From a bacterium (lineage in GTDB: Bacteria; UBP15; UBA6099), in NCBI GenBank assembly GCA_029564595.1, contig JAKQPS010000082.1, forward strand, positions 1-64,000: 64,000 nt of DNA. The letters run 5' to 3'. How positions within the stretch are numbered: position 1 is the stretch's first letter; every line of letters starts with the position of its first letter. A program made the translations under genes and the position numbers. The notes beneath the pieces were generated by a model, which saw nothing but the letters and a program-made list of their open reading frames with translations, searched no databases and was not told where the DNA came from. Positions 1 to 64,000 of the stretch are shown here, one piece after another.

Positions 1-102
1 CGCTTTTGACATACTTTTTACTGGGCATCTTTTTGTTCCTCCGTTCCGATAGTTCTTGTTTCTGAACAACTCAAATTCTATCGGTCTTTCTGGAACATCT
101 AG

Positions 103-765
103 ATGCCTTTTCTATTTTTCTATTGGCGAATCCGGGTTAAACAAACAGAAGCATCGCGGTTTATCCAAGAGGCTTTAAATAAATATCCCGGAGAGATATC
201 AATAGTCGCGCTCGGCCCGCTTTCTAATCTTGCGACTGCGGAGATGAATTGCGTCGGCACGTTAAGCAAAGCTAAAAGCGTGGTGGCAATGGGAGGCGCG
301 ATAGATTGTCCGGGCGTGATTCCATTGTTAATTAATGCGGAATTCAATTTCTGGAAAGATCCGCGCGCGGCGTCGGTTTTGTTGAAGTCCGCGTTTGATA
401 TGACTCTTGTGCCTTTGGACTTAACGAGGAAAGTGATCTTCGGCAGCCGACAGATGAATAGACTGAAAAACGCAGACTCAGACATGGCGGATTTCATTTA
501 TGAGAACGCAAAAAGTTGGTTCTATCTGATGAGCGCGCTAACGCTCAGAGGCGGATTCATGCCTCACGATCCGCTGGCGCTCGCTTATCTGATAAAGCCG
601 TCTTTGTTCAGCATTAAAAGAGAGACGTTGGCGGTCAACACGGATCGAGGCGCTGGTTATGGTTCTCTAAAGAGACGCCCCGAAGGAGATTCAGTAAATG
701 TGGCGCGCGATGTGAAAAAAAGTGAATTTCTGGAGTTTCTAGTCGATAGAATCGCCGGGAAATAG
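103..765 (+). pseudogene. 5'-truncated inosine/uridine-preferring nucleoside hydrolase
   Basis: Encodes the C-terminal two thirds of a nucleoside hydrolase (N-ribohydrolase, purine/pyrimidine salvage). Family likeness starts near residue 14 and includes the segment VALGPLSNLATAE and the C-terminal part with MPHDPLALAYLI, where the family has its metal-binding Asp. The N-terminal DTDPGxDD metal site, roughly 100 residues in full-length enzymes, is absent. All three forward frames upstream of 103 carry stops within the window, and an in-frame TAG directly precedes the ATG. No ribosome-binding site is evident. I read it as a decayed or truncated copy. A translated N-terminally shortened protein would lack the catalytic metal site. 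Confidence 0.75.
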
Positions 766-867
766 ATTTACGAATTCTGCCGAATCACGAATAATACTTT
801 GTTTTTAAGCGTAAGCAGGTCAGAGGCTATATAATTAATATAAGAAAACTAACATATAAGGATTGGT

Positions 868-2238
868 ATGAAAAGACATCATTATAAAACGGCTGTTTTT
901 TCGGCTCTATTTGCGTTGCTGGCTCTCAATGCTTTTGCAGTCGATCAACCATCGAGCGAAAGCGATCCCGGAAACGTTCTGAAACGCAAAAAACTCGGCA
1001 TTGCTGAGACCGACCCTCTAACACAAGAGGAACTCAAAAAAGTGTATGACGAAACATTGAGCGTCTATCTCGACAGCGTTAAAACGATGTATAAGCCGGG
1101 AGAATATCCGGAAATAATGATTTATATAAAAAATGATTCGAAGGAGACGAGGTATTTTAAGAGAATGTGGTCGGCAGGCGGCGCTGGGGGAGCATGGCTG
1201 AAGATTTACGTTGACGGAGTCGAGTCGTGGGGAGCAGGGGTGTTCAAGCGGGAGTCGGTAGAGCCGGAATCGGATAATCCAGCCAACGCGCTCAAATTAG
1301 GTCCCGGCGAGCGAAAAGCAGTAGTGAAACTCACGTTCCTCAGGTTGGACACAGGCAGAAAAGTGATTTCAGCGGAATATGAGGCTAAATATAAAGTAGC
1401 AGAGAGCGCCCCGAAAAACTGGTGGAATGGGATCGCAAAGTCCAACTCCTTAAGTCTGGTTGCGACACGCGAACTTCCGGAAAAAGAGATTGTCGCTGAG
1501 TATGGGAAGGTAATTAAAGCAATCCATTCGGACGTATCGGCGTTGAAAGGGAAATACAACGAATTTTCAGGCTATGGGGAAGGTTCATTGAAAAAAGCGG
1601 CTCAATACTCAATCCCCGGCGTTCCAGTTGTGGAGTATCGAACGCCCGCTCCTAAAAAATTTGAATTCAGGGCGTATTTCAATAAATCGGACTATCAGCC
1701 AAGCACTTTGCCCATGCTAAAGGAGGGATTCCCGTTCTTCGGGGTTACGCTTTTCGCGCATGTGGACACGGGCGATAATACAAAGTTGCGGGGAGCTTTG
1801 CTGGACATTGTAAGGAAAAGAGGACGTGCGTTGCAGGAGGTTGTGAAGAAAAATGAACGCAGCCTGAGAGTCGAGGCGCTGCCTTTTGAGACTGCCGTCG
1901 CGTTGGATCTCGACCGCGCCCCGGTGATTATACGAGGCCATATTAAATCAGTGACTATCGACGAGCCCGGGCGAGCCGAACATGAGCTTAGGAAATGGAT
2001 TCTGGATGTGGACGTCAAAAAAGTGTATAAAGGAAAACTCGCGGAGAAAAAAATCAAGGTCAGATGCGGCACGCTGACCACAATGTTCGGCGATGAGTCA
2101 GTGAAGGACAGGGAGTTCATACTTTTGCTGTTGGAAAAGTCGGCATGGAACAAAGACTACACTTTGATAGGATCGCAGAAACCCACAGAGAATCTCGTCG
2201 AATGGCTGGGGGAAAAGTACTCTTCTGAAAAAAAATAA
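868..2238 (+). CDS. secreted protein of unknown function with Ig-like and C-terminal OB/TIMP-like regions
   Basis: 456 residues beginning with a clear signal peptide (MKRHHYKTAVFSALF..., predicted cleavage after NAFA near residue 24). Residues about 65-185 have the alternating strand pattern and PGE/PGERKAVV turns of an Ig-like beta-sandwich. Residues about 345-440 (APVIIRGHIKSV, then VKKVYKGKL, then REFILLLL) resemble the 'vvrGkV' beta-barrel domains of TIMP/NTR-like secreted bacterial proteins. That is a shape-based impression, not a family match. I do not recognise the whole protein. It stands alone between a decayed gene and a convergent operon, so context gives no function. The start is supported by an upstream AAGGA-like sequence (aaggattggtATG). 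Confidence 0.7.
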   Translation: MKRHHYKTAVFSALFALLALNAFAVDQPSSESDPGNVLKRKKLGIAETDPLTQEELKKVYDETLSVYLDSVKTMYKPGEYPEIMIYIKNDSKETRYFKRMWSAGGAGGAWLKIYVDGVESWGAGVFKRESVEPESDNPANALKLGPGERKAVVKLTFLRLDTGRKVISAEYEAKYKVAESAPKNWWNGIAKSNSLSLVATRELPEKEIVAEYGKVIKAIHSDVSALKGKYNEFSGYGEGSLKKAAQYSIPGVPVVEYRTPAPKKFEFRAYFNKSDYQPSTLPMLKEGFPFFGVTLFAHVDTGDNTKLRGALLDIVRKRGRALQEVVKKNERSLRVEALPFETAVALDLDRAPVIIRGHIKSVTIDEPGRAEHELRKWILDVDVKKVYKGKLAEKKIKVRCGTLTTMFGDESVKDREFILLLLEKSAWNKDYTLIGSQKPTENLVEWLGEKYSSEKK

Positions 2239-2272
2239 TCTCGGCTCTTTCGAGGCGTTGGAGTTTGATGTT

Positions 2273-3277
2273 CTATTCACCGTTATTCGTTTTTAATTGA
2301 TTTGAATATGACGACAGTAATTCAATGACAGAAGAAGAACTGTCGCATTTATTTAAAAGCGCGCGAATCGAGGATGCGCCCGGCATTCCTTTCAGATACC
2401 AAGAGAGTTGTCCTCTCATGGAATATGCTCCTCTTTTTTCGCCTTCTATCGCAAGATGCAATTTGTAGTGTTTTAACGCTAATTCAATTCGTTTTAAGTT
2501 GTCCGGGGGAAGAATCGTTATTCCGTTGACAATCAGTTCGCGCGCTCGAGAAATCATTTCCGGGTCTCCGAATGCGGCTCTTCCTATCATTATCGCGTCG
2601 CAACCGTATTCTCTTATCTTCTCAGCCGCGTTTTCAGGAGACGATATGTCGCCGGAACCGATGACGGGGATGCTGAGAGCCTCTTTCATTTTGGCAACAA
2701 GAGACCAGTCCGCCTTGCCGGAATATCCTTGAGATTGCGGGCGCGGGTGAAGGGCCGCCGCAGCAGCGCCTTCGCCTTCGAGCCTTTTTGCCAGTTCGAC
2801 GCAGTTTATCGTCTCGAAGTTCCAGCCCGATCTCATTTTTACAGTGACAGGAATCTTGATTGCGGAAGACACCGCGCTGACAATCTTTGCGGCCAATAGA
2901 TGGTCGCGCATGAGAGCTGAACCGGCGCATGTTTTTACTACTTTGGGAGCGGGACATCCCATGTTGATGTCTATAGCGGCGAATCTGCCTGTCGATTCGA
3001 GAATTCTTGCCGATTCCGCCATGATGTCCGGGTCAGCGCCGAATATTTGTCCTGCGTAAACAGGCCCGTCGGGAAGAAATCTCACATAGTCGAGTGTTCT
3101 TTTATTGTTTCGCGTCAATCCGTGGCTGGTTATGAGTCCGGTGTAAATAACTCCGCATCCCGTGTCTTTAAGAATTGAACAGAAAGAAGGCGTGTTGACG
3201 CCGGACACAGGAGCCATAGCAACTTTCTGGTTGGTCAATGTCGTTATAAACAAGATTCCTCTTAATACAAACATCAA
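2273..3277 (-). CDS. dusB: tRNA-dihydrouridine synthase, DusB/NifR3 type
   Basis: FMN-dependent reduction of uridine to dihydrouridine in tRNA. The 334-residue protein has the TIM-barrel start AMAPVSGVNTPSF, the QIFGADPDIM segment, the catalytic-Cys motif DINMGCPAPKVVK, the PVTVKMRSGW FMN-site segment, the active-site region ALHPRPQSQGYSGKADW and VIGSGDISSPE. Length is typical. The start overlaps the cvpA stop by 4 bp (ATGA), so the two are translationally coupled. It is the last gene of the 6680-to-2273 minus operon. The N-terminus is slightly unusual in that APV replaces APM. Confidence 0.93.
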   Translation of the reverse strand: MMFVLRGILFITTLTNQKVAMAPVSGVNTPSFCSILKDTGCGVIYTGLITSHGLTRNNKRTLDYVRFLPDGPVYAGQIFGADPDIMAESARILESTGRFAAIDINMGCPAPKVVKTCAGSALMRDHLLAAKIVSAVSSAIKIPVTVKMRSGWNFETINCVELAKRLEGEGAAAAALHPRPQSQGYSGKADWSLVAKMKEALSIPVIGSGDISSPENAAEKIREYGCDAIMIGRAAFGDPEMISRARELIVNGITILPPDNLKRIELALKHYKLHLAIEGEKRGAYSMRGQLSWYLKGMPGASSIRALLNKCDSSSSVIELLSSYSNQLKTNNGE

Positions 3278-3786
3278 AGCGCTGTCGATGCCATGTCGTT
3301 ATCAGAGATGATGCCTGAGATTGCTTGAATCATGTTGAGCAATACGGGAGCAAAAAAAGAATCTTTGAGGAAAGAGTTTTCAAGTCCGCCTGAAATTCCG
3401 GACACGACCGCGACGAAGACGCCCGCCAGAATCGCTCCTTGAAGCGCTCCTATCGCAAGGCCGCCTATCCTGTTGAACGCGCCGAGAATTGACTTTTTGA
3501 TGATTCTTGAAATCAACCACGAGCCTATAGTGGACGCCGACACGACGGCTACGAGTATCAACGCGAATCCCAAAGTTTCCGAAAGGAATTTCCCTTCGAC
3601 GTCGGGAAAAAACAACTCTGCCGCGTTTGATCGTAAACACCTTGCCAGAAAAATGCCGCCTATGATTCCGGCTAGAGAGAAAAGCTCTTTCACAAAGCCG
3701 CGAAACATGCAGCGAACGGCAAGCGCTCCGGCGATAACCAGCGCTGCGATGTCGAATCTGGTGAAAGTATTTGACGCGTTTTCCAT
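3274..3786 (-). CDS. cvpA: CvpA family membrane protein
   Basis: 170 residues with four hydrophobic segments (about 12-30, 35-55, 72-95, 108-130) and the family pattern of a first helix followed by GFVKELFSLAGIIGGIFLA and later NRIGGLAIGALQGAILAGV. CvpA proteins are inner-membrane proteins linked to colicin V production in E. coli and, more generally, to envelope homeostasis; the biochemical role is unclear. It lies 30 bp after larC and overlaps dus by 4 bp. I see no strong ribosome-binding site before the start. Confidence 0.85.
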   Translation of the reverse strand: MENASNTFTRFDIAALVIAGALAVRCMFRGFVKELFSLAGIIGGIFLARCLRSNAAELFFPDVEGKFLSETLGFALILVAVVSASTIGSWLISRIIKKSILGAFNRIGGLAIGALQGAILAGVFVAVVSGISGGLENSFLKDSFFAPVLLNMIQAISGIISDNDMASTAL

Positions 3787-3816
3787 TTTGATGATGCCGC
3801 AGGCTCGCGGAGCGGT

Positions 3817-5019
3817 TTAAGCGTTCTTTCCGATAGCGAAAATATGATCGGCGGCTTCGCGGACGGCGTTAATTATTGACATCAAAGGCGCGTCTGCGCG
3901 GCGGGCGGCTCTCGCGCAGTCCTCGTATTCCGGGTTGGCTCTCACTATCTCGCCGTTCATAACAGCCAGCTTGACTCTCATAGGGCCGTATTGAGTGTCG
4001 ATAAGCTCGGTGCGGCGTTCCACGCACACTCGCGGCGTTGTGAGCCTGCGTATTCCCAGAGTGGATGTTTCCCGGAATATCATTTCCATCGCTTTCTGCT
4101 CTAAAGAGACCTCGCACAAAACGTTGAATAGAACGCCGGGCCTGTTTTTTTTCATTATTATCGGAGTCATATAAACGTCCAGCGCGCCTTCCTCCAACAG
4201 CCTTTCCAAGAGATAGCCCAAAGCCCTCGGATCCATGTCGTCGATGTTGGTTTCCAGATGGCAAAGATTGTCGAGGCGGTTCGACGCGCAAGCTGAAGAT
4301 TTTGGAACGTCCCCGATAATCGCGCGGACCACGTTGGGAATCTCTTTGTCTGAAGCTCCCGCGCCGTATCCCGAGCGCCTGACAATCATCTCAGGGATAT
4401 CCCCGAAAGAATCGCAAAGCTCGGTCAGCAGAAGGGCTCCAGTGGGCGTTGTAAGTTCGCCGTCGCCTCTGCCATAGACAGGCGCGCCTTCAAGAAGGGC
4501 AGAGGCTGCGGGAGAAGGAATAGGCATTATCCCATGAGCGGTAGACACCGAGCCTGTTCCGGTGTTAACTGCCGAAGCGGAAAATGAATCCGCGCAAAGC
4601 ATTTTTTTTGCCAGAAACGCGCCGACGACGTCTATGATGGTGTCTATGCCGCTGAGTTCGTGGAAATGGACTTCATCGGCGCTCTTGCCGTGTATGCGGC
4701 CTTCGCATTCCGCAAGTCGGTTAAATGCGCGCAACGACTGATTCTTGACTTCATCGTCGATTGATGACGCGTTGAGAATCTCTGATACGCTCCCGAGGTT
4801 CCTTGCCGGACCGCTCCCTACGCCGGGCTCGATCAAGACTCTCTTTGCTTTTATGCCCCGTCTGAAAGCTTCTTCAACTTTGATGTCAGGAAAATCAGGC
4901 AAATTGAGTTTGCGCATTTCTTGCGTCCATTCGTCAAATGAAAGACCGATGTCGAAAAATGCGCCCAATAACATATCTCCGCTTATGCCTGAAAAACAAT
5001 CAAGATGAATGTGCGCCAT
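3817..5019 (-). CDS. larC: LarC, nickel-pincer cofactor biosynthesis cyclometallase
   Basis: CTP-dependent enzyme that inserts nickel into pyridinium thioacid mononucleotide to complete the nickel-pincer nucleotide of lactate racemase-type enzymes. The protein opens with the family signature HLDCFSGISGDMLLGAF and carries DEVHFHELSGIDTIIDVVG, AHGIMPIPSPA, TPTGALLL and LETNIDDMDPRALG. At 400 residues it is a single uninterrupted frame; some lactobacilli split larC by a programmed frameshift. Partners LarB and LarE and any LarA apoenzyme are not in the window. It is the second gene of the minus operon, 20 bp from the GGDEF gene. Confidence 0.92.
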   Translation of the reverse strand: MAHIHLDCFSGISGDMLLGAFFDIGLSFDEWTQEMRKLNLPDFPDIKVEEAFRRGIKAKRVLIEPGVGSGPARNLGSVSEILNASSIDDEVKNQSLRAFNRLAECEGRIHGKSADEVHFHELSGIDTIIDVVGAFLAKKMLCADSFSASAVNTGTGSVSTAHGIMPIPSPAASALLEGAPVYGRGDGELTTPTGALLLTELCDSFGDIPEMIVRRSGYGAGASDKEIPNVVRAIIGDVPKSSACASNRLDNLCHLETNIDDMDPRALGYLLERLLEEGALDVYMTPIIMKKNRPGVLFNVLCEVSLEQKAMEMIFRETSTLGIRRLTTPRVCVERRTELIDTQYGPMRVKLAVMNGEIVRANPEYEDCARAARRADAPLMSIINAVREAADHIFAIGKNA

Positions 5020-5039
5020 AACGAGATTGTCCCTTCGGG

Positions 5040-6680
5040 TCAGCCGACTTTTACTCTAACAAGCCAGCTAGAGGCGGTGCGTCCCACGCTCAGCATTTCT
5101 CTCATCCTGCTGAAGACGCCTGTCCTGTCAAAAAAATCGAATGGATAGATGGAATAGGCGGCGGAAACCGTCACGGCGATGTCCCCGCTTATCTCCTTCA
5201 TCCTCGCGTTTACGCTTTTCAACATATTCTCAAGAGATTCGCGCACATCTTCCTGCGCGTTGGGAATGATAATCGCAAACTCATCGGCTCCTATGCGTCC
5301 AATGCTGTCGGCGCCTGCGAACACGGAAAGCTCCGCTCCGAGTTCCCGCAGAAGGAGGTCGCCCCTTTCGAATCCGCATTTTTCATTGACTGCCGAAAAA
5401 TGATCCACATCAATGAATACAAGAGCGAGAGTCGCGCCGTTTCTGTCGGAATCGTCCAGCGAAGCGGAAAGCAATTTGTTGAAGGAGGAAAAATTCTTCA
5501 ATAGAGTGGTCGCGTCGACGTCAGGCATGACTGCCATCTCGCATCTCAGCAAGAGGTGTGAATAAACGATGGAAATAAAAGACGAAATCATTTCCACCGC
5601 TTCGATATCCGGCAAAAGCGCGTGTTCAGTTCCGGGCGCCGAGCCGAGGACAAGAATCCTTTCAGGGTTGCCGGCATTGTTGAGAGGTATGACGGCGATT
5701 GATTTCATCCCGTGTCTCTCAAAAGACCTGTCATGAAACCTGTCGTCTTTTGCGATGTCGGATACTAGAATCGGAACCGGTCGTTCCTTAATCTCGTCAA
5801 TCACATTTGCGGGCAGTCTAATCTGAGTTGAGACCATGCCGTTGCCTGTCCCGGAAAGACAATCTTTTAGAACAGGATCGGAGTCGCCTTCGATTTTTCC
5901 ATGAAAAATAAAATTGAACCCTTGGATTTCTCTCAGAGCGGAGGCGATAAGGCTCATGCCGCGCGACAGGATTTCCTTCCTGTCCAGACTGCCGGGTATA
6001 TCGTCGATCTGCCGAAAGGCGTGAGACGCAGTGAAGTACGCGTCCCGTATCGCCGGGTCTGATTTAATCGCCGCCGACGCGGCAGCGGAACTTGCGGAAG
6101 AACTTAAAAACAGCAGCATCGAAAACACTCCGAAGCCTCTTGCAAGCTGAATGGCGACATCCAGCCTGATTGCTTCTGTGTTCATGAAAAAAGACGCTCC
6201 GGTCATTCCCGCAGCCAACCCGATGAACAGAAAGGCCTGAAAAACATAGTGGAAACCGGATATATATGGAGTAGTGAAATGGTAAACGGCGAAAAGAATG
6301 ATGGCGATCTCGAACAGGGATATCACAACGATGTGATTTGGAGAGGAGAAACCTGCGGGAGCCATGAATAGAAGCGACGCTAAAATCGCGAGGAAACAAA
6401 CTGCCGAAGCTCGAACGGAAAATCTGGCGCGCTGGCCGCCTGCAAAGGATGCGGCGGACATGAGCCAACTGAGCAGAGCGGCAGCCTCTAAAGTCGCGAT
6501 AACGGCAGATGGCGTTCTTGGAAAAAGCGCCGCCAAATTCATCGCAGAGTAAAAAATGCCGCCGCCGAAAGCGAATGCGAGCGATTTTCTCGGCGTCTTA
6601 ATGTAGTATAGCGCCGTCAGCCCGAGAAGCGCTCCGGACATTGCTAGATTTGCGGCTTGTGTCAAAGAAATTATATTCAT
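5040..6680 (-). CDS. membrane GGDEF-domain protein with central GAF-like region and degenerate signature
   Basis: 546 residues. About seven transmembrane helices fill residues 1-205. A GAF-like region follows at about 225-375 (PANVIDEIKERPVPILVSDIAKDD), then a C-terminal GGDEF domain at about 385-540 (ALVFIDVDHFSAVNEKCGFERGDLLLRELG). The signature is RIGADEF, so the second Gly of GGDEF is Ala. The product-inhibition RxxD site also lacks its Arg (AGAD). The catalytic core fold looks intact, but diguanylate cyclase activity is uncertain; it may be a low-activity cyclase or a nucleotide-binding sensor. It heads the larC-cvpA-dus operon. Confidence 0.85.
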   Translation of the reverse strand: MNIISLTQAANLAMSGALLGLTALYYIKTPRKSLAFAFGGGIFYSAMNLAALFPRTPSAVIATLEAAALLSWLMSAASFAGGQRARFSVRASAVCFLAILASLLFMAPAGFSSPNHIVVISLFEIAIILFAVYHFTTPYISGFHYVFQAFLFIGLAAGMTGASFFMNTEAIRLDVAIQLARGFGVFSMLLFLSSSASSAAASAAIKSDPAIRDAYFTASHAFRQIDDIPGSLDRKEILSRGMSLIASALREIQGFNFIFHGKIEGDSDPVLKDCLSGTGNGMVSTQIRLPANVIDEIKERPVPILVSDIAKDDRFHDRSFERHGMKSIAVIPLNNAGNPERILVLGSAPGTEHALLPDIEAVEMISSFISIVYSHLLLRCEMAVMPDVDATTLLKNFSSFNKLLSASLDDSDRNGATLALVFIDVDHFSAVNEKCGFERGDLLLRELGAELSVFAGADSIGRIGADEFAIIIPNAQEDVRESLENMLKSVNARMKEISGDIAVTVSAAYSIYPFDFFDRTGVFSRMREMLSVGRTASSWLVRVKVG

Positions 6681-6784
6681 AAATCGCAGTTATTTTAGTC
6701 TTTGGCCTTTATGCAGTCAAATGACCGAACGCAATATTGCTTGGCAAAGATATTTCACGATTTCGGTTTCACAAATTTTGGCAG

Positions 6785-6813
6785 TTGACGCTTATACATT
6801 AGTACACTATAAT
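6785..6813 (+). promoter_or_regulatory. sigma-70-type promoter of lexA
   Basis: TTGACG at 6785-6790, a 17-base spacer and a perfect TATAAT at 6808-6813, about 75 bases upstream of the lexA start. I could not define a convincing SOS box; the spacer contains the imperfect dyad TAGTACACTA. Confidence 0.8.
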
Positions 6814-6888
6814 CATATACAGCTTATTATGCTGTTTTAAAGAAGATTAAATAGAAGTTTCACGGAAGCTTATTACGGGAGGAACAAA

Positions 6889-7482
6889 ATGACGCCTGTC
6901 GGGCTTACTGAAAGACAAAGAGAAATTCTCGGCTTCATACACTCATACGCCTCGGAAAAAGGCTATCCGCCTACAATCAGACAGATAGGAGCGAGGTTCG
7001 GCATCAAATCGCCGAACGGCGTTAAGGACCATCTGAAAGCGCTTGAGCGCAAAGGCGAAATCAAGCTCGAACCGAACACGGCGAGGGGAATAGACCTTCT
7101 CGGAAGAAGGAATTCCGGAATTCCTCTGATAGGCCGGATAGCCGCAGGCGCTCCGATCCTTGCCGCTGAGAGCGTCGAGGACTATATCACGATAGAGAAA
7201 ATATTCCCTATCGACGGCAGGTGCTTCGCCCTGAAAGTGAAAGGCGACAGCATGATAGAAGAGGGCATTCATAACGGAGACATTGTGATAGTCAGACCGC
7301 AATCATCAGCGGAAAACGGAGACATAGTGGTCGCGCTGATTGAAGACGAAGTCACTGTGAAAACTTTCTTTAGAGAGAGGGGCCGCATCAGGTTGCAGCC
7401 GGCAAATCCCGCTCATTCGCCTATTGTCGTAAGGGATGTTGAGATAAAAGGAAGAGTTATAGGAGTGATACGCTCATTGTGA
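6889..7482 (+). CDS. lexA: LexA, SOS-response repressor and self-cleaving serine peptidase
   Basis: 197 residues. The N-terminal winged helix (LTERQREILGFIHSYASEKGYPPTIR, in its usual place at residues 6-31) binds operator DNA. The C-terminal S24 peptidase domain has the Ala86-Gly87 cleavage site in GRIAAGAP, catalytic Ser121 in KGDSMIEEGI and Lys158 in EVTVKTF. Length and all catalytic residues are canonical. A good ribosome-binding site (GGGAGGA) precedes the ATG. It is monocistronic, with its own promoter about 75 bases upstream. recA lies far away in this window at 45 kb. Confidence 0.96.
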   Translation: MTPVGLTERQREILGFIHSYASEKGYPPTIRQIGARFGIKSPNGVKDHLKALERKGEIKLEPNTARGIDLLGRRNSGIPLIGRIAAGAPILAAESVEDYITIEKIFPIDGRCFALKVKGDSMIEEGIHNGDIVIVRPQSSAENGDIVVALIEDEVTVKTFFRERGRIRLQPANPAHSPIVVRDVEIKGRVIGVIRSL

Positions 7483-7757
7483 GCGAAAACCTATCCGCAT
7501 GCTTCGGAAGAGCGTTGTTATAACTGTTGCAAAGTTGTCGGATTTTCTGAAAGGCTATAGCGCGCCACTGTTATTGTGAAATTTCAGGAAAGATAGTTTT
7601 TAACATCAACTATAAAGATTACTCGTCAATTTAATCTGCTGATATCAATTGATATGAATATAAGCATCAAGATAAACATATCATTAATTATCTGCGCTCA
7701 GACTTGTTGTTATGATTGAAGCGGCGGACATATAATTAGATGGCATCGGAGGGACAC
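7483..7757. promoter_or_regulatory. intergenic region with candidate promoter and operator for the sugar operon
   Basis: The 275-base gap holds no gene I can support. Near its end TTGTTA (7707-7712), an 18-base spacer and TATAAT (7731-7736) form a candidate promoter for the operon that follows. A perfect 14-base palindrome ATATCAATTGATAT (7642-7655) lies about 50 bases further upstream and may be an operator. The position of the -10 box argues against translation starting at the ATG at 7740. Confidence 0.5.
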
Positions 7758-8840
7758 ATGGAGCATTATACGCACGACAGGAACTGGGGATGCAGAATCT
7801 CCGACGAGCATGTTTTCAGAGGGCTTCGCGCTCTGGTGATGGAAAACGAACTGATACGGGTTACCGTTCTTCTGGATAAAGGCTCGGATATTTATGAATT
7901 CCTATACAAAAAGACCGACACTGATTTCATGTGGAGAAGCCCCAACCCTTTGAGGGACCCCAGAGCGTTCGAGCCGACAAGCATGAGGGCGGACGGCTCT
8001 TTCATGGATTATTATCATGGCGGCTGGCAGGAGATATTTCCCGGCTGCGGCGCTCGTTACAGTTACAAAGGGGCCGAAATAGGGCAGCATGGCGAAGTGT
8101 CCACTATCCCGTGGAACTGCCGCATAGCGACCGATTCTCCCGGCGAGATCGAGGCTGTGTTGACAGTGAGGACATATCGAACACCGTTCTATATTGAAAA
8201 AAAGCTGAGGATGGTTTCCGGCGTCGCCGCATTGTTCATAAGCGAAACAGTTGTGAATGAAGGGCGAGAAGAGATGGATTTCATGTGGGGGCATCACCCC
8301 GCGCTGGGGTATCCTTTCATTGACGAAACGTGCAGGATAGATGTTCCAGCGACGAAAGTTGAAGTTCATTCGGAATCGGGCGTGACGAGCAGGCTTAAAC
8401 CCGGAGCGTCTTTTGAATCGTTTCCGATTATTAAAGACAAAGAAGGCAGGGTTTTCGATTTATCAGCCGTGCCTTCCGCAGAGGCCGCGACTGCGGAGAT
8501 GTGTTATCTGATGGGACTGCGCGAAGGGTGGTTTGCGGCGACCAACCAAGGCAAAAGAATCGGTTTCGGAATGAGTTGGGACAAGGAAGTATTCCCCGTC
8601 GTGTGGCTGTGGGAAGTATTCGGAGGCGGGTTCGGATACCCGTGGTACGGTCGGACATACAACCTTGCTCTGGAACCGATGACTAGTTGGCCGGGGGGAA
8701 TGGCAAACGCACTCGCGAGAGGCACAACTCGGAAGATCGGGCCTCTGGAAAGCATTTCAACAAGCCTGACGGCTGTCGCCTATGACGGTTTGATGTCAGT
8801 GAAAAGAATCGCGCCTGACGGCAAGGTTGAGGGAGAATGA
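7758..8840 (+). CDS. aldose 1-epimerase-like protein (galactose mutarotase fold, DUF4432-like)
   Basis: About 360 residues of the galactose-mutarotase beta-sandwich type, a fold acting on the anomeric carbon of sugars. Supporting segments are IRVTVLLDKGSDIYEFLYK near the N-terminus, GGWQEIFPG and MWGHHPALGYPF (a His pair where mutarotases have a catalytic His), then PWYGRTYNLALEPMTSWPGG. I chose ATG 7758 because GGAGGG lies just upstream; the in-frame ATG at 7740 sits only 4 bases after a likely -10 box. It is the first gene of an operon with a hydrolase and a ribokinase, which suggests handling of a pentose or nucleoside-derived sugar. The exact substrate is unknown. Confidence 0.78.
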   Translation: MEHYTHDRNWGCRISDEHVFRGLRALVMENELIRVTVLLDKGSDIYEFLYKKTDTDFMWRSPNPLRDPRAFEPTSMRADGSFMDYYHGGWQEIFPGCGARYSYKGAEIGQHGEVSTIPWNCRIATDSPGEIEAVLTVRTYRTPFYIEKKLRMVSGVAALFISETVVNEGREEMDFMWGHHPALGYPFIDETCRIDVPATKVEVHSESGVTSRLKPGASFESFPIIKDKEGRVFDLSAVPSAEAATAEMCYLMGLREGWFAATNQGKRIGFGMSWDKEVFPVVWLWEVFGGGFGYPWYGRTYNLALEPMTSWPGGMANALARGTTRKIGPLESISTSLTAVAYDGLMSVKRIAPDGKVEGE

Positions 8841-9910
8841 ATATGAAATCAGCGCGTTTGGGAGGGGAAATGAAAAAGGCGTTTTTCGCGTCGGTTGTTT
8901 CGATTTTAGCGGCGGCATATTGCGCGGTCGGCTCATTGGCAGCCGAATATCTCGACGCGCTTTTCGCTCCCGCCGACCCGACGGAATTATCTGTGGCTTA
9001 TGAGCGAATATCTTACTCGCCATACTGCAAAGGGTATGAGACGACTGAAACGTATCTTGAGACGGCGAATTTCATTCTCAACAAGGTGGCGTACGAATCA
9101 GATGGGTTGAGGCAGACCGGCATGATGGGGTTTCCGAAGGGCGTTTCGCGCGCTCCGCTGATAATGCTTAATCACGCCGGATTCAACGGAATCACCAAGT
9201 ACGACATCCCAAGGATAGCTCAGTTTTTGGAGAGAGGATATGCGGTCGCGGCGGCCACTTACAGAGGAGAAGGCGGACTGGCGGGACTGGCCGAAGGCGG
9301 CATGGACATTATCGGCGACGAATCCCGCGACATCTTGAATCTTCTTGAGTGCGCGGCCGGTCTTGAACAAATTGATTCCGAAAGAATCGCGATGGTAGGC
9401 GTGAGCCACGGGGGAGGGCTGACGATCTCGGCTCTGACTCAAACAAGGAGGCCAAAGGCGGCGGCCATCGTTTCCGCTCCCACTAATTTGACAAATGACA
9501 AATTGAAGGAAATGGCGGCGAAATGGCGGGTTTCTCCGGCTTCCGTAGAGGTCATGCTTCAACTCCTGATGCCGATAGAAGGCGTGGCGAAAATGAAACA
9601 CATCCTCGGCGTGAAAGAAAAAGACGCCTCGCGCATACCGGCTTCGAGAGCGGAAATGCTTCGCCGCTCCCCGGCGCTTTTAGCCGATCACATTGAGTGT
9701 CCCGTTATGATGTGGTACGGCGGGCAGGACCCTGTCGCGATATGGACAGACGGCAAAATCATAGAGTCTTCTCTGAAAGAGCGCGGTTTGTTTTCCAAAG
9801 TCACAGTTTTTGAAAACCGCCATCATTCATACAATCCGGAAGAGATAGAGGTCGTTTTTGAAGAGATACTGACTTTTTTCGGGACTGCTCTCGAAGCAGG
9901 GACGAAATAG
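8837..9910 (+). CDS. secreted alpha/beta-hydrolase (peptidase S9/acyl-hydrolase type)
   Basis: An N-terminal signal peptide (MKKAFFASVVSILAAAY..., cleavage near SLAA) precedes an alpha/beta-hydrolase domain. The nucleophile elbow is GVSHGGG, the acid Asp is in WYGGQDPVAIW and the His is in ENRHHSYNPEE. The oxyanion region is LNHAGFNG. Likely a serine esterase or peptidase working outside the cytoplasm. Start is uncertain between 8837, 8843 and 8870: GAGGGAG fits 8843, and GGAGGGG fits 8870, which gives the cleanest signal peptide. The gene overlaps the epimerase stop by 4 bp if 8837 is used. The substrate is unknown. Confidence 0.82.
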   Translation: MNMKSARLGGEMKKAFFASVVSILAAAYCAVGSLAAEYLDALFAPADPTELSVAYERISYSPYCKGYETTETYLETANFILNKVAYESDGLRQTGMMGFPKGVSRAPLIMLNHAGFNGITKYDIPRIAQFLERGYAVAAATYRGEGGLAGLAEGGMDIIGDESRDILNLLECAAGLEQIDSERIAMVGVSHGGGLTISALTQTRRPKAAAIVSAPTNLTNDKLKEMAAKWRVSPASVEVMLQLLMPIEGVAKMKHILGVKEKDASRIPASRAEMLRRSPALLADHIECPVMMWYGGQDPVAIWTDGKIIESSLKERGLFSKVTVFENRHHSYNPEEIEVVFEEILTFFGTALEAGTK

Positions 9911-9962
9911 TAAAAATGCGCATACGGGTTGTTCGGCGATATTTTGAGAAAAGGGGGCATCA

Positions 9963-10883
9963 ATGGCCAAGGTCGCGGTGGTGGGAAGCTTTGTGATGGA
10001 TTTTATATTTGAGACGCCGAGGCGTCCGTTGAAGGGCGAGAGCATAATAGGGAAATCGTTCGGAATGGCGCCCGGAGGCAAGGGGGCCAATCAGGCTATG
10101 CAGGCCGCTCTAATGGGAGCGGAAACGCACATGATTGGCAGAGTAGGCAACGATGTGTTTGGAGACTCGATACTTGAGAGTCTCAGCCGCGCCGGAGTCA
10201 ATGTTGAATGCGTAATAAGGGACTCCGCCGGGACCGGCTGCTCTGGCGTCATCCTCGATTCCGAAGGGGACAACAGCATAGTGATGGTTCCGAGAGCCAA
10301 TATGGCGTGTTCGGTGTCCGACGTTGACGCTGCCGCCGACATAATCAGAGGCGCGGATGTGCTCCTTTTGCAGCTTGAAATACCGATGAAAGTGAACGCG
10401 CGCGCGGTGAAAATCGCAAAGAAAGCCGGGGTCAGAATTATTATGGACCCAGCGCCGGCGTGTCCGATTGAGGACTCATATTACAAAGACGTGACAATTA
10501 TGACTCCCAATGAAACAGAAGCTCGTATTCTCAGCGGACTGGATGTAAACGATGTCGCCGGAGCGGAGGCGGCCGCTAGGGAATTGGCGGCAAGAGGTCT
10601 GCGCACGGCCATTATCACGATGGGCGGCAACGGGACTCTGTTGTTAGACGCCGGAGAAGCGATATTTTTACCTCCGGTCAAGGTTGATGTCAAAGATACG
10701 ACTGCGGCGGGGGACGCTTTTACCGGAAGTCTGGCAGTATTTCTTTCCGAGGGAAAGCCGCTGGCGGAAGCGGCAAAACTCGCCGGAACAGTGGGCGCGC
10801 TTGCAACGACGAAGTACGGCGCGCAGCCTTCCTTGCCTGATAGGCAGGCATTGAGAAGTTTTCTCGGCGATAACTTAATATGA
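9963..10883 (+). CDS. rbsK: ribokinase (PfkB family)
   Basis: ATP-dependent phosphorylation of D-ribose, or a close sugar, at O5. The 306-residue protein shows VAVVGSFVMDFIF at the N-terminus, the PfkB signature PGGKGANQAMQAALMGA with RVGNDVFGD, TPNETEA, and the catalytic DTTAAGDAFTG with the anion hole and base Asp. Length matches ribokinases. Together with the mutarotase-like gene this suggests ribose use; an ABC transporter is not in the window, and the nucleoside hydrolase remnant at 0.1-0.8 kb is too distant and broken to count. The stop overlaps the next start by 4 bp. Confidence 0.9.
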   Translation: MAKVAVVGSFVMDFIFETPRRPLKGESIIGKSFGMAPGGKGANQAMQAALMGAETHMIGRVGNDVFGDSILESLSRAGVNVECVIRDSAGTGCSGVILDSEGDNSIVMVPRANMACSVSDVDAAADIIRGADVLLLQLEIPMKVNARAVKIAKKAGVRIIMDPAPACPIEDSYYKDVTIMTPNETEARILSGLDVNDVAGAEAAARELAARGLRTAIITMGGNGTLLLDAGEAIFLPPVKVDVKDTTAAGDAFTGSLAVFLSEGKPLAEAAKLAGTVGALATTKYGAQPSLPDRQALRSFLGDNLI

Positions 10884-12235
10884 GCGATTCAAGAAGAGCC
10901 TTGCCGGATGATTTCGCGGCGGACGCGTCGTCATTCAGCTTGTTTGTCATCGCGGCATTATCAATTATAAATGCCGCCGCTATTTTTTTCAGTTTCTTTC
11001 CATACGTTCCGTTACTGCTGAATATTCCGATAGCTTTTCTAATTGAATTCGCGAAGATTAAGACTTCGGAAGGCGGCAAATTGTCGCTCGCATCTGCGTT
11101 TGCGATCATATTGCTTGCTGCTGAGCTTGCGATTATTGAGTTTGTGATAGGGATGGCTGTAAGCTTATGTTTCATAGTGTCGCAGGCCTACGAAGGTCTG
11201 GTCAATGTCGAAGCGTTGATAGGCGCGTATTTATTCTTATGGCTGGCCATAAGAAGGATTCCGCTTTTAAGACAGAAAACAGGCAGGTTTATTCCGAAAG
11301 ACATGCTAGCGGTCTGTGTTATTATCAGCGCCGGTATTCTTTTTCTGGATGTGTATTATTCTTTTCGTTTTCTGCTTTTGGTCAACGCGTGTTTTTTAGC
11401 GGCTTTGATCGCGTATCGGATAGCGGTATTCAGGGTGAGGCTTCATCTGAAATCGCGGTGGACGGGGGTTATGCGAATATCCATGTTTGTCGCGTTAGCG
11501 GCGCTGTTGATGGCTTTAGTATTTTCAGCGCAGAGGTTGTCGATGCTGGGCAGTTACCGCGTTTTCGTTAAAGAAGTGGGTTATGATTTAAGGCAATCGA
11601 AAAGGGCGGAAATCAACGGTTCAGGTTTTCGAGGCCCTGAAATAGAAGTCGAAGCTCCGCCCGGAACTTTTCGAATAGCGGCGTTAGGAGATTCCACAAC
11701 TTACGGTTTTCTGCTTCCCGAAAGCAAATCATACGGAAGGATACTTGAGACGAAGTTAAACGCGCTTAGCGATGACGCGGCCATTCAGGTTATTAACGCC
11801 GGAGTCCCATCATACGATCTCTCTCACATAAAGCATCGTTATATAAATAAAGTCGCGCAATACAAACCCGACATTGTTCTTCTTATGTCGGGGCCGAATG
11901 ACAGGGATTATCTTGAGGGAGATAGTTTTGAAAGGATTCTCGGAGAGATTCTCTTAGAGACGCAAAAGAACGATTCGCGGCTCGCGCTGCTGTCATATCC
12001 GTTTTTGTCAAAAAGCGATATTAACAAAAATCATGTGGAGAGATTAAGGGGATTCGCCGAAAAAAAGAACATTCTTTTCATCGATTTGTTCCAGCCGCTA
12101 TCAAAGCGGCAGGAATGCTTTTTCGTCGACACGCATCCGAAAGCCTGCGGGCAGGCCATGATGGCCGAAATAGTATTGGATGAGTTAATTAAGAGCGGTT
12201 TTTTTCCGGCAAGGAATAGTAGAGAGGCAAAATGA
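10880..12235 (+). CDS. polytopic membrane protein with C-terminal SGNH/GDSL hydrolase domain
   Basis: 451 residues. The N-terminal half has about seven hydrophobic helices (residues about 15-35, 37-52, 65-95, 108-125, 145-165, 170-185, 200-220). The C-terminal half (from about 255) is an SGNH hydrolase: GDSTTYG carries the nucleophile Ser, GPNDRDY the Asn block and DTHPKACG the Asp-x-x-His block. Such proteins usually act on acyl groups of surface glycans or lipids. It is coupled to ribokinase by a 4 bp overlap, though the link to sugar catabolism is not obvious. Confidence 0.82.
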   Translation: MSDSRRALPDDFAADASSFSLFVIAALSIINAAAIFFSFFPYVPLLLNIPIAFLIEFAKIKTSEGGKLSLASAFAIILLAAELAIIEFVIGMAVSLCFIVSQAYEGLVNVEALIGAYLFLWLAIRRIPLLRQKTGRFIPKDMLAVCVIISAGILFLDVYYSFRFLLLVNACFLAALIAYRIAVFRVRLHLKSRWTGVMRISMFVALAALLMALVFSAQRLSMLGSYRVFVKEVGYDLRQSKRAEINGSGFRGPEIEVEAPPGTFRIAALGDSTTYGFLLPESKSYGRILETKLNALSDDAAIQVINAGVPSYDLSHIKHRYINKVAQYKPDIVLLMSGPNDRDYLEGDSFERILGEILLETQKNDSRLALLSYPFLSKSDINKNHVERLRGFAEKKNILFIDLFQPLSKRQECFFVDTHPKACGQAMMAEIVLDELIKSGFFPARNSREAK

Positions 12236-12242
12236 TAACGAG

Positions 12243-12287
12243 CGCGGATGACGCTCAAGTTTTGGGGAGGGCGCGTCATTTTCCGCG
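12243..12287 (+). other. long intergenic stem-loop after the SGNH gene
   Basis: CGCGGATGACGC (12243-12254) pairs with GCGTCAT (12273-12279) and, after a two-base bulge, TCCGCG (12282-12287). It begins 7 bases after the stop codon. No T-run follows, so it may be a factor-dependent terminator, an mRNA-end stabiliser or an attenuator before the Fe-S protein gene. Confidence 0.6.
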
Positions 12288-12379
12288 TGTTCGGATATAA
12301 TATCGTTCGCGGAATTCAGGATTCCGACGCCGTCCGGGCCGATAGGCAGGAATGAGTCGGCGGGATAACGGAGGAGAAA

Positions 12380-13582
12380 ATGAATAAAGCTCCGGCGGAG
12401 TATTTCAGCAAGTATGACGCGGAAAAGTGCGAGGTCTGCGGCGATTGCCTTGTGAAATGCCCTGTGTTGAAGATGAATCGCAAGGCAGCGGTCAAGGCGA
12501 TGACGGATCTGCGGAGCGGCGGAGGGAACGACAAAGTTCTCCGTCGTTGCGAGAGTTGCTTCGGCTGCAACATTATTTGCCCGAACGGAGCGAATCCGGC
12601 GCAGCTTTTCTTGGAGGCGTTTCACAAGAGCCATCTTGAAAGCGGGTTTCCGGCGTGGTCGTTTTATTTTCAGCCGCATGAGGAAAATAATTTTCGAAAC
12701 TACATAATCTCCAGACTTCCGGCGGATGAAAAGGCTCTGCTTGAAAAATGGAGAGACATGACGCCTTGCGAGGAGTTCGTGTATCCCGGATGCAATGTCT
12801 GCTCCACACCGTATCTGACGAAATCTGGATTCATGGATGGGCTTAACATAAGGGGAAGCGTGGATTTGTGTTGCGGCGAGATGTATTACCGGACCGGAAT
12901 GCACGACAAACTGCGAGAGACAGCCGCCAAGCTCAACGGATTTCTCGACAATTTGGGCGCAAAGAAAATGATGATCCTTTGCTCCGCCGGATATAACATG
13001 TTCTCGAATGTTCTCCCGCAGTTCGGGTTGAAAACTGATGTGGAGATTTCTTCATATATCAACTGGCTGTGGGAAAGGATAGAAAGCGGGGATATTCGTT
13101 TTAAGAGGAAACTGGAAATAACCGCGACCATACAGGAATCGTGCTATGGAAAGACGTTCGGAGAGGATTACTATGAGATTCCGAGAAAGATTCTTCGCGC
13201 GGCGGGGGCCAAGATAATAGAGATGCCGCATACGAAGGAGTGCGCGTACTGTTGCGGAATCGGAGGCGGATTCCCGCCGGGGAGCGGCTACAATCCGATA
13301 GATATCACGGCGGCCTCATTGAGAGTGGTAAATGAAGCGGTCGCCACGGGCGCAAAGGCGATAGTGGCATACTGTTCAGGATGTTTGCAGAGCATGTCCG
13401 CCGCGATGGCTGTTTATCCTGTGAAGAGGCAAGTATGGCATCTTTTGCAGGTAGTCCAATATTGCGTCGGCGAGAACCCTGATCTGGGATTAAACGCGCA
13501 ACGCGGGGCAATGCTTGTTCGCGGCATTCTTCTGAATCAATCGGTTCATCTATTGAATCCGAAAAGAGTCAAAGGCTCGTGA
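12380..13582 (+). CDS. HdrD/GlpC-like iron-sulfur protein with two CCG domains
   Basis: 400 residues. Two N-terminal [4Fe-4S] motifs (CEVCGDCLVKCP and CESCFGCNIICPNGANP) are followed by two CCG-type cysteine clusters, one ending VDLCCGEMYYRTG and the other in ECAYCCGIGGGF. This is the architecture of heterodisulfide reductase subunit D, GlpC and LutA/LldE-like electron-transfer subunits. The second CCG motif keeps CX(n)CCGxGGG, so a bound noncubane cluster is possible. No flavoprotein or membrane partner is adjacent. It ends 2 kb before the hydrogenase island and could be a redox partner, but that is inference. GGAGGAG precedes the ATG. Confidence 0.85.
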   Translation: MNKAPAEYFSKYDAEKCEVCGDCLVKCPVLKMNRKAAVKAMTDLRSGGGNDKVLRRCESCFGCNIICPNGANPAQLFLEAFHKSHLESGFPAWSFYFQPHEENNFRNYIISRLPADEKALLEKWRDMTPCEEFVYPGCNVCSTPYLTKSGFMDGLNIRGSVDLCCGEMYYRTGMHDKLRETAAKLNGFLDNLGAKKMMILCSAGYNMFSNVLPQFGLKTDVEISSYINWLWERIESGDIRFKRKLEITATIQESCYGKTFGEDYYEIPRKILRAAGAKIIEMPHTKECAYCCGIGGGFPPGSGYNPIDITAASLRVVNEAVATGAKAIVAYCSGCLQSMSAAMAVYPVKRQVWHLLQVVQYCVGENPDLGLNAQRGAMLVRGILLNQSVHLLNPKRVKGS

Positions 13583-13653
13583 TCGCATAAGTTTATTCTG
13601 CCGATGCTTCAATTAAATTCGAAGCGGCGGCTATGAAGCGGCGACTCGAACGC

Positions 13654-15303
13654 CTATTCCATATTGGCCTTGAAGAAACCTGAAAGAGGCTCGCATTTTT
13701 CTTTTTTTAGGCCAGCGCCGATTTCGATTTTGTCGCCCAATATCATATAGCTTCTGTCTGTCAAATCGTATTTTGCCCAGTTCGGAACGCTGTCAGCCGA
13801 CGGCGCGCCTGTTCTTGCGAATGAACTCCAGAGAGAAATAGCCGTTTTTGCCAGCTTCAGATTGTCTTTGCTTCTGAATTGTTGTCCCATGAAGCCGAAG
13901 TTGCCGAACACGTAGGGAAGTTCTGAGCCGTGAAACGCTCCCAAGTTCAACATCTTCACAGGGTCTTTCGTGTGATAGAACCTGTAAACTTCCGGTTGAT
14001 GCGCAAGTATCATTTCAGCCAGCAGTTCAGTCGGGCATGTAAATCCCGCGTCGCAGATGAAGTCTTGGTAGGCTTTTTCGACTGTGGGGTAGTTCGCGAC
14101 CGAGAACAAGGCTTCAAGGTCTCCGGGTTTTCCGCTTAGTCTAACGCCGAGAGCTTCAGCGACATTATCAATGTCCATTTTTAGATTGTCATTGAAATCT
14201 TTTTCGGTTTTCAGAGTCTTTTTCATGGTGAAATATGACGCTTCGTCTTTTGTGGTTCCGAGCATTACGATAACGTCCTTATTGAATCTGCCGTTTTTAA
14301 AAATCGAATACGGAGCTTCCGGGATAAATGCGCCGTCGACCACGGGGACGACAAAGCTCTTATTCTGCGCTTCAAGAGTGTCCATAACAAAAATGCCGAG
14401 CGGGATTTTTGCCAAGATATTCTCTATGCTTGCGGAACGCAGACAAGAGGCTGCAGACGAGGTCTCCGAGCATCCGAGTTTAGAGGCTATATCGAGAGCT
14501 GTCGCCACTCCTTTTTCGAGGCTGATATTTAAGAGAATCGGAGGTCCGCTGTGAATCGCGACTTTGCTGAACAATCCCGCAGAGAGCGGAGAAGCAAGGT
14601 GAAGACCTACGCTCATGCCGCCGGCGGACTGTCCGAAAAGAGTGACGTTGCCGGGGTCGCCTCCGAAATTGGGAATATTCTGATTGACCCATCGTAGCGC
14701 GGCCAATTGGTCGTACAACCCCCAATTGCCGGTTCTTCCGGTTGCGTCAGCAAAAGCCGGATGCGCGAGAAAACCCAATACGCCAAGCCTGTAGTTTACG
14801 GTTACAACAATGACATCGCCCATAGACGAGAGATTGGTTCCGTTGTAAGAAGAGTTTCCGCCGGAACCGACGATAAAGCCGCCGCCGTGTATGAAAACCA
14901 TTACGGGCTTTTTCTCGGAGCCGATTGAAACAGGAGCCCAGATGTTCAAATAAAGGCAGTCCTCGTTCATTGGAATGCTCGTGTCAGTCATAGGGCTTGG
15001 AGTTTGAGGGCATTGGGAGGCGATTTTGACAGTCTCAAGAGGAGCGTTCCAAGGCTCGTGTTCAGTCGGAAGAGCGAATCTCAGTTCACCCAGAGGAGGG
15101 GCGGCGTAAGGGATGCCGAGGAAAGCGCAGATATTGCTTTCTTTGAGATAGACGCCGTTCACAAGCCCTTTGGAGGTGGCGATCCCTTTGCAGGGTGGCT
15201 CCTGTGATAGCGTTTGGTTCGAGATGAAACAACTAAGAATAATCGCTGACAACACATAGAAAGCAGTTCGCATGTTCATTTTTGACGCTATCCGATTAAA
15301 CAT
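13654..15303 (-). CDS. secreted type-B carboxylesterase
   Basis: 549 residues with a signal peptide (hydrophobic stretch AFYVLSAIILSCFIS). It carries the type-B hallmarks: FLGIPYAAPPLGELRF, EDCLYLNIWAP, the oxyanion segment FIHGGGFIVGSGG, the nucleophile elbow GQSAGG, and the catalytic His in GAFHGSELPYVFGN. It hydrolyses carboxylic esters, here outside the cytoplasm. Start could be Met1, Met8 or Met10; the AAGGAG seven bases upstream supports Met1. It is a single gene convergent with the Fe-S protein and divergent from the hydrogenase island. Confidence 0.92.
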   Translation of the reverse strand: MFNRIASKMNMRTAFYVLSAIILSCFISNQTLSQEPPCKGIATSKGLVNGVYLKESNICAFLGIPYAAPPLGELRFALPTEHEPWNAPLETVKIASQCPQTPSPMTDTSIPMNEDCLYLNIWAPVSIGSEKKPVMVFIHGGGFIVGSGGNSSYNGTNLSSMGDVIVVTVNYRLGVLGFLAHPAFADATGRTGNWGLYDQLAALRWVNQNIPNFGGDPGNVTLFGQSAGGMSVGLHLASPLSAGLFSKVAIHSGPPILLNISLEKGVATALDIASKLGCSETSSAASCLRSASIENILAKIPLGIFVMDTLEAQNKSFVVPVVDGAFIPEAPYSIFKNGRFNKDVIVMLGTTKDEASYFTMKKTLKTEKDFNDNLKMDIDNVAEALGVRLSGKPGDLEALFSVANYPTVEKAYQDFICDAGFTCPTELLAEMILAHQPEVYRFYHTKDPVKMLNLGAFHGSELPYVFGNFGFMGQQFRSKDNLKLAKTAISLWSSFARTGAPSADSVPNWAKYDLTDRSYMILGDKIEIGAGLKKEKCEPLSGFFKANME

Positions 15304-15633
15304 AATTAGCTCCTTGAAAAGATGTCTTAACTATTATGTCGGCAACGCACGCTAGAAGCAATCCTGAAGAAAAAAATGCCGAATATTTGTATGTCAGCCA
15401 AAGATTGAAGCAAAGAAGCAACAGCAATCAGAGCAGTTTGTGAATTATGCCACAAAGCGTCAGTCTTCTTTGCGGCCTATAAAAATAGCTGACAGCGCCA
15501 AATCTTCACAATGTGCGCACGGCTGACAAATATTGCTTTTGATTATAGCTATTTTAAGTTCAAGTGATTGGCATGAATGTTGCAATAGATAATTGGGATT
15601 AAAGTGTATTAATAAATGACAGAGGTTGGGAAA
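15304..15633. promoter_or_regulatory. divergent control region between the carboxylesterase and the hydrogenase island
   Basis: The 330-base gap has no gene. On the minus strand a candidate promoter for the esterase reads TTGCTT-17-CATAAT (plus coordinates 15356-15361 and 15333-15338). On the plus strand a sigma-54 promoter lies at 15568-15584. Upstream of it are TGTCAGCC (15392-15399), GCGTCAGT (15457-15464), GCTGACA (15488-15494) and GGCTGACA (15521-15528): direct and inverted copies of one core, placed where enhancer sites of NtrC-type activators are normally found. Confidence 0.6.
15568..15584 (+). promoter_or_regulatory. sigma-54 promoter of the hydrogenase island
   Basis: TTGGCATGAATGTTGCA matches the consensus YTGGCACGRNNNTTGCW at all defined positions but one. 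The invariant GG (-24) and GC (-12) are exactly ten bases apart. Transcription would start near 15595, about 40 bases before the first ATG. A sigma-54 activator gene ends the same island (33944-35368). Confidence 0.8.
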
Positions 15634-16014
15634 ATGCACATCATAGGAGCGCAACTGGCGGAGAAACTGAAAGCGGAAATGCTGGTAGAAGCGCCCGGAG
15701 TTAATACGGTGTCGTTTGACTCAATAGTGGCTTGCGACATGATGAGCGACTTGCTGTCGATGATGAATCACGGAGGTGGAGATAGCGGTGTGTCTGCGCT
15801 ATTGACGGGGCTGACGAACAAGCAGGTGGTAAGGACAGCGGAGATGGTGGATATAAAGCTGATTGTGTTCGCGAACGGAAAGAGGCCTCTGGCGGAGACG
15901 ATCGAGTTGGCTGAAAGATGCGGCATATCGCTAGCGAGCACGGAATACACGATGTTCAGAAGCTGTGGAATACTGTTTGAATGCGGAATGAAAGACGTGG
16001 GCGGATCAAATTGA
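15634..16014 (+). CDS. DRTGG-domain protein of the [FeFe]-hydrogenase cluster (first copy)
   Basis: About 126 residues forming a single DRTGG-type domain: MHIIGAQLAEKLKAEML at the start, ACDMMSDLLSMM, then KLIVFANGKRPLAETIELAERCGISLAST. These small proteins recur beside [FeFe]-hydrogenase genes in anaerobes; their molecular function is unknown, with the related CBS/DRTGG fold suggesting nucleotide or ligand sensing. I placed the start at 15634, eight bases after GAGG, rather than at the in-frame ATG 15616, which lacks a ribosome-binding site. The stop overlaps the next start (TGATG). A second copy lies at 17807. Confidence 0.82.
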   Translation: MHIIGAQLAEKLKAEMLVEAPGVNTVSFDSIVACDMMSDLLSMMNHGGGDSGVSALLTGLTNKQVVRTAEMVDIKLIVFANGKRPLAETIELAERCGISLASTEYTMFRSCGILFECGMKDVGGSN

Positions 16015-16472
16015 TGAGCGGCGGAAGCGATAGCGAAGAAAAGATACGCATGCAACTGCCTATTAGAGGCGGAGATTTCAGCAAAGCCGGGGAGGCGTCG
16101 AGCAAGATAAAAAACATATTGAAACAGTTGGGTGTAAGCCCGGCGGTTATTAAGAGAGTCGCGATAGCTTGTTTCGAGTCTGAAATCAACATTGTGGCAT
16201 ACGCCAACAAGGGGCAATTCTCGGTGGATATAACAACTGGGGAGATTAGAGTGCTGGCGAAGGATGAAGGGCCGGGGATTGAATGTGTGGAGATGGCGAT
16301 GATGGAGGGTTTTTCAACTGCTCCGCCAGAGTTGAGGGAAATGGGATTCGGCGCGGGAATGGGGTTGCCGAACATAAAAAAAGCGGTCGACTGGATGAAG
16401 ATCGAATCCCAAGTCGGAGTGGGCACGGAGTTGGAATTCAAGATACTGTTCGGCGGCGGCGAGAATGGATAA
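16014..16472 (+). CDS. RsbW-like ATP-binding protein (GHKL fold, anti-sigma/kinase type)
   Basis: About 152 residues of a stand-alone GHKL ATPase domain with an N-box like ESEINIVAYA, G1 box DEGPGI and G2 region GFGAGMGLPNIKKAVD. There is no phosphoacceptor His domain, so it resembles serine-kinase/anti-sigma factors of the RsbW/SpoIIAB type more than histidine kinases. Such genes are found in [FeFe]-hydrogenase clusters and are thought to signal H2 or redox state; no target is known. No STAS antagonist is adjacent. Start at 16014 is fixed by the TGATG overlap; the gene overlaps the hydrogenase paralogue by 8 bp. Confidence 0.83.
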   Translation: MSGGSDSEEKIRMQLPIRGGDFSKAGEASSKIKNILKQLGVSPAVIKRVAIACFESEINIVAYANKGQFSVDITTGEIRVLAKDEGPGIECVEMAMMEGFSTAPPELREMGFGAGMGLPNIKKAVDWMKIESQVGVGTELEFKILFGGGENG

Positions 16473-17820
16473 GCAGACAGTGGAATATTTTCACTCGGTG
16501 CGCCTCATAGAGGAGGAGTGCAAGGGCTGCACTCACTGTATACGAACTTGTCCGACGGAAGCGATTCGGGTAAGACACGGGAAGGCGAGAATCATCGAGG
16601 AGAGGTGCATAGACTGCGGAGAGTGCATTAGGACATGTCCGAACAGCGCGAAGATAACTGTTACGGACTCATTGGAGATCCTGAAGGAATTCAAGCATAA
16701 AATTGCGATTCCGGCTCCATCTCTTACGGGACAGTTTTCAAGCAAACACACGGCGACCGGAATGTTGTCGGGATTTTTGCACATGGGTTTTGACGATGTG
16801 TTGGAGGTGGGTTTCGGGGCCGGACTGCTTTCGAGGGCGATAACCGAATATTTGAGGGGGGCCGGGTCAAAGATACCGCGTCCGGTTATATCCTCTGCGT
16901 GTCCGGCGGTTGTGCGATTGATACAAGTCAGGTATTCGGGGCTGGTTGAAAACATTCTTCCGATGCAGTCGCCGATGGAAGTCACGGCGCGATATGTGAA
17001 GGAGAGAGCCGCCGAGGCTACAGGTCTTGACGAGAAAGAAATCGGGGTGTTTTTCATATCGCCGTGTCCGGCCAAGGTGACGGTGGTAAAGCAGCCGATA
17101 GGCGCGGAGAGGTCGTATGTCGATGGCGTGATAGCTGCGAAAGACGCCGTGAATTACATAAGAAAAAATTTTGATGATATCGAAGGCAGGAATGGAATAC
17201 AGAAAGCGGGCGGTTCAGGGATAAGCTGGGGAAGAAGGGGAGGAGAGGTCGCGTCGATAGGCATACCGCGCAAGCTCTCCGTCGATGGGATCCACCATGT
17301 CAGGAAGATTTTGGACAAGGTGGAAGAGGGGGGGTTGAAGAAGATCAATTTGATCGAAGCGCAGGCATGTGTAGGCGGATGCGTCGGCGGGGTTTTAATG
17401 GCGGAGGACCCGTTTTTGGCGAAAGTCAAAATTGACATAGTATCGGAAGAGATAGGCGCGAAGAACGACGCCCAGCTTGACGAGGCGTATGGCGGCGTAA
17501 AAAAGGAAATGTTTTTTCTTGATGGAAAGGTAGGGCCGAGACCAATAACTCCATTGGACACGAATGTTGATGAAGCGATGAAGAAGCTGAAGGCGATAGA
17601 ATGGCTTTGCGGAGTGTTGCCGGGTTCGGACTGCGGCTCATGTGGGTGTCCGACATGCAGGGCGTTCGCAGAGGATGTGGTGATGGGGTTATCAACGCCT
17701 TTGGACTGTCAGTTCAAGATGCGGGAACAGGTTGGCGGATTGGTTGCCGAGATTCACGAGCTTCTGAAAAAACTTCCGCATACGGAATGGAAAAGGGGCG
17801 CGGAGAATGAAGATATCTGA
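16465..17820 (+). CDS. HydS-like [FeFe]-hydrogenase paralogue with altered H-cluster motif
   Basis: 451 residues. Two [4Fe-4S] motifs lie at residues about 12-60 (CKGCTHCIRTCP, CIDCGECIRTCP). An H-cluster domain follows with P1 SSACPAVV (about 142-149), P2 SPCPAKVTVV (about 199) and P3 ACVGGCVGG (about 299), then a C-terminal Fes-type cluster motif DCGSCGCPTC (about 391). The four H-cluster ligand cysteines are kept, but the proton-relay Cys of TSCCP is Ala, as in sensory HydS enzymes. Unlike typical group C sensors it has no PAS or kinase domain; the neighbouring separate ATPase could supply that role. It probably senses H2 rather than turning it over quickly; that role is inferred. Confidence 0.85.
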   Translation: MDKQTVEYFHSVRLIEEECKGCTHCIRTCPTEAIRVRHGKARIIEERCIDCGECIRTCPNSAKITVTDSLEILKEFKHKIAIPAPSLTGQFSSKHTATGMLSGFLHMGFDDVLEVGFGAGLLSRAITEYLRGAGSKIPRPVISSACPAVVRLIQVRYSGLVENILPMQSPMEVTARYVKERAAEATGLDEKEIGVFFISPCPAKVTVVKQPIGAERSYVDGVIAAKDAVNYIRKNFDDIEGRNGIQKAGGSGISWGRRGGEVASIGIPRKLSVDGIHHVRKILDKVEEGGLKKINLIEAQACVGGCVGGVLMAEDPFLAKVKIDIVSEEIGAKNDAQLDEAYGGVKKEMFFLDGKVGPRPITPLDTNVDEAMKKLKAIEWLCGVLPGSDCGSCGCPTCRAFAEDVVMGLSTPLDCQFKMREQVGGLVAEIHELLKKLPHTEWKRGAENEDI

Positions 17821-18154
17821 TATGGCGGCGAGATTCGGTTTCGAGATGTTGACAGCGCCAAAGGACAGCGAGATCGAAGTCGAGGGCGGATACGCCTCGG
17901 ACTTGCTGAGCGACGTGATAGCGAGGGCGGAAAGCGGGAATGTTTGGGTGACGACGCAAACGCATGTGAATATCGTGGCCGTGGCGTCGCTAAAGGAACT
18001 TGCCGCCGTAGTAATAGTGAGCGGAAGGAAACCGGATGAAGAAACGATAGATTTGGCTAAGACCAAAGGGGTGTGCCTGTTGGGGGCGCAATCGCCCGCA
18101 TACGAGGTGGCGGGAAGGCTCTATGAGGCGGGGATAAGGGGGTCTCCGAAATGA
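17807..18154 (+). CDS. DRTGG-domain protein of the [FeFe]-hydrogenase cluster (second copy)
   Basis: 115 residues with the same plan as the protein at 15634: MKISDMAARFGFEML, GYASDLLSDVIARA, VASLKELAAVVIVSGRKPDEETIDLAKTKG. The two copies are clearly divergent, so they are probably a functional pair, not a recent duplication. It overlaps the HydS-like gene by 14 bp, indicating tight coupling. Function is unknown; ligand sensing is a guess from the fold. Confidence 0.82.
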   Translation: MKISDMAARFGFEMLTAPKDSEIEVEGGYASDLLSDVIARAESGNVWVTTQTHVNIVAVASLKELAAVVIVSGRKPDEETIDLAKTKGVCLLGAQSPAYEVAGRLYEAGIRGSPK

Positions 18155-18235
18155 AAGCCACAAAAACACAACGGCGGCGCATGCCGTCTAAACCAAACGA
18201 AGCGAAGAGGATGGTCATCGAAAGGAGGAAGGGAA

Positions 18236-18760
18236 ATGCCGAAGGGAGTTGTTGAAAAGAAGGTGGAGCAAAGTTCGGAATTCACGCCTGAGCAGTTTGC
18301 GGAGCTTGACGCCGCAATTGAGAGTTTTCGAGGCAAGTCAGGCTCGACTATCAGGACGTTGAGCAAGGCGCAGGAGATTTTCGGATATCTGCCGAAAGAG
18401 GTTCAGTCGATAGTTGCCAAGGGGCTGGGAATCCCTATGAGCGAGATATACGGAATAGCGACATTCTACTCGTTCTTCAGCCTCGTGCCGAAAGGCAAGC
18501 ACACAATCAGTTCATGTCAGGGAACCGCCTGCTACGTGAGAGGCGGCAAACAGGTTATGGACGAGCTGAAGAATCTGTTGGGGATAGATGTGGGCGGAAC
18601 GACGGCGGACAGACAGTTCTCGCTTGACTCGGTGAGATGCGTCGGGGCATGCGCGCTGGCTCCGGTCGTGCGCATTGATGACGACGTGTACAGGCAGATG
18701 TCCCCGAAGAAACTGAAGCCGATTATTGCTAAGTATTCAGATTCAGCGGAGGGCGAATAA
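18236..18760 (+). CDS. hydC: HydC, NuoE-like [2Fe-2S] subunit of NAD-linked hydrogenase
   Basis: 174 residues of the NuoE/HydC family: a helical N-terminal bundle (AIESFRGKSGSTIRTLSKAQEIFGYLP), ATFYSFF, and a thioredoxin-like [2Fe-2S] domain with cysteines in SSCQGTACYVRGG and VRCVGACALAP. It carries electrons between HydB and HydA in the soluble trimeric enzyme. AAGGAGGAAGGG precedes the ATG. The 81-base gap before it holds only a basic 34-codon reading frame that I do not accept. Confidence 0.94.
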   Translation: MPKGVVEKKVEQSSEFTPEQFAELDAAIESFRGKSGSTIRTLSKAQEIFGYLPKEVQSIVAKGLGIPMSEIYGIATFYSFFSLVPKGKHTISSCQGTACYVRGGKQVMDELKNLLGIDVGGTTADRQFSLDSVRCVGACALAPVVRIDDDVYRQMSPKKLKPIIAKYSDSAEGE

Positions 18761-18761
18761 A

Positions 18762-19142
18762 ATGGCGAAACTCAGCATCGAAGATCTACAGAAGATTAAG
18801 GACAAGGGAAGAGCTGCGGCCGGAATGAGGGGTAGCGAGCACAAAGACGTCCGCGTCGTGGTGCATATGGGCACGTGCGGAATCGCTTCCGGCGCGCGAG
18901 GAGTGATGAACGCGCTTCTCAAGGCGGTCGAGGACAAGAATCTGGACGTGGAGATTAGTCAATCCGGGTGCATAGGCATTTGCGACAGAGAGCCTATAGT
19001 GTCCGTGATTCGCAAGAATGAGCCGATGATCAGATACGGCAAAGTCACGCCCGCCGCGATGGAGGAAATAGTCGAGTCGCACATCATTGGCGGCGCTGTG
19101 GCTGAGAAGTATTTGATGATCGAAACATCGGAGAAGAAATAA
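18762..19142 (+). CDS. small thioredoxin-like [2Fe-2S] protein of the hydrogenase cluster (HydD-like)
   Basis: 126 residues of the thioredoxin-like ferredoxin fold. It has VVVHMGTCGIASGARGVMNA and SQSGCIGICDREP, three cysteines in the usual cluster region. Homologous small subunits accompany many HydABC operons, where the role is thought to be accessory electron transfer. Start is ATG 18762, eight bases after GGAGGG; the in-frame ATG at 18726 would overlap hydC and lacks a ribosome-binding site. Confidence 0.85.
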   Translation: MAKLSIEDLQKIKDKGRAAAGMRGSEHKDVRVVVHMGTCGIASGARGVMNALLKAVEDKNLDVEISQSGCIGICDREPIVSVIRKNEPMIRYGKVTPAAMEEIVESHIIGGAVAEKYLMIETSEKK

Positions 19143-19180
19143 CACTACACAACGGAGAAACAGCCGGGGAGGACGGTTAG

Positions 19181-22100
19181 ATGAAGCGATACAGGTCAAC
19201 AGCGCTTGTATGCGGCGGCACTGGTTGCGTGGCCGCCGGCTCGTTAAACATTTACGAGCAGATTTTCAGGGAATTGAGAAAATACAGACTTGAAGAGGAA
19301 GTCAACCTTGTTCTTACGGGATGCAACGGCATTTGCGACCAAGGGCCGGTGCTTGTGATATACCCCGAAGGGACTTTCTACAACAGAGTTGATCCGGCCT
19401 CGATATCAAGAATCGTCGAGGAGCATCTTCTCAAGGGAAGAATAGTGAAGGAGTTGTCGTATGACCGCTCGAAGGGCGAGGGTCAGCCGCCGGTTTTCGG
19501 CGAAATCGACTTCTTCCGAATGCAGCACAAGGTGACGAGGGCGAACTGCGGCGTTATTGATCCGAGGTCTATCGACGAATACATAACGATGGACGGATAC
19601 AGCGCGCTGGCAAAGGCGCTCAATGAGATGACCCCGGACGAGGTTATCGCGGAAGTGAAGAAATCCGGGATCAGAGGCAGGGGCGGAGCGGGATTTCCGA
19701 CTGCTCTCAAATGGCAGTTCTGCCGACAGGCGGCGGGGGATCAGAAGTACATCATGTGCAACGCGGACGAGGGAGACCCCGGCGCGTTTATGGACCGCAG
19801 CCAGCTCGAAGGCGACCCGCACAGCGTGTTGGAAGGAATGGCGATAGGCGCGTACGCGATTGGCTCGAACATGGGCTACGTATATTGTCGCGCTGAATAC
19901 CCGCTGGCGATAGAGATGCTAGGCACGGCGATCGATCAGGCCCGCGAGTACGGATTGCTCGGCAAGGACATTCTGGGAAAAGGTTTCGATTTCGACATCG
20001 AGATTATGATGGGCGCAGGCGCGTTCGTATGCGGAGAAGAGACCGCGCTGATGAGGTCGGTCGAAGGCAAACGCGGCGAACCGAGGCCGAGACCGCCGTT
20101 CCCGGCCATCGCCGGTCTGTGGGAGAAACCTACTGTTCTTAACAACGTCGAGACTCTAGGCACTATACCAGTCATTCTGCGAAAGGGCGGAGACTGGTAC
20201 GCCTCTATGGGCACTGAGAAGAGCAAGGGCACGAAGATATTCTCGCTCACCGGAGCCGTCAACAACAACGGTCTCGTCGAAGTCGATATGGGAACGTCGA
20301 TGGGGACGATCATATACGACATCGGCGGCGGGATTCCCAAAGGCAAAAAGTTCAAAGCGGTGCAGTGCGGCGGGCCTTCAGGCGGCTGCATTCCCGCTCA
20401 GCATCTGAATGTTCCTATCGACTATGACGCCATAGCCGAACTGGGCGCCATCATGGGTTCAGGCGGTCTGGTGGTTATGGACGAGGACACCTGCATGGTC
20501 GACACCGCAAGATACTTCCTCGATTTCGTTCAGGACGAGAGCTGCGGCAAGTGTCCCCCCTGCAGGATAGGGACCAAGAGGATGCTTGAGATACTCGACA
20601 GAATATGCGAAGGCAAGGGAGAAAACGGAGACATAGAGGAACTGGAAAGGCTGGGCGAGTTGATCAAACAGACCGCGCTATGCGGACTTGGCCAGACGGC
20701 CCCGAACCCCGTGTTGAGCACAATAAGGCATTTCCGTGAAGAATATGAATCTCATATTGTCGAGAAAAGGTGCAAGGCGGCGGTCTGTGGATCGCTCTTC
20801 CGCGCTCCTTGCGAGCACACCTGCCCGGTAGGGCTTGACGTGTCAGGTTATATCACGTTGATCTCCGAAGGCAAGCTTGACGACGCGTATGAGTTGATAA
20901 TGGAAAGGAATCCGCTGCCGGGCGTCTGCGGGCGAGTATGCACGCATCCCTGCGAATCCAAGTGCAGGCGCGGACAGCTTGATGAGTCGATAGACATTAG
21001 AACGCTCAAGAGGTTCATTGCTGACAACGCGATTAAGAGCGATTCGGCGGCTAAGATTGAAAGAACGGCTCTGACCGGCGAACCCGTGGCGGTGATCGGG
21101 TCCGGGCCTTCCGGTTTGACGGCCGCTTACTTCTTGGCGAGGATGGGACATCCGGTGACTATATTTGAGAAACTGGATGTGGCCGGCGGAATGCTCGCGG
21201 TGGGCATCCCGAAATACAGGCTTCCTGAAGATATCCTTAAATATGAGATCGACACGATCAAGAGCTTCGGCGTCGAGATCAAAAACGGCGTCGATGTCGG
21301 ACGCGATGTCACTGTGGACGAGTTGTATGACAAAGGTTTTAAAGCGGTATACATCTCAGTTGGAACTCAGGGAAGCTATCAAGTAAAAACTCCCGGCATG
21401 GACCTCAGCGGAGTATATCCGGGATTGGATTTCTTAAGGGACTTCAGAGTGGGCAAGAAAGTGAAAGTCGGAAAGAAAGTGGCGGTCATCGGCGGAGGAA
21501 ACACCGCGATAGACGCAGCCAGAACGGCGCTTAGACTTGGCGCGGAAGAGGTCAACCTGATATACAGAAGGACTCGCGAAGAGATGCCCGCAGCCGACGA
21601 GGAAATCGAAGAAGCGATGCGCGAAGGAGTAAGGCCGTACTTCCTCACCGACCCGATTAAAGTCGAGGGAGCGAAGGGCAAAGTGGCCAAACTCGTTTGC
21701 ACGAGAATGACGCTCGGCGATTTCGACAAGAGCGGCAGGCGCAGACCTGTTCCGGTCGCGGGAACCGAATTTGAGATTGAAGTGGACATGGTAATCCCCG
21801 CTATCGGCCAGCAGACGGAACTCGACGGACTGGTCGGAGACAAAATCCGCGTGGACGGCGGTTACATCATGGTGGATAAGTACACGATGGCGACCGACCG
21901 CGAAGGCGTGTTCTCCGGCGGCGACGTTATCGGGCAGGAAGCCACAGTGGTGTGGGCGATGAGGAACGGACAGCGCGCCGCGGCCGAGATAGACAGGCAT
22001 CTCGGCGGAAGCGGGAGATTGCCGGAGGCAGTGCGCGCGAAGTTTAACATCGGGGCGATTCCGAGACAGGGCGAAGAGGAAATCGTCGAAGAGCCGCGCG

Positions 22101-22273
22101 TGAAACAGAATTGTCTGCCGGTCGGCGACCGTAAAGGCTCTTTTGTTGAGACCGAACTTGGCTTTGACGCGGCAATGGCCGCCAAGGAAGCGTCGCGTTG
22201 CTTGAGATGCGACTACGGAAAAGAAGATCTGCCTTTCCAGAAACAAGAGCTTGAGATCGCGAAAGGCAAGTGA
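19181..22273 (+). CDS. hydB: HydB-GltD fusion: NuoF-like flavoprotein joined to NADPH-dependent GltD-type oxidoreductase
   Basis: 1030 residues. Domain order: thioredoxin-like [2Fe-2S] (1-110; CGGTGC and CNGIC); NuoF FMN/NADH domain (about 130-400; GRGGAGFPTALKWQF and NADEGDPGAFMDR); the NuoF [4Fe-4S] motif ESCGKCPPCRIG (about 450); then a GltD-like half. In the latter, cysteines in PCEHTCPVG and CTHPCESKC bind [4Fe-4S] clusters, VIGSGPSGLTAAY binds FAD, and VIGGGNTAIDAARTA with YRRTREEMPA fits NADP(H). The usual HydB C-terminal ferredoxin domain is replaced by the GltD part. This is the plan of glutamate-synthase-linked hydrogenases and suggests one enzyme connecting H2, NAD(H), NADP(H) and ferredoxin. 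Confidence 0.94.
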   Translation: MKRYRSTALVCGGTGCVAAGSLNIYEQIFRELRKYRLEEEVNLVLTGCNGICDQGPVLVIYPEGTFYNRVDPASISRIVEEHLLKGRIVKELSYDRSKGEGQPPVFGEIDFFRMQHKVTRANCGVIDPRSIDEYITMDGYSALAKALNEMTPDEVIAEVKKSGIRGRGGAGFPTALKWQFCRQAAGDQKYIMCNADEGDPGAFMDRSQLEGDPHSVLEGMAIGAYAIGSNMGYVYCRAEYPLAIEMLGTAIDQAREYGLLGKDILGKGFDFDIEIMMGAGAFVCGEETALMRSVEGKRGEPRPRPPFPAIAGLWEKPTVLNNVETLGTIPVILRKGGDWYASMGTEKSKGTKIFSLTGAVNNNGLVEVDMGTSMGTIIYDIGGGIPKGKKFKAVQCGGPSGGCIPAQHLNVPIDYDAIAELGAIMGSGGLVVMDEDTCMVDTARYFLDFVQDESCGKCPPCRIGTKRMLEILDRICEGKGENGDIEELERLGELIKQTALCGLGQTAPNPVLSTIRHFREEYESHIVEKRCKAAVCGSLFRAPCEHTCPVGLDVSGYITLISEGKLDDAYELIMERNPLPGVCGRVCTHPCESKCRRGQLDESIDIRTLKRFIADNAIKSDSAAKIERTALTGEPVAVIGSGPSGLTAAYFLARMGHPVTIFEKLDVAGGMLAVGIPKYRLPEDILKYEIDTIKSFGVEIKNGVDVGRDVTVDELYDKGFKAVYISVGTQGSYQVKTPGMDLSGVYPGLDFLRDFRVGKKVKVGKKVAVIGGGNTAIDAARTALRLGAEEVNLIYRRTREEMPAADEEIEEAMREGVRPYFLTDPIKVEGAKGKVAKLVCTRMTLGDFDKSGRRRPVPVAGTEFEIEVDMVIPAIGQQTELDGLVGDKIRVDGGYIMVDKYTMATDREGVFSGGDVIGQEATVVWAMRNGQRAAAEIDRHLGGSGRLPEAVRAKFNIGAIPRQGEEEIVEEPRVKQNCLPVGDRKGSFVETELGFDAAMAAKEASRCLRCDYGKEDLPFQKQELEIAKGK

Positions 22274-22328
22274 TATTGAGGGCGGCGGGAGGCTTGCTTT
22301 ATGACATCCGGAACGGCGGCTCCGATAT

Positions 22329-23081
22329 ATGACGGAAGAGCTTGAAAGGATAGCCGCCGATCTGCACACGCACACGGCGCTCTCGCCGTGCGCCGAGAGG
22401 AGCGCGACGCCTCCCGCGATAGTGAAAGCCGCGCTCGAAAGGGGACTGGGCTTGATAGCAGTGACAGACCACAACACCGCAGGCAACGCGGCGGCGGTTG
22501 TTCGTTGCGGAGAGCTTGCGGGGCTGAAAGTTCTTCCGGGAATTGAAGTTACGACCCGCGAGGAAGCCCATGTGGTCTGCCTGTTCGACGATGTGGAGTC
22601 TGCTTTGAAATTAGAGGATGCGATCTCGGCGGCGTCGCCCGCGATACCGAACGACGCCGCCCTGTTCGGCCGCCAAGTTCTGATGAATGACCTTGGCGAA
22701 GAAACAGGTGAAATCGAGCGGATGTTGCTAATGGCTTCTGACATAAGCGTGGAGAGTTTGGCTGAACTTGCGCGCGAATTGGGCGGGTTGGTCGTGGCGG
22801 CGCATATCGACAGATCCGCAAACAGCGTGGTTTCCAACCTCGGCTTTATTCCTGAGAGCGCGCGGTTCGACGCTCTTGAAATAACAGCTAACACGACCAA
22901 AGAAGAAGCCGCGGAAAGATTTCCGGGAGCGGAAAGATATCCTCTGATAAGGTCTTCTGACGCGCACGCGCCTGAACAGGTGGGAGATGCTTTTACGCTG
23001 TTTCTGCTGGCCCGGCCGACCACTGCGGAAATACGGTCGGCGTTGCGTGGCGAATGCGGAAGGGAATATCTGGTTGAATGA
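22329..23081 (+). CDS. PHP-domain metal-dependent phosphoesterase
   Basis: 250 residues of the PHP superfamily: the first metal motif DLHTHTALSPCAE (residues about 11-23), AVTDHNTAGNAAAV, GIEVTTREEAHVVC, VVAAHIDRSANS and a late SSDAHAPEQVG. All expected metal ligands appear present, so it is likely an active phosphoesterase hydrolysing a small phosphorylated molecule or nucleotide. PHP genes recur in hydrogenase clusters next to a GHKL ATPase, suggesting a signalling or cofactor role; neither substrate nor product is known. The stop overlaps the next start by 4 bp. Confidence 0.88.
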   Translation: MTEELERIAADLHTHTALSPCAERSATPPAIVKAALERGLGLIAVTDHNTAGNAAAVVRCGELAGLKVLPGIEVTTREEAHVVCLFDDVESALKLEDAISAASPAIPNDAALFGRQVLMNDLGEETGEIERMLLMASDISVESLAELARELGGLVVAAHIDRSANSVVSNLGFIPESARFDALEITANTTKEEAAERFPGAERYPLIRSSDAHAPEQVGDAFTLFLLARPTTAEIRSALRGECGREYLVE

Positions 23082-23524
23082 GAGAACTGGCCGACCACAT
23101 ACTCGACTTGGCGGAGAATTCAATCCGCGCCGGAGCCAAGAATCTCAGGATCGGGCTTGTCGAGGACGAAGCGGCCGGAACACTGACTCTTGAGGTGGCG
23201 GACGACGGACGGGGAATGACCGAAGAACAGGCGAAAAATGCCGCCAAACCGTTTGTTACAACCAAGACTGTCGGGAGTGTCGGGCTGGGATTGTCGCTCA
23301 TGCGGCAGACAGCCGAACAGAGCGGAGGAAGGCTTGAGATAGAGTCAAGTCCGGGCGGAGGGACTGTGGTTAGAGCAATTATGATTAAGGATCACATAGA
23401 CCGGCCGCCGGTGGGAGACTTGAACGCCACGCTGATGGCGATCATAGGGGCCAATCCCACGCTCGGGATGGATGTGCGGATAGCAATGGATGGAGAGGAC
23501 GAAAGATTTACCGCCGCCCGATAG
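23078..23524 (+). CDS. stand-alone GHKL ATPase of the hydrogenase cluster (second copy)
   Basis: 148 residues, with an N-box LAENSIRAGA, G1 DDGRGM, a lid FVTTKTVGS and G2 VGLGLSLMRQTAEQSGG. This is a histidine-kinase-type ATPase domain without a phosphoacceptor His, followed by about 45 residues without recognisable motifs. Closer to histidine-kinase catalytic domains than the RsbW-like protein at 16014. It may phosphorylate or allosterically control a partner such as the histidine kinase or response regulator downstream. That is inference. Confidence 0.84.
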   Translation: MRELADHILDLAENSIRAGAKNLRIGLVEDEAAGTLTLEVADDGRGMTEEQAKNAAKPFVTTKTVGSVGLGLSLMRQTAEQSGGRLEIESSPGGGTVVRAIMIKDHIDRPPVGDLNATLMAIIGANPTLGMDVRIAMDGEDERFTAAR

Positions 23525-23579
23525 GCGCGGAACTCGCCGCCGGTGGCGGCGGCATATCAATTGACGAGGTGAAAGCATA

Positions 23580-25304
23580 ATGGCTAATGTCACGTTAAGC
23601 ATCGATGGAAAGACAGTGACGGTTCCGCAGGGGACTTCTGTTTTGGAAGCCGCGAAAACCGTCGGAATACACATACCCACGCTTTGTTATCTCAAGGATG
23701 TGCAGGCGATAGGAGCCTGCCGGGTGTGTGTGGTGGAAGTGATGGGACAGAGGACGCTGCAGGCGTCTTGTGTGTTCCCTGTCGCGCAGGGCATGGTCGT
23801 GAAGACCAACTCGCCTCTTGCGCGCGCGGGCAGAAAAATGGTCGTGGAACTGCTGTTGTCCGACCATCGCATGGAGTGTCCGACATGCTCGCGCAACCTT
23901 AACTGCGAGTTGCAGAAACTCTCGCAGGACCTCGGCATAAGGGACATCCCTTATTGCGGAGAAAAAGCGAAAGTGATAATCGACGAATCTTCTCCCGCGC
24001 TGATGAGAGATTCCAGCAAATGCGTTCTGTGCAGAAGATGCGTGTCGGTATGCCAGCAGATACAGAAAGTCGGCGTGCTTTTCCCGTCGCACAGAGGCTT
24101 CAAGACGACTATCGGCACGGCGTTCGACTCGCCGATAGCGGACGTCGAATGCGTCAACTGCGGTCAGTGCGCGGCGGTTTGTCCCGTGGGAGCGATTGTG
24201 GAAAGGGACGATGTGCATAAGGTCTGGGCGGCGATAGAGGATCCGAAGAAATTCGTTGTCGTTCAAACAGCCCCGGCGATTCGCGCCGCGATTGGCGAAG
24301 AGTTTGGCCAAGAACCCGGAACCGCAGTGACCGGCAAGATGGTGGCGGCTTTGCGCAGGATGGGATTCGACAAAGTATTCGACACTCAGTTCAGTGCCGA
24401 CCTTACCATCATGGAAGAGGGCAATGAATTGCTTAAGAGGGTCACTACAGGCGGCAAGCTGCCGATGATAACCTCTTGCAGTCCGGGATGGATCAAATTC
24501 ATTGAGCACTTCTATCCGGATTTGCTCGACCATGTCTCATCCTGTAAATCGCCTCAGCAGATGTTCGGCGCGGTCGCCAAGTCGTATCTAGCGCAGAAAC
24601 TGAATATAGATCCGAAGAACATGGTTGTGGTGTCCATAATGCCGTGCACCGCCAAGAAGTACGAATGTGAAAGGCCTGAAATGGAAGCAGAAGGAGTGAG
24701 GGATGTCGATATCGTATTGACCACGCGCGAAGCCGCAAGAATGATCAAACAGGCAGGCGTGAATCTTCTTGAACTAGATGAAGAGGAATTCGACAATCCG
24801 TTGGGCGAGTCAACAGGAGCGGCGACGATATTCGCGGCGACGGGCGGCGTCATGGAAGCGGCGTTGCGCACGGTATACGAAGTTGTCACGAAAGACAAGC
24901 TGCCTTCCATAGATTTCGAGGCGGTCCGAGGAATGGAAGGGATTAAAGAGGCGACAGTCAAGGTTGGAGACCTTGATGTGAAGGTGGCCGTCGGACATGG
25001 TTTGTCCAACGCGAGAGAACTGATGGACAAAATACGCGCCGGAGAGGCGGATTATCACTTCATAGAGATAATGTGCTGTCCCGGCGGATGCATAGCCGGC
25101 GGCGGACAGCCGATACCGACCACATGGGAGACTCGCAAGTTAAGAGCCAAGGCGATATATGATGAAGACAAACGGCTTTCGTCCAGAAAATCCCACGAGA
25201 ACGAATGCGTCTCGGATCTTTACAAGGAATTCCTGAAGGAGCCGCTTGGAGAGAAGTCCCATCATCTTTTGCACACGCATTACAAAGACAGGAGTGGATG
25301 CTGA
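23580..25304 (+). CDS. hydA: HydA, catalytic subunit of trimeric [FeFe]-hydrogenase
   Basis: 574 residues. An N-terminal [2Fe-2S] ferredoxin domain (CYLKDVQAIGACRVC) leads to a His/Cys-ligated cluster (HRMECPTCSRNLNC), two [4Fe-4S] motifs (CVLCRRCVSVC, CVNCGQCAAVCPVG), and the H-cluster domain with P1 TSCSPGW (298-304), P2 MPCTAKKYE (354-362) and P3 CCPGGCIAGGGQP (about 499). P1 has Ser at the second Cys of TSCCP, and a Cys replaces the usual Ala in SSCKSPQQ about 20 residues later. Length suits NAD-linked enzymes without the extra C-terminal [2Fe-2S] domain. Works with HydB and HydC in reversible H2 formation. Confidence 0.95.
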   Translation: MANVTLSIDGKTVTVPQGTSVLEAAKTVGIHIPTLCYLKDVQAIGACRVCVVEVMGQRTLQASCVFPVAQGMVVKTNSPLARAGRKMVVELLLSDHRMECPTCSRNLNCELQKLSQDLGIRDIPYCGEKAKVIIDESSPALMRDSSKCVLCRRCVSVCQQIQKVGVLFPSHRGFKTTIGTAFDSPIADVECVNCGQCAAVCPVGAIVERDDVHKVWAAIEDPKKFVVVQTAPAIRAAIGEEFGQEPGTAVTGKMVAALRRMGFDKVFDTQFSADLTIMEEGNELLKRVTTGGKLPMITSCSPGWIKFIEHFYPDLLDHVSSCKSPQQMFGAVAKSYLAQKLNIDPKNMVVVSIMPCTAKKYECERPEMEAEGVRDVDIVLTTREAARMIKQAGVNLLELDEEEFDNPLGESTGAATIFAATGGVMEAALRTVYEVVTKDKLPSIDFEAVRGMEGIKEATVKVGDLDVKVAVGHGLSNARELMDKIRAGEADYHFIEIMCCPGGCIAGGGQPIPTTWETRKLRAKAIYDEDKRLSSRKSHENECVSDLYKEFLKEPLGEKSHHLLHTHYKDRSGC

Positions 25305-25365
25305 TATAATATAACCGATAAAAGCAGCGGTTCAGCGCGCGCCGTGAAGGCGGAGGACGTAGTTT

Positions 25366-26403
25366 ATGAGTCAACCCGGCGATAACTCGAAGCAGGCGAG
25401 CGATTTGAGATCTCTGTCTGCCGAGATAGGGCGAAGAACCGCGCTTGTCGGCGGAAAGAGGCTGAAGAGAATTGAGCGACTTGGGTGGGCATCAGTCTGT
25501 TTACTCGTCTTCTCTATACTTCCGGCTGCGGCGGTTCTATCGGCGCCACATCTCCTTGCGCCGAGACTTGCCCTGCCGGTACTGCTCGTTGCCGGACTGT
25601 CTGGGCTGCTGGCATGGTACGTCAAAGTCAGATCAACAGTGTCCAGACTCAGGGAAATCTCCGAGCTATGGGGAAAGTACACCGAAGTCCAAGAAAACAT
25701 GATCCGCCAACTCAGGCAGATCGATGTGACCAAGAAGACGATGATGAACATGGCTTCCCACCAGATGAGGGCGCCGCTCGCGGCGGTGCAGAGTTGTCTG
25801 CGAGTGTTGCTGTCCGGCGCGGTCAAGGAGCCTGAGGACTGTATGAAACTGATGAACGACGCATACGAACGCGGCGAGGACATGATGGACATGGTCAACG
25901 ACATGTTGAAACTCGCCGAGGCGCGTGTCGATTCAGCCAGACGGATTGACGAGATTGATGTCGAGAAAGCCGTCAGAAAGATAGCGCAGTTCTTTTCAGT
26001 CAGGGCGGCGGAGCGCAATGTTGATATCCGCGTCGCGGTCGGAACCGCTCCGGGTTTTTTGCGAGCGGACCGCAAGATGTTCGACCACATCATGCTTAAC
26101 CTGATCAGCAACGCATTTCAATATTCCGACCCTAACAAGCCGGTGATGATACACGTGTACAGGATCGAAGACGACGTAAAAATCAGAGTCACGAACTGGG
26201 GCGTTGTAATTAAACCGGACGAGATGGAGCATATTTTTAGGGAGTTCTGGAGGTCGCCGGAGGCCATGCAGAGAGTTTACAGAGGCACCGGTCTCGGCTT
26301 GCCTATCGTCAAGAGCATAGTGGACACGATGGGCGGGTCGATTGATGTGAAAAGCGACGAGACTAACGGAACGTCGTTTACTGTTTCAATTCCCGTGAAA
26401 TAA
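25366..26403 (+). CDS. membrane sensor histidine kinase between hydA and hydG
   Basis: 345 residues. Two transmembrane helices (about 42-61, 63-85) with almost no periplasmic loop, a short coiled linker, a HisKA domain with the phosphoacceptor His in MASHQMRAPLAA (about 130), and HATPase with N-box NLISNAFQYS and G2 TGLGLPIV. The G1 box is degenerate (TNWGVVI instead of DxGxG). Lack of an external sensing loop suggests it reads a membrane or cytoplasmic signal, perhaps from the cluster's redox or ATPase proteins. The response regulator follows 15 bp later. Confidence 0.88.
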   Translation: MSQPGDNSKQASDLRSLSAEIGRRTALVGGKRLKRIERLGWASVCLLVFSILPAAAVLSAPHLLAPRLALPVLLVAGLSGLLAWYVKVRSTVSRLREISELWGKYTEVQENMIRQLRQIDVTKKTMMNMASHQMRAPLAAVQSCLRVLLSGAVKEPEDCMKLMNDAYERGEDMMDMVNDMLKLAEARVDSARRIDEIDVEKAVRKIAQFFSVRAAERNVDIRVAVGTAPGFLRADRKMFDHIMLNLISNAFQYSDPNKPVMIHVYRIEDDVKIRVTNWGVVIKPDEMEHIFREFWRSPEAMQRVYRGTGLGLPIVKSIVDTMGGSIDVKSDETNGTSFTVSIPVK

Positions 26404-26418
26404 CGAAAGGAGAAAAAC

Positions 26419-26802
26419 ATGGCGAAAAGCAAGATTCTGATTATCGAGGACGATCCGACGATCGTCAGTTCCCTTACTATTCTGCTGAAGGGAGAATACG
26501 AGATCGATTCGGCGAAGAATGGCGCCGAGGGCCTTGAGAAAGTGGACTCATTCAAGCCGGATTTGATCATTCTCGATCTTCTCATGCCCGGCGTTGACGG
26601 GTTTGAGGTGTGCAAGCAACTCAAACAGCAGGACAAGTACAAGGGCATTCCCGTAATCGCGCTTTCGTCTTTCACCGAACTTTACGATATGCGGTTCGGC
26701 GACGAAGACACGAAGGGATCATTGCCCTCGGATGTATATTTGACAAAACCGCTGGATCCCCCGACTCTCCTCAGAGAGATCAAGGAACAGCTCAACAAAT
26801 GA
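26419..26802 (+). CDS. single-domain (CheY-like) response regulator
   Basis: 127 residues making one receiver domain. The acidic pair is in IIEDDPT, the phosphoacceptor Asp in LIILDLLMPGVDGF, the Thr/Ser position in ALSSFTE and the Lys in YLTKPLD. It has no output domain, so it must act on a protein partner or in a phosphorelay. The pairing with the kinase just upstream is close (same strand, 15 bp gap, AAGGAG site). Confidence 0.92.
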   Translation: MAKSKILIIEDDPTIVSSLTILLKGEYEIDSAKNGAEGLEKVDSFKPDLIILDLLMPGVDGFEVCKQLKQQDKYKGIPVIALSSFTELYDMRFGDEDTKGSLPSDVYLTKPLDPPTLLREIKEQLNK

Positions 26803-26810
26803 CGCTAAAC

Positions 26811-26847
26811 GCGCGGGAGCGTTAGGATATTTAGAGCGCTCCCGCGC
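26811..26847 (+). other. GC-rich intercistronic hairpin before hydG
   Basis: GCGCGGGAGCG (26811-26821) and its exact complement CGCTCCCGCGC (26837-26847) form an 11-bp stem with a 15-base A+T-rich loop. It begins 8 bases after the response-regulator stop and 24 bases before hydG. No T-run follows. Likely a processing, stabilising or partial termination element separating structural and maturation genes. Confidence 0.75.
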
Positions 26848-26870
26848 GGAACCGTCTTGGAGGCGCAGCC

Positions 26871-28253
26871 ATGGCCGGCTTCATCGATGAACGGCTTTTG
26901 TTTGATTTGATTGAAAAAGCGAAGAATCCTTCCGCTGTAAGAGTTTCTGAGGTAATCTGCAAAGCGAAAGAGATGAAAGGTCTTTCCCTTGAGGAAACCG
27001 CTGTTCTTATGCAGGCTGAAGGCGAAGACCGGGCGGAAGAAATTTTTCATGCCGCCCGCGAAGTGAAATTCGGCATATATGGAAAAAGACTTGTATTGTT
27101 TGCCCCGCTTTACGTCACAAATGAATGCGGCAACAACTGTCTTTATTGCGCGTTCAGGCGCGACAACAAAGACCTTGTAAGAAAAACTCTTACCATAGAT
27201 GAATTGAAGCGTGAAACGCAGATTCTTGAGGACATGGGCCACAAAAGAATACTTCTCGTATATGGAGAAGCGCACGGCATAAAACTCATTGCCGAAACCG
27301 TAGAAGCCGTATATTCGGTTAAGTCCGGCAATGGAGAGATTCGCAGAGCGAATGTCAACGCGGCTCCGATGAGCGTCGATGATTTTAAGACTTTGAAAGC
27401 GACTGGAATCGGCACATATCAATGTTTTCAGGAAACATATCACAGTGAAACATTCGCCAAGATGCATCCATCCGGCAATAAATCGAATTACGAGTGGCGG
27501 CTTTACGCGCTTCACAGAGCGCAACAGGCCGGCATCGACGATGTGGCATTAGGCGTTCTTTACGGCCTCTTCGATTGGAAGTTTGACACGCTGGCGTTGC
27601 TGATGCACGCGCAGGCTTTAGAGTCCGAATTCGGCGTCGGCCCGCATACCATTTCGTTCCCGAGAATGGAGCCGGCTTTGAATTCCGACGTTGCCTGCTC
27701 TCCGCCGTATCCTGTTAGCGATTTCGACATGAAGAGAGTTGTCGCCATACTCAGGCTGGCGGTCCCGTACACCGGATTGATACTCACGACTAGGGAATCT
27801 CCCGAAATGCGCAAGGAACTGTTTGATATGGGAGTCTCCCAGTTGAGCGCCGGTTCGCGAACGAATCCCGGCGGATATTATGATGCCCGTGAACATGCTC
27901 CGGAGTCAGAGCAGTTCACTTTAGGCGACACCCGCCCGTTGGACGAAGTTATCAATGATATCGCCCGCATGGGTTATGTGCCCAGCTTCTGCACGGCTTG
28001 TTACAGGCTTGGCAGAACCGGGGGCGATTTCATGTCCATCGCAAAACCCGGCCTCATTAAGGAGTTCTGTCTGCCGAACGCATTGATGACGTTCAAGGAA
28101 TACCTTGTCGACTACGCGTCGGACGCCACCAAAGCTTCGGGCGCGGCCACTATCTCGGATCAGATTCAGGATGTCGCAAACCACACTAGAAGAAAAGAGA
28201 CCTCTGACAGGCTTGAACTGATTGAGAACGGAGAGCGAGATTTTTATTTCTAG
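26871..28253 (+). CDS. hydG: HydG, [FeFe]-hydrogenase maturase (tyrosine lyase)
   Basis: Radical SAM enzyme that cleaves tyrosine to provide CO, cyanide and the iron synthon for the H-cluster. The 460-residue protein has the CX3CX2C motif in NECGNNCLYCAFRRDN and the HydG-specific C-terminal cluster motif CTAC followed by 22 residues and Cys, which separates it from ThiH. GGAGG lies upstream of the ATG. First of the maturation genes hydG-hydE-TM1266-like-aspA-hydF. Confidence 0.96.
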   Translation: MAGFIDERLLFDLIEKAKNPSAVRVSEVICKAKEMKGLSLEETAVLMQAEGEDRAEEIFHAAREVKFGIYGKRLVLFAPLYVTNECGNNCLYCAFRRDNKDLVRKTLTIDELKRETQILEDMGHKRILLVYGEAHGIKLIAETVEAVYSVKSGNGEIRRANVNAAPMSVDDFKTLKATGIGTYQCFQETYHSETFAKMHPSGNKSNYEWRLYALHRAQQAGIDDVALGVLYGLFDWKFDTLALLMHAQALESEFGVGPHTISFPRMEPALNSDVACSPPYPVSDFDMKRVVAILRLAVPYTGLILTTRESPEMRKELFDMGVSQLSAGSRTNPGGYYDAREHAPESEQFTLGDTRPLDEVINDIARMGYVPSFCTACYRLGRTGGDFMSIAKPGLIKEFCLPNALMTFKEYLVDYASDATKASGAATISDQIQDVANHTRRKETSDRLELIENGERDFYF

Positions 28254-28278
28254 CCGCCCGACGAACTCCGGAGACCGG

Positions 28279-29295
28279 ATGCTGTCATTTGACCAAGTTC
28301 GCGACATGTTGGTTTCCTCAGACGCTGAGAGTTGCGAACGGCTTAGGCGCGCCGCAGACGACGCCAGAAAGACTTGCGTCGGAGATGAAGTTCACATCCG
28401 CGGACTATTGGAAATATCCAACCATTGCAGGCGCGACTGTATGTATTGCGGTTTGCGACGCGGCAATAAAAAAGTCCCGCGATACAGAATGAGCGACGAA
28501 GAAATAATTGATGTCGCCGCGCGCTTGGCCGACAGCGGAATTAAGACCGCTGTCATTCAGTCCGGCGAAGACCCGGCCCTTAACATTGTGCGCGTTTGCC
28601 GTTTAGTTGAAAGAATAAAGTCATCATTCGACATAGCGGTCACACTTTCTCTCGGCGAATATTCGCGCGAAGATTACGCTTCCATGCGTTCAGCGGGGGC
28701 GGATAGGTATTTGTTGAGACATGAGACTTCGGACGAAAACCTTTATGCCGCGCTCCATCCGGACTCGTCGCTCGCCAACCGCCTGAAATGTCTTGAATGG
28801 ATTAAGGATGCAGGTCTTCAAACTGGGGCCGGGATGATGATCGGCCTGCCCGGTCAAACAATTGACAGCATCGCCAATGACATTCTTTACTTGAAATCTT
28901 TTGGAGTACACATGGCCGGCATAGGCCCGTTCATTCCCGATCCTGACACGCCTCTGGGTAATGCCGCCGCCGGCGACTTCGATTTAGCCATGCGGACTCT
29001 CGCCGTCGCTCGATTGACAATGCCCCATCTCCTTATTCCGGCCACTACGGCGACCGGAGTTCTGAGACACGGAGGGCGCGCGCGCGCGCTTCAGTTCGGG
29101 GCGAATGTTATTATGGTGAATGCGACGCCCGACAGTTTTAGAGAGTTGTATAAAATATATCCGAATAAGGACAGGGACGAACCATATTCAGAAGACCCCT
29201 TCAAGTCTGCGCGGGATATGATTCTTTCCGAAGGAAGGATTGTTTCCGAAGGATACGGGCATTCCCCGATTATCTTCGGAACAAGGAATGAATAG
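28279..29295 (+). CDS. hydE: HydE, [FeFe]-hydrogenase maturase (radical SAM)
   Basis: Radical SAM enzyme contributing to dithiomethylamine-bridged diiron synthesis. About 338 residues with the CX3CX2C motif in SNHCRRDCMYCGLRRGN, AVIQSGEDPA, MIGLPGQTIDSIANDI and IGPFIPDPDTPLG. I start it at ATG 28279, five bases after GGAG; the alternative ATG 28222 would overlap hydG by 32 bp and adds an unconserved N-terminus. Directly follows hydG. Confidence 0.95.
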   Translation: MLSFDQVRDMLVSSDAESCERLRRAADDARKTCVGDEVHIRGLLEISNHCRRDCMYCGLRRGNKKVPRYRMSDEEIIDVAARLADSGIKTAVIQSGEDPALNIVRVCRLVERIKSSFDIAVTLSLGEYSREDYASMRSAGADRYLLRHETSDENLYAALHPDSSLANRLKCLEWIKDAGLQTGAGMMIGLPGQTIDSIANDILYLKSFGVHMAGIGPFIPDPDTPLGNAAAGDFDLAMRTLAVARLTMPHLLIPATTATGVLRHGGRARALQFGANVIMVNATPDSFRELYKIYPNKDRDEPYSEDPFKSARDMILSEGRIVSEGYGHSPIIFGTRNE

Positions 29296-29349
29296 GTTTT
29301 GTTTAAGTTACAATAGCTGTATCGTCTGTGTTAAGGTCGTTAAAACCTA
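29293..29349. repeat. 8-bp inverted repeat flanking the leader of the TM1266-like gene
   Basis: TAGGTTTT (29293-29300) and AAAACCTA (29342-29349) are exact complements 41 bases apart, bracketing nearly the whole gap between hydE and the next gene. Could be a looped operator or a long-range RNA stem that exposes the downstream AGGAGG site. Confidence 0.45.
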
Positions 29350-29369
29350 CAAAATACTAGGAGGAAAAA

Positions 29370-29627
29370 ATGAGCAAGAAAGTCATTATCGGAGTGAACG
29401 TGAGCAACCGGATTAAAAAAGCGAAAGATGTTCAGAAACTATTGACCGAATACGGATGCAATATTAAAACACGCATCGGTCTCCACGATGTGTCGGGGAA
29501 TTTCTGCTCGCCCACCGGATTGCTTATGATGGAGATGTTCGGCGACGCAAAAACAATCAAGGAGTTCGAGGACAAGCTTAAGGCCATAGAGGGACTGGAA
29601 GTCAAAAAGATGGTTTTCAACGGGTAA
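29370..29627 (+). CDS. TM1266-like putative regulator of the iron-only hydrogenase system
   Basis: 85 residues with an ACT/NikR-C-like beta-alpha-beta-beta-alpha-beta pattern: KKVIIGVNVSNRIKKAKDVQ, a central NIKTRIGLHDVSG, and FEDKLKAIEGLEVKKMVF at the end. This fits the small TM1266 family repeatedly found with hydEFG. It probably binds a small ligand (the ACT-fold theme) but has no DNA-binding domain. AGGAGG precedes the ATG. Confidence 0.78.
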   Translation: MSKKVIIGVNVSNRIKKAKDVQKLLTEYGCNIKTRIGLHDVSGNFCSPTGLLMMEMFGDAKTIKEFEDKLKAIEGLEVKKMVFNG

Positions 29628-29643
29628 GAGCGCTGAGAGCGCG

Positions 29644-31110
29644 ATGGCCGTTGCTTGTTTTCGCTTCAGGCAGATGGCGGAAGAGCGCAGGATAGAAAAA
29701 GATATGATCGGCGAAGTCCGTTTGGCGGCGGACTCGCTTTGCGGCGTTCACACGGCAAGGGCGCTGGAGAATTTTAATATAGCAGGCCGCCCTATTAACA
29801 GCGAGCTATCCAAGGCTTTCGGCTCTGTAAAACTGGCCTGTTTTCTCGCAAACAAATCGCTTGGATTTTGGAGCGATGACGAGGACAAGGCATCGGCGAT
29901 AGAGCGGGCTTGCGTCGAGATGGCTCAAGGCGCGCTGAACGACCATGTGCTTGTGGACGCGCTTCAGGGCGGGGCTGGAACAAGCGCCAACATGAACGTA
30001 AACGAAGTTATCTGCAACAGGGCGTTGCAGCTTTTAGGACTTCCGCCGGGCAGTTACGGTCGAATCTCTCCGACAGACGATATAAATCTCCATCAGTCGA
30101 CAAACGACACATTTCCGACCGCGATGAAGGTTGCGGCGGTGAGGATGCTCCGAACGCTAGAGGCGAGCGTTGTGGGACTTCAGGAGGCTTTTCAAGCGAA
30201 AGAGAAAGAATTCGCGCACATAGTCAAAGTGGGCAGAACTGAGTTGAGGGACGCCGCTCTCATCACTCTCGGAAGAGAAATGTCGGCTTATGCCGAGGCT
30301 CTGTCCCGCGACAGATGGCGAATCTATAAATGCGAAGAGCGGCTTCGAGTTGTTAATCTCGGCGGCACGGCGGTCGGAACAGGCCTTGCCGCTCCGCGCA
30401 GGTACATATTCTCCGTTGTCGACAAGTTGAGAGAAGTCACCGGCATAGGATTCGCTCGCGCTGAGAATCTTGTGGACGCCACTCAGAACGCCGATGTGTT
30501 CGTAGAAGTGTCCGGAATCCTCAAAGCTTTGGCGGCGACATTATTCAAAATCAGTTCCGACTTGCGGTTGCTGTCCTCCGGGCCGGACGCCGGCATAGGA
30601 GAGTTGATTCTTCCACCTAGGCAGTCAGGCTCATCAATTATGCCCGGAAAAATCAATCCGGTTATCCCCGAAGCGGCCAGTCAAGCCGCTCTCCTCGCTA
30701 TGGGATACGACTCCGTCATCGCGTTTGCCTGCGCTTCAGGCAATCTCGAATTGAATCCTTTTTTGCCTCTCGTGGCCCACTGCCTCTTGGAAAGCTGCGG
30801 CATGCTGTCAAAAGCTTGCGATTCTCTCAACAATTTGTGCGTATCAGGAATGAAGGCGGACGAGACAAGATGCGCCGAGACTGTTTCATCATCCACCGCG
30901 ACGGCGACAGCCCTTGTGGCTGAAATCGGATATGACGCGGTCTGCAAAGCAGTTGCGACTGCTAGGCTGTCTGGGAAGAGCATAAGAGACACTGTTGTTG
31001 AAATGGGTTTTATGAGCGTCGAGAAATTCGACGAATTGATATCCCCCGAAGCGGTTTGCAGGCTCGGACACGCCAATAACAGACGGGACGACAAAAGGGA
31101 TGGCTGCTGA
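29644..31110 (+). CDS. aspartate ammonia-lyase homologue in the hydrogenase maturation operon
   Basis: 488 residues of the aspartase/fumarase superfamily, with DALQGGAGTSANMNVNEVI, STNDTFPTA, the SS-loop signature SGSSIMPGKINPVIPE and a C-terminal domain. Aspartases convert aspartate to fumarate and ammonia. A homologue sits beside hydEGF in many anaerobes, which suggests ammonia or a C4 acid is useful for H-cluster assembly. The start is uncertain: ATG 29644 or ATG 29674 (MAEERRIEKD); neither has a strong ribosome-binding site. The end overlaps hydF by 11 bp. Confidence 0.88.
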   Translation: MAVACFRFRQMAEERRIEKDMIGEVRLAADSLCGVHTARALENFNIAGRPINSELSKAFGSVKLACFLANKSLGFWSDDEDKASAIERACVEMAQGALNDHVLVDALQGGAGTSANMNVNEVICNRALQLLGLPPGSYGRISPTDDINLHQSTNDTFPTAMKVAAVRMLRTLEASVVGLQEAFQAKEKEFAHIVKVGRTELRDAALITLGREMSAYAEALSRDRWRIYKCEERLRVVNLGGTAVGTGLAAPRRYIFSVVDKLREVTGIGFARAENLVDATQNADVFVEVSGILKALAATLFKISSDLRLLSSGPDAGIGELILPPRQSGSSIMPGKINPVIPEAASQAALLAMGYDSVIAFACASGNLELNPFLPLVAHCLLESCGMLSKACDSLNNLCVSGMKADETRCAETVSSSTATATALVAEIGYDAVCKAVATARLSGKSIRDTVVEMGFMSVEKFDELISPEAVCRLGHANNRRDDKRDGC

Positions 31111-32347
31111 AATGGAAAAAACGCCGAAAGGATTCAGACTGCACATCGGGTTATTCGGAAGGCGAAACGTCGGCAAGTCCAGCCTTCTGAATGCCATAAC
31201 AAGACAGCATGTTTCCATTGTTTCCGAGTTCGCCGGGACGACTACGGACCCCGTCGAAAAACCGATGGAACTGCTTCCTCTCGGCCCGGTTCTTTTCATA
31301 GACACAGCAGGGATTGACGACGAAGGCGCGCTTGGGGAGTTGCGCGTTGGCAAAACACGCTCAATTTTCGAGCGCGTCGATTTAGGAGTGATCGTTTCAG
31401 AATCCGGCGTGTGGGGCGAATTCGAAGAGCTTATTCTGAAAGAGCTTGTTTCGAGATCCGCTCCTGTCGTGGTGGTGTTTAATAAAATAGATTTGGCCCG
31501 GCCCGACGCCGACTTGGTTGAAAAACTCGCGAAAGACAAAATAAAAACTGTTGAGACCGATGCCGCGAGATCGACTGGAATAGAAGATTTCCGCCGCGCT
31601 CTTCTTGACGCGGCTCCGGAAGATTTTATCAATTCTCCCGCAATAATCTCCGACCTTGTTCCTCCGGGAGACATGGCGGTTCTGGTTGTACCGATAGACA
31701 AGGAGGCTCCGAAGGGCCGCCTCATTCTTCCTCAGGTTCAATCTATAAGAGACCTTCTTGACGGAGACTCTTACTGCATGGTTGTGAAAGAACGAGAACT
31801 TAGAGACGCGCTGGCCCGGCTTAACAGACCGCCGGCTATCGTCGTTACCGACTCTCAGGCGTTTCTAAAAGTTGCCGCGGACACTCCTGACGACATACCC
31901 ATGACAAGCTTTTCGATATTGTTCGCAAGATTCAAAGGCGACCTTGCCGAGCAGGCGAGAGGAGCGCTCGCCATTGACGACCTCAAGCCCGGCGACAGCG
32001 TTCTAATCGCCGAATCATGCTCCCATCACCCGATCGCCGACGACATAGGGCGCGTCAAAATACCCCGCTGGCTTACACAGTATGTCGGAGGCAAACTTAA
32101 CATCGACACAATACAAGGACACGATTTTCCGGCCAATCTCGCCGAATACAAACTCGTCATTCACTGCGGGGCCTGCATGTGGAACAGACGGGAGATGCTA
32201 AACAGGATATTGCAGTGCGAAAGGGCGGGGGTCCCCATATCGAACTACGGGCTTGTTATCGCTCATAGTCTTGGTATTTTGGAGCGAGCGCTGCGGCCGT
32301 TTCCAGCCGCTCTTGATGTGTTTCTTTCAAGCGGACGCCGGACCTGA
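31100..32347 (+). CDS. hydF: HydF, [FeFe]-hydrogenase maturation GTPase/scaffold
   Basis: GTPase and scaffold that delivers the diiron subcluster to HydA. The 415-residue protein has Walker A GRRNVGKSS, the switch motif TTTDPV, DTAGIDDEG and NKIDLA in the GTPase domain, a dimerisation domain, and the C-terminal [4Fe-4S] motif CSH followed after 45 residues by HCGAC, in the CxH-x(44-53)-HCxxC pattern of HydF. Completes the HydEFG set; all three maturases lie within 5.5 kb. Confidence 0.95.
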   Translation: MAAEMEKTPKGFRLHIGLFGRRNVGKSSLLNAITRQHVSIVSEFAGTTTDPVEKPMELLPLGPVLFIDTAGIDDEGALGELRVGKTRSIFERVDLGVIVSESGVWGEFEELILKELVSRSAPVVVVFNKIDLARPDADLVEKLAKDKIKTVETDAARSTGIEDFRRALLDAAPEDFINSPAIISDLVPPGDMAVLVVPIDKEAPKGRLILPQVQSIRDLLDGDSYCMVVKERELRDALARLNRPPAIVVTDSQAFLKVAADTPDDIPMTSFSILFARFKGDLAEQARGALAIDDLKPGDSVLIAESCSHHPIADDIGRVKIPRWLTQYVGGKLNIDTIQGHDFPANLAEYKLVIHCGACMWNRREMLNRILQCERAGVPISNYGLVIAHSLGILERALRPFPAALDVFLSSGRRT

Positions 32348-32447
32348 AAACTGAATCTGACAAAACAAGACGCCTCGACGATTTTACCTGATTGCCTTTG
32401 CGGTTATACTTTGTTAAAGCAAATGCGCGTGCCGATATCGACGCGTT

Positions 32448-33947
32448 TTGAAGCGAAACTTCTTGATATGTGATGGTTGTATGCTTCATACGGATTTGAG
32501 AACAAGGCTGTACGCGCTCATCGGGGCATTGATTGCCATGCTTGTGGCCGGTGGCGCGGTTACAATATGGCATTCATATCGCGCACGCTCTGCTATGAGC
32601 GATTTCGCTGGATTCGGGATGGAGTCTTTCCTTCTAGGTTATGAACTTGAAAAATCTTTGCTGAATCAAAAAGGCGTCGTCTCATATTTCTTGTTGAGCG
32701 GCGACACCGAATGGCTCGATAATCTTGACGCCCACAGAAATGAATTCGAACAGAGGTTGAAAACGGCTAGGGAGAAGGCCGACGCGGAATCATTAGCCAT
32801 ACTTAGCAAGATCGCGGTTCTATACGGAGAATATGACGCCGAAAGACAGCGCATTATTGCTATGTATCAAGAAGGCAGAATCGAAGAAGGCGCGGCCCTC
32901 CATAGCGACGCGAGAAACAAGTTTGAGGATATCCGAAGCTTGTGCAATGAGTATTCAGGAGCGGCCAACGAAAAAACAACGCGAATGTGGAACGAAAGAG
33001 CGAGAGAAGCCGGGCGGCTGGCGGGTCTTTCAGCGGCCGGCGCTTTGTTTTCTATTCTTATTTGCATAGCGCTTGCGTTTGTCATCATAACGCGCGTGCT
33101 GGACCCTATAAGACGAATCGCCGAGAAAGTCCCTCCTGAGAGGTTGAAGGAAGACTCTCAAGATGAAGTGGCGGCTCTGGATTACGGGGTGGACAAACTG
33201 CTCGACAGAATCGGGCATGCAAGCGTCGAGCTTGAGCGGAGCAGGGAACTGCTTCAACTTTCCGAAAAAATGGCTGTTGTCGGAAAGTTGGCGGCGGAGG
33301 TCGCTCACAGCATACGAAACCCGATGACTTCAATAAAAATGCGTCTCTTTTCGCTAGCTCGCGGAGCCAATCTTGACGACGCGCGCCAAGAAGACTTAGA
33401 GGTTATAGCGGAAGAAATGCGCCGTTTGGATAATATTGTGATCAATTTTCTCGAATTTTCCCGTCCGCCTCAGTTGCGCAAGCAGAGAATCGCTCTCTCT
33501 GATGTTCTCGACACCACACTGATTCTGTTGGAAAAACGCTTCGAACACGACAGAATTATGATTAGAGTGAACAGGAAAGACCCGCTGCCACAGATAGAGG
33601 CGGATCCTGAACTCTTAAAAGAAATGTTGGTCAACTTGATGGTGAACGCCTGCGAGGCGATGCCGGACGGCGGTCATATATTAATTGTCGAGGAAACAGC
33701 GGACGACGAGGAACTCGGCAGAGTCGCCAGAGTGGCGGTCAGCGACGACGGCCCCGGCATTCCGGAGCGTCTTCTTGAGAGCATCTCAGAGCCTTTCTTT
33801 ACGACGAAAGAAACCGGAACGGGACTGGGGCTTTCGATAGCAACCCGGATAATCAATGAACACGGCGGCAGGCTGGACGTCCTCTCTGTCGAGGGCGAAG
33901 GGGCCGCGTTCATTGTCAGCATCCCGATCAAGGAGGATATCTCATGA
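32448..33947 (+). CDS. NtrB-type membrane histidine kinase paired with a sigma-54 activator
   Basis: Up to 499 residues. TM1 at about 22-44, an extracytoplasmic helical sensor (about 50-190, like four-helix-bundle receptors), TM2 at about 195-215, a short linker, HisKA with His in AEVAHSIRNPMTS, and HATPase with N-box NLMVNACEAMP, G1 DDGPGIP and G2 TGTGLGLSI. Start may instead be the in-frame ATG 32481, just before the first helix. The stop overlaps the response regulator by 4 bp. Position right after hydF suggests it controls the hydrogenase island. Confidence 0.9.
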   Translation: MKRNFLICDGCMLHTDLRTRLYALIGALIAMLVAGGAVTIWHSYRARSAMSDFAGFGMESFLLGYELEKSLLNQKGVVSYFLLSGDTEWLDNLDAHRNEFEQRLKTAREKADAESLAILSKIAVLYGEYDAERQRIIAMYQEGRIEEGAALHSDARNKFEDIRSLCNEYSGAANEKTTRMWNERAREAGRLAGLSAAGALFSILICIALAFVIITRVLDPIRRIAEKVPPERLKEDSQDEVAALDYGVDKLLDRIGHASVELERSRELLQLSEKMAVVGKLAAEVAHSIRNPMTSIKMRLFSLARGANLDDARQEDLEVIAEEMRRLDNIVINFLEFSRPPQLRKQRIALSDVLDTTLILLEKRFEHDRIMIRVNRKDPLPQIEADPELLKEMLVNLMVNACEAMPDGGHILIVEETADDEELGRVARVAVSDDGPGIPERLLESISEPFFTTKETGTGLGLSIATRIINEHGGRLDVLSVEGEGAAFIVSIPIKEDIS

Positions 33948-35368
33948 ATACTATTCTGATTGTGGACGACGACATACAGCTTAGAAACAGCTTTGAAAAA
34001 CTGCTAGCCAATGAGGGCTACGAAGTAAGGACCGCGGCCACAGGCGAGGAAGGCGTCGAAGCTGTCAAGAAAGACCCGCCGGATCTGGTTATCATGGATG
34101 TCAGAATGCCCGGCATGAGCGGACTTGAAGCCTTCAAAATGATTCGAGATCGCGATCCCAAACAAACAGTGATTGTGATGACGGCTTTCGGAACTACCGA
34201 GACAGCGATTGAGGCGACCCGCATGGGCGCTTTCGATTATATTCTAAAACCTTTCGACATCCCGGACGCTCTTGAGCTTATCAGACAGGCTTTAGAGGCT
34301 TCGCGGGTTATGAAATCCAGAGTCGAGATGGACGACTCCCCGGAGAAAGCCAACCATGACGCGATAATCGGACGCAGCGAAGCCATGCAGGAAGTGTATA
34401 AAGCAATCGGCCGCGTCGCCCCGACAGACGCGACAGTGCTCGTTCGCGGCGAGTCAGGAACAGGCAAGGAACTTGTCGCGCGCGCGCTATACAACTACAG
34501 CCGTCGCGCCGACAGGCCTTTCCTTGTGATAAACTGCGTGGCCATCCCCGAAACGCTTCTCGAAAGCGAGCTGTTCGGTTATGAAAAAGGGGCGTTCACA
34601 GGCGCAGCAGGCAGGCGCACCGGAAAAATCGAAATGGCTGACGGCGGCACTGTCTTCCTCGATGAAATCGGCGATATGCCTCTCAACATTCAATCAAAAA
34701 TTCTCCGCCTCCTTCAAGAGAGAAGCATCGAACGGCTCGGCGGAAGAGAGCCGATTCCCGTCAATGTCAGGATTATCGCCGCGACCAACAGAGACCTCGA
34801 AACAGCGCTCGCGGAGGGCCGGTTCAGAGAGGACCTGTACTACAGATTAAACGTCGTCACTATCCGGGTGCCCCCGCTACGCGAGCGTTCAGACGACGCT
34901 CCTCTCCTATGCGATTACTATCTCGCCAGATACTCCGCAGAGATGGGCATAGACAATCCGGGCCTGACTGAAGACGCCAGATTGTTCGCGCGTTCCCACC
35001 CGTGGCACGGAAATGTCCGTGAACTGGCAAACGCCATGAAGAAGGCGATTATTTTCAGTCGCGGATTGCCTGTCCGTCGCGAAGACATCAGCCACGCGGT
35101 TGAAGCCGATCAAGAGGATATTCCTGACGAGGAACAGGCTGTGAGCGTGGCGAGACAATGGGTCAAGGAGATCCTCAAACGCGGGAAGGGCGAAGACTTA
35201 TACGAGTCCCTTATGGATAAATTCGGATCGATTGTGATATCCGAGGCTCTTATGATAACAGGGGGCAACAGAACGCGAGCCGCCAGATTGCTGGGTCTTA
35301 CAAGGCCGACTCTAATGGCGAAAATCGATAAGTTTAACATAACTATAGAAGCTTCAGTTCGTGGTTGA
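33944..35368 (+). CDS. NtrC-family sigma-54-dependent response regulator
   Basis: 474 residues. Receiver domain (1-120, phosphoacceptor Asp in LVIMDVRMPGMSG), AAA+ domain with Walker A GESGTGKE, the sigma-54-contacting GAFTGA loop in KGAFTGAAG, Walker B GGTVFLDEIGDM, and a C-terminal Fis-type helix-turn-helix (GGNRTRAARLLGLTRPTLMAKI). All functional motifs are intact. The window's one convincing sigma-54 promoter lies upstream of the hydrogenase genes, so this is the likely activator. Confidence 0.95.
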   Translation: MNTILIVDDDIQLRNSFEKLLANEGYEVRTAATGEEGVEAVKKDPPDLVIMDVRMPGMSGLEAFKMIRDRDPKQTVIVMTAFGTTETAIEATRMGAFDYILKPFDIPDALELIRQALEASRVMKSRVEMDDSPEKANHDAIIGRSEAMQEVYKAIGRVAPTDATVLVRGESGTGKELVARALYNYSRRADRPFLVINCVAIPETLLESELFGYEKGAFTGAAGRRTGKIEMADGGTVFLDEIGDMPLNIQSKILRLLQERSIERLGGREPIPVNVRIIAATNRDLETALAEGRFREDLYYRLNVVTIRVPPLRERSDDAPLLCDYYLARYSAEMGIDNPGLTEDARLFARSHPWHGNVRELANAMKKAIIFSRGLPVRREDISHAVEADQEDIPDEEQAVSVARQWVKEILKRGKGEDLYESLMDKFGSIVISEALMITGGNRTRAARLLGLTRPTLMAKIDKFNITIEASVRG

Positions 35369-35493
35369 GTTGTTTCGGGAGCATGTTTTCTTTCCATTCT
35401 CATTTATTATCTTAATCGCCGGCATTAAAATAGTCGGCAGTCGCCGAACGTGAATGACGCGAGTCGCGCAATTACGCAAATGAGAGAGACACA

Positions 35494-37851
35494 ATGAAAA
35501 AAAACATTATCTTGGCGCTTATCGGTTTGATGGCTGTATGCTCCACAACCTTGATGGCGGAAGAGGTTGTCAAACTCAAAGGACTTGATGGAAACGCGAT
35601 TATACGATTCGACGAAAACGGAATTCCCAGCATAGAAGCGGACTCAATACATGACGTGGTTTTCGCGCAAGGCTGGGTCCACGCAAAAGACCGTCTGTGG
35701 CAGATGGACATTAACCGCCGCAGAAGCTCGGGCCGCATGGCCGAGTTGTTCGGAAAAGGCTCTGTGAACGGGGACTATAACACCTATCTTGCCGGACTTC
35801 CTCAGGTGTCGGAAAAAATATGGGCCGAGTGTCTTCCCGCAGAATGCGACAGTTATCAAGCTTACTCAGACGGCGTCAACGCGTACATCGCGAATATGTC
35901 CGAGCCTCCTGAAGAGTATTCGCGCATAGGCGCGTTTCCTGAAGCGTGGTCGCCTGTGGATTCCGTGGCTATCGGGCGCGGCATGTCATGGGGGCTTTCG
36001 AGCGATTTGGGTCTTGAGATTATGCTAGGCGTTTTGGCAAAAACCATAGGGAACGCGCTGCTGATGGACTTGTTGCCTCTGGACGGCGTGGACCCGATCA
36101 CAATCGTCGGCGACGGCTCTCTTTCGAGCTTTCCGGCCGAGGATTTCGACGAGAATATCCTCGCGACGCTGGATCAACCCATATTCACAACTGGCCGAAT
36201 GAATTTCGGCCCCGGTTTCGGCAGCAACAACTGGGTCGTAAGCGGAACAAGGGCGGCCAACGGCGCTCCGTTGCTGTCCAGCGACACTCACATGGGGCTT
36301 TCTCAGCCTTGCGACTGGTACGAGGTTCATCTGAAAGCTCCGGGGTTGCATGTGGCCGGATTGTCGGTTCCCGGCGCTCCCGGAATTCTAATCGGACACA
36401 ATGAGAAAGTCGCTTGGGGCGTCACTCAGGCGCGGTTCGACGTAAGCGACGCCTATGTCGAAAAACTCGATCCGGCTCGCCCTGACACTCATTATCTGCA
36501 CAAAGACGAGAGTATTCCCTTCGACATCGAAGAAGTGTCGATTAAGTATAAAACAGAGACCGGGTTTGAAACCGAACAACGAAGAATCCTTCGCACAGTT
36601 CACGGCCCGGTTGTTTATGAGGCGGACAGGCCGAAGACAGTAACTTCTTTTCGCTGGACAGGCCATGAGCCTACACACGAGGGAGCCGCTTTCTTCGGCT
36701 TCATGGTGTCAAACGGACTCGATGAATTCAAGTCGGCTCTCGACCTATTCGAAGTCGGCGCCCAGAATTTCGTATACGCGGACGTGGAAGGCAATATCTA
36801 CTATAGAAGCCAAGGAAAAATACCACTCAGAAAAGGGAAACCTTATCTGCCTCTCGACGGCTCTTCAGGCAACTATGAATGGCGCGGATATGTTCCCTAT
36901 GACAGACTGCCGAGCGCAGAGAACCCGGCGGCGGGTTTCGTCGCGACCGCCAACAACCGTCAGGCGGGAGACGACTATCCGTATTATATTGGAGCTATAT
37001 TCGACAAAGGATACCGGGCGCGCCGCATATCCGACCTGATTCAATCTTTCGATAAAATCACTTTCGAAGACATGCAGGCCATTCAGTACGATGTGTACTC
37101 GCTTGCCGGACAGAACCTTCTGCCCGTTTTATACTCCGCCGTCGCGGAGAACCCGGATATGCTTTCTCTCTCCGCGGCAGAAGCTCTTGAAATTCTCAAA
37201 GCATGGGACCTTCAGGAAATCCCCGACGCAACGGCTCCTTCGATTTTCTACCAATGGCTCAAATATTGCACGATCAACATTTTTAAAGACAACATCCCGG
37301 AGGAAGTATTTTCCAACCTTGGTCGCACGGAAGTGATGTATCCGATTATTTTAAGAAAGAAGAACCCGATTATCGACGTATATGACAATGTCAAAACGCC
37401 GAACATCAGAGAAACGAAAAATATGATGCTGGCGCAGAGCTTGAACGACGCCGTCATCGAACTTGAGAGCCGCTTCGGTCCGGATAAAGCTCAGTGGGTC
37501 TGGGGAAAACTGCATCAGATACGATTAGGCCACCAATTGGGCGGTGAGTTCAGCGTCGGCCCCGAACCGGCGCCGGGCGGTTCAGACACCGTAAATGTCG
37601 CCGATTTCGGGCTTCTGGGCAAAGACTTCAACTTCGGACATGGCCCTAATATGAGGTTCACGGTCGAAATGTCGCCCGGCGGACCGCGCGCGGCTAACAT
37701 AATAGCAGGCGGACAGTCCGGAAACCGCAATAGTCCAAATTATGCGGATCAGTTTCTCCCTTGGATTCAAGGGAAAACACATCCCATGTTGTTCAACGAA
37801 GACGATATCGCGGCAAGAACAGTGAATACCATTATGTTGATGTCCGAGTGA
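35494..37851 (+). CDS. secreted penicillin-acylase-family Ntn hydrolase
   Basis: 785 residues, signal peptide MKKNIILALIGLMAVCSTTLMA, then GLDGNAIIRFDENGIPSIEA and the A-chain hallmarks FAQGWVHAKDRLWQMDINRR. The autoprocessing site is before Ser244 in GFGSNNWVVSG, which becomes the N-terminal nucleophile. DTHMGLSQP and the late Asn/Arg positions (NRQAG) are also present. It hydrolyses amide bonds; physiological substrates may be N-acyl amino acids, acyl-homoserine lactones or peptides. Monocistronic. Confidence 0.92.
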   Translation: MKKNIILALIGLMAVCSTTLMAEEVVKLKGLDGNAIIRFDENGIPSIEADSIHDVVFAQGWVHAKDRLWQMDINRRRSSGRMAELFGKGSVNGDYNTYLAGLPQVSEKIWAECLPAECDSYQAYSDGVNAYIANMSEPPEEYSRIGAFPEAWSPVDSVAIGRGMSWGLSSDLGLEIMLGVLAKTIGNALLMDLLPLDGVDPITIVGDGSLSSFPAEDFDENILATLDQPIFTTGRMNFGPGFGSNNWVVSGTRAANGAPLLSSDTHMGLSQPCDWYEVHLKAPGLHVAGLSVPGAPGILIGHNEKVAWGVTQARFDVSDAYVEKLDPARPDTHYLHKDESIPFDIEEVSIKYKTETGFETEQRRILRTVHGPVVYEADRPKTVTSFRWTGHEPTHEGAAFFGFMVSNGLDEFKSALDLFEVGAQNFVYADVEGNIYYRSQGKIPLRKGKPYLPLDGSSGNYEWRGYVPYDRLPSAENPAAGFVATANNRQAGDDYPYYIGAIFDKGYRARRISDLIQSFDKITFEDMQAIQYDVYSLAGQNLLPVLYSAVAENPDMLSLSAAEALEILKAWDLQEIPDATAPSIFYQWLKYCTINIFKDNIPEEVFSNLGRTEVMYPIILRKKNPIIDVYDNVKTPNIRETKNMMLAQSLNDAVIELESRFGPDKAQWVWGKLHQIRLGHQLGGEFSVGPEPAPGGSDTVNVADFGLLGKDFNFGHGPNMRFTVEMSPGGPRAANIIAGGQSGNRNSPNYADQFLPWIQGKTHPMLFNEDDIAARTVNTIMLMSE

Positions 37852-37935
37852 GTTTTTTTTGCCCTTGAGGGTCTGGCATGCCGCGCATCGCTGATAGTTA
37901 AGCATTTGCAAAAGCTAACGGTTCGTATGTTTTTC

Positions 37936-37964
37936 TTGATATATGAATTGAAGGGTATTATAAA
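37936..37964 (+). promoter_or_regulatory. sigma-70-type promoter for the secreted phosphoesterase gene
   Basis: TTGATA (37936-37941), 17-base spacer, TATAAA (37959-37964), about 60 bases upstream of the ATG at 38026. An AAGGAG site follows the self-complementary CGCTCTTAAGAGCG near 38000. Confidence 0.65.
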
Positions 37965-38025
37965 ATTTCAGAGTGTATGATTTAACGAAAATGAGCCGCT
38001 CTTAAGAGCGAAGGAGTCCTTGTAA

Positions 38026-38991
38026 ATGGGAATAATGAATAAGGTTCAGATAATTGTGGCGATAGCTATCCTTGTTTCAGCGCCTGCCATCGGCAAGCCG
38101 CTGAAATTTCTCACGGCCAACGTGGGAAATATGACTATATCTTCAGCGAGCCATGACCGGCAGTTCAAGATATCCGAATACGATCTTCCTGTGCTCAAAG
38201 ACAATATCGCCGCGATAAATCCCGATGTGGTTTTTCTACAGGAGATAGACGGAAAGGGAAAACAACAGGAAAAGCGCATCTTCGGCAAGAAATACCAGAC
38301 CAGATGCAGCGAAGACATGTGCACGGCAATTAACGGGGATGTCCTTGAGTTCATCGGCGAATGCGAAGGGGAGGGAAAGGGATATATGCTTTGCGCGGCC
38401 AGAGTGTTAAATAGCAAGAAGATAGAAGAAAAATGTTCCGAAGAGAAATCAGGATACGTTTGCGTGTCAAAAAGGACATTGGCTTCGAACGAGGTCGTGA
38501 AGCTTTTCAACGTTCACGGAGCGAGTCCCGCCGACGACAAGGGCTTTTCAAAACGAAGCGGACAGATTTGCGGAATTCTCGATATGATGAAGAAATTCCA
38601 AAAAGCGGGATTCATTATTATCACAGGCGGCGATTTTAATTTCGACCCGGTTTACGAGAGCAAACAGTACAACAAGAAGAACGACAGAAGCGATCCTCTT
38701 TTCAACTTAAACGTGTGTTGGGGGGATATGTTTTCTGCTCCTGACGCGTCAGATTTGAAAATCGTCAGTCCGAACGAGCCGACTTGGTTCACCAAGAAAG
38801 TAAGCCTTCTGGTTTTTGACAAACAGTTGACCAATTCTCTTGATCATGTGATAACGAACCTGAAATCCAAGAAGTGCAAGGTTCTCAGTTCAGACCAGAC
38901 GCGGCTTGATGTAGACAGAACAAAGGATGGAAAGAAGAGAAAGCCTTTCATGGATCACAGGGGCGTTCTCTGCGACATGACATTGCCTTGA
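38026..38991 (+). CDS. secreted endonuclease/exonuclease/phosphatase-fold protein
   Basis: 321 residues. Signal peptide ending near APAIG, then the EEP fold: KFLTANVGNM (first Asn), VVFLQEIDGKG (metal-binding Glu), VHGASPADD, GGDFNFDP (Asp/Asn pair), SLDHVI (Asp-His) and DHRGVLCD (final Asp-His). The catalytic set looks complete. It hydrolyses phosphodiesters such as nucleic acids or lipid headgroups; the substrate cannot be told. Six or more cysteines suggest disulfides, fitting an extracytoplasmic location. Confidence 0.86.
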   Translation: MGIMNKVQIIVAIAILVSAPAIGKPLKFLTANVGNMTISSASHDRQFKISEYDLPVLKDNIAAINPDVVFLQEIDGKGKQQEKRIFGKKYQTRCSEDMCTAINGDVLEFIGECEGEGKGYMLCAARVLNSKKIEEKCSEEKSGYVCVSKRTLASNEVVKLFNVHGASPADDKGFSKRSGQICGILDMMKKFQKAGFIIITGGDFNFDPVYESKQYNKKNDRSDPLFNLNVCWGDMFSAPDASDLKIVSPNEPTWFTKKVSLLVFDKQLTNSLDHVITNLKSKKCKVLSSDQTRLDVDRTKDGKKRKPFMDHRGVLCDMTLP

Positions 38992-39032
38992 TGCGACGAG
39001 CAATTGACTGGAGCGATACTGCGGATACAGGT

Positions 39033-39191
39033 TTATTTTTTGTGATTTTTCTCTTCGCAAGGTTCCGCCATCGGGCATGAATCGCATTTGCTGCACTCTT
39101 TTTTCAAACGGGCTTCGTTTACAAAATGTTTGACAGCGAACATTAACGCCACGACGAAGATTATCGGAAGGGCTATCCAGTCGTACCACAT
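39033..39191 (-). CDS. FeoB-associated Cys-rich membrane peptide
   Basis: 52 residues: a single N-terminal transmembrane helix (WYDWIALPIIFVVALMFAV) and a cytoplasmic tail with CSKCDSCPMAEPC. This is the plan of the small FeoB-associated proteins. The start at 39191 is backed by AAGGAG eight bases upstream; a longer in-frame ATG at 39380 adds an unlikely 63-residue extension. It lies about 245 bases downstream of feoB on the same strand and probably assists Fe2+ uptake. Confidence 0.82.
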   Translation of the reverse strand: MWYDWIALPIIFVVALMFAVKHFVNEARLKKECSKCDSCPMAEPCEEKNHKK

Positions 39192-39434
39192 GTGTGTTGC
39201 TCCTTTCGAACTATCTCCGTTGCCGTTAGCCCGGATTTTTCGTGAGAAAAAACCGAAAAATAGAATAAAGGGCGATCTACGTCGTTGAATCATCGACTCG
39301 AACTCGGTCACATATAAAACAATATGCTCCCTTGTTCTCGCTCGATTCGTCTCGTATCTCATCCCTTTCTTCGATTTCAACCCGCATTGGCGAAAATGCG
39401 GGTTCGGCAGAGCAAGAGCGGACCGAGATGTCGA
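39192..39434. other. gap between feoB and the Cys-rich peptide gene
   Basis: 243 bases with no supported gene; only shadow frames and the start of a longer alternative reading of the Cys-rich peptide. It may hold a separate promoter for the small gene, but I see no good match. Confidence 0.4.
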
Positions 39435-41678
39435 TTATCCTACTCCTATGCCTAACGCCATGCCGATTCTGTAAACCAGAAAGCATATCCCCCAAGCAAG
39501 AGCCATGTGATATGCCGCCGAAAATATCGGCCATTTCCATGAGTTTGTTTCTTTCTTAATTATAGCAAGAGTCGCCACGCACGGCACGCTTATTAGAACA
39601 AACAGCATCAAAACAACCGCTTTAAGAGGATTCATCTGCTGGTCGTTTATCATGGCTTGCCGCAACGATGTCTCTCCGCCTTCATCAGCGTCTACTATGC
39701 TGTAGATCGTTCCGAGGGTGGAAACAACCACTTCCTTTGCAGCCAAACCAGATATGAGAGCTATGGAAATCTTCCAATCGAAGCCTATCGGTCGAAACAC
39801 CGGCTCGAAAAACTTGCCGAATTTCCCCGCGAAACTATTCTCTAGCTTCGCTGCCGCTATTGTTCCCTCAATCTCGCGCGCTTGCGAATACACCGCGTCA
39901 TAATCATCGCTGCCGGTCTCTGAAACGCCAACGCTCTCGATTTCCGCCCACTTCTCGGCTGCCGCTTCAACAGCCGCCGATAGTCTAGCTTCGTCGTTTT
40001 TCATACCGGGATATGAAGTGGGGAATGTCATAGAGAACCATATTATGGCTGTCAAAGCGAGAATTATCGTTCCGGCCTTCTTTACGTACATCCAAGCGCG
40101 CTCCCAGATGTGAATCACAATGCTTTTCGCTGTTGGAAGCCTGTATGGAGGCAGTTCCATCACAAACGGCGCGTCAGGCCCGCGAAGGATAGTCGAGCGA
40201 AACAAGCGCGCCATCACAGCGGCGAGCAATATCCCTATAAGGTACATTGCGAACACGACAATCCCGGCCGAACTTAGTCCCCAAGATGTTTTTCCCGGAA
40301 AAAAAGCTCCGGCCAACAAGATGTAAACGGGAAGGCGCGCGCCGCAACTTGCCAGCGGAACTATTAATATGGTCGCTATCCTGTCTTTCCAGTTTTCAAG
40401 AGTTCTCGTCGCCATCACGGCCGGCACGCTGCATCCCATTCCGACCAGCATGGGAATGAAAGATTTTCCGTGAAGCCCCATGAAATGCATCGCGCGATCC
40501 ATTATAAAGGCGACGCGGGCCATATATCCGGTGTCTTCCAGAATCGAAATGGCGAGAAAAAGAAGGATAATATTAGGCAGGAACATCACCACGCCGCCGA
40601 CCCCTCCGATGACTCCGTCGACTATTAGGGATTCCAAGAGGCTTTCTCCGGGCATTGAGACTGAGACGAATGCCCCCAAACGCTCAAATGCCGCCTCCAG
40701 CCATTGCATGGGAGGATCGCCGAGAGTGAAGGTCAATGTGAATGCTATGTACATAAAAAGAGCGAAAAGGGGCGCTCCAAGTATCCTGTTCATAAGTATG
40801 CCATCTATCCTGTCGGTTGCGGTTCGGACATTCTCGACAGGCTTCACAAGGACTTCCCGAATGAGACCGGAAATAAATCCATACCGCATGTCGGCAATGA
40901 CAAGTTCGGCGTCCTGCCTGAAAAGCGAAGATATATGAGCGCGAGACCTGTCCGATTCCGCGAGCAGTTGAGCGCCATTGTCCATCGAGCCTGTATGTTT
41001 TCTAATCTTTAGGTCGTTTTCAAGTAGTTTTACCGCAAGCCATCTGGGAGAGAAACCTTCGCACTTGACAGCCGCGCGTTCTATCTCTGCTTCCAATCTG
41101 GCTATTTCATCTTCAATTTCCTTTCCGTAACTTATCTTTATTTCTTTTTTATTGCTTTCTCCGTCGGCCACGGCCAATGCGGTATCCAACAGTTCTTTCA
41201 TTCCTTTTTCTGTTCGGGCTATGGTCGGAACAACCGGAACTCCCAGCAATTCGCTTAGCAAATCAACATTGATTTTATGCCCCATGTATTTTGCGACATC
41301 TATCATGTTCAGGGCGATGACGGTTTTCGTCGTTCCAAGCTCGATGATTTGAAGCGCAAGATACAGGTTCCGTTCGAGATTGGAAGCGTCAATGACATCA
41401 ACCACTACTTCCGGCTTGCAATCGACGATATAGTTTCTTGAAATGATTTCTTCCATTGAAAAAGCGGTAAGGCTATATGTTCCGGGAAGGTCCACTATCT
41501 TTATGGAAGCGCCGTTATGAATAAGACTGCCTTCCTTTTTTTCGACCGTAACCCCCGGCCAATTGCCGACATGCTGTCTGGAGCCGGTTAGTGCGTTGAA
41601 AAGCGAGGTTTTGCCTGAATTAGGGTTCCCTGCCAGAGCGATTGTGAATTCTTTGTTGTCTGTTGCCTTTGCTTTCAT
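39435..41678 (-). CDS. feoB: FeoB, ferrous iron transport GTPase
   Basis: 747 residues. N-terminal G domain with Walker A GNPNSGKTS, NWPGVTVEKKEG, DLPGTYSL and NMIDVAKYMG; a helical GDI-like region; then two Gate regions and about nine transmembrane helices including FVMELPPYRLP and ALISGLAAKEVVVSTLG. It imports Fe2+ across the inner membrane. It is downstream of the DtxR-FeoA gene by 45 bases and probably in one transcript with it. High iron need fits the Fe-S-rich hydrogenase island. Confidence 0.96.
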   Translation of the reverse strand: MKAKATDNKEFTIALAGNPNSGKTSLFNALTGSRQHVGNWPGVTVEKKEGSLIHNGASIKIVDLPGTYSLTAFSMEEIISRNYIVDCKPEVVVDVIDASNLERNLYLALQIIELGTTKTVIALNMIDVAKYMGHKINVDLLSELLGVPVVPTIARTEKGMKELLDTALAVADGESNKKEIKISYGKEIEDEIARLEAEIERAAVKCEGFSPRWLAVKLLENDLKIRKHTGSMDNGAQLLAESDRSRAHISSLFRQDAELVIADMRYGFISGLIREVLVKPVENVRTATDRIDGILMNRILGAPLFALFMYIAFTLTFTLGDPPMQWLEAAFERLGAFVSVSMPGESLLESLIVDGVIGGVGGVVMFLPNIILLFLAISILEDTGYMARVAFIMDRAMHFMGLHGKSFIPMLVGMGCSVPAVMATRTLENWKDRIATILIVPLASCGARLPVYILLAGAFFPGKTSWGLSSAGIVVFAMYLIGILLAAVMARLFRSTILRGPDAPFVMELPPYRLPTAKSIVIHIWERAWMYVKKAGTIILALTAIIWFSMTFPTSYPGMKNDEARLSAAVEAAAEKWAEIESVGVSETGSDDYDAVYSQAREIEGTIAAAKLENSFAGKFGKFFEPVFRPIGFDWKISIALISGLAAKEVVVSTLGTIYSIVDADEGGETSLRQAMINDQQMNPLKAVVLMLFVLISVPCVATLAIIKKETNSWKWPIFSAAYHMALAWGICFLVYRIGMALGIGVG

Positions 41679-41723
41679 ATATCTTAGTTAATCCTTTTAG
41701 GTTTGTTAGCTATGTCTACCAAT

Positions 41724-42449
41724 TTACAGCGTTTTCTTGTCTTGCTGATTATTCGCGTCTGATAATTCGCGTTGAGGCGCGCTCGCTCCAACCTCAATCT
41801 GAGCAGCCTCGCACAAACGAAGCGAAAGATGAAAGCCTTTTATCTTGATTTCTATCGGGTCTCCAAGAGGGGCGACCCTGACAACCTCTACTTCCGCTCC
41901 TGTGTTGAACCCCATCTCGACAAGCCTTTTTCTGAGTTCTCCGGCGCAATGAATTTTTTTGACCGAAACCCGGCGTCCGAGCGGCACATCCGACAGGGGA
42001 TATCCGTCTATTCGAGGCCCGCACACTTCCTCTGCCGAAGGACGCATCGCCAGTTCGCCCGGCACATTGCCTACCCACTCCGTAAATCTTGTCAGCCTTT
42101 CCATAGTGTCTCGGCTCAATTCATGTTCAACCTTGCATGCTTCTTCCTCTGCAAGCGCTTCTTCGACTCCGAGAACTTCATGTAAAAATTTGAACAAGCC
42201 TTCATGCGCGGACAGCACTGATTTAGCAAGCGTTTCGCCTTCTTCGGTAAGCTCGACATGAGATCGTTTTTTATATTTTATTAGCTTTCTGTCCGCCAGC
42301 TTGTTCATGTTGTACGTGACGCTGGGCATCTTGACCTTGAGCCTCTGGGCAATGTCATTAACCTTTACAGTGTCTTTGTCTTTCTGAAGAAGATAAATCG
42401 CTTCTAGGTAGTTTTCCAGAGCCGGTGTCACGTTGTTTTTATCGCTCAT
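41724..42449 (-). CDS. DtxR/MntR-family iron regulator with C-terminal FeoA (SH3) domain
   Basis: 241 residues. Winged-helix DNA-binding domain (about 5-65; ALENYLEAIYLLQKDKDTVKVNDIAQRL), a metal-binding dimerisation domain with the Cys/Glu/His set EEEACKVEHELSRDTMERL, and a C-terminal FeoA-like SH3 domain (about 155-230; LRKRLVEMGFNTGAEVEVVRVAPLGDPIEIKIKGF). It is likely the Fe2+-responsive repressor of this operon, and the SH3 tail may also stand in for the missing separate FeoA. A promoter and a TTAGA-N4-TCTAA dyad lie just upstream. Confidence 0.9.
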   Translation of the reverse strand: MSDKNNVTPALENYLEAIYLLQKDKDTVKVNDIAQRLKVKMPSVTYNMNKLADRKLIKYKKRSHVELTEEGETLAKSVLSAHEGLFKFLHEVLGVEEALAEEEACKVEHELSRDTMERLTRFTEWVGNVPGELAMRPSAEEVCGPRIDGYPLSDVPLGRRVSVKKIHCAGELRKRLVEMGFNTGAEVEVVRVAPLGDPIEIKIKGFHLSLRLCEAAQIEVGASAPQRELSDANNQQDKKTL

Positions 42450-42471
42450 AAAGCCTCTCCGAGCCGCTTTG

Positions 42472-42512
42472 TTAGACTGCTCTAATTATAAAAGCGCTTC
42501 GATTGTCGTCAA
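42472..42512 (-). promoter_or_regulatory. promoter of the iron operon with overlapping regulator dyad
   Basis: On the minus strand: TTGACG (plus 42507-42512), 16-base spacer, perfect TATAAT (plus 42485-42490). Right after it lies the perfect dyad TTAGAN4TCTAA (plus 42472-42485), covering the start site. Its TTAG/CTAA ends resemble DtxR-box ends (TTAGG...CCTAA), supporting self-repression by the DtxR-FeoA protein. Confidence 0.7.
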
Positions 42513-42549
42513 GATGTTTTTTCGAAAACCCCACTATTCGTAATGGGAT

Positions 42550-42594
42550 TGAATCGCTCAGATTGTGCGGCAATCTGAGATATGTTACGATTCA
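42550..42594. other. long nested dyad in the divergent region before the SpoIIE-type gene
   Basis: TGAATCG (42550-42556) followed by CTCAGATTG (42557-42565), loop TGCGG, then CAATCTGAG (42571-42579) and, after 8 unpaired bases, CGATTCA (42588-42594). Nine plus seven perfect pairs. It is 32 bases upstream of ATG 42627. It has no T-run; a 5'-leader RNA structure or operator is possible. Confidence 0.65.
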
Positions 42595-42626
42595 CATATC
42601 ATTTGCGTCGCATTTTGGAGCGTTAG

Positions 42627-43394
42627 ATGGCCGCCGACAGAAAAAAACAAGAAGAGATAAGGGTTTTTGAAGTGTTGAAAACCGGCGACGGTATGAACAC
42701 GGAAAAAACTGGAATAAAGGATTGTTCGATTCCGGGATTTGAAGTTGCGGCAAGTTCAGTTCCGGTCGGTTCGCAGGGCGGCGACTTCTACAGGATAGCG
42801 GGGATTGAGGACGGCCTATCCGCATTCATTGTCGGCGATGTGGCGGGACATGATTTTTCTTCATCTATGAAAGCTACGGAGGCCGTGAAATATATAGAAG
42901 AGAATCAGGATGCATTGACGCATCCCAATTTGTTTTTGCACGGTATGAACAAGAAACTGCATAACACGCTTGCGTCCGTGAGCAGGTTTTTTACGGTATC
43001 GGTGGCAATAGTGAACAGGAACTCAAACACGCTTTTGTACAGCGGAGCAGGGCATCCGCCGGGGTTGTTGTGGAGGGAATCTGACGGCTCTATTGAATGG
43101 TTGTCAGCTAAAGCGATGCCGCTGGGGTTTGATAAGAATCAGTCTTTTCCGCTTGTTTCGATCGACTTTTTTATCGGCGATATGTTGTTGATGTACACCG
43201 ACGGAATAAGCGAATCGAGAAACGCGGAGAAAGAAGAGTTCGGATTATCCAGAATCGAGGAATCATTCAAGAAGAACGCAGGAGAAGGGCCGTTTGAATC
43301 TGCAGTTAAGTTGCTGAAGTACGTGATTGCGTTCGGCGCGGGCGGCCCCGGAATCGACGATAGAACGATATTGTGTATAAGGAGATTGTCATAG
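42627..43394 (+). CDS. SpoIIE-type PP2C serine/threonine phosphatase
   Basis: 255 residues, one PP2C/SpoIIE domain with metal-binding acids in GGDFYRI, VGDVAGHDFSSS, LLMYTDGISESRN and GIDDRTILC. Such phosphatases dephosphorylate anti-sigma-factor antagonists or other Ser/Thr-phosphorylated proteins in the cytoplasm. A possible counterpart to the RsbW-like ATPase at 16014, but no STAS protein is in the window. No sensor domain is attached. Next gene starts 3 bases after its stop. Confidence 0.87.
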   Translation: MAADRKKQEEIRVFEVLKTGDGMNTEKTGIKDCSIPGFEVAASSVPVGSQGGDFYRIAGIEDGLSAFIVGDVAGHDFSSSMKATEAVKYIEENQDALTHPNLFLHGMNKKLHNTLASVSRFFTVSVAIVNRNSNTLLYSGAGHPPGLLWRESDGSIEWLSAKAMPLGFDKNQSFPLVSIDFFIGDMLLMYTDGISESRNAEKEEFGLSRIEESFKKNAGEGPFESAVKLLKYVIAFGAGGPGIDDRTILCIRRLS

Positions 43395-43397
43395 CAA

Positions 43398-44030
43398 ATG
43401 GCGAAGTTGAAATTAATCCTGACAAGGCATGGCGAGACAGAGTGGAATGCGGCGCACAGGATTCAGGGGCATGCGGACATAGAGTTGAACGAAAAAGGCG
43501 AGGCGCAGGCAGGTGCGCTAGCCGGGCATCTTGAAGGAATGGAGATTTCAGCAATATACAGCAGCGATCTTTCGAGAGCGTTAAAAACAGCGCAGGCAAT
43601 AGCTGAAAAATTCCCTAAGGCCGAGTTTATCAAAACTTCATTGTTACGGGAAAGGGACTGGGGCGCTTTGGAGGGGCACACGTGGGAACAACTCACGGAA
43701 AAGTTTCCGGAAGACGTGAAACAGATGAAGAGCAATTCTCCCGATTACGCGCCGCCGGGAGGCGAATCTAAGACAACAGCTTTGCAAAGGGTGGATAGAT
43801 TTATTCAAGAGTTAGCTGATACGAGGGAAGGACAGACTGTGGTAGCGGTGTCTCACGGCGGACTTTCAGCGCTTTTCCTGCGGCGCGCTCTTGGGCTTCC
43901 GTTCGACACCCGCGCTCCGTTCAGGATAGACAACTGTTCGATAAGCGAATTGCATCGAGACGAATCAGGATTCTGGGTTGTGGCCGGAATGAATTGTGTC
44001 TGTCATCTCAAGAAAACAGGTTTGATTTAG
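43398..44030 (+). CDS. histidine phosphatase (phosphoglycerate mutase/CobC-like)
   Basis: 210 residues of the histidine phosphatase superfamily, with the nucleophile motif LTRHGETEWN, HLEGMEISAIYSSDLSRALKTAQ, the acidic RERDWGALEGHTWEQL and the second His in VAVSHGGLSALFLRRAL. It could be a cofactor-dependent mutase, an alpha-ribazole phosphatase or a general phosphatase. Operon with the SpoIIE phosphatase suggests a regulatory or housekeeping dephosphorylation role, not glycolysis. Confidence 0.88.
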   Translation: MAKLKLILTRHGETEWNAAHRIQGHADIELNEKGEAQAGALAGHLEGMEISAIYSSDLSRALKTAQAIAEKFPKAEFIKTSLLRERDWGALEGHTWEQLTEKFPEDVKQMKSNSPDYAPPGGESKTTALQRVDRFIQELADTREGQTVVAVSHGGLSALFLRRALGLPFDTRAPFRIDNCSISELHRDESGFWVVAGMNCVCHLKKTGLI

Positions 44031-44068
44031 CGTAGGAATATGCGCAAAATGTTGATTGGCGGCAGAGT

Positions 44069-45013
44069 ATGAAGCAAGTAATTCAAATAATAAGCATTTT
44101 ATTGCTATCAGTTTATGTTGTTGTTGATGCGCAAGCCGTGTCAGGCGAAAGCCCGAATGCCCAATCGCAGATAGAAGCTTTACCGCCGGTTGAGATTACC
44201 GCGACTCCGCAAGTGGTTCTGGAAGTTAGAAAATGCGCTGTAGTGAAAGTCGAGGGGACACGCGTTTATGTGGACGCCGGAGAGGCGGAAGGCGTTTTTA
44301 TCGGAATGGAAATGGAACTTTTTCAAACGGAACCGATAAAAGACCTGAAGAACAACGTGATCGACGAGGAAGAGATATTCGCGGGCAAGATGACGATTGT
44401 GGAGGTTAGGCCCGCATTATCCATCGGCGAACTGAACGCGCCCTCAGATGTTGAAAGGGGTTTTTTTGCCAGATACTCCGTTCTTGTGAAAACGAAACAG
44501 GAAACTGTTGAAAAGCCGGCGGAATGTCCCGAAGGGATGTTTTATGACGGCGGGGGGCAGTTTAAATATCGCCCCGGCGCGGTTTCTATTAACTCTAAAC
44601 AACCTCCTGAGACCACTGCCGAGACAAAACATTTTTGTGTGGACAAGAACATCGGCGACAAGCATATAGCATGGCGCGAGGCTGGAAAAGTCTGTGAATC
44701 TCAAGGGAAAAGGCTTTGTTCGATGGATGAACTTAAGAAGATATGCGCGATATGGGAAAAGCCGAAACCGTGTTCTGAAGAGATGTTGAGAAGAAAAGAA
44801 TGTGAGCAGCCGGACACGGTGATAGGCCCGGGAAGGAATCAGGAATGGACAGCAGATGCGGAAAACCCGTCGGGGGCAATTTCAGGAGATCTATGGGCGA
44901 ATTCATGTTCATGCTCGGCGCGGATGCCTGTTTGCTCGAGATGTGTGTATGAGGGATGTCGCGGGGCAAAGAAGTATTTCAGGTGTTGCGCGGATCCGAT
45001 TGTGAAAGACTGA
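44069..45013 (+). CDS. secreted Cys-rich protein with C-terminal FGE/SUMF1-like segment
   Basis: 314 residues. Signal peptide (IISILLLSVYVVVDAQA), a small beta domain (about 55-145; VYVDAGEAEGVFIGMEMELF) of a kind seen in envelope-associated proteins, then a C-terminal half with WREAGKVCESQGKRLCSMDELKK, like the WxxAxxYCxxxGKRLPTEAEWE block of formylglycine-generating-enzyme/C-lectin folds. It has 17 or more cysteines in the last 130 residues (e.g. NSCSCSARMPVCSRC). It is too short for a full FGE domain and probably non-catalytic; disulfides fit export. Function unknown. Confidence 0.72.
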   Translation: MKQVIQIISILLLSVYVVVDAQAVSGESPNAQSQIEALPPVEITATPQVVLEVRKCAVVKVEGTRVYVDAGEAEGVFIGMEMELFQTEPIKDLKNNVIDEEEIFAGKMTIVEVRPALSIGELNAPSDVERGFFARYSVLVKTKQETVEKPAECPEGMFYDGGGQFKYRPGAVSINSKQPPETTAETKHFCVDKNIGDKHIAWREAGKVCESQGKRLCSMDELKKICAIWEKPKPCSEEMLRRKECEQPDTVIGPGRNQEWTADAENPSGAISGDLWANSCSCSARMPVCSRCVYEGCRGAKKYFRCCADPIVKD

Positions 45014-45024
45014 GGGCGATTTCA

Positions 45025-45072
45025 GCGGTTCGGAAAGGGGTTGCGGGATGGAGAGCGAACGCCTTTTTTTTA
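45025..45072 (+). terminator. rho-independent terminator after the Cys-rich protein gene
   Basis: GCGGTTCG (45025-45032) pairs with CGAACGC (45056-45062) with one bulged G, a 23-base loop, and a run of nine T's (45064-45072). It separates the operon from recA. Confidence 0.7.
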
Positions 45073-45084
45073 ATATCACCATCT

Positions 45085-45113
45085 TGATAGCGTTCACACT
45101 AAAGCATATAATG
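45085..45113 (+). promoter_or_regulatory. sigma-70-type promoter of recA
   Basis: TTGATA (45085-45090), 17-base spacer, TATAAT (45108-45113), about 76 bases upstream of the recA start. The geometry is the same as for lexA. No clear shared SOS operator was found; the only shared string is ACACTA. Confidence 0.78.
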
Positions 45114-45188
45114 AGTAAAAGTTTTGTTTATATATATTTTGGAGGATAGGACGAGACCATAAGTTAATGAATAAGAGGAGACCGAAAA

Positions 45189-46232
45189 TTGGCTGATGAG
45201 AAGGCGTTAGAGGCAGTCTTAAGACAGATAGCCAAGCAGTACGGCGAAGGCACGATAATGAGATTCGGCGATTCGCCCGTAACTGAGACAGAAGCTATAT
45301 CCACAGGTTCGCTGTCGCTTGACTGCGCGTTAGGGGTGGGAGGACTGCCCCGAGGCAGGATAACGGAGATATACGGAGCCGAGGCCTCAGGCAAGACGAC
45401 GCTGGCATTGCATGTGGTGGCGTCAAGTCAGGCGCGGGGAGGGGTTTGCGCGTATGTGGACGCTGAAAACGCGCTTGACCCGGTTTACGCAAAAAGGCTC
45501 GGAGTTGATATCGACAACCTTCTCATCTCACAACCGGACACGGGAGAGCAGGCTCTTGAGATTGTGGATATGCTGGTGAAAAGCGGGGCGGTTGAAACCG
45601 TAGTTGTGGATTCGGTGGCTGCATTGGTTCCGAAAGCGGAATTGGAAGGCGACATGGGCGACACGCACATGGGCCTGCAGGCAAGGCTTATGAGTCAAGC
45701 CATGCGCAAGCTTTCAGGAAATATCAGCCGTTCGAAGACATGCGCAGTTTTCATCAACCAGATCCGGGAAAAAATCGGCGTCATGTTCGGCAACCCCAAT
45801 ACGACCCCCGGAGGGCGCGCGTTGAAATTTGCGTCTTCCGTTAGGCTTGAGGTGGCCAGAATAGAGAACCTGAAAAAAGGAACCGACGTCATAGGCTGCA
45901 GAACTCGTGTCAAAGTTGTTAAAAACAAATTCGCGCCGCCGTTCAGAAAAGCCGAATTCGACATAATATTCGGCCAAGGAATATGTCCTTATGGAGACCT
46001 GCTCGACATCGCGTTGGGCGAGGACATTGTTCAACAGAAAGGCTCGTGGTTCCTTTATGGCGAGGATCGCATAGGCCAAGGACGCGAACGCGCGCGCGAA
46101 GTTCTCAAGGAAAACCGGGATATGTTCGAGGAAATCAGGGACAAGGCAAGAGTGAAGCTTGGAATGAAGCCGCTATTGCCTGAACCCGCGCAAGCCAAGG
46201 AATCGAAAAAGCCTAAAAAAGAAGATTCCTGA
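45189..46232 (+). CDS. recA: RecA recombinase, TTG start
   Basis: 347 residues. ATP-dependent DNA strand exchange and LexA co-protease in SOS. Walker [18 protein letters not shown], the L1/L2 DNA-binding loops ([22 protein letters not shown] and [23 protein letters not shown]) and [12 protein letters not shown] are canonical. The first codon is TTG at 45189, eight bases after GAGGAG; no ATG or GTG lies in frame nearby upstream. A Lys-rich, highly charged tail ends the protein. Followed 114 bases later by RNase Y. Confidence 0.97.
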
Positions 46233-46346
46233 CCCGGTAGAGCAATTTTTCAGCCTCCTCTTAACATCTGCAACGATTGTTTCGCTGTTTGCGTTTTAAA
46301 TTCACCGGCTTCAACCGGTTAAACATCGTCAGGGAGGTGAACAGCT

Positions 46347-47906
46347 ATCACTACAATCACTATCGTAATAGCAATAGCTCTGATTATTCTTGCAGCCGCT
46401 TTGTTTGTCGTCGGGCAGTCTATGGGCGCGGCGAAAGCGCGGGGAGAAGCGGAGTCCAAGCTCGGCGAGATTAAGGTGGACACGGAGAAAATCGTGGCCG
46501 AAGCTCGCAAAGAAGCTGAAACTAAAGCCAAAGAAATCATTATCGAGGCAAGGGATGAAGCTCAGCAACTCGTAAAGAACGCCGACAAAGAGAATCGCAA
46601 GAAACAGAGCGATTTCGACAAACTCCAGAACAGACTGAATCAGAAAGAAGAATCTCTGGACAAGAAGCTTGAGCAAATCGAGAAGAAAGAAGAGGACATC
46701 AAGGACCGTGAGAAGAAGATTTCCGCGTCCGAGCAAGAAATTGAGAAGAAACTTCAGGAACAAAGGGAGAAATTGCAACAGATATCCGGGTTGAGCGCGG
46801 AGGAAGCAAGGGCGCATCTGCTAGGCATTCTGGATAAGGATTTGAAGAAGGAATACGCGAATGCCATTAAAGATTACGGCGACAAGCTGAAAATCGAGGC
46901 GAAACGCCGCAGCCAGCAGATTATTTCAATGGCGATACAGCGGTGCGCTGTGGATCATGTCGCCGAGAGCACCGTATCAGTGGTTCCTCTCTCAAGCGAC
47001 GACATGAAAGGCAGGATCATAGGCAGGGAAGGAAGAAACATCAGGTCTTTCGAAACGCTGACGGGAGTCGATCTGGTTGTGGACGACACTCCGGAGGCGG
47101 TGGTTATTTCCTCGTTTGACCCGATCAGGCGAGAGATCGCCCGACGCTCTCTGGAAAAGCTTGTTGCGGATGGCCGCATTCATCCGGCGCGCATCGAAGA
47201 AGTCATTGAAAAAACTCGCGCCGACCTTGAGTCAGACATCGTTCAGGAAGGCGAAAGGGTCGCTTTCGAAACCAAGATGACCGACCTTCATCCTGAACTG
47301 ATAAAGCTGCTCGGAAGGCTGAAATTCAGGACGAGTTACGGGCAGAACGTTCTAAATCATTCCATCGAAGTGGCGCATCTTGCGGCATCAATGGCAGCCG
47401 ACCTTGATGTGTCCGTGCCTTTGGCCAGACGCGGCGGGCTTTTGCACGACATCGGCAAAGCTGTCGACTTCGAAGTTGAGGGTCCTCACGCCCTAATCGG
47501 AGCCGATTTGGCAAAACGCTATCGAGAAACAAAAGGCATAATCCACATTATCGCCAGCCACCACATGGATATTGAGCAACAGACGATAGAAGCGATTCTG
47601 GTTCAGGTTGCGGACGGCATTTCAGGGTCTAGACCCGGCGCCCGCAGAGAGGACTTGGAATCTTACATTACTAGGCTCACCAAGCTTGAAGACCTTGCGC
47701 TCGAATTCGAGGGCGTTGACAGGGCTTTCGCCATTCAGGCGGGACGCGAAATCCGAGTCATGGTCAAACCCGACCGGATTGACGATGACGAGGCAATACT
47801 TCTTGCGCGAAATATCGCCAAAAAAATCGAATCCGACCTTTCTTATCCCGGTCAGATAAAGATTAACGTGCTTCGAGAGACACGAGCGATAGACTATGCC
47901 AAGTAA
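46347..47906 (+). CDS. rny: RNase Y, membrane-anchored endoribonuclease, probable AUC start
   Basis: RNase Y initiates mRNA decay at the membrane. It has an N-terminal transmembrane helix, a long coiled coil (about 45-175), a KH domain ([29 protein letters not shown]) and an HD domain ([20 protein letters not shown]). The only usual start codon with the coiled coil intact is TTG 46401, but that would remove the helix. The frame is open from 46341 and encodes [21 protein letters not shown] perfect GGAGGTGA (46333-46340) lies 6 bases before ATC 46347, giving a full 520-residue protein of normal length. I therefore annotate ATC; TTG 46401 is the fallback. Confidence 0.9.
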
Positions 47907-47940
47907 TTAGTCACATCACACATAGGCTTAGAAATCAACG

Positions 47941-47977
47941 ACCGCCCCGGAGATATTGAAAAACGGGGCGGTTTTTT
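47941..47977 (+). terminator. strong rho-independent terminator after RNase Y
   Basis: ACCGCCCCG (47941-47949) pairs exactly with CGGGGCGGT (47964-47972), 14-base loop, followed by a T-run to 47977. It begins 34 bases after the rny stop codon. Confidence 0.93.
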
Positions 47978-48086
47978 ATGTTTTGAAATTGAGGTTGGCG
48001 GATATCTTCGATCAATTCAGATTGTGGCAGTCCGCGGCATGCTATTTGGTGGTAATATTGTCTAAACGAGAACAAATGAAGGGAAG

Positions 48087-49388
48087 ATGAGGATGAACGA
48101 AATCGAATCCGAAGACCGGATGAAGTGGTGGCGGGAGGCGCGATTCGGAATGTTTATACACTGGGGGCTTTATTCGCTTCTAGGAGGAACTTGGAAAAAC
48201 ATAAGGGCGAACAGTTCTCCTTCCGAATGGATAATGGCGTCGCGTCTGATCCCGAAAAATCAATATAGAAAAATAGCGCGCGATTTCAATCCGGTTGAAT
48301 TTGACGCGCGGGCATGGGCTGAACTTGCTGTTTCGGCGGGCATGAAATATTTGGTCATAACCGCTAAACACCATGATGGTTTCAGTATGTACCGCACTAA
48401 ACTGTCCGATTACAACATATATGACGCCACGTCGTTTAAAAGAGACCCGCTTGCCGAGTTGGCGGAAGCCTGCAGCGATGTCGGACTGCGATTCGGCATT
48501 TACTATTCGCAATTGGATTGGAACTGGGGAAATCTGCCCGCGCCGTTGGGATTTATTTCGAACTATCCGAAATATTTGGATTTCCTAAAAGGGCAGTTAA
48601 GGGAATTGCTCACAGGTTACGGGGAAATATCCGCGCTCTTCTTTGACGGCGATTGGATGGCTCAATGGTCGATGAAAGACGGACGCGACGTTGAGCGCAT
48701 GTGCCGGGAACTCCAACCGGGTATCATCATCAACGACCGTGTTGGAAAAAGGACGATAATGGATTCTTTCGTGGCAGGAAAACCGCTCGCCGCCCACATG
48801 CCTTTTTTAAAGATACGGACGCGCAAACGACTTGGCGATTATGTGACTCCCGAGCAATATGTGCCGGGCAGTCCTCCAGAAGGAGATTGGGAAACATGCA
48901 TGACCATGAACACTTCTTGGGGATATAAAAGCTTTGACAACTATTGGAAGTCGGCAGGCGAGTTGGTCTCAACATTAGTCGGGGCCGCGTCTGGAGGCGG
49001 TAATCTGCTATTAAACATCGGCCCGGATGGAAATGGCAGAATACCGACACAGAGCGTGACAAGGCTTAATGAAATTGGAGCATGGCTCAAGAAGAACGGC
49101 GATTGTATATACGGCGCTAAACCTTGGAGGAAAAGTTCCGAAGGCTCAGATATCCGTTATACGGAAAAAAACGGAAATCTGTTCGCGATAATCCGAAATT
49201 TGAACAGGGGAAATATTGTAAGGCTTGTAGAACCGGTTGCGTCGAAAGAGACAAGAATCGTCATGCTGAACGGCGGCAGAGAATTGAAGTGGAAGCATGA
49301 TAAAGGCGCTATTATTGTGGAACTTTCAAAAGAAGACTTGGGCGACTGCCGGCTTCCGTTGGTTTTAAAATTGAGCGGTACGGGATGA
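48087..49388 (+). CDS. alpha-L-fucosidase (GH29)
   Basis: 433 residues; releases alpha-L-fucose from glycans. Typical GH29 landmarks: REARFGMFIHWGLYSLLGG near the N-terminus, KYLVITAKHHDGFSMY, DPLAELAEACSDVGLRFGIYYS, and the nucleophile Asp in ALFFDGDWMAQW. C-terminal beta-sandwich after about 345. No signal peptide, so it is probably cytoplasmic. Start could be 48087 or 48093; GGGAAG suits the latter. It is a single gene and the only clear glycan-degrading enzyme here. Confidence 0.93.
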   Translation: MRMNEIESEDRMKWWREARFGMFIHWGLYSLLGGTWKNIRANSSPSEWIMASRLIPKNQYRKIARDFNPVEFDARAWAELAVSAGMKYLVITAKHHDGFSMYRTKLSDYNIYDATSFKRDPLAELAEACSDVGLRFGIYYSQLDWNWGNLPAPLGFISNYPKYLDFLKGQLRELLTGYGEISALFFDGDWMAQWSMKDGRDVERMCRELQPGIIINDRVGKRTIMDSFVAGKPLAAHMPFLKIRTRKRLGDYVTPEQYVPGSPPEGDWETCMTMNTSWGYKSFDNYWKSAGELVSTLVGAASGGGNLLLNIGPDGNGRIPTQSVTRLNEIGAWLKKNGDCIYGAKPWRKSSEGSDIRYTEKNGNLFAIIRNLNRGNIVRLVEPVASKETRIVMLNGGRELKWKHDKGAIIVELSKEDLGDCRLPLVLKLSGTG

Positions 49389-49420
49389 TTGATAAACTCG
49401 CGATACTGCGATTCGCTGAA

Positions 49421-50011
49421 CTAGATCAATCCAGCGATAGTCATTATTCCTTTTCGTATCATCATCACGCCGAACGCGCAAAGCACGAGGGCCATGATCT
49501 TCGACAGGGCGCGGGAGCCGTTTTCTCCCAGCAGTTTCAAAACTGTGTCGGAGAAGTAAAATACGACTCCGGCAACAAAGAAATTCAAGAGAATCGATAT
49601 CAGCGTGGCGGGCAGGCCGTAAGGCTTGTTGATGATTATCGCGGTGGCTAGAACGGCAGGCCCGGCAAGCAACGGCGTTCCGAGAGGGACAACGCCTATT
49701 GTCGGATCGGCGGTTACTCTCGCTTTTTCCCTCGAAATAAGATCGTGAGAAGCGATGATGAAAATTATAATTCCGCCCGCTATCATGAAGTCAGGTATTT
49801 CAATTCCTAAAAAATCGAACAGAGCTTGACCGACGAAGAGAAAAACTACGGTTACTAATGTGGCAGTAATAACGCTTTGAACTATAAGTTTTTTCTTCGC
49901 TTTCCCTTTGATTCCGCGCGTAACATTGATAAAAAAAGGCGTTACGCCGACAACATCGACCGCCACAAACATCGGAATGAAGGCTTTGAGAAGATTCTCC
50001 AGAAATTCCAT
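49421..50011 (-). CDS. MarC family membrane protein
   Basis: About 196 residues, six transmembrane helices, with FVAVDVVGVTPFFINVTRGI (helix 1), GQALFDFLGIEIPDFMIAGGIIIFI, GTPLLAGPAVLATAI and SALS-like helix 6 ending in MIRKGI. MarC/UPF0056 proteins are of unknown function; despite the name they are not proven antibiotic-resistance factors. Start at 50011 (MEFLENLLKAF); the longer reading frame to 50362 runs antisense into fmt and is not coding. The stop is convergent with the fucosidase. Confidence 0.9.
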   Translation of the reverse strand: MEFLENLLKAFIPMFVAVDVVGVTPFFINVTRGIKGKAKKKLIVQSVITATLVTVVFLFVGQALFDFLGIEIPDFMIAGGIIIFIIASHDLISREKARVTADPTIGVVPLGTPLLAGPAVLATAIIINKPYGLPATLISILLNFFVAGVVFYFSDTVLKLLGENGSRALSKIMALVLCAFGVMMIRKGIMTIAGLI

Positions 50012-50123
50012 AACTGCCGTTCCCGCCTTTTCAATCGTTGCTGCGCCGCAGGATAATAAATGCGGTCGCGTATTTATATCATCATGATTATAAATCATAA
50101 TAGTTTCCATAGAGGTGGCGGAG

Positions 50124-51053
50124 ATGAGAATTATTTTCATGGGCACTCCGGAATTTGCGGCGGACAGCTTGCGCGCGATTATCAAGGCCGGAATGGATGT
50201 GCAAGCGGTCGTCACGCAGCCTGACAGACCCAAAGGCAGGGGCAATCTATTGATTCCATCTCCTGTTAAATCTCTAGCGTTAGAAGCCGGAATTAGGATT
50301 TTGCAGCCGGCGCGCGCAGAAGAATCAGCGGAAATTCTAAGAGAAATCGCTCCGGATTTCATCGTTGTAGTGGCTTTCGGGCAGATTCTGCGACGCGTTG
50401 TTCTTGATATCCCTAGAAAAGCAACCGTTAATGTTCACGCTTCTCTTTTGCCGAAGCTCAGAGGGGCTTCTCCTATTAACAGGGCGATAATAAACGGAGA
50501 CAAAGAAACTGGCGTGACGACGATGTTGCTTGACGAGGGCATGGACACCGGAAACATGTTGCTGAAAGAGAAAACGCCCATATTGCAGGACGACACCGCG
50601 TCCGCGCTTCATGACAGGCTGGCGGAGATCGGCTCGCGGCTCATAGTGGAGACCCTGAATAATTTTGACTCTATAACTCCGGCGCCACAGAACGAATCAG
50701 AAGCGACATACGCCCCTAAGCTGACGCGGGAAGACGGAATGATTAAGTGGAGCTCCGCTGCGGTTGAGATAAGGAATCTGGTGCGCGGTTGCGACCCTTG
50801 GCCTGCCGCCTCGACATGGCACAATGGGGCTGCTTTAAAAATTCTACATGTGGACGCTATAGATTCAGCTCCAACAAACGCGGCTCCCGGCGAGATAATC
50901 GAGGCTGCTGGGGGTTCCCTGATAGTCGCCGCCGGTTCGGGCGCGGTTTCTATCAGAGAGATTCAACGAGAAGGAAAAAAACGTCAACCTGTGGAATCGT
51001 TTCTACGAGGCTATTCGATAAAAACGGGAGACAGGTTTTTACAGAATGCCTGA
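50124..51053 (+). CDS. fmt: methionyl-tRNA formyltransferase
   Basis: 309 residues. Formylates initiator Met-tRNA using 10-formyl-THF. Motifs: RIIFMGTPEFAADSL, VVTQPDRPKGRG, and the formyl-THF/catalytic region VNVHASLLPKLRGASPINRAI with the TGVTTMLLDEGMDTG segment; C-terminal OB-like domain. Start at 50124 is six bases after GAGGTG; the GTG at 50115 lies in that site. The downstream rsmB overlaps by 8 bp. No peptide deformylase gene is next to it. Confidence 0.96.
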   Translation: MRIIFMGTPEFAADSLRAIIKAGMDVQAVVTQPDRPKGRGNLLIPSPVKSLALEAGIRILQPARAEESAEILREIAPDFIVVVAFGQILRRVVLDIPRKATVNVHASLLPKLRGASPINRAIINGDKETGVTTMLLDEGMDTGNMLLKEKTPILQDDTASALHDRLAEIGSRLIVETLNNFDSITPAPQNESEATYAPKLTREDGMIKWSSAAVEIRNLVRGCDPWPAASTWHNGAALKILHVDAIDSAPTNAAPGEIIEAAGGSLIVAAGSGAVSIREIQREGKKRQPVESFLRGYSIKTGDRFLQNA

Positions 51054-52440
51054 AGACAAAGAACCTAAGAAAATAGTCAAAAGAAAGAAATCTCCTGAAT
51101 ACTGGGGCAGACGGGTCGCTTTCGAGACGCTGAACAGAGTGATTCAAGGCGGCGGGTTTTCAAACATTCTTCTAGCTTCAAATTTGAACCGGGAAAGGCT
51201 TACCGAAAACGATAAAAGGTCGGCCACGAATCTTGTTTACGGCGTATTGAGAAACCTGACGCTCATTGACGAGGTCTTCAGAGCCAAGACCGCTCGCGGC
51301 GCGCTCGACATGTCCCCGGCTCTTTTAAACATCGGCAGGATGGCGATATATGAGATAATGTTCATGGTCAATGTTCCTCAGTATGCTTCAGTTTCCGAAT
51401 ATGTGACTATGGCGCGCCGCGAAGCAGGAGCCGCAGAGGCCGGTTTTCTCAATGCCTGTTTGCGGAAAACCCGTCGCAACGATTGGAACAGCGTCATCAC
51501 CGGGATAACCGATCCGGTGGAGCGAACAGCCAAGCTTTACTCTCATCCGGTATGGATGGCTCGCGCTTTGTCGGACGCCTACTCGATTGAAAAAACGAAG
51601 CAGATTCTTCGCGCAAACAACAATCCTCAGCCTAGCTACTTCAGAGTCAATGTTAAGCGTATGTCGGTGGATGATTTCATGGCGGCGTCTGAATACAACC
51701 ACAGGGGATTCGAGAAAACGGAAAGCCCGCGCGCTTGCGTCATGTTTCAACATGGACGCGGCGGATTTCCGGCGCGGGAATATGAGTCAGGCTGGCTCAC
51801 TCCGCAGGACAGATCGACTCAGTTTATTCCCTATTATCTGGCTCTGGAAAAAGGCGACCGTGTTCTTGATTTGTGCTGCGGTTCAGGGATCAAGACCGCG
51901 CAGATAGTCGAAATCGCGCCTGAAGGAGTCGAAGTCACGGCCGTCGATCGTTTTTCTCACAAATTGGCGTCGTTGGAAAACGAACTAGATCGTCTCGGAC
52001 TTCCTCGGATTGCGACTGTGGAAGCGGATATTACGGACAGGCCGGATCTAGGAGAATTCAACAAAATTCTATTGGACGCCCCTTGCTCGAACTCAGGAAC
52101 GGTCAGGCGAAGGCCAGAGATAAAATACCGATTGAGAGAAGCGGATATCTCAGAGTTGACTGCTGTTCAGGACAAGCTATTGGATGCCGCTTCGGCATAC
52201 ACGCTTCCCGGCGGGCTGCTAGTATATTCAACCTGCTCGATTCTGCCTATCGAGAATGATTGCCGAATTGAGGGTTTCCTATATCGACATCCTGAATTTG
52301 AATCGGCCACAAGTGAAATTGAATCTTCGCTCCGTTTTGTTTCTCCTCGCTCTCATTCAGACAAATATGGCGCGACGTTTTACCCGAACACGACAAACGG
52401 CTGTGGAACATACGTCTGTGCGCTCAGAAAAAAGAGATAA
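51046..52440 (+). CDS. rsmB: 16S rRNA cytosine-5 methyltransferase RsmB
   Basis: 464 residues. N-terminal NusB-like RNA-binding domain (about 20-160; AFETLNRVIQGGGFSNILL), an insertion, then the NOL1/NOP2/Sun methyltransferase domain with SAM motif VLDLCCGSGIKTAQI, DAPCSNSGTVRRRPEIKY (catalytic Cys region) and the second Cys in YSTCSILPIEND. It methylates C967 of 16S rRNA. It overlaps fmt by 8 bp, the usual order. Confidence 0.95.
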   Translation: MPEDKEPKKIVKRKKSPEYWGRRVAFETLNRVIQGGGFSNILLASNLNRERLTENDKRSATNLVYGVLRNLTLIDEVFRAKTARGALDMSPALLNIGRMAIYEIMFMVNVPQYASVSEYVTMARREAGAAEAGFLNACLRKTRRNDWNSVITGITDPVERTAKLYSHPVWMARALSDAYSIEKTKQILRANNNPQPSYFRVNVKRMSVDDFMAASEYNHRGFEKTESPRACVMFQHGRGGFPAREYESGWLTPQDRSTQFIPYYLALEKGDRVLDLCCGSGIKTAQIVEIAPEGVEVTAVDRFSHKLASLENELDRLGLPRIATVEADITDRPDLGEFNKILLDAPCSNSGTVRRRPEIKYRLREADISELTAVQDKLLDAASAYTLPGGLLVYSTCSILPIENDCRIEGFLYRHPEFESATSEIESSLRFVSPRSHSDKYGATFYPNTTNGCGTYVCALRKKR

Positions 52441-52564
52441 TAGCTCATATCTTCGACAACCAGCTTCATTCAGGATGAAAGCCGGTTTTATCGCGAAATG
52501 CGCTGGATATTAAAGCGGAAATTTGGGTCTCCGGTGTACTAATCCGTCAAAATATCTTAAAATC

Positions 52565-52583
52565 TTTTCACTGGCTGTGAAAA
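52565..52583 (+). other. perfect dyad upstream of the PASTA protein gene
   Basis: TTTTCACTGGCTGTGAAAA: seven-base arms with a five-base centre, 25 bases before the ATG at 52609. It lies in the 168-base gap after rsmB and may be an operator or a leader hairpin. Confidence 0.55.
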
Positions 52584-52608
52584 TTGATCGATTTACGGAA
52601 GAACGTCT

Positions 52609-54678
52609 ATGATAACCGGCAGGACAATAGCAGGCAAATATCAGATAACTGAGTTGCTGAGACGCGAAACTTACTACGATGTGTACATAGCAAGGGTGGC
52701 AGGCTCTGAAACCCGAGTGATTTTAAAATGGTACAGGAGCGAGTTGATAGAGCGTGGAAAGACATTTGAAAGAATCAAGTCGTGGATGGACGACATTTCA
52801 AAGATGAATCATCCCCGCGTGGCTCCGCTGAGAGATTTCGGCGAGGATGAATCGATATATATCACGGAAGATTTTTACGACGGAGCTCCACTTGCGGATG
52901 TGCTCGGCAAGACGAAAGGCAATGGAATAAACGCGTTGCGAGCGTTGAATCTCGGCATAAAGATTGTCGAGGGAATGAGCGCCGCTCATCTGAAAGGCGT
53001 TGTTCACGGACAGTTTTCTCCGAGGTCTGTGATAGTCGCCGGAGATTTGAATCCTAAAGTGGTGGATTTCTTCATCCTGCATAGATTGTCATCCGAACTT
53101 AAAACATCAGCCGAGTTCCAAGGCAGGGACATAAGGTACTGCGCGCCCGAAGTGATCTCTGGTGGGAAACCTGATTTCAGGTCGGACGTATATTCCGTAG
53201 GCGCGACTCTGTATGAGTTGTTGACAGGAAAACAGCCGTTTGACACTGAGAACGCGCTTTCTATCGCGCTCGACAAGGTGAGTTGCGAGTTGAAAAGCCC
53301 TCGCGCCTGCAATCCCGAAGTGCCGAAGCTTCTTGAAGCGGTTGTCATAAAGTGCATTAAAAGAGACCCTGAAGCTAGATATAAAAACGCCACGGATCTG
53401 CTAAACGAGTTGTATTTGTGCAGGACCGCAATTGTTCGCGAGGCCAACGCCGAGAAAAACGCGGCGCAGGATGTAGACGGCGCGCCTGCGGCGTCTGCCA
53501 CGTCACAAGGAGAAGCAACGCTTGGCCGGGTGGCTCAAAGCAATATGGCGAAAGCAGGCGGCGCGCCGGATGCTAGCGCGGCGTTAAACGATCAATCAAC
53601 AGGCCAAAGCCGCGCCGCTTCAGATTCGTCAGATATTTCCACCAAAGCCTCAGAATCCGGCGAGAGTGAAACTTCGGTTGGAGGTCAGGCGATGGGAACG
53701 AAGAGACAACTCCCGAAGGGCTTCACCGCTTTTGCGGTGTCCCTTGGCGTTTTGCTTGCTATCGTGATCATTCTGGCCAAAGTCGCCTCCAACTTTTTTG
53801 GCGGCAACCCGGCGGCAAGCTCTGTCGTAATTCCTAATGTCATAGGGAAAAGCGTGTTGGAAGCGAAATCTGTTCTTGGCGCAAAAGGGCTTGTCGCGGT
53901 TATCTCAGGCAAACAGAACAGCGAAGAAATTCCTCGCGGTTATATCATGAAGCAAACCCCCGAAAGCGGCGCTAGGGTTAGGAAAGACAGGGAAATAGAA
54001 CTTATTGTGAGTTCAGGTCAACACAGGGCGGTGGTTCCGAAATTGGAAGGTCTCACCATCGAAGACGCGCGTTTGATTCTCGAAAAGGCTCAATTGACCG
54101 TCGGCGATATCGTATCCGAGTACAGCGAACAATATGGCGAAGGTTTCGTGACCGGTCAGACGCCTGAGGCCGGAGAAGAGCGATACGCAGGCTCTGCGGT
54201 GAATATCAGATTGAGCAGCGGCCGCATGGGCAAGCTTTACGGCATGCCGCCCGTCACTAACATGGCAATCGAAGACGCGCGCGCTTTGCTGGAAATGAAC
54301 GACATCAGGAACATCGAAACAAAACACATAGACACATCGTACGCCGGAGACGGCAGGGTTGCGGCACAGAGCGTTCTTGAAGGGACAAAAATCCCCGCAA
54401 ACCAGAAAGTGACTTTATACTATGCCCGGCAGCCTGAAAGGTCTTCGCTGAATTCGGTTCTCGACGACCCTACCAAGGGCGTTGTCAATATCAAAATATC
54501 TTCGGAAAATGAGAGTCAGGAAGTTGTCGTAATGGTTTACGACAGGAGCAACGCGCGGGAAGCATACAGAGCTTTTCACGGACCCGGCGATGTGGCGCAG
54601 GTTCCAGTCTCAGGTTACGGAAAATTGCACGTGCTGGTTTACATAAACGGCATTCTGATCACCGAGCAGACCTTGTAG
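52609..54678 (+). CDS. PASTA-repeat Ser/Thr kinase homologue, probable pseudokinase
   Basis: 689 residues. Kinase-like domain (about 8-275), acidic/Ala-rich linker, one transmembrane helix (about 371-397), three PASTA repeats (about 402-600) and an unassigned C-terminal beta domain (about 620-689). The VAIK lysine is kept as Lys40 (RVILKWYR) and the DFG-position Asp as Asp153 (VDFF), but the Gly-rich loop is gone and HRD is HGQ (133-135), so the catalytic base is missing. Activation and lobe regions (IRYCAPEVISG, DVYSVGATLYELLTG) look normal. It sits between rsmB and rpe, where active PrkC-type kinases are found; no PrpC phosphatase is adjacent. PASTA domains bind muropeptides. Confidence 0.9.
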   Translation: MITGRTIAGKYQITELLRRETYYDVYIARVAGSETRVILKWYRSELIERGKTFERIKSWMDDISKMNHPRVAPLRDFGEDESIYITEDFYDGAPLADVLGKTKGNGINALRALNLGIKIVEGMSAAHLKGVVHGQFSPRSVIVAGDLNPKVVDFFILHRLSSELKTSAEFQGRDIRYCAPEVISGGKPDFRSDVYSVGATLYELLTGKQPFDTENALSIALDKVSCELKSPRACNPEVPKLLEAVVIKCIKRDPEARYKNATDLLNELYLCRTAIVREANAEKNAAQDVDGAPAASATSQGEATLGRVAQSNMAKAGGAPDASAALNDQSTGQSRAASDSSDISTKASESGESETSVGGQAMGTKRQLPKGFTAFAVSLGVLLAIVIILAKVASNFFGGNPAASSVVIPNVIGKSVLEAKSVLGAKGLVAVISGKQNSEEIPRGYIMKQTPESGARVRKDREIELIVSSGQHRAVVPKLEGLTIEDARLILEKAQLTVGDIVSEYSEQYGEGFVTGQTPEAGEERYAGSAVNIRLSSGRMGKLYGMPPVTNMAIEDARALLEMNDIRNIETKHIDTSYAGDGRVAAQSVLEGTKIPANQKVTLYYARQPERSSLNSVLDDPTKGVVNIKISSENESQEVVVMVYDRSNAREAYRAFHGPGDVAQVPVSGYGKLHVLVYINGILITEQTL

Positions 54679-54712
54679 GAATCGCTTCTAAAGATTCATC
54701 GGAGGAATTAGC

Positions 54713-55372
54713 ATGAATAGACCGACACTGTCAGCCTCGCTTCTAAGCGCAGACTTTATGTGTTTGGACGCCCAGCTTAGGGAGCTATCCGAAGCGGGAG
54801 CGGACACTCTTCACGTCGATGTCATGGACGGCATGTTCGTTCCGAATATATCGCTCGGTCAAGTTGTTGTAAAATCCATCAATGAGAAAACGCCTCTGCA
54901 GATGGACGTTCATTTGATGATAGAAGCCCCGGAGAGATATCTGCGCGAGTACGATTTCGACAACGTCAAAAGCTTGGGCGTCCATCCAGAATCAACTCCT
55001 CATCTAGACCGCGCACTGCAGATTATTAAGGACATGAAGAAGGAAACCTGCGTCGCCCTTAACCCTTCCACTCCTTTGAGCGCAATTGAATGGGAGCTTG
55101 AAAAAATCGATATGGTCATCATCATGACGGTCAATCCCGGATTCGGCGGACAACGGTTTATGCCTGAAATGCTGCCAAAAATTGCGGATTTGCGCAAGAT
55201 TATAGACGGCAGAGGTTTCGAGACTGTTATAGGTGTCGACGGCGGCGTTTCCAGCGAAAATATTAGGATTATTTGCGATTCAGGCGCTGATTACGTTGTG
55301 GCAGGCAACTATCTGTTTCATAGCAAAAACTCAATTAAGGAAGCCGTTGACGAGTTGTGGAACCAGTTGTGA
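54713..55372 (+). CDS. rpe: ribulose-phosphate 3-epimerase
   Basis: 219-residue TIM barrel that interconverts ribulose-5-P and xylulose-5-P in the pentose-phosphate pathway. Motifs: SASLLSADFMCLDAQL, LHVDVMDGMFVPNISLG, DVHLMIEAPERY, NPGFGGQRFMPEML and GVDGGVSSENI; all metal ligands appear present. GGAGGAATTAGC precedes the ATG. Third member of the conserved rsmB-kinase-rpe order. Confidence 0.96.
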   Translation: MNRPTLSASLLSADFMCLDAQLRELSEAGADTLHVDVMDGMFVPNISLGQVVVKSINEKTPLQMDVHLMIEAPERYLREYDFDNVKSLGVHPESTPHLDRALQIIKDMKKETCVALNPSTPLSAIEWELEKIDMVIIMTVNPGFGGQRFMPEMLPKIADLRKIIDGRGFETVIGVDGGVSSENIRIICDSGADYVVAGNYLFHSKNSIKEAVDELWNQL

Positions 55373-55389
55373 TAATTCGGTTTGCGATT

Positions 55390-57543
55390 TCAATTCCCGA
55401 GCGCTAACAGATAGATTCTCGCTTGAGAATTCATATATGCCAACTTGAATATTTCGGGATTCGCGTCGGCCCATTCGCGCTCTATCGGGAAACCCGCTTC
55501 GTCGTGTTTGACGTGTGGTAAATCGTTGGGATGAAGCGCGCTCACATGAAGTATGTCGATCCGCTCTCTTTTAAGCCTTTCAAGCCATGTGTTGTAATTC
55601 GGTTTTCTGCGGCAGAAGTCTATCCTGTCGGTTGCCGGAACGGAATATCGGCCTTCTTCCTTTACTATTCTCAGGCAATCATGGAAAAGAGGAGCGTCCC
55701 ATTCCGTGATGGGAACATGAAGGAATGTGTTCTTCAACATCGGTCCGCTTAGTCCGTAATTGATGTCTGTTCCGGTATATGCCAAGCGAAAAGAACGTCC
55801 GGGCGTGGATTCGTGAAGCGCATACCATGAGCGGCCAAGAGCGAATCCCGTGTAATATTTATATTGATAGGATGGATACGCTGATGAAGTTATTAGCAAC
55901 GAAACTGCGGCAAGGCATGTAAAAAACGCCAAAACAATCTTGCCGTGCCTGAATATGTTCCCAACACATATTGAAATGACTATTACAGACGAAATTCCGA
56001 TGGATGCAATAAACAGGATCACGGCTCCGGGCGACATGGCGGCATAAATGTCGTTTGATTTGGTCGCGAGTCCCGCAATATGCGCGGCCAGTTGCGCGTG
56101 GAAACTGTTTCCTCCGCTGAGAGCGCTTGCGAATATATTGATAAACCCTGCCGCTAAAACAATGAAATAGAATATTCGTTGTGCCTTTCCGCCGAGTTGT
56201 CCCCCAATCCAAGCGACGCTGACACAAGAAAACATTATCGCGCTAAAAGCAAATCTGACTTCCTTGTTGTAAGGGATCACACAATAACAAATGACAAAAG
56301 CAATAATTGGAATAACAGCAATCGCCTTAACCCGCAGATGCCCCCTCGATTTAACCAATGCGATCGCGACGCATACGGCAATAAACGTCAATGCGGTCAA
56401 GCCGTATCCGGATGAGAGCAATGACAGCCATTCTTGGATGGAATCCGTATGAAAAACAGATTGATTCATAGTCCATCTGGAGTATGCTCCGGGAAATATC
56501 TCTTTGCCGAGCAAAGATACTGAAAGGGGAAAGACGGGATTTTCGGCGATAAGCCAGTTCCTAATATAAACAAATCCGCCCAGCGGAGCTGCGACAGCGG
56601 CTCCCCACAAAAGAGAAAACCATTCACGGCGAGTCGCTATAAAATATATGAACAAAGGCAGAGCTATTAATAGAGTGAAAACCAGCGCGATTGTTTTTGT
56701 TCCGATGAAAAGGCCCAGAGACAGAAAAGAGAAAAATAGTTTTGCGCGGTTATTCGGTTTGTCCGCCCATTCGAGAAGAAAATGAATCGCGCAAATGAAC
56801 AGAGCGGAAAAAACAATATCAGACTCAGAAGACACGGCCTGATGCAGAATGATGGGGATGAAAAAGAGAAAAGAAGCCGCAGCGGCGGAGGAGGATGTAG
56901 GAGCGCCGAGAGAGCGCGACATCCTGTAAACTACTAATACCGCCACAATCAAAAACAGCCATTGGACCGTGTTAGTCGCAAAATCCTGCCCGGTCGCCAT
57001 CATCAAACGCATATATATCAAACTGACGTTAATCGGAAAATATGTGCCGCCTTGGTCGCCGAAAGGCACTGTGACAGGAGATATTTCATGATTCGAAATC
57101 CATGACGCCGAAAAGCTTAAATGATACACGAAAGCGTCCCATGGGGGAGGAGGGGATGACACTGCCCATACTAAAGACGCCGTCGCGAATAAGGCGGCAA
57201 TCGCGGCGATAAATCCGAGCGCGGGAGAGAAATGCGTTTGTTTTAACTCGGGCGCGTTCGTATCGGATAATGAAGCGTCACGCCTGAACGCGAACGCAAC
57301 GGCTAAGAAAATAAAGTCGGCTGTAAAAAGGTTGAGACGGTTCAAGCTGTCGGCGATGGAAAAGGCTACCGATGAGGCAACAAACCATGCCGAAGCGATT
57401 AAAACCATCTGCGCTATCGCATCTGCCGCATTAGCGCAGGGGTCGAGCTTTTTCTGAATAAAAAAAGCTCCCCCGAAAACTGTGACGATAGTGAAAATCA
57501 ATCCGATGGAGCATTTTAATAGTTCTATCGAATCAATATTCAT
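55390..57543 (-). CDS. GT-C-type membrane glycosyltransferase-like protein
   Basis: 717 residues, about twelve to fourteen transmembrane helices and a C-terminal soluble part (from about 590). After the second helix pair lies PPPPWDAFVYHLSFSASWISN, the acidic first-loop pattern of polyprenyl-phosphate-sugar-dependent GT-C enzymes (GT39/GT83-like). DQGGTYFPINVSLIYM follows. Donor and acceptor are unknown. It belongs to the minus-strand glycan group and is followed by an O-antigen-ligase-like gene 12 bases upstream in transcription order. Confidence 0.72.
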   Translation of the reverse strand: MNIDSIELLKCSIGLIFTIVTVFGGAFFIQKKLDPCANAADAIAQMVLIASAWFVASSVAFSIADSLNRLNLFTADFIFLAVAFAFRRDASLSDTNAPELKQTHFSPALGFIAAIAALFATASLVWAVSSPPPPWDAFVYHLSFSASWISNHEISPVTVPFGDQGGTYFPINVSLIYMRLMMATGQDFATNTVQWLFLIVAVLVVYRMSRSLGAPTSSSAAAASFLFFIPIILHQAVSSESDIVFSALFICAIHFLLEWADKPNNRAKLFFSFLSLGLFIGTKTIALVFTLLIALPLFIYFIATRREWFSLLWGAAVAAPLGGFVYIRNWLIAENPVFPLSVSLLGKEIFPGAYSRWTMNQSVFHTDSIQEWLSLLSSGYGLTALTFIAVCVAIALVKSRGHLRVKAIAVIPIIAFVICYCVIPYNKEVRFAFSAIMFSCVSVAWIGGQLGGKAQRIFYFIVLAAGFINIFASALSGGNSFHAQLAAHIAGLATKSNDIYAAMSPGAVILFIASIGISSVIVISICVGNIFRHGKIVLAFFTCLAAVSLLITSSAYPSYQYKYYTGFALGRSWYALHESTPGRSFRLAYTGTDINYGLSGPMLKNTFLHVPITEWDAPLFHDCLRIVKEEGRYSVPATDRIDFCRRKPNYNTWLERLKRERIDILHVSALHPNDLPHVKHDEAGFPIEREWADANPEIFKLAYMNSQARIYLLALGN

Positions 57544-57555
57544 TTACCGCAACCC

Positions 57556-59445
57556 CTAGTTGTCTTTCATGTATTTTAACATATTCAGGGCCGCAATTGC
57601 TTCATTATCATCCGGCGCGTAAACTAGGACGGCTTCAAGTTGATTAATCGCCAAGTCCAAACGTCCGATTTCATAGTAATACTGCGCCAGCGTTTTCCCG
57701 GCGCGAGTGTATGATGGAACATAACCGATAGCGAGTGAAAGCGCATCTATTGCTCCATCAATGTCGCCTGTTTCGTGTTTGGCTAATCCGATGTTGAATA
57801 AAAGAGCCGGGTCGGAAGATGTCTTCATCGCATTAACATAGAAAGGCAGCGCTTGATCGGGTTTGCCGGATTGATGAAGCGCCGCGCCGGCAATAAAATT
57901 GAATTCGCCGTTGTCATGGTAAATAGCCAGAGCCGAATCCGCGAAAGCGGAGGCGCTGCCGGGCTTCTGTTCGAGGAGGGCGATGCGCGCGTTAGTAAAA
58001 TACATCCTTGCTTCTAAAAGTCTCATCTGGCGTTCCGAAACAAAAAAAGTCGCCAGCAGTGTTATGGCAATCATTGCCGGAACTGCTATCGCGCTTTCTG
58101 ACAATGAGCGAGGCAATGGAATAAATGAAGTCGTATCTTGTCGACCTCGAGACATCTTGCTCATAGCGGCGAGCGAGAGCGGGAGGAAAGAGCCTGTGGC
58201 AAAAACGCGGAATGGAAACCCGAATAGCGCCGCGGTTGACAGCGATGCCAGAATTGAAACCCACAATATGGCCTCGTGTTTGCCTGCTCGCAAGGCCTTC
58301 GCACCTGCTGTAAACCCGAAGATGATAGCGAGAACTAGAAACAGTGTCCCGACGATTCCTGAGTCCGCGAGATAATTCATGTATTCGTTGTGAGGGTGAT
58401 TCGGCTTTTCTACTGATACAAGCTTGTTGAGTTCTACATCATCGACTTTCTTCAAATATTGTTTTTGAAAATCCATATAATGCATCTTGAAATGTCCCGG
58501 TCCGCCGCCGAGAACCGGTTTCTCTAGAAACATCGACCACGCGCTCTTGATATAGATTGTTCTAAGCGCGGCTGATTCGCTTTTTTGAGAAGTAGCGGCG
58601 GAGAATGATAGAGCCGCGATAATGGCTGCAACCGCTATTAAAGTGGCGGCAATCGCGCGGACAAATACTTTTGTGTTTGATTTTGAAAATAGCAGCGCCG
58701 CAATGAATCCCGCAGACGCCGCAATAATCGCGCCTCGCGAGCCGGTAAGGAACATCGCAACAAGCATTAAAGCTGCGGAAACTAGAAATTGATATTTCTT
58801 TGATTTTGAAAGCTTGAAAACAAAAGGCGCGCAAGTCGCGGCGGGCAGCGCGATGCTCAACCATAACGCCAACAGATTAGAGTTGCCGAAGATGGAGTAA
58901 ACTCTAAGAGATTGGACAGGCGAGTTTGCTCCTCTTGCCCCTCCGGGCAGGAAATCCAGTCCGTAATATTGAAAGATGCCGTGAATGGAAAAAAGCGCTC
59001 CGATACCCGCAATCGTCGTAAAGACGGAGATTACACCGCCTTCATGGTCGATGTTGCTCCACATAAAAATGAGATATAAAACCGACAGTATCAAAGGCAT
59101 TCTGAGTTCGCTCAGAGAATATGCAGGATTTCCGTTAAAGACGGAACTGGCCGCTAGAGAAACAACCCAAAGGAAAAGAAATATACCGGGCAGAGGCGGC
59201 ACAAAAGCGGGTCTGATTTTCTTCAGAAGAGCGAGCGATATTATTGTGGCGCAAAGTATTGTTACGACTAACCCTGCCGCCGCGTCGGATGGGGTAATGA
59301 AATTGTCGCAAATCCATCTGCCGGAAATTGACTCTCCACTTGGTCTAGCGGCGGTTCGCAACAAGAGGTCGGCGACGCCCATAGCTCCTATGACAAAAAC
59401 AGCGTTGACCGAATGAATTGAGAGAATAATGTTTTTGAGTTTCAT
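57556..59445 (-). CDS. O-antigen ligase/polymerase-like (Wzy_C) protein with C-terminal TPRs
   Basis: 629 residues. About twelve transmembrane helices, with the large periplasmic loop and the Wzy_C motif SVEKPNHPHNEYMNYLADSGIVGTL; the helical C-terminus (about 480-625) has several TPR-like repeats (ALPFYVNAMKTSSDPALLFNIGLAKHE). Such enzymes ligate or polymerise surface glycans or glycosylate proteins. It overlaps the GT2 gene by 4 bp, so the two are coupled. Confidence 0.86.
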   Translation of the reverse strand: MKLKNIILSIHSVNAVFVIGAMGVADLLLRTAARPSGESISGRWICDNFITPSDAAAGLVVTILCATIISLALLKKIRPAFVPPLPGIFLFLWVVSLAASSVFNGNPAYSLSELRMPLILSVLYLIFMWSNIDHEGGVISVFTTIAGIGALFSIHGIFQYYGLDFLPGGARGANSPVQSLRVYSIFGNSNLLALWLSIALPAATCAPFVFKLSKSKKYQFLVSAALMLVAMFLTGSRGAIIAASAGFIAALLFSKSNTKVFVRAIAATLIAVAAIIAALSFSAATSQKSESAALRTIYIKSAWSMFLEKPVLGGGPGHFKMHYMDFQKQYLKKVDDVELNKLVSVEKPNHPHNEYMNYLADSGIVGTLFLVLAIIFGFTAGAKALRAGKHEAILWVSILASLSTAALFGFPFRVFATGSFLPLSLAAMSKMSRGRQDTTSFIPLPRSLSESAIAVPAMIAITLLATFFVSERQMRLLEARMYFTNARIALLEQKPGSASAFADSALAIYHDNGEFNFIAGAALHQSGKPDQALPFYVNAMKTSSDPALLFNIGLAKHETGDIDGAIDALSLAIGYVPSYTRAGKTLAQYYYEIGRLDLAINQLEAVLVYAPDDNEAIAALNMLKYMKDN

Positions 59446-60191
59446 CGGTTATGATTCTCGAGTTGTCGAAGCGATATTTTGATTCTAATCATTTGTTTCA
59501 AGGTTGATAACACATTGCTTGGTTTGACGGTGGCTTTGCCGCCGCGCCGCGCAAAGTGCGTCACGCCTACCTCCGCGATTCTCATTCCGCAGGCATTTGC
59601 TTTTGCGAGTATTTCCGCGTCCACAAAAAAGTTGTCCGATTCAATTATGATTGAGTCGAAAACCTCTTTTTTAAAGATTTTGAAAGCGCAATTAACATCT
59701 CTGACGCGCAAGCCGAAGACAAATCTGAAAATGATATTAAAACATTTTGAAACGATTATTCGCAGTAAATTGTCAGCGCGATGCATTCGATATCCAGCGA
59801 CAATGTCGCGCTCTTCCAATAACGGCAACAGCAAAGATATCTCTTCGGCATCGAACTGAAGATCGCAATCAGTATAAAAGATCAGATTCATTGATGACGC
59901 TTCGAATCCCGTTCTTAAAGCCGCTCCGTAGCCGATATTCGCGCTATGCGATATAAGTTTGACTTCCGGCTGACTCGAAGTTATCTTGCGAACGATATCT
60001 GCTGTCGCGTCGGAACTGCCGTCATCCACGACAATTACTTCATAACGGGAACAATGATTCCGCAACGCGCTTAGCGACTCCGTGATAGCCGTTTCAACGC
60101 ATTCCTCTTCATTAAAAGCCGGAATCACGCATGATATTGCGCGGTCCTTATTCCTTAGAGCATTATTCATTCCCGGTATTCCCCGCGCCAA
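59442..60191 (-). CDS. family 2 glycosyltransferase (dolichyl-phosphate-mannose synthase-like)
   Basis: 249 residues with GT-A fold motifs: AISCVIPAFNEEECVETAI, VIVVDDGSSDATADIV, LISHSANIGYGAALRTGF and the DXD-like YTDCDLQFDAEEI. No C-terminal helices, so it resembles soluble polyprenyl-phosphate sugar transferases that make donors for GT-C enzymes. The neighbouring GT-C-like proteins fit that role. Start may be Met8 (60170). It overlaps the next gene's end. Confidence 0.9.
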   Translation of the reverse strand: MARGIPGMNNALRNKDRAISCVIPAFNEEECVETAITESLSALRNHCSRYEVIVVDDGSSDATADIVRKITSSQPEVKLISHSANIGYGAALRTGFEASSMNLIFYTDCDLQFDAEEISLLLPLLEERDIVAGYRMHRADNLLRIIVSKCFNIIFRFVFGLRVRDVNCAFKIFKKEVFDSIIIESDNFFVDAEILAKANACGMRIAEVGVTHFARRGGKATVKPSNVLSTLKQMIRIKISLRQLENHNR

Positions 60192-62094
60192 TAGAATTTA
60201 AAAGACGCTCATAAGAAGAATCAATTTCAGAGGCAGACTTAAAAGAACTCAGAGCTTCATCGGCATTTCCTTTTGCGAGATAGGCTTCGCCTTTAAGAGC
60301 GTGCAGCGCCGCGTCATTGTTGTTCTGTGACAGAGCGATATCAGAAAACGCAATAACTTTGTCCCAGTTGTTCTCATGTTTCATGACATTCGCGAGCGCG
60401 GTTGAAGCCGCGAAATTCCGTTTGCTGGAATTGAAAGCTCGTTCGAGTTCAATAAGAAAAAGCATCCTTGTTTCAGGTCTCAGATTTTTCCAACTCTTTG
60501 AGAGTTCAACGGCCGCGCCGGGAGTCAAAGCTGTTTTATACGAATAGGAAGATATCAGTTTGTTGTGGGCCGGGATGTCTTTTGCCATGACAATGGCGCT
60601 GGAATCCCAGAAAACAATGTTCCAATCGACATTTGATTCAGCGAGTTTTAGCGCAAAATCAGAACGTGCGGCTTTTATTATGGCAAACTGAATATTGTGA
60701 CCGTCGCTTAGTTTCAACCATTGCGCCGTGAGTGGATTATTTTCAAAAGAATTAAAGCCATGGCAGACCTTTGAATGCTCAACGCAACGAAAAGGCTTAT
60801 GTTTAGGATAAACGCCCCAAGACAAAGGCCCTGAAAAGATTGAAGAGTTATACATAGCGCCTTGAAATTCGTTTGAGTTAATAAAATCGATTGCTGATTC
60901 CGGATAAACAGCGTCGTCTATGCCTTCGCCCCAAACGAGAGAATCGTTTTTAGATACGATGAAATAAGCTGACAAGGCGATCACAATGATGGAAACTAAA
61001 GAGGATGCAAAATAAGCCCCGCCTGTTTTGAAAAGCCTTTTGAAACCGACGGATATGCTAATTGAAATAATCGGAGCGGAGAGCAGAAAAAAAACAGGAG
61101 CGCTGTCTCGCGCAATGTAAGCAAAAAACGCAGAAACTGTAAAAACAGTTAAATGAAACAAATTGAGATTGTTGCGCGAAAGGTAGAAACCTGCAATCCC
61201 CAACGCAACGCAGACTACGTATGCGATACCCAGCGGACTTGAAATCGTCAAATATTCGACACTAGAAATGAAAGGGATAGAGTATCCGTGAAACCAGTGT
61301 GGATTTAGAATGGTTGCGGCGATTGTAATGAGAAGCGTGACTCCTAGCATCTTTAGCGATAAAGAAGATATTGAAGGTTGGAGCGACGTCGATCTTTTTT
61401 CGTTTAAAACGAATGCGAAAATACTGCTGAATAATGCTGCGAAGACAAGGAATATTGATATTGCTGCTGTCGGATGAAAATTCACCCAAATTATTTGAGC
61501 TACAGGGATTATGAAAGCGGCCTGAAAAGCGCGCTTGATGGATTTTGTGGATTTCGCTCCGGTTTCTTCATTCTTCAGTAATTGATTTAGCAAATAAAAA
61601 ACCAAAACGAGGAAGAGGTAGAAGAACATATCCGGGGTATGACCGGCAAGTTTGGGTCGAGCCGCCAGTATGGACGCAACAATTAAGGGGGCGGCCAATA
61701 TCGGGTCTGCGCCGCCGTTGCGAGCGGTGAAAAACAGTGCGAAACAGATAAACAGTGAAATAGCGACAGCAAGTTTTTGAACGCCGGAGACGCCCGATTT
61801 TTCATAAGCAGCATAAAGATACAAATTGCCCATCCATTGATCATATCTTGGGGTTTCCGATGAACCCGGAGTGTAAAACAAGTTTTCTGAAGGTAGTTTA
61901 GATGATACCGATGAATCCGCCGCGTTGGAGTATATCAACTCGCCGACTTTTAGATGAAACCAGAAGTCAGGATTCCAAATTTTGACATAAGAAAAAGCTG
62001 CGGCGGCGGCGAGAGCTGTCAATAAACACAAACTTGCCGCGAATTTTCTAATTTGCTCTTGGGCGTTAGGCAATTCACTTTTATCTTTCATCAA
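60163..62094 (-). CDS. polytopic membrane protein with C-terminal TPRs, function unknown
   Basis: 643 residues. About eleven transmembrane helices (1-405) with an early extracytoplasmic loop NPDFWFHLKVGELIYSN that recalls GT-C-like 'DxxWHLxxG' proteins. Then a soluble domain and C-terminal TPR-like repeats (about 560-635). I do not recognise a named family. It could take part in glycan assembly with its neighbours, but no catalytic motif is clear. Confidence 0.65.
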   Translation of the reverse strand: MMKDKSELPNAQEQIRKFAASLCLLTALAAAAAFSYVKIWNPDFWFHLKVGELIYSNAADSSVSSKLPSENLFYTPGSSETPRYDQWMGNLYLYAAYEKSGVSGVQKLAVAISLFICFALFFTARNGGADPILAAPLIVASILAARPKLAGHTPDMFFYLFLVLVFYLLNQLLKNEETGAKSTKSIKRAFQAAFIIPVAQIIWVNFHPTAAISIFLVFAALFSSIFAFVLNEKRSTSLQPSISSLSLKMLGVTLLITIAATILNPHWFHGYSIPFISSVEYLTISSPLGIAYVVCVALGIAGFYLSRNNLNLFHLTVFTVSAFFAYIARDSAPVFFLLSAPIISISISVGFKRLFKTGGAYFASSLVSIIVIALSAYFIVSKNDSLVWGEGIDDAVYPESAIDFINSNEFQGAMYNSSIFSGPLSWGVYPKHKPFRCVEHSKVCHGFNSFENNPLTAQWLKLSDGHNIQFAIIKAARSDFALKLAESNVDWNIVFWDSSAIVMAKDIPAHNKLISSYSYKTALTPGAAVELSKSWKNLRPETRMLFLIELERAFNSSKRNFAASTALANVMKHENNWDKVIAFSDIALSQNNNDAALHALKGEAYLAKGNADEALSSFKSASEIDSSYERLLNSIGAGNTGNE

Positions 62095-62221
62095 TATAAT
62101 TATATCAAACTGAGGATATCTTAATACTAAACAAATTATAATTGCCGAAGCTTTTATAATAACAACGAGAGAGCATTCATTTTGATACGGCGTGAAACAC
62201 GCGTTCGGCTGAACAAAAAAC
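62095..62221. other. gap between two minus-strand membrane-protein genes
   Basis: 127 A+T-rich bases. On the minus strand TTATTA, a 16-base spacer and TATAAT form a possible weak promoter for the 62094-to-60163 gene. GCGTG-TTT-CACGC near the end of the preceding gene may be a small hairpin. Neither is strong. Confidence 0.35.
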
Positions 62222-64000
62222 TCAGTTTTTGTATGCGCCTTTCATTTTTGAAGCCTCCATTCTCAACGACTCTTTAAGCATTGAAGCGCGAGGGTTGTCT
62301 GGAGACAGCTTCAGAATGTTGTCGCATTCGATAATCGCCTCTTCGATTCTATCAGTGTAATGATACAAACCTATCAAATAGAATCTAGCAGCCAAATTGT
62401 ATGGTTGGATGGTCAATCCGTGTTTGAAAGCTTCTTCCGCCTGTTCCGGCATGCCCGCGCGGAGATACACGACACCGAGATTGAAGTATGAATACTCGGA
62501 ATTCGGGTTGAGCTGAGCCGAAGCGGATAAAAGCTTAATTGCCGTTTCAAGATTGCCTTCTCTGGCGGACACGATGCCGAGGTTGGTTATTGCCCTGTAC
62601 AAGCTTCCGTATCTTTGGTCGGAGAGCGAGCCGTCTGACGCGATTCTAACAGCGAGGGTCAAGGCGCGTTTTGCGTCGTCCAGCCTGTCTGAATTCATGT
62701 ACGCCACGCCCAGATTGACCAGCGCTTTTGCGGAGATCGGAGCGCATGATTGGGCGGTCTCCCAGAAAACGACTTCGTTGTCCCATGCCTTGTTGCGGTT
62801 TTTTGTGGCGAATCCGGACGCGACGATTGAGATCACAAGAATAAAAGACACGAACAAACGCGACAAAGAAGGATAAGGGTTGTCTCCGGATAAGAGAAAT
62901 GTTTTTAACGCAAAGGCGATGGCTAAAAGAAATCCCGGAACCGCGATGTAAAGATACCTCTCAGCCATAACCACTCCGATTGGGATAATATTGCTGACAG
63001 GCAGAAGGGCAAAAACAAACCATGCGACCGCGAATCCGGCGGCCTTTTCTTTTCTCATTATGACGGCGCAGCACGTGGCGAATGCAACTATTGACAACAA
63101 GGCCGACAGAGTAGACGCGTCGAAGATTCCGGGAGTTTCAGAAAAAGCGTGTTCGACGCATTGTTTGGCAGGCCACAGAATAATAGAGATATAGCCTGCC
63201 CATGCTTGTATCATGACAATGAAAGTCTGCGCCGCGCCTCCGCCGTGAAAAACATACGATTCTGCCGGCCCCTTCATGGGGCCGAAGCGTATTACCAGAT
63301 AAACGGCGGCAACGATGATGTAAGGAAGACAAAGTTTGATGGCAGAGATTATGCCTTTTGCATTTTTAACGAAATATACGTAAGCGAAGAAAATCGCCGG
63401 AGCCGCAACGGCTGTTTCTTTTGTAAAAACAGCGACAATAAAAGATATGACAGAAAGGGCCAGACAGGTCGAACGGCGGGCGATGTTTGTCGAATTAAAA
63501 GTGGATATGAGGAAGGAGAGAGAGAGCATAACAAACAACAGGCACAAGGGGTCTTCTATGAATGTGACGCAATTCAAGGCTTCGGTTTGTATGGGATGCA
63601 AAGCGAACAAAAGAGAAACCGCAGTGGCAAGCCAAGGCCTTCCAAGCGCGACGCATGCCAAGTGAAAAACCAGCATGGCATTGAATAGATGGACTGCGAG
63701 ATTGAAATAATGCCATCCGGCGGGTTGGCTGCCCCAGAGAGCATAATTAAGCATGTGAGACATCGTCGCGACGGGGCGAAAGCTGATTTCCGCTGTTTGA
63801 GAGAAATACTCGCGAGTGAATATCTTTGCAAAATTGTCCGGATTCTGAATGAAAAGATTCTGTTCGATAAGATGGACATCGTCCCATAGGAAAGGGTTGT
63901 CCAAAGCGCCGTTATAAACCGCGGCTATGCCGACAAAAAGAAACAGGGTTGTCAGCAATCTGTTGAACGGTGTTGATTGTTTATTGTAATCATTGTCCAT
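62222..64000 (-). CDS. TMTC/PMT-like membrane protein with C-terminal TPRs (possibly partial)
   Basis: 592 residues to the window edge. N-terminal membrane domain with NPFLWDDVHLIEQNLFIQ (the acidic first-loop motif of PMT-like GT-C transferases), RPVATMSHMLNYALWG, YFNLAVHLFNAMLV and ALHPIQTEALNCVTFIEDPL. About eleven helices, then four to five TPRs (about 430-585). This matches TMTC-type proteins that O-mannosylate or otherwise glycosylate exported proteins. An ATG coincides with base 64000, but the true start may lie beyond the window. Confidence 0.83.
   Translation of the reverse strand: MDNDYNKQSTPFNRLLTTLFLFVGIAAVYNGALDNPFLWDDVHLIEQNLFIQNPDNFAKIFTREYFSQTAEISFRPVATMSHMLNYALWGSQPAGWHYFNLAVHLFNAMLVFHLACVALGRPWLATAVSLLFALHPIQTEALNCVTFIEDPLCLLFVMLSLSFLISTFNSTNIARRSTCLALSVISFIVAVFTKETAVAAPAIFFAYVYFVKNAKGIISAIKLCLPYIIVAAVYLVIRFGPMKGPAESYVFHGGGAAQTFIVMIQAWAGYISIILWPAKQCVEHAFSETPGIFDASTLSALLSIVAFATCCAVIMRKEKAAGFAVAWFVFALLPVSNIIPIGVVMAERYLYIAVPGFLLAIAFALKTFLLSGDNPYPSLSRLFVSFILVISIVASGFATKNRNKAWDNEVVFWETAQSCAPISAKALVNLGVAYMNSDRLDDAKRALTLAVRIASDGSLSDQRYGSLYRAITNLGIVSAREGNLETAIKLLSASAQLNPNSEYSYFNLGVVYLRAGMPEQAEEAFKHGLTIQPYNLAARFYLIGLYHYTDRIEEAIIECDNILKLSPDNPRASMLKESLRMEASKMKGAYKN

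Follow-up and report, generated by a model that had tools for sequence, protein, structure and literature searches.

A group D [FeFe] hydrogenase encoded with an RsbT-like ATPase and two DRTGG proteins: a candidate H2-responsive switch module

The literature asks explicitly how [FeFe] hydrogenases of group D, which carry no PAS domain of the group C kind, could pass on an H2 signal (PMC8163306). The window analysed here, a stretch of 64,000 nucleotides from a UBP15 bacterium (GenBank assembly GCA_029564595.1, contig JAKQPS010000082.1, positions 1 to 64,000), raises this question for a sensory-type enzyme whose gene belongs to a run of four overlapping forward-strand genes in the order DRTGG-a, GHKL ATPase, HydS-like [FeFe] hydrogenase, DRTGG-b. 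We propose, at a probability of about 0.6, that they encode an H2- or redox-responsive switch-kinase module, in which HydS would provide the input, an RsbT-type ATPase would be the output kinase and the DRTGG proteins would be their partners. The identity of HydS and of its partners is well supported; the H2-switched RsbT-like kinase is the best supported mechanism, which we infer. Elsewhere the ATPase is fused to HydS or to a DRTGG protein, suggesting a signal route for a sensor without a signalling domain of its own.

The hydrogenase and its operon

The ORF at 16465..17820 (451 aa) matches the large hydrogenase domain Fe_hyd_lg_C (PF02906, 5e-34) and the C-terminal FeS domain PF04060 (1e-11) and contains two Fer4 [4Fe-4S] motifs, while the same Pfam scan gave no small-subunit and no PAS match. 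The protein ends after the FeS domain and has no PAS/kinase extension of the group C type. Its H-cluster cysteines are C146, C201, C302 and C306, all four of which are kept in 152/152 group D-like relatives. SSACP spans residues 143-147 and places A145 at the proton-relay position of CpI C299, where 102 of the 152 relatives have Ala and 29 have Ser, with no Cys among the residues listed; S199 stands at the M353 position, which is Ser or Thr in 146 of the relatives. The C-terminal cysteines C390, C393, C398 and C415 form an exact Cx2Cx4Cx16C motif. For the residue comparison T. wiegelii HydS stood in for TamHydS, with equal numbering at C20, R30, R32, K35, E252, E289, C379 and C404. In TamHydS numbers, the window protein keeps the group D residues E252, E289, D265, R30, R32, R42, D378, E392, D393 and D403 (its own E261, E298, D274, R35, R37, E403 and D404 correspond to E252, E289, D265, R30, R32, E392 and D393); S249, a moderately conserved site, is replaced by Arg. 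In a tree of 218 sequences groups C and D together are split from group A with a support of 0.998, and the window HydS branches with D, sister to C; the node of group C, which takes in three further tips, reaches 0.96, and that of D, into which one additional, divergent tip falls, 0.70.

Since residue tests and tree agree, the assignment to the sensory-type group D (M2e) is well supported at the sequence level. The original prediction of a sensory-type hydrogenase without PAS or kinase, having intact H-cluster cysteines, Ala in SSACP, two ferredoxin clusters and an FeS motif, is thereby borne out. Group D enzymes are known as 'putatively sensory' (PMC8163306, PMC10407848, PMC13104023). TamHydS is catalytically active and turns over H2 (PMC8163306), so the role of HydS may not be purely sensory. 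A conformational signal would fit, because TamHydS is reported to alter its secondary structure upon H2, which does not reduce the C-terminal cluster (PMC13104023). The H-cluster itself can be made, as the maturases HydG, HydE and HydF are encoded within the window.

The genes of the cluster are tightly packed on the forward strand. DRTGG-a (15616..16014, 132 aa) may start at 15634, as first annotated, the two start codons being equally plausible; its end shares the TGATG at 16014 with the start of the ATPase (16014..16472). The ATPase gene overlaps that of HydS by 8 nt, and DRTGG-b (17807..18154, 115 aa) overlaps the 3' end of HydS by 14 nt. Further downstream follow a HydC/NuoE-like subunit of the probable target complex (18236..18760; PF01257, 3e-49), a thioredoxin-like protein of the [2Fe-2S] family (18744..19142; PF01257 7e-4, fdxn_Clost 1e-11) and HydB (19181..22273), which combines NuoF (2e-152 on residues 128-526) and a GltD-like NAD(P)-binding domain (about 535-941) in one fused chain. 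This HydB has 1030 aa, and comparably long frames occur in Moorella relatives (L048, L083). Then come a PHP-domain protein (22329..23081; PF02811, 2e-8), a second GHKL ATPase termed HAT2 (23078..23524; HATPase_c, 4e-18), whose place is conserved in relatives, and the catalytic group A hydrogenase HydA (23580..25304), which scores 931 bits with the A6 model NF040763 (cut-off 765).

Partners conserved beside HydS

The protein encoded at 16014 is a GHKL ATPase (HATPase_c, 2e-7) with intact ATP-binding boxes: E55 and N59 of the N-box, D84, G86 and G88 of G1 and the G2 glycines are invariant in 41 sequences. By analogy with SpoIIAB and RsbW we take the invariant Glu to be the catalytic base, and the protein is probably a serine kinase. 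Among solved structures its profile finds SpoIIAB at 5e-12 and then, among others, RsbW at 4.5e-4, with PDK/BCKDK among the weak matches; the AF2 model (pLDDT 90) also has SpoIIAB as its best fold match (1.7e-11). When the profile was run on the sigB operon of Lysinibacillus, the protein in the RsbT position, called as the one preceding PP2C, STAS, RsbW and SigB, scored 59 bits and RsbW of the same operon 16 bits. By this comparison the ATPase is RsbT-like and not RsbW-like. An RsbW-like ATPase overlapping the start of HydS had been predicted: the overlap stands, and the RsbW identity is rejected, since RsbT scores far higher and neither sigma factors nor STAS proteins recur as neighbours.

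Assignment of the flanking proteins relied on their relatives and on a structure model. DRTGG-b (motif W.T.QTH.N..AVA) scores 22.4 bits with PF07085, just under the cut-off of 25.2, and DRTGG-a, which aligns with the DRTGG-a proteins of relatives, had no Pfam match in the scan. The Thermoanaerobacter orthologues of the two pass the cut-off at 29.6 and 29.1 bits, and the AF2 model of DRTGG-a (pLDDT 87) has the DRTGG protein AF1212 (2ioj) as its best PDB match and also matches 3l2b, the CBS-DRTGG region of a pyrophosphatase; both proteins are therefore DRTGG proteins. They form two clean clades (split 149/149, support 0.999). All of 39 aligned DRTGG-a sequences keep S44 and T64; by inference only, these two residues are candidate phosphoacceptors.

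To describe the neighbourhood, a genome collection was scanned with HydS alone and 80 loci were taken from at least 590 relatives. By record titles they are mostly from Clostridia, with others from Sumerlaeota, Atribacterota, Spirochaetes, deltaproteobacterial lines, Planctomycetes, Armatimonadetes and Muiribacterium. When the window is counted in, 75/78 loci have the ATPase directly upstream of HydS, 69/78 have DRTGG-a ahead of the ATPase, and in 66/77 HydS is followed by DRTGG-b. These fractions are descriptive, as the loci share descent, are rich in Clostridia and are thus not independent; still, the arrangement is not due to chance, because the same order recurs in Clostridia and several other phyla. 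The commonest order is DRTGG-a, ATPase, HydS, DRTGG-b, PHP, NuoE, HAT2, Trx-2Fe2S, HydB, HydA. In 56 loci the downstream sequence extends for 8.5 kb or more. Of these, 47 contain PHP, which lies beside DRTGG-b in most relatives, 38 contain HydA and 38 HydB; in 18 both HydA and HydB are missing within 9.5 kb downstream, so the nearby target cannot be HydABC in every case. Mirror-tree correlations give this pairing weak support, being modest and confounded by descent (r = 0.74 for HydS-ATPase versus 0.54 for ATPase-HydB). Clustering of the neighbour genes of the 80 loci yielded no further frequent partner family (best 14/80), nor did any family of transcription factors, sigma factors or STAS proteins recur beside the module. 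The flanking of the ATPase-HydS pair by DRTGG proteins and the link to the PHP gene, both part of the original prediction, thus hold across relatives. The SpoIIE-type phosphatase suggested as an output does not: such a gene occurs near the module in 1/80 loci, and its link to the module as a general feature is rejected. The one in the window (42627-43394), about 25 kb away, has no fused sensor domain and is one of three in the source genome.

Some loci deviate. Two from Spirochaetaceae (L089, L092) have HydS without either DRTGG gene, in Anaerosolibacter (L038, L045) DRTGG-a and HydS are present and the ATPase was not found, and in the order with the ATPase-HydS fusion described below no DRTGG-a was found upstream. 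No single partner is thus strictly required. Some loci also hold additional HydS-type genes. One (L108, G064:C14:7947-9263) is a second group D copy with an in-frame TAG, with no ATPase or DRTGG gene recognised within about 1.5 kb. Another (L025:9992-13311) follows a group D HydS, and its C-terminus resembles, by eye, a methyl-accepting (chemotaxis) signalling domain. In the Moorella group (L048, L083) a group C-type HydS ORF follows the group D operon downstream of hydA, complete in L048 and truncated in L083 where the locus stops; one hydrogenase may thus be served by sensors of both types.

Natural fusions and modules without HydS

In 17/17 genomes of one order, ATPase and HydS are a single ORF without stops (57-100% identity), and in the class that includes Tepidanaerobacter, 18/26 genomes have DRTGG-a and ATPase as one ORF, which covers query residues 1 to 267-269. 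In several lines the ATPase carries a fused CBS pair. The ATPase therefore has natural covalent links to both HydS and DRTGG-a. Alignments in which fused chains were mixed with large numbers of separate DRTGG and ATPase sequences came out misaligned and were left out, and a smaller mix aligned well; the AF2 structures are single-domain models rather than models of the fused chains. The fusions are evidence of association, not of signalling direction. Combined with the near-universal adjacency (75/78), they make the ATPase the most likely signalling partner of HydS, in agreement with the output originally suggested. They also name the partner proteins and offer ready-made single-chain forms (ATPase-HydS and DRTGG-ATPase).

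The association is also specific when viewed from the ATPase. In 290 genomes chosen by their relation to the window, the best 30 ATPase matches (E below 1e-52, with strong matches continuing to 1e-41) have a DRTGG neighbour in 30/30 and also a HydS neighbour in 26/30. The other four loci (L192, L195, L196, L199) contain DRTGG-a, ATPase, DRTGG-b, PHP and HAT2 without HydS, and in three of them the ATPase is CBS-fused. Wider views of these HydS-less loci show NuoE/Trx/NuoF-like genes nearby and, in one, a [NiFe] hydrogenase large subunit (by eye). Since such modules occur near NuoE/Trx/NuoF-like genes, the module appears to be a more general one that attaches to NADH-linked complexes and may or may not include HydS as its H2 input. 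At L217:1-8548 (G292), a HydS-less DRTGG/CBS-ATPase/DRTGG/HAT2 set lies beside NuoEF-like genes and apparent [NiFe] hydrogenase subunits (by eye). In Parabacteroides distasonis (L216:5629-9400) a six-gene module from DRTGG-a to HAT2 has no HydABC beside it; the record is listed as a plasmid, and it adjoins gyrA, so it is perhaps chromosomal.

Possible outputs and relation to known systems

In the mechanism that we favour, group D HydS would be the H2/redox input of a multi-protein switch and the RsbT-type ATPase its output kinase, forming a complex with HydS and both DRTGG proteins in the source organism, with PHP and the second GHKL ATPase as members of the same module. Binding of H2 or the redox state of HydS would alter the HydS-ATPase conformation and thereby switch a protein-kinase or partner-binding activity. 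The DRTGG proteins would occupy the position of STAS proteins in the stressosome, as phosphoacceptors or as adenine-nucleotide-sensing partners, and the likely beneficiary would be the HydABC bifurcating hydrogenase of the same operon. A broader version can be offered only tentatively, at less than even odds: DRTGG-a, the RsbT-like kinase and DRTGG-b, together with PHP and the second GHKL ATPase, would be a widespread undescribed module with group D HydS as its sensor of H2 or CBS domains as its sensor of adenine nucleotides, turning electron-bifurcating NADH complexes on or off by partner switching, with DRTGG replacing STAS. Many fermentative, syntrophic and gut bacteria have the module next to bifurcating hydrogenases, so this may be the route by which H2 production responds to H2 pressure.

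The lack of any recurring transcription factor, sigma factor or STAS family would suit an ATPase that phosphorylates a metabolic enzyme in the manner of PDH kinase, also a GHKL protein, acting on a HydABC subunit, with PHP as the phosphatase and HydS and CBS/DRTGG as gas and energy sensors. The frequency of PHP, the position of the module by NuoEF-type complexes even without HydS, in one case with adjoining [NiFe] genes, and the weak PDK/BCKDK matches point the same way. However, the nearest relatives of the ATPase are RsbT and SpoIIAB, not PDK, and the 18/56 loci and Parabacteroides have the module without HydAB nearby, so that we consider this reading rather unlikely. That kinship of the ATPase and the three SpoIIE-type phosphatases of the genome, one of them at 42627, would instead favour transcriptional partner switching, where the ATPase would bind and withhold a sigma factor or else activate a phosphatase of the PP2C family, as in the RsbU type. 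This is improbable: the RsbW-type match is weak, and the STAS partners and PP2C target of an RsbU-type operon do not recur among the 80 loci, where neither a STAS family nor a sigma factor is repeated and SpoIIE is confined to a single case.

Still less probable is a role in assembly or repair, with the two GHKL ATPases as chaperone-like helpers of HydABC maturation and HydS as a slow accessory enzyme. TamHydS does turn over H2 (PMC8163306), and the A. woodii HydE protein, in the place of HAT2, is absent from the purified enzyme (PMC3315566), but the ATPase is RsbT/SpoIIAB-like rather than Hsp90-like, DRTGG and CBS are regulatory domains, and the module occurs without HydAB nearby. Just downstream of hydA, on the same strand, the window also encodes at 25366-26802 a histidine kinase (25366; HisKA and HATPase_c) and an adjacent response-regulator-like ORF (26419). 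A two-component output through this pair is very improbable, as it is no conserved part of the module elsewhere: such genes are rarely near it, and a histidine-kinase-like ATPase domain is found upstream only in L025, L034 and L051.

The H2-responsive switch kinase that we prefer resembles the TamHydS system (PMC8163306) most closely. Both hydrogenases share the group D diagnostic residues except S249 and K126, lack PAS, carry a C-terminal cluster, have an ATPase neighbour and lie upstream of a group A bifurcating hydrogenase. For T. mathranii HydS, the flanking genes were given as an ATPase and an 'AraC family regulator' (PMC8163306), whereas in T. wiegelii, the relative compared, they are the ATPase of this module and DRTGG-b, without an HTH match. 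On the T. wiegelii flanks, the 'AraC' regulator is not accepted here as a HydS neighbour, and the label in T. mathranii probably reflects the annotation of DRTGG-b. The window differs from the usual order in that PHP and HAT2 are placed after hydB. By gene order HAT2 is the equivalent of A. woodii HydE, a protein missing from the enzyme as purified that, according to PMC3315566, 'may be involved in assembly or signalling'.

Group C HydS (TmHydS, M2f) likewise has two N-terminal clusters, a C-terminal four-Cys motif and no Cys at position 299. In contrast to the window protein, all of the eight group C sequences (8/8) carry an attached C-terminal extension of 153-339 aa of the PAS/kinase type; they have Leu or Met at E252, Ala at D393 and Tyr at S384, the residues E252, D393 and D403 are absent altogether and E392 mostly so. 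None (0/8) has an RsbT-like ATPase or DRTGG as its own neighbour; the group C loci L025 and L048 also contain a group D module. With RsbT, RsbW and SpoIIAB of the stressosome and the sigma-B/F systems the ATPase shares the GHKL serine-kinase fold and its boxes, but the module has DRTGG proteins instead of a STAS antagonist, sigma factor and PP2C. The CBS-DRTGG region of family II pyrophosphatase has the same DRTGG fold, and CBS pairs are ATPase-fused in some relatives, whereas the window encodes DRTGG as a separate protein next to a hydrogenase and a kinase-like ATPase. In a literature search that covered a minority of subscription papers, the sole joint mention of DRTGG and hydrogenase concerned an unrelated gene. 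That group D genes lie near kinases and bifurcating hydrogenases was already pointed out in 2012 (PMC3561251), their closeness to kinases also later (PMC8163306); the present analysis adds the two flanking DRTGG families, the RsbT-likeness of the ATPase, the natural fusions and the module without HydS.

Follow-up and report, generated by a model that had tools for sequence, protein, structure and literature searches.

To our knowledge, bacterial PASTA receptors have been studied almost solely as kinases. In PrkC, PknB, StkP and Stk1, which belong to the NCBIfam family PknB_PASTA_kin (NF033483), a cytoplasmic Hanks-type domain is followed by one transmembrane segment, three PASTA repeats and a C-terminal extracellular domain. 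According to the available passages of PMC5786024, the C-terminal extracellular domain of B. subtilis PrkC is Ig-like, and its PASTA part binds muropeptides with kinase activity unchanged in vitro. Bacterial pseudokinases are defined in the accessible sections of a 2025 review (PMC12599244) as kinase folds missing at least one of the VAIK Lys, the HRD Asp and the DFG Asp. The same sections describe EssB/YukC as a transmembrane pseudokinase serving as a structural platform, and the pseudokinase domain of M. tuberculosis MviN (MurJ), of the ActPs3 family, as controlling the cell wall by way of a binding platform, MviN working through phosphorylation by PknB and through FhaA (PMC12599244). Literature searches within one open-access library turned up no described PASTA pseudokinase family, and in those sections of the review of bacterial pseudokinase families the word PASTA occurs once, in the reference list.

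PASTA kinases and bacterial pseudokinases are both known already; what is new here is a maintained clade of PASTA pseudokinases within a locus-bound family that has repeatedly lost catalysis. We describe it from a bacterial genome, starting from a window, by which we mean the whole stretch of 64,000 nucleotides that was analysed.

Results

Architecture of the protein and its locus

The open reading frame at positions 52609-54678 of the window is intact and encodes 689 amino acids, which comprise, in order, a kinase fold, a single membrane span, three PASTA repeats and, at the C-terminal end, a conserved domain of about 67 amino acids (Table 1). Pfam places Pkinase at residues 24-269 (81 bits, E 9.8e-23) and detects three PASTA stretches (E 2.9e-42), and the closest PDB relatives are the kinase domains of PknB and StkP (E down to 4.4e-29). 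NF033483 matches residues 4-605 with 309.9 bits, under its cut-off of 450 bits. A first-pass annotation had already recognised the three repeats and the additional C-terminal domain, the former in agreement with Pfam and the latter with conservation among orthologues. This C-terminal domain recurs in PASTA proteins of several phyla, both with and without a kinase; it has no Pfam match, and a PDB sequence search gave none below E 1. By analogy with known PASTA kinases, the sequence predicts a cytoplasmic pseudokinase, a span near residues 370-392 and PASTA repeats outside. AlphaFold2 models from shallow alignments reached a pLDDT of 40.0 for the kinase domain and 38.7 for the ectodomain and were not used. 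The gene order at the locus is fmt-rsmB-[X]-rpe, X being the PASTA pseudokinase gene.

Table 1. Features of the PASTA pseudokinase locus (positions in the window).
Feature	Position	Strand	Remarks
fmt, methionyl-tRNA formyltransferase	50115..51053	+	TIGR00460, over cut-off
rsmB, 16S rRNA m5C967 methyltransferase	51046..52440	+	TIGR00563, over cut-off
Pseudokinase domain, residues 1-272	52609..53424	+	Pfam Pkinase 24-269; PDB relatives PknB/StkP; dN/dS 0.066
Former Gly-rich loop, residues 16-27	52654..52689	+	LLRRETYYDVY, glycine-free; R..[YF]YD.Y instead, conserved in clade
VAIK lysine, K40	52726..52728	+	motif VILK; kept in 4/4 orthologues
alphaC Glu position, W59	52783..52785	+	W, S, N, N across the four orthologues
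Catalytic loop	53005..53031	+	HGQFSPRSV; HRD Asp lost, Lys and Asn both Ser
DFG position	53065..53073	+	DFF; Asp kept, Gly to Phe
Variable juxtamembrane linker, residues 273-366	53425..53706	+	dN/dS 0.228, highest of the protein
Predicted single transmembrane span	53716..53784	+	after a basic stretch; by inspection
PASTA repeat 1	53824..54015	+	domain search
PASTA repeat 2	54031..54216	+	domain search
PASTA repeat 3	54244..54423	+	domain search
C-terminal domain, about 67 aa	54475..54675	+	conserved; zero amino-acid changes against the sister genome
rpe, ribulose-phosphate 3-epimerase	54713..55372	+	TIGR01163, over cut-off; 34 bases downstream of the PASTA gene

Loss of the catalytic site

The kinase domain has lost the HRD Asp, the Lys and Asn of the catalytic loop, the DFG Gly, the alphaC Glu and the Gly-rich loop, and it retains the VAIK Lys40, the DFG Asp153, the APE Glu181, Asp193 and Arg257. 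The motif calls of the first-pass annotation (HGQ at HRD, Gly-rich loop lost, VAIK Lys and DFG-position Asp kept) were right, and its list of losses holds as far as it went; it had overlooked W59 in place of the alphaC Glu, the two serines that replace the loop Lys and Asn, and the Phe that replaces the DFG Gly. Lacking the HRD Asp in a kinase fold, the domain falls among the bacterial Ser/Thr pseudokinases in the broad sense. Two narrower signatures do not fit: GLW pseudokinases have GLW at HRD and LLL[L/W] replacing the VAIK Lys, where the clade has HGQ or HGL and keeps the Lys, and DYD pseudokinases lack the alphaC Glu, as here, and have the VAIK Lys changed to Arg, here kept. Of the marks of an active PASTA Ser/Thr kinase, the protein shows the fold, the transmembrane span (by inspection) and the PASTA repeats; intact catalytic residues and a score over 450 bits are missing.

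PASTA kinases over the NF033483 cut-off, found in only 14 of the 386 sampled genomes, provided intact controls: in all 14, Lys, Glu, HRD, Asn and DFG are in place. Since the four orthologues share the same losses and the controls show none, the losses in the window protein are more than chance. Its kinase domain is probably devoid of catalytic activity, to judge by these residues; nucleotide might still be bound, as the VAIK Lys and the DFG Asp are kept.

Orthologues and purifying selection

The comparison set near the window consisted of seven genomes of its order and included none from a wider group below domain. Four of the seven, from three families, have the orthologue: the window genome, an independent sister assembly (L036 in G001, record JAKQBV010000001.1), whose open frame has the same length and is 97% identical, and two members of other families, L008 in G005 (45% overall identity to the window protein) and L009 in G006 (35%). 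The HRD Asp is replaced by Gln, Gln, Leu and Leu, so that the genus has HGQ, the two other families have HGL and Asp occurs in none. The loop Asn is Ser in all four, the DFG Gly is Phe, Phe, Tyr and Gln, and the VAIK Lys and DFG Asp are kept throughout. The clade-specific motifs R..[YF]YD.Y, RD.RYCAPE and LCR are likewise conserved across the three families. The remaining three genomes (G002, G003 and G004) are without the gene. Gene loss was rejected as the cause, because rpe is missing from these assemblies too and the locus is unassembled there.

Between the window protein and L036, the kinase domain has a dN/dS of 0.066 (dS 0.206; a single pair with 8.5 non-synonymous differences). For the same pair, dN/dS is 0.014 over the transmembrane and PASTA part, 0 in the C-terminal domain and 0.228 in the linker, compared with 0.092 for rsmB, 0.098 for fmt and 0.012 for rpe. 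With a dN/dS about as low as those of rsmB and fmt, the kinase domain is under purifying selection, a dead domain maintained rather than decaying. Sequence, orthologues and selection lend good support to the earlier proposal of a catalytically dead receptor.

Other kinases and partner domains in the order

A second, active PASTA kinase, which the first-pass annotation had suggested looking for, was not found in the window genome, where the window gene is the only PASTA-bearing gene detected (in G000, many short contigs read as N). Pkinase matches occur at two places there, the window gene and a piece cut off by the edge of the 9.7-kb contig C2, with HRDIKPEN and DFG intact and no PASTA match. 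This contig has a GC content of 0.578 and a tetranucleotide correlation of 0.80, against 0.87-0.94 for most sampled contigs; contamination was considered, and contigs C13 (0.787) and C3 (0.81) are equally odd.

In the sister genome G001 the orthologue is the only kinase match, and in G002, G003 and G004 none exceeded the cut-off. G006 has, besides the orthologue, a kinase at a contig end that reads HRDIKP, and G005 has the orthologue, an intact kinase adjoining a PP2C gene and a second pseudokinase with HGA at HRD. The intact kinase (L044, on C78) carries a long C-terminal extension, which we take to resemble a formylglycine-generating-enzyme domain. The second pseudokinase (L043:2061-3947, on C6) is a membrane protein free of PASTA repeats, with HGAVVPRKI at HRD, LDG at DFG and VALK kept. 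Except in G005, PP2C matches are weak across the seven genomes of the order, with 639-645 aa in G000-G003. FHA domains were found in none of these seven genomes and in six of the 14 of the control rings. With FHA absent from the order, a route of the MviN type, by PknB phosphorylation and FhaA binding, is unlikely here.

A locus shared with kinase-less PASTA proteins

A profile of the transmembrane segment, PASTA repeats and C-terminal domain of the window family (A3) matched 238 of the 386 genomes. Among 30 A3 loci listed, four are the orthologues and 26 lack a match to the kinase domain of the window protein; in 24 of the latter, fmt, rsmB or rpe lies no more than 1.5 kb away, the two misses being L076 and L080. 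The window protein itself shows the features of this rsmB/rpe-linked PASTA family, namely the transmembrane segment, the PASTA repeats, the shared C-terminal domain and the locus. The gene had been thought to keep an ancestral rsmB-kinase-rpe place: the place is borne out, but not a kinase as its first occupant, as most of the best-scoring homologues of other phyla at this place are kinase-less.

Twenty further A3 matches were read, picked mostly for long frames. Four hold intact kinases (L088, L091, L093 and L094), two from one phylum hold degenerate kinases beside fmt (L089 with HGF and L090 with HNC; Pfam Pkinase only at E 0.042 and 0.0056), and the remainder show no recognisable kinase. 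The PASTA proteins L096 and L103 (G025 and G172), presumably Thermus-like, have a cytoplasmic part of about 130 amino acids, maybe a remnant of a kinase N-lobe. We do not claim a kinase origin for it, the hhalign E of 0.003 going with a probability of only 10%. L098 and L099 (G052 and G327) are PASTA proteins of 498 amino acids with a cytoplasmic domain of about 215 amino acids, L099 adjoining rsmB; a kinase origin of these N-terminal regions is unsupported, as no kinase match was obtained. At L134 (G379:C273:7000-14000), only a PASTA fragment is readable between fmt and rpe, with no membrane span, so that either the gene is broken or the assembly is at fault.

Non-RD PASTA kinases near rpe and repeated loss of catalysis

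Directly upstream of rpe in G010 lies a PASTA kinase (L035) with HGD kept, VGIR at VAIK and LAG at DFG, and L035 is matched in all 61 sampled genomes of the phylum. Fifty-two places were fetched from this phylum (12 loci and 40 further listed matches). Nine are of the HRD type and group with L200 (HGD), and rpe was seen beside none of these ten. The other 42 are of the HG type (non-RD, 'HGD'), with rpe in the fetched stretch for 32. By a count made by eye, 13 of the 42 HG-type kinases have lost at least one of the VAIK Lys, HRD Asp and DFG Asp, and 29 keep all three. Many of the HGD kinases near rpe (e.g. L170-L181) lack the alphaC Glu despite an intact triad, so that their activity is doubtful too.

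On a kinase tree of 73 rows, from which the near-copies L170, L173, L175 and L206 had been dropped, loss within the triad requires at least five changes, the window clade included (base 3, DFG Asp 2, Lys 2). The window clade is recovered at 100/100 on a long stem. In a quick tree it groups with the HG kinases, apart from every HRD kinase (SH-aLRT 98), and with the catalytic-motif columns removed a tree of 37 rows gives the same grouping at 90/88, below the strict mark. This placement emerged once the phylum of G010 had been added. A first kinase tree including the degenerate L089 and L090 was dominated by long branches and was set aside; once these and further long rows were taken out, the window clade was placed with the active PASTA kinases, at only 61/92. 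The tree of the ectodomain, which does not depend on the kinase, separates a single group of 29 kinase-less rows (86) from a side (85) that unites the window clade with the HG clade, the pairs L089/L090 and L088/L093, L096 and two other kinase-less rows. The absence of a kinase thus mainly reflects one large group and not dozens of losses. Taken together, the kinase and ectodomain trees, both unrooted, give moderate support to a kinship of the kinase-bearing rpe-linked PASTA members, window clade included.

Discussion

We favour, with a probability of roughly 60%, the interpretation that the window protein, as a member of the rsmB/rpe-linked PASTA family, serves as a single-pass membrane receptor or scaffold, with a maintained pseudokinase, an ectodomain that would bind the cell wall, and signalling by contact without phosphotransfer. 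Its architecture, catalytic losses, conservation, selection, locus and the repeated inactivation within its family are observed; topology, ligand, dimerisation, partners and lack of activity are our reading of them. On the outer side of the membrane, peptidoglycan or its precursors are the probable ligands of the PASTA repeats and the C-terminal domain. On the cytoplasmic side, the pseudokinase is likely to retain a surface for protein binding and dimer formation: Lys10 and Asp76, which we take to occupy the salt-bridge positions of the PknB dimer, are kept in all four orthologues, and where PknB is presumed to have its third dimer residue, Leu33, the window clade has Ser or Thr. Occupancy or clustering of the ectodomain would then be passed to cytoplasmic partners by contacts of the pseudokinase. 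The muropeptide receptor acting through bound partners that the first-pass annotation proposed is a reasonable candidate role.

The protein might alternatively matter for its ectodomain alone, as an extracellular anchor or organiser of peptidoglycan, with the pseudokinase surviving from a kinase ancestor as no more than a passive plug in the cytoplasm. Kinase-less homologues do occupy the same locus in many phyla, and constraint is strongest on the transmembrane, PASTA and C-terminal parts. A passive plug would, however, be expected to drift, whereas the kinase domain is about as constrained as rsmB and fmt and its three clade motifs persist over three families, which makes this explanation unlikely. 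We regard it as still more improbable that the domain is catalytic, either by phosphotransfer with an unusual base or by another transfer from ATP as in SelO. The preserved VAIK Lys and DFG Asp would suit it, and so would E. coli SelO, which in Table 1 of the accessible part of PMC12599244 reads WHLK / Hgvmntdn / DYG, with an HG start and no Asp. SelO, however, keeps the metal-binding Asn that is Ser in all four orthologues, which speaks against altered chemistry of the SelO kind; the window clade also lacks the alphaC Glu, the Gly-rich loop and the DFG Gly, and the window protein matches no SelO family in Pfam or NCBIfam. So many missing catalytic residues might also suggest that the gene is a decaying pseudogene or that its sequence or assembly is faulty; this is refuted by the equal-length frame in the independent sister assembly, the low dN/dS and the same losses in the distant orthologues of two further families, and its likelihood is negligible.

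We put forward a broader proposal tentatively and at somewhat less than even odds: fmt-rsmB-[X]-rpe may house a PASTA receptor that is old and widespread and performs its central task without a kinase, one large group being kinase-less and the kinase-bearing branch having lost catalysis at least five times with the receptor retained. If true, a conserved envelope function could do without the kinase activity that textbooks present as the point of PASTA receptors. Dead and kinase-less members, retained at one conserved locus under selection, would permit direct tests of a kinase-independent role of the PASTA ectodomain, including the unsettled effect of muropeptide binding, for which the available passages of PMC5786024 report binding without kinase stimulation in vitro.

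Among known systems, the window protein resembles PrkC, PknB, StkP and Stk1 in its order of domains, and the PASTA kinases of some genomes (L091) also have rsmB and rpe as neighbours. It differs from PrkC, PknB, StkP and Stk1 in lacking the catalytic residues, in a locus without a PP2C gene and in a score of 309.9 against 450 bits. Like MviN it is a membrane-linked bacterial pseudokinase; unlike MviN it has PASTA repeats and no MurJ part, and it stands in an order without a detected FHA domain. EssB/YukC, unlike the window protein, is part of type VII secretion and has no PASTA repeats. With the kinase-less proteins at fmt-rsmB-[X]-rpe it shares the transmembrane segment, PASTA repeats, C-terminal domain and locus, these proteins having no kinase-like domain of any kind. 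With the rpe-linked HGD PASTA kinases of the phylum of G010 it has in common the gene order at rpe, the C-terminal domain and HG at HRD, whereas the window clade has lost more of the kinase motifs than they have.
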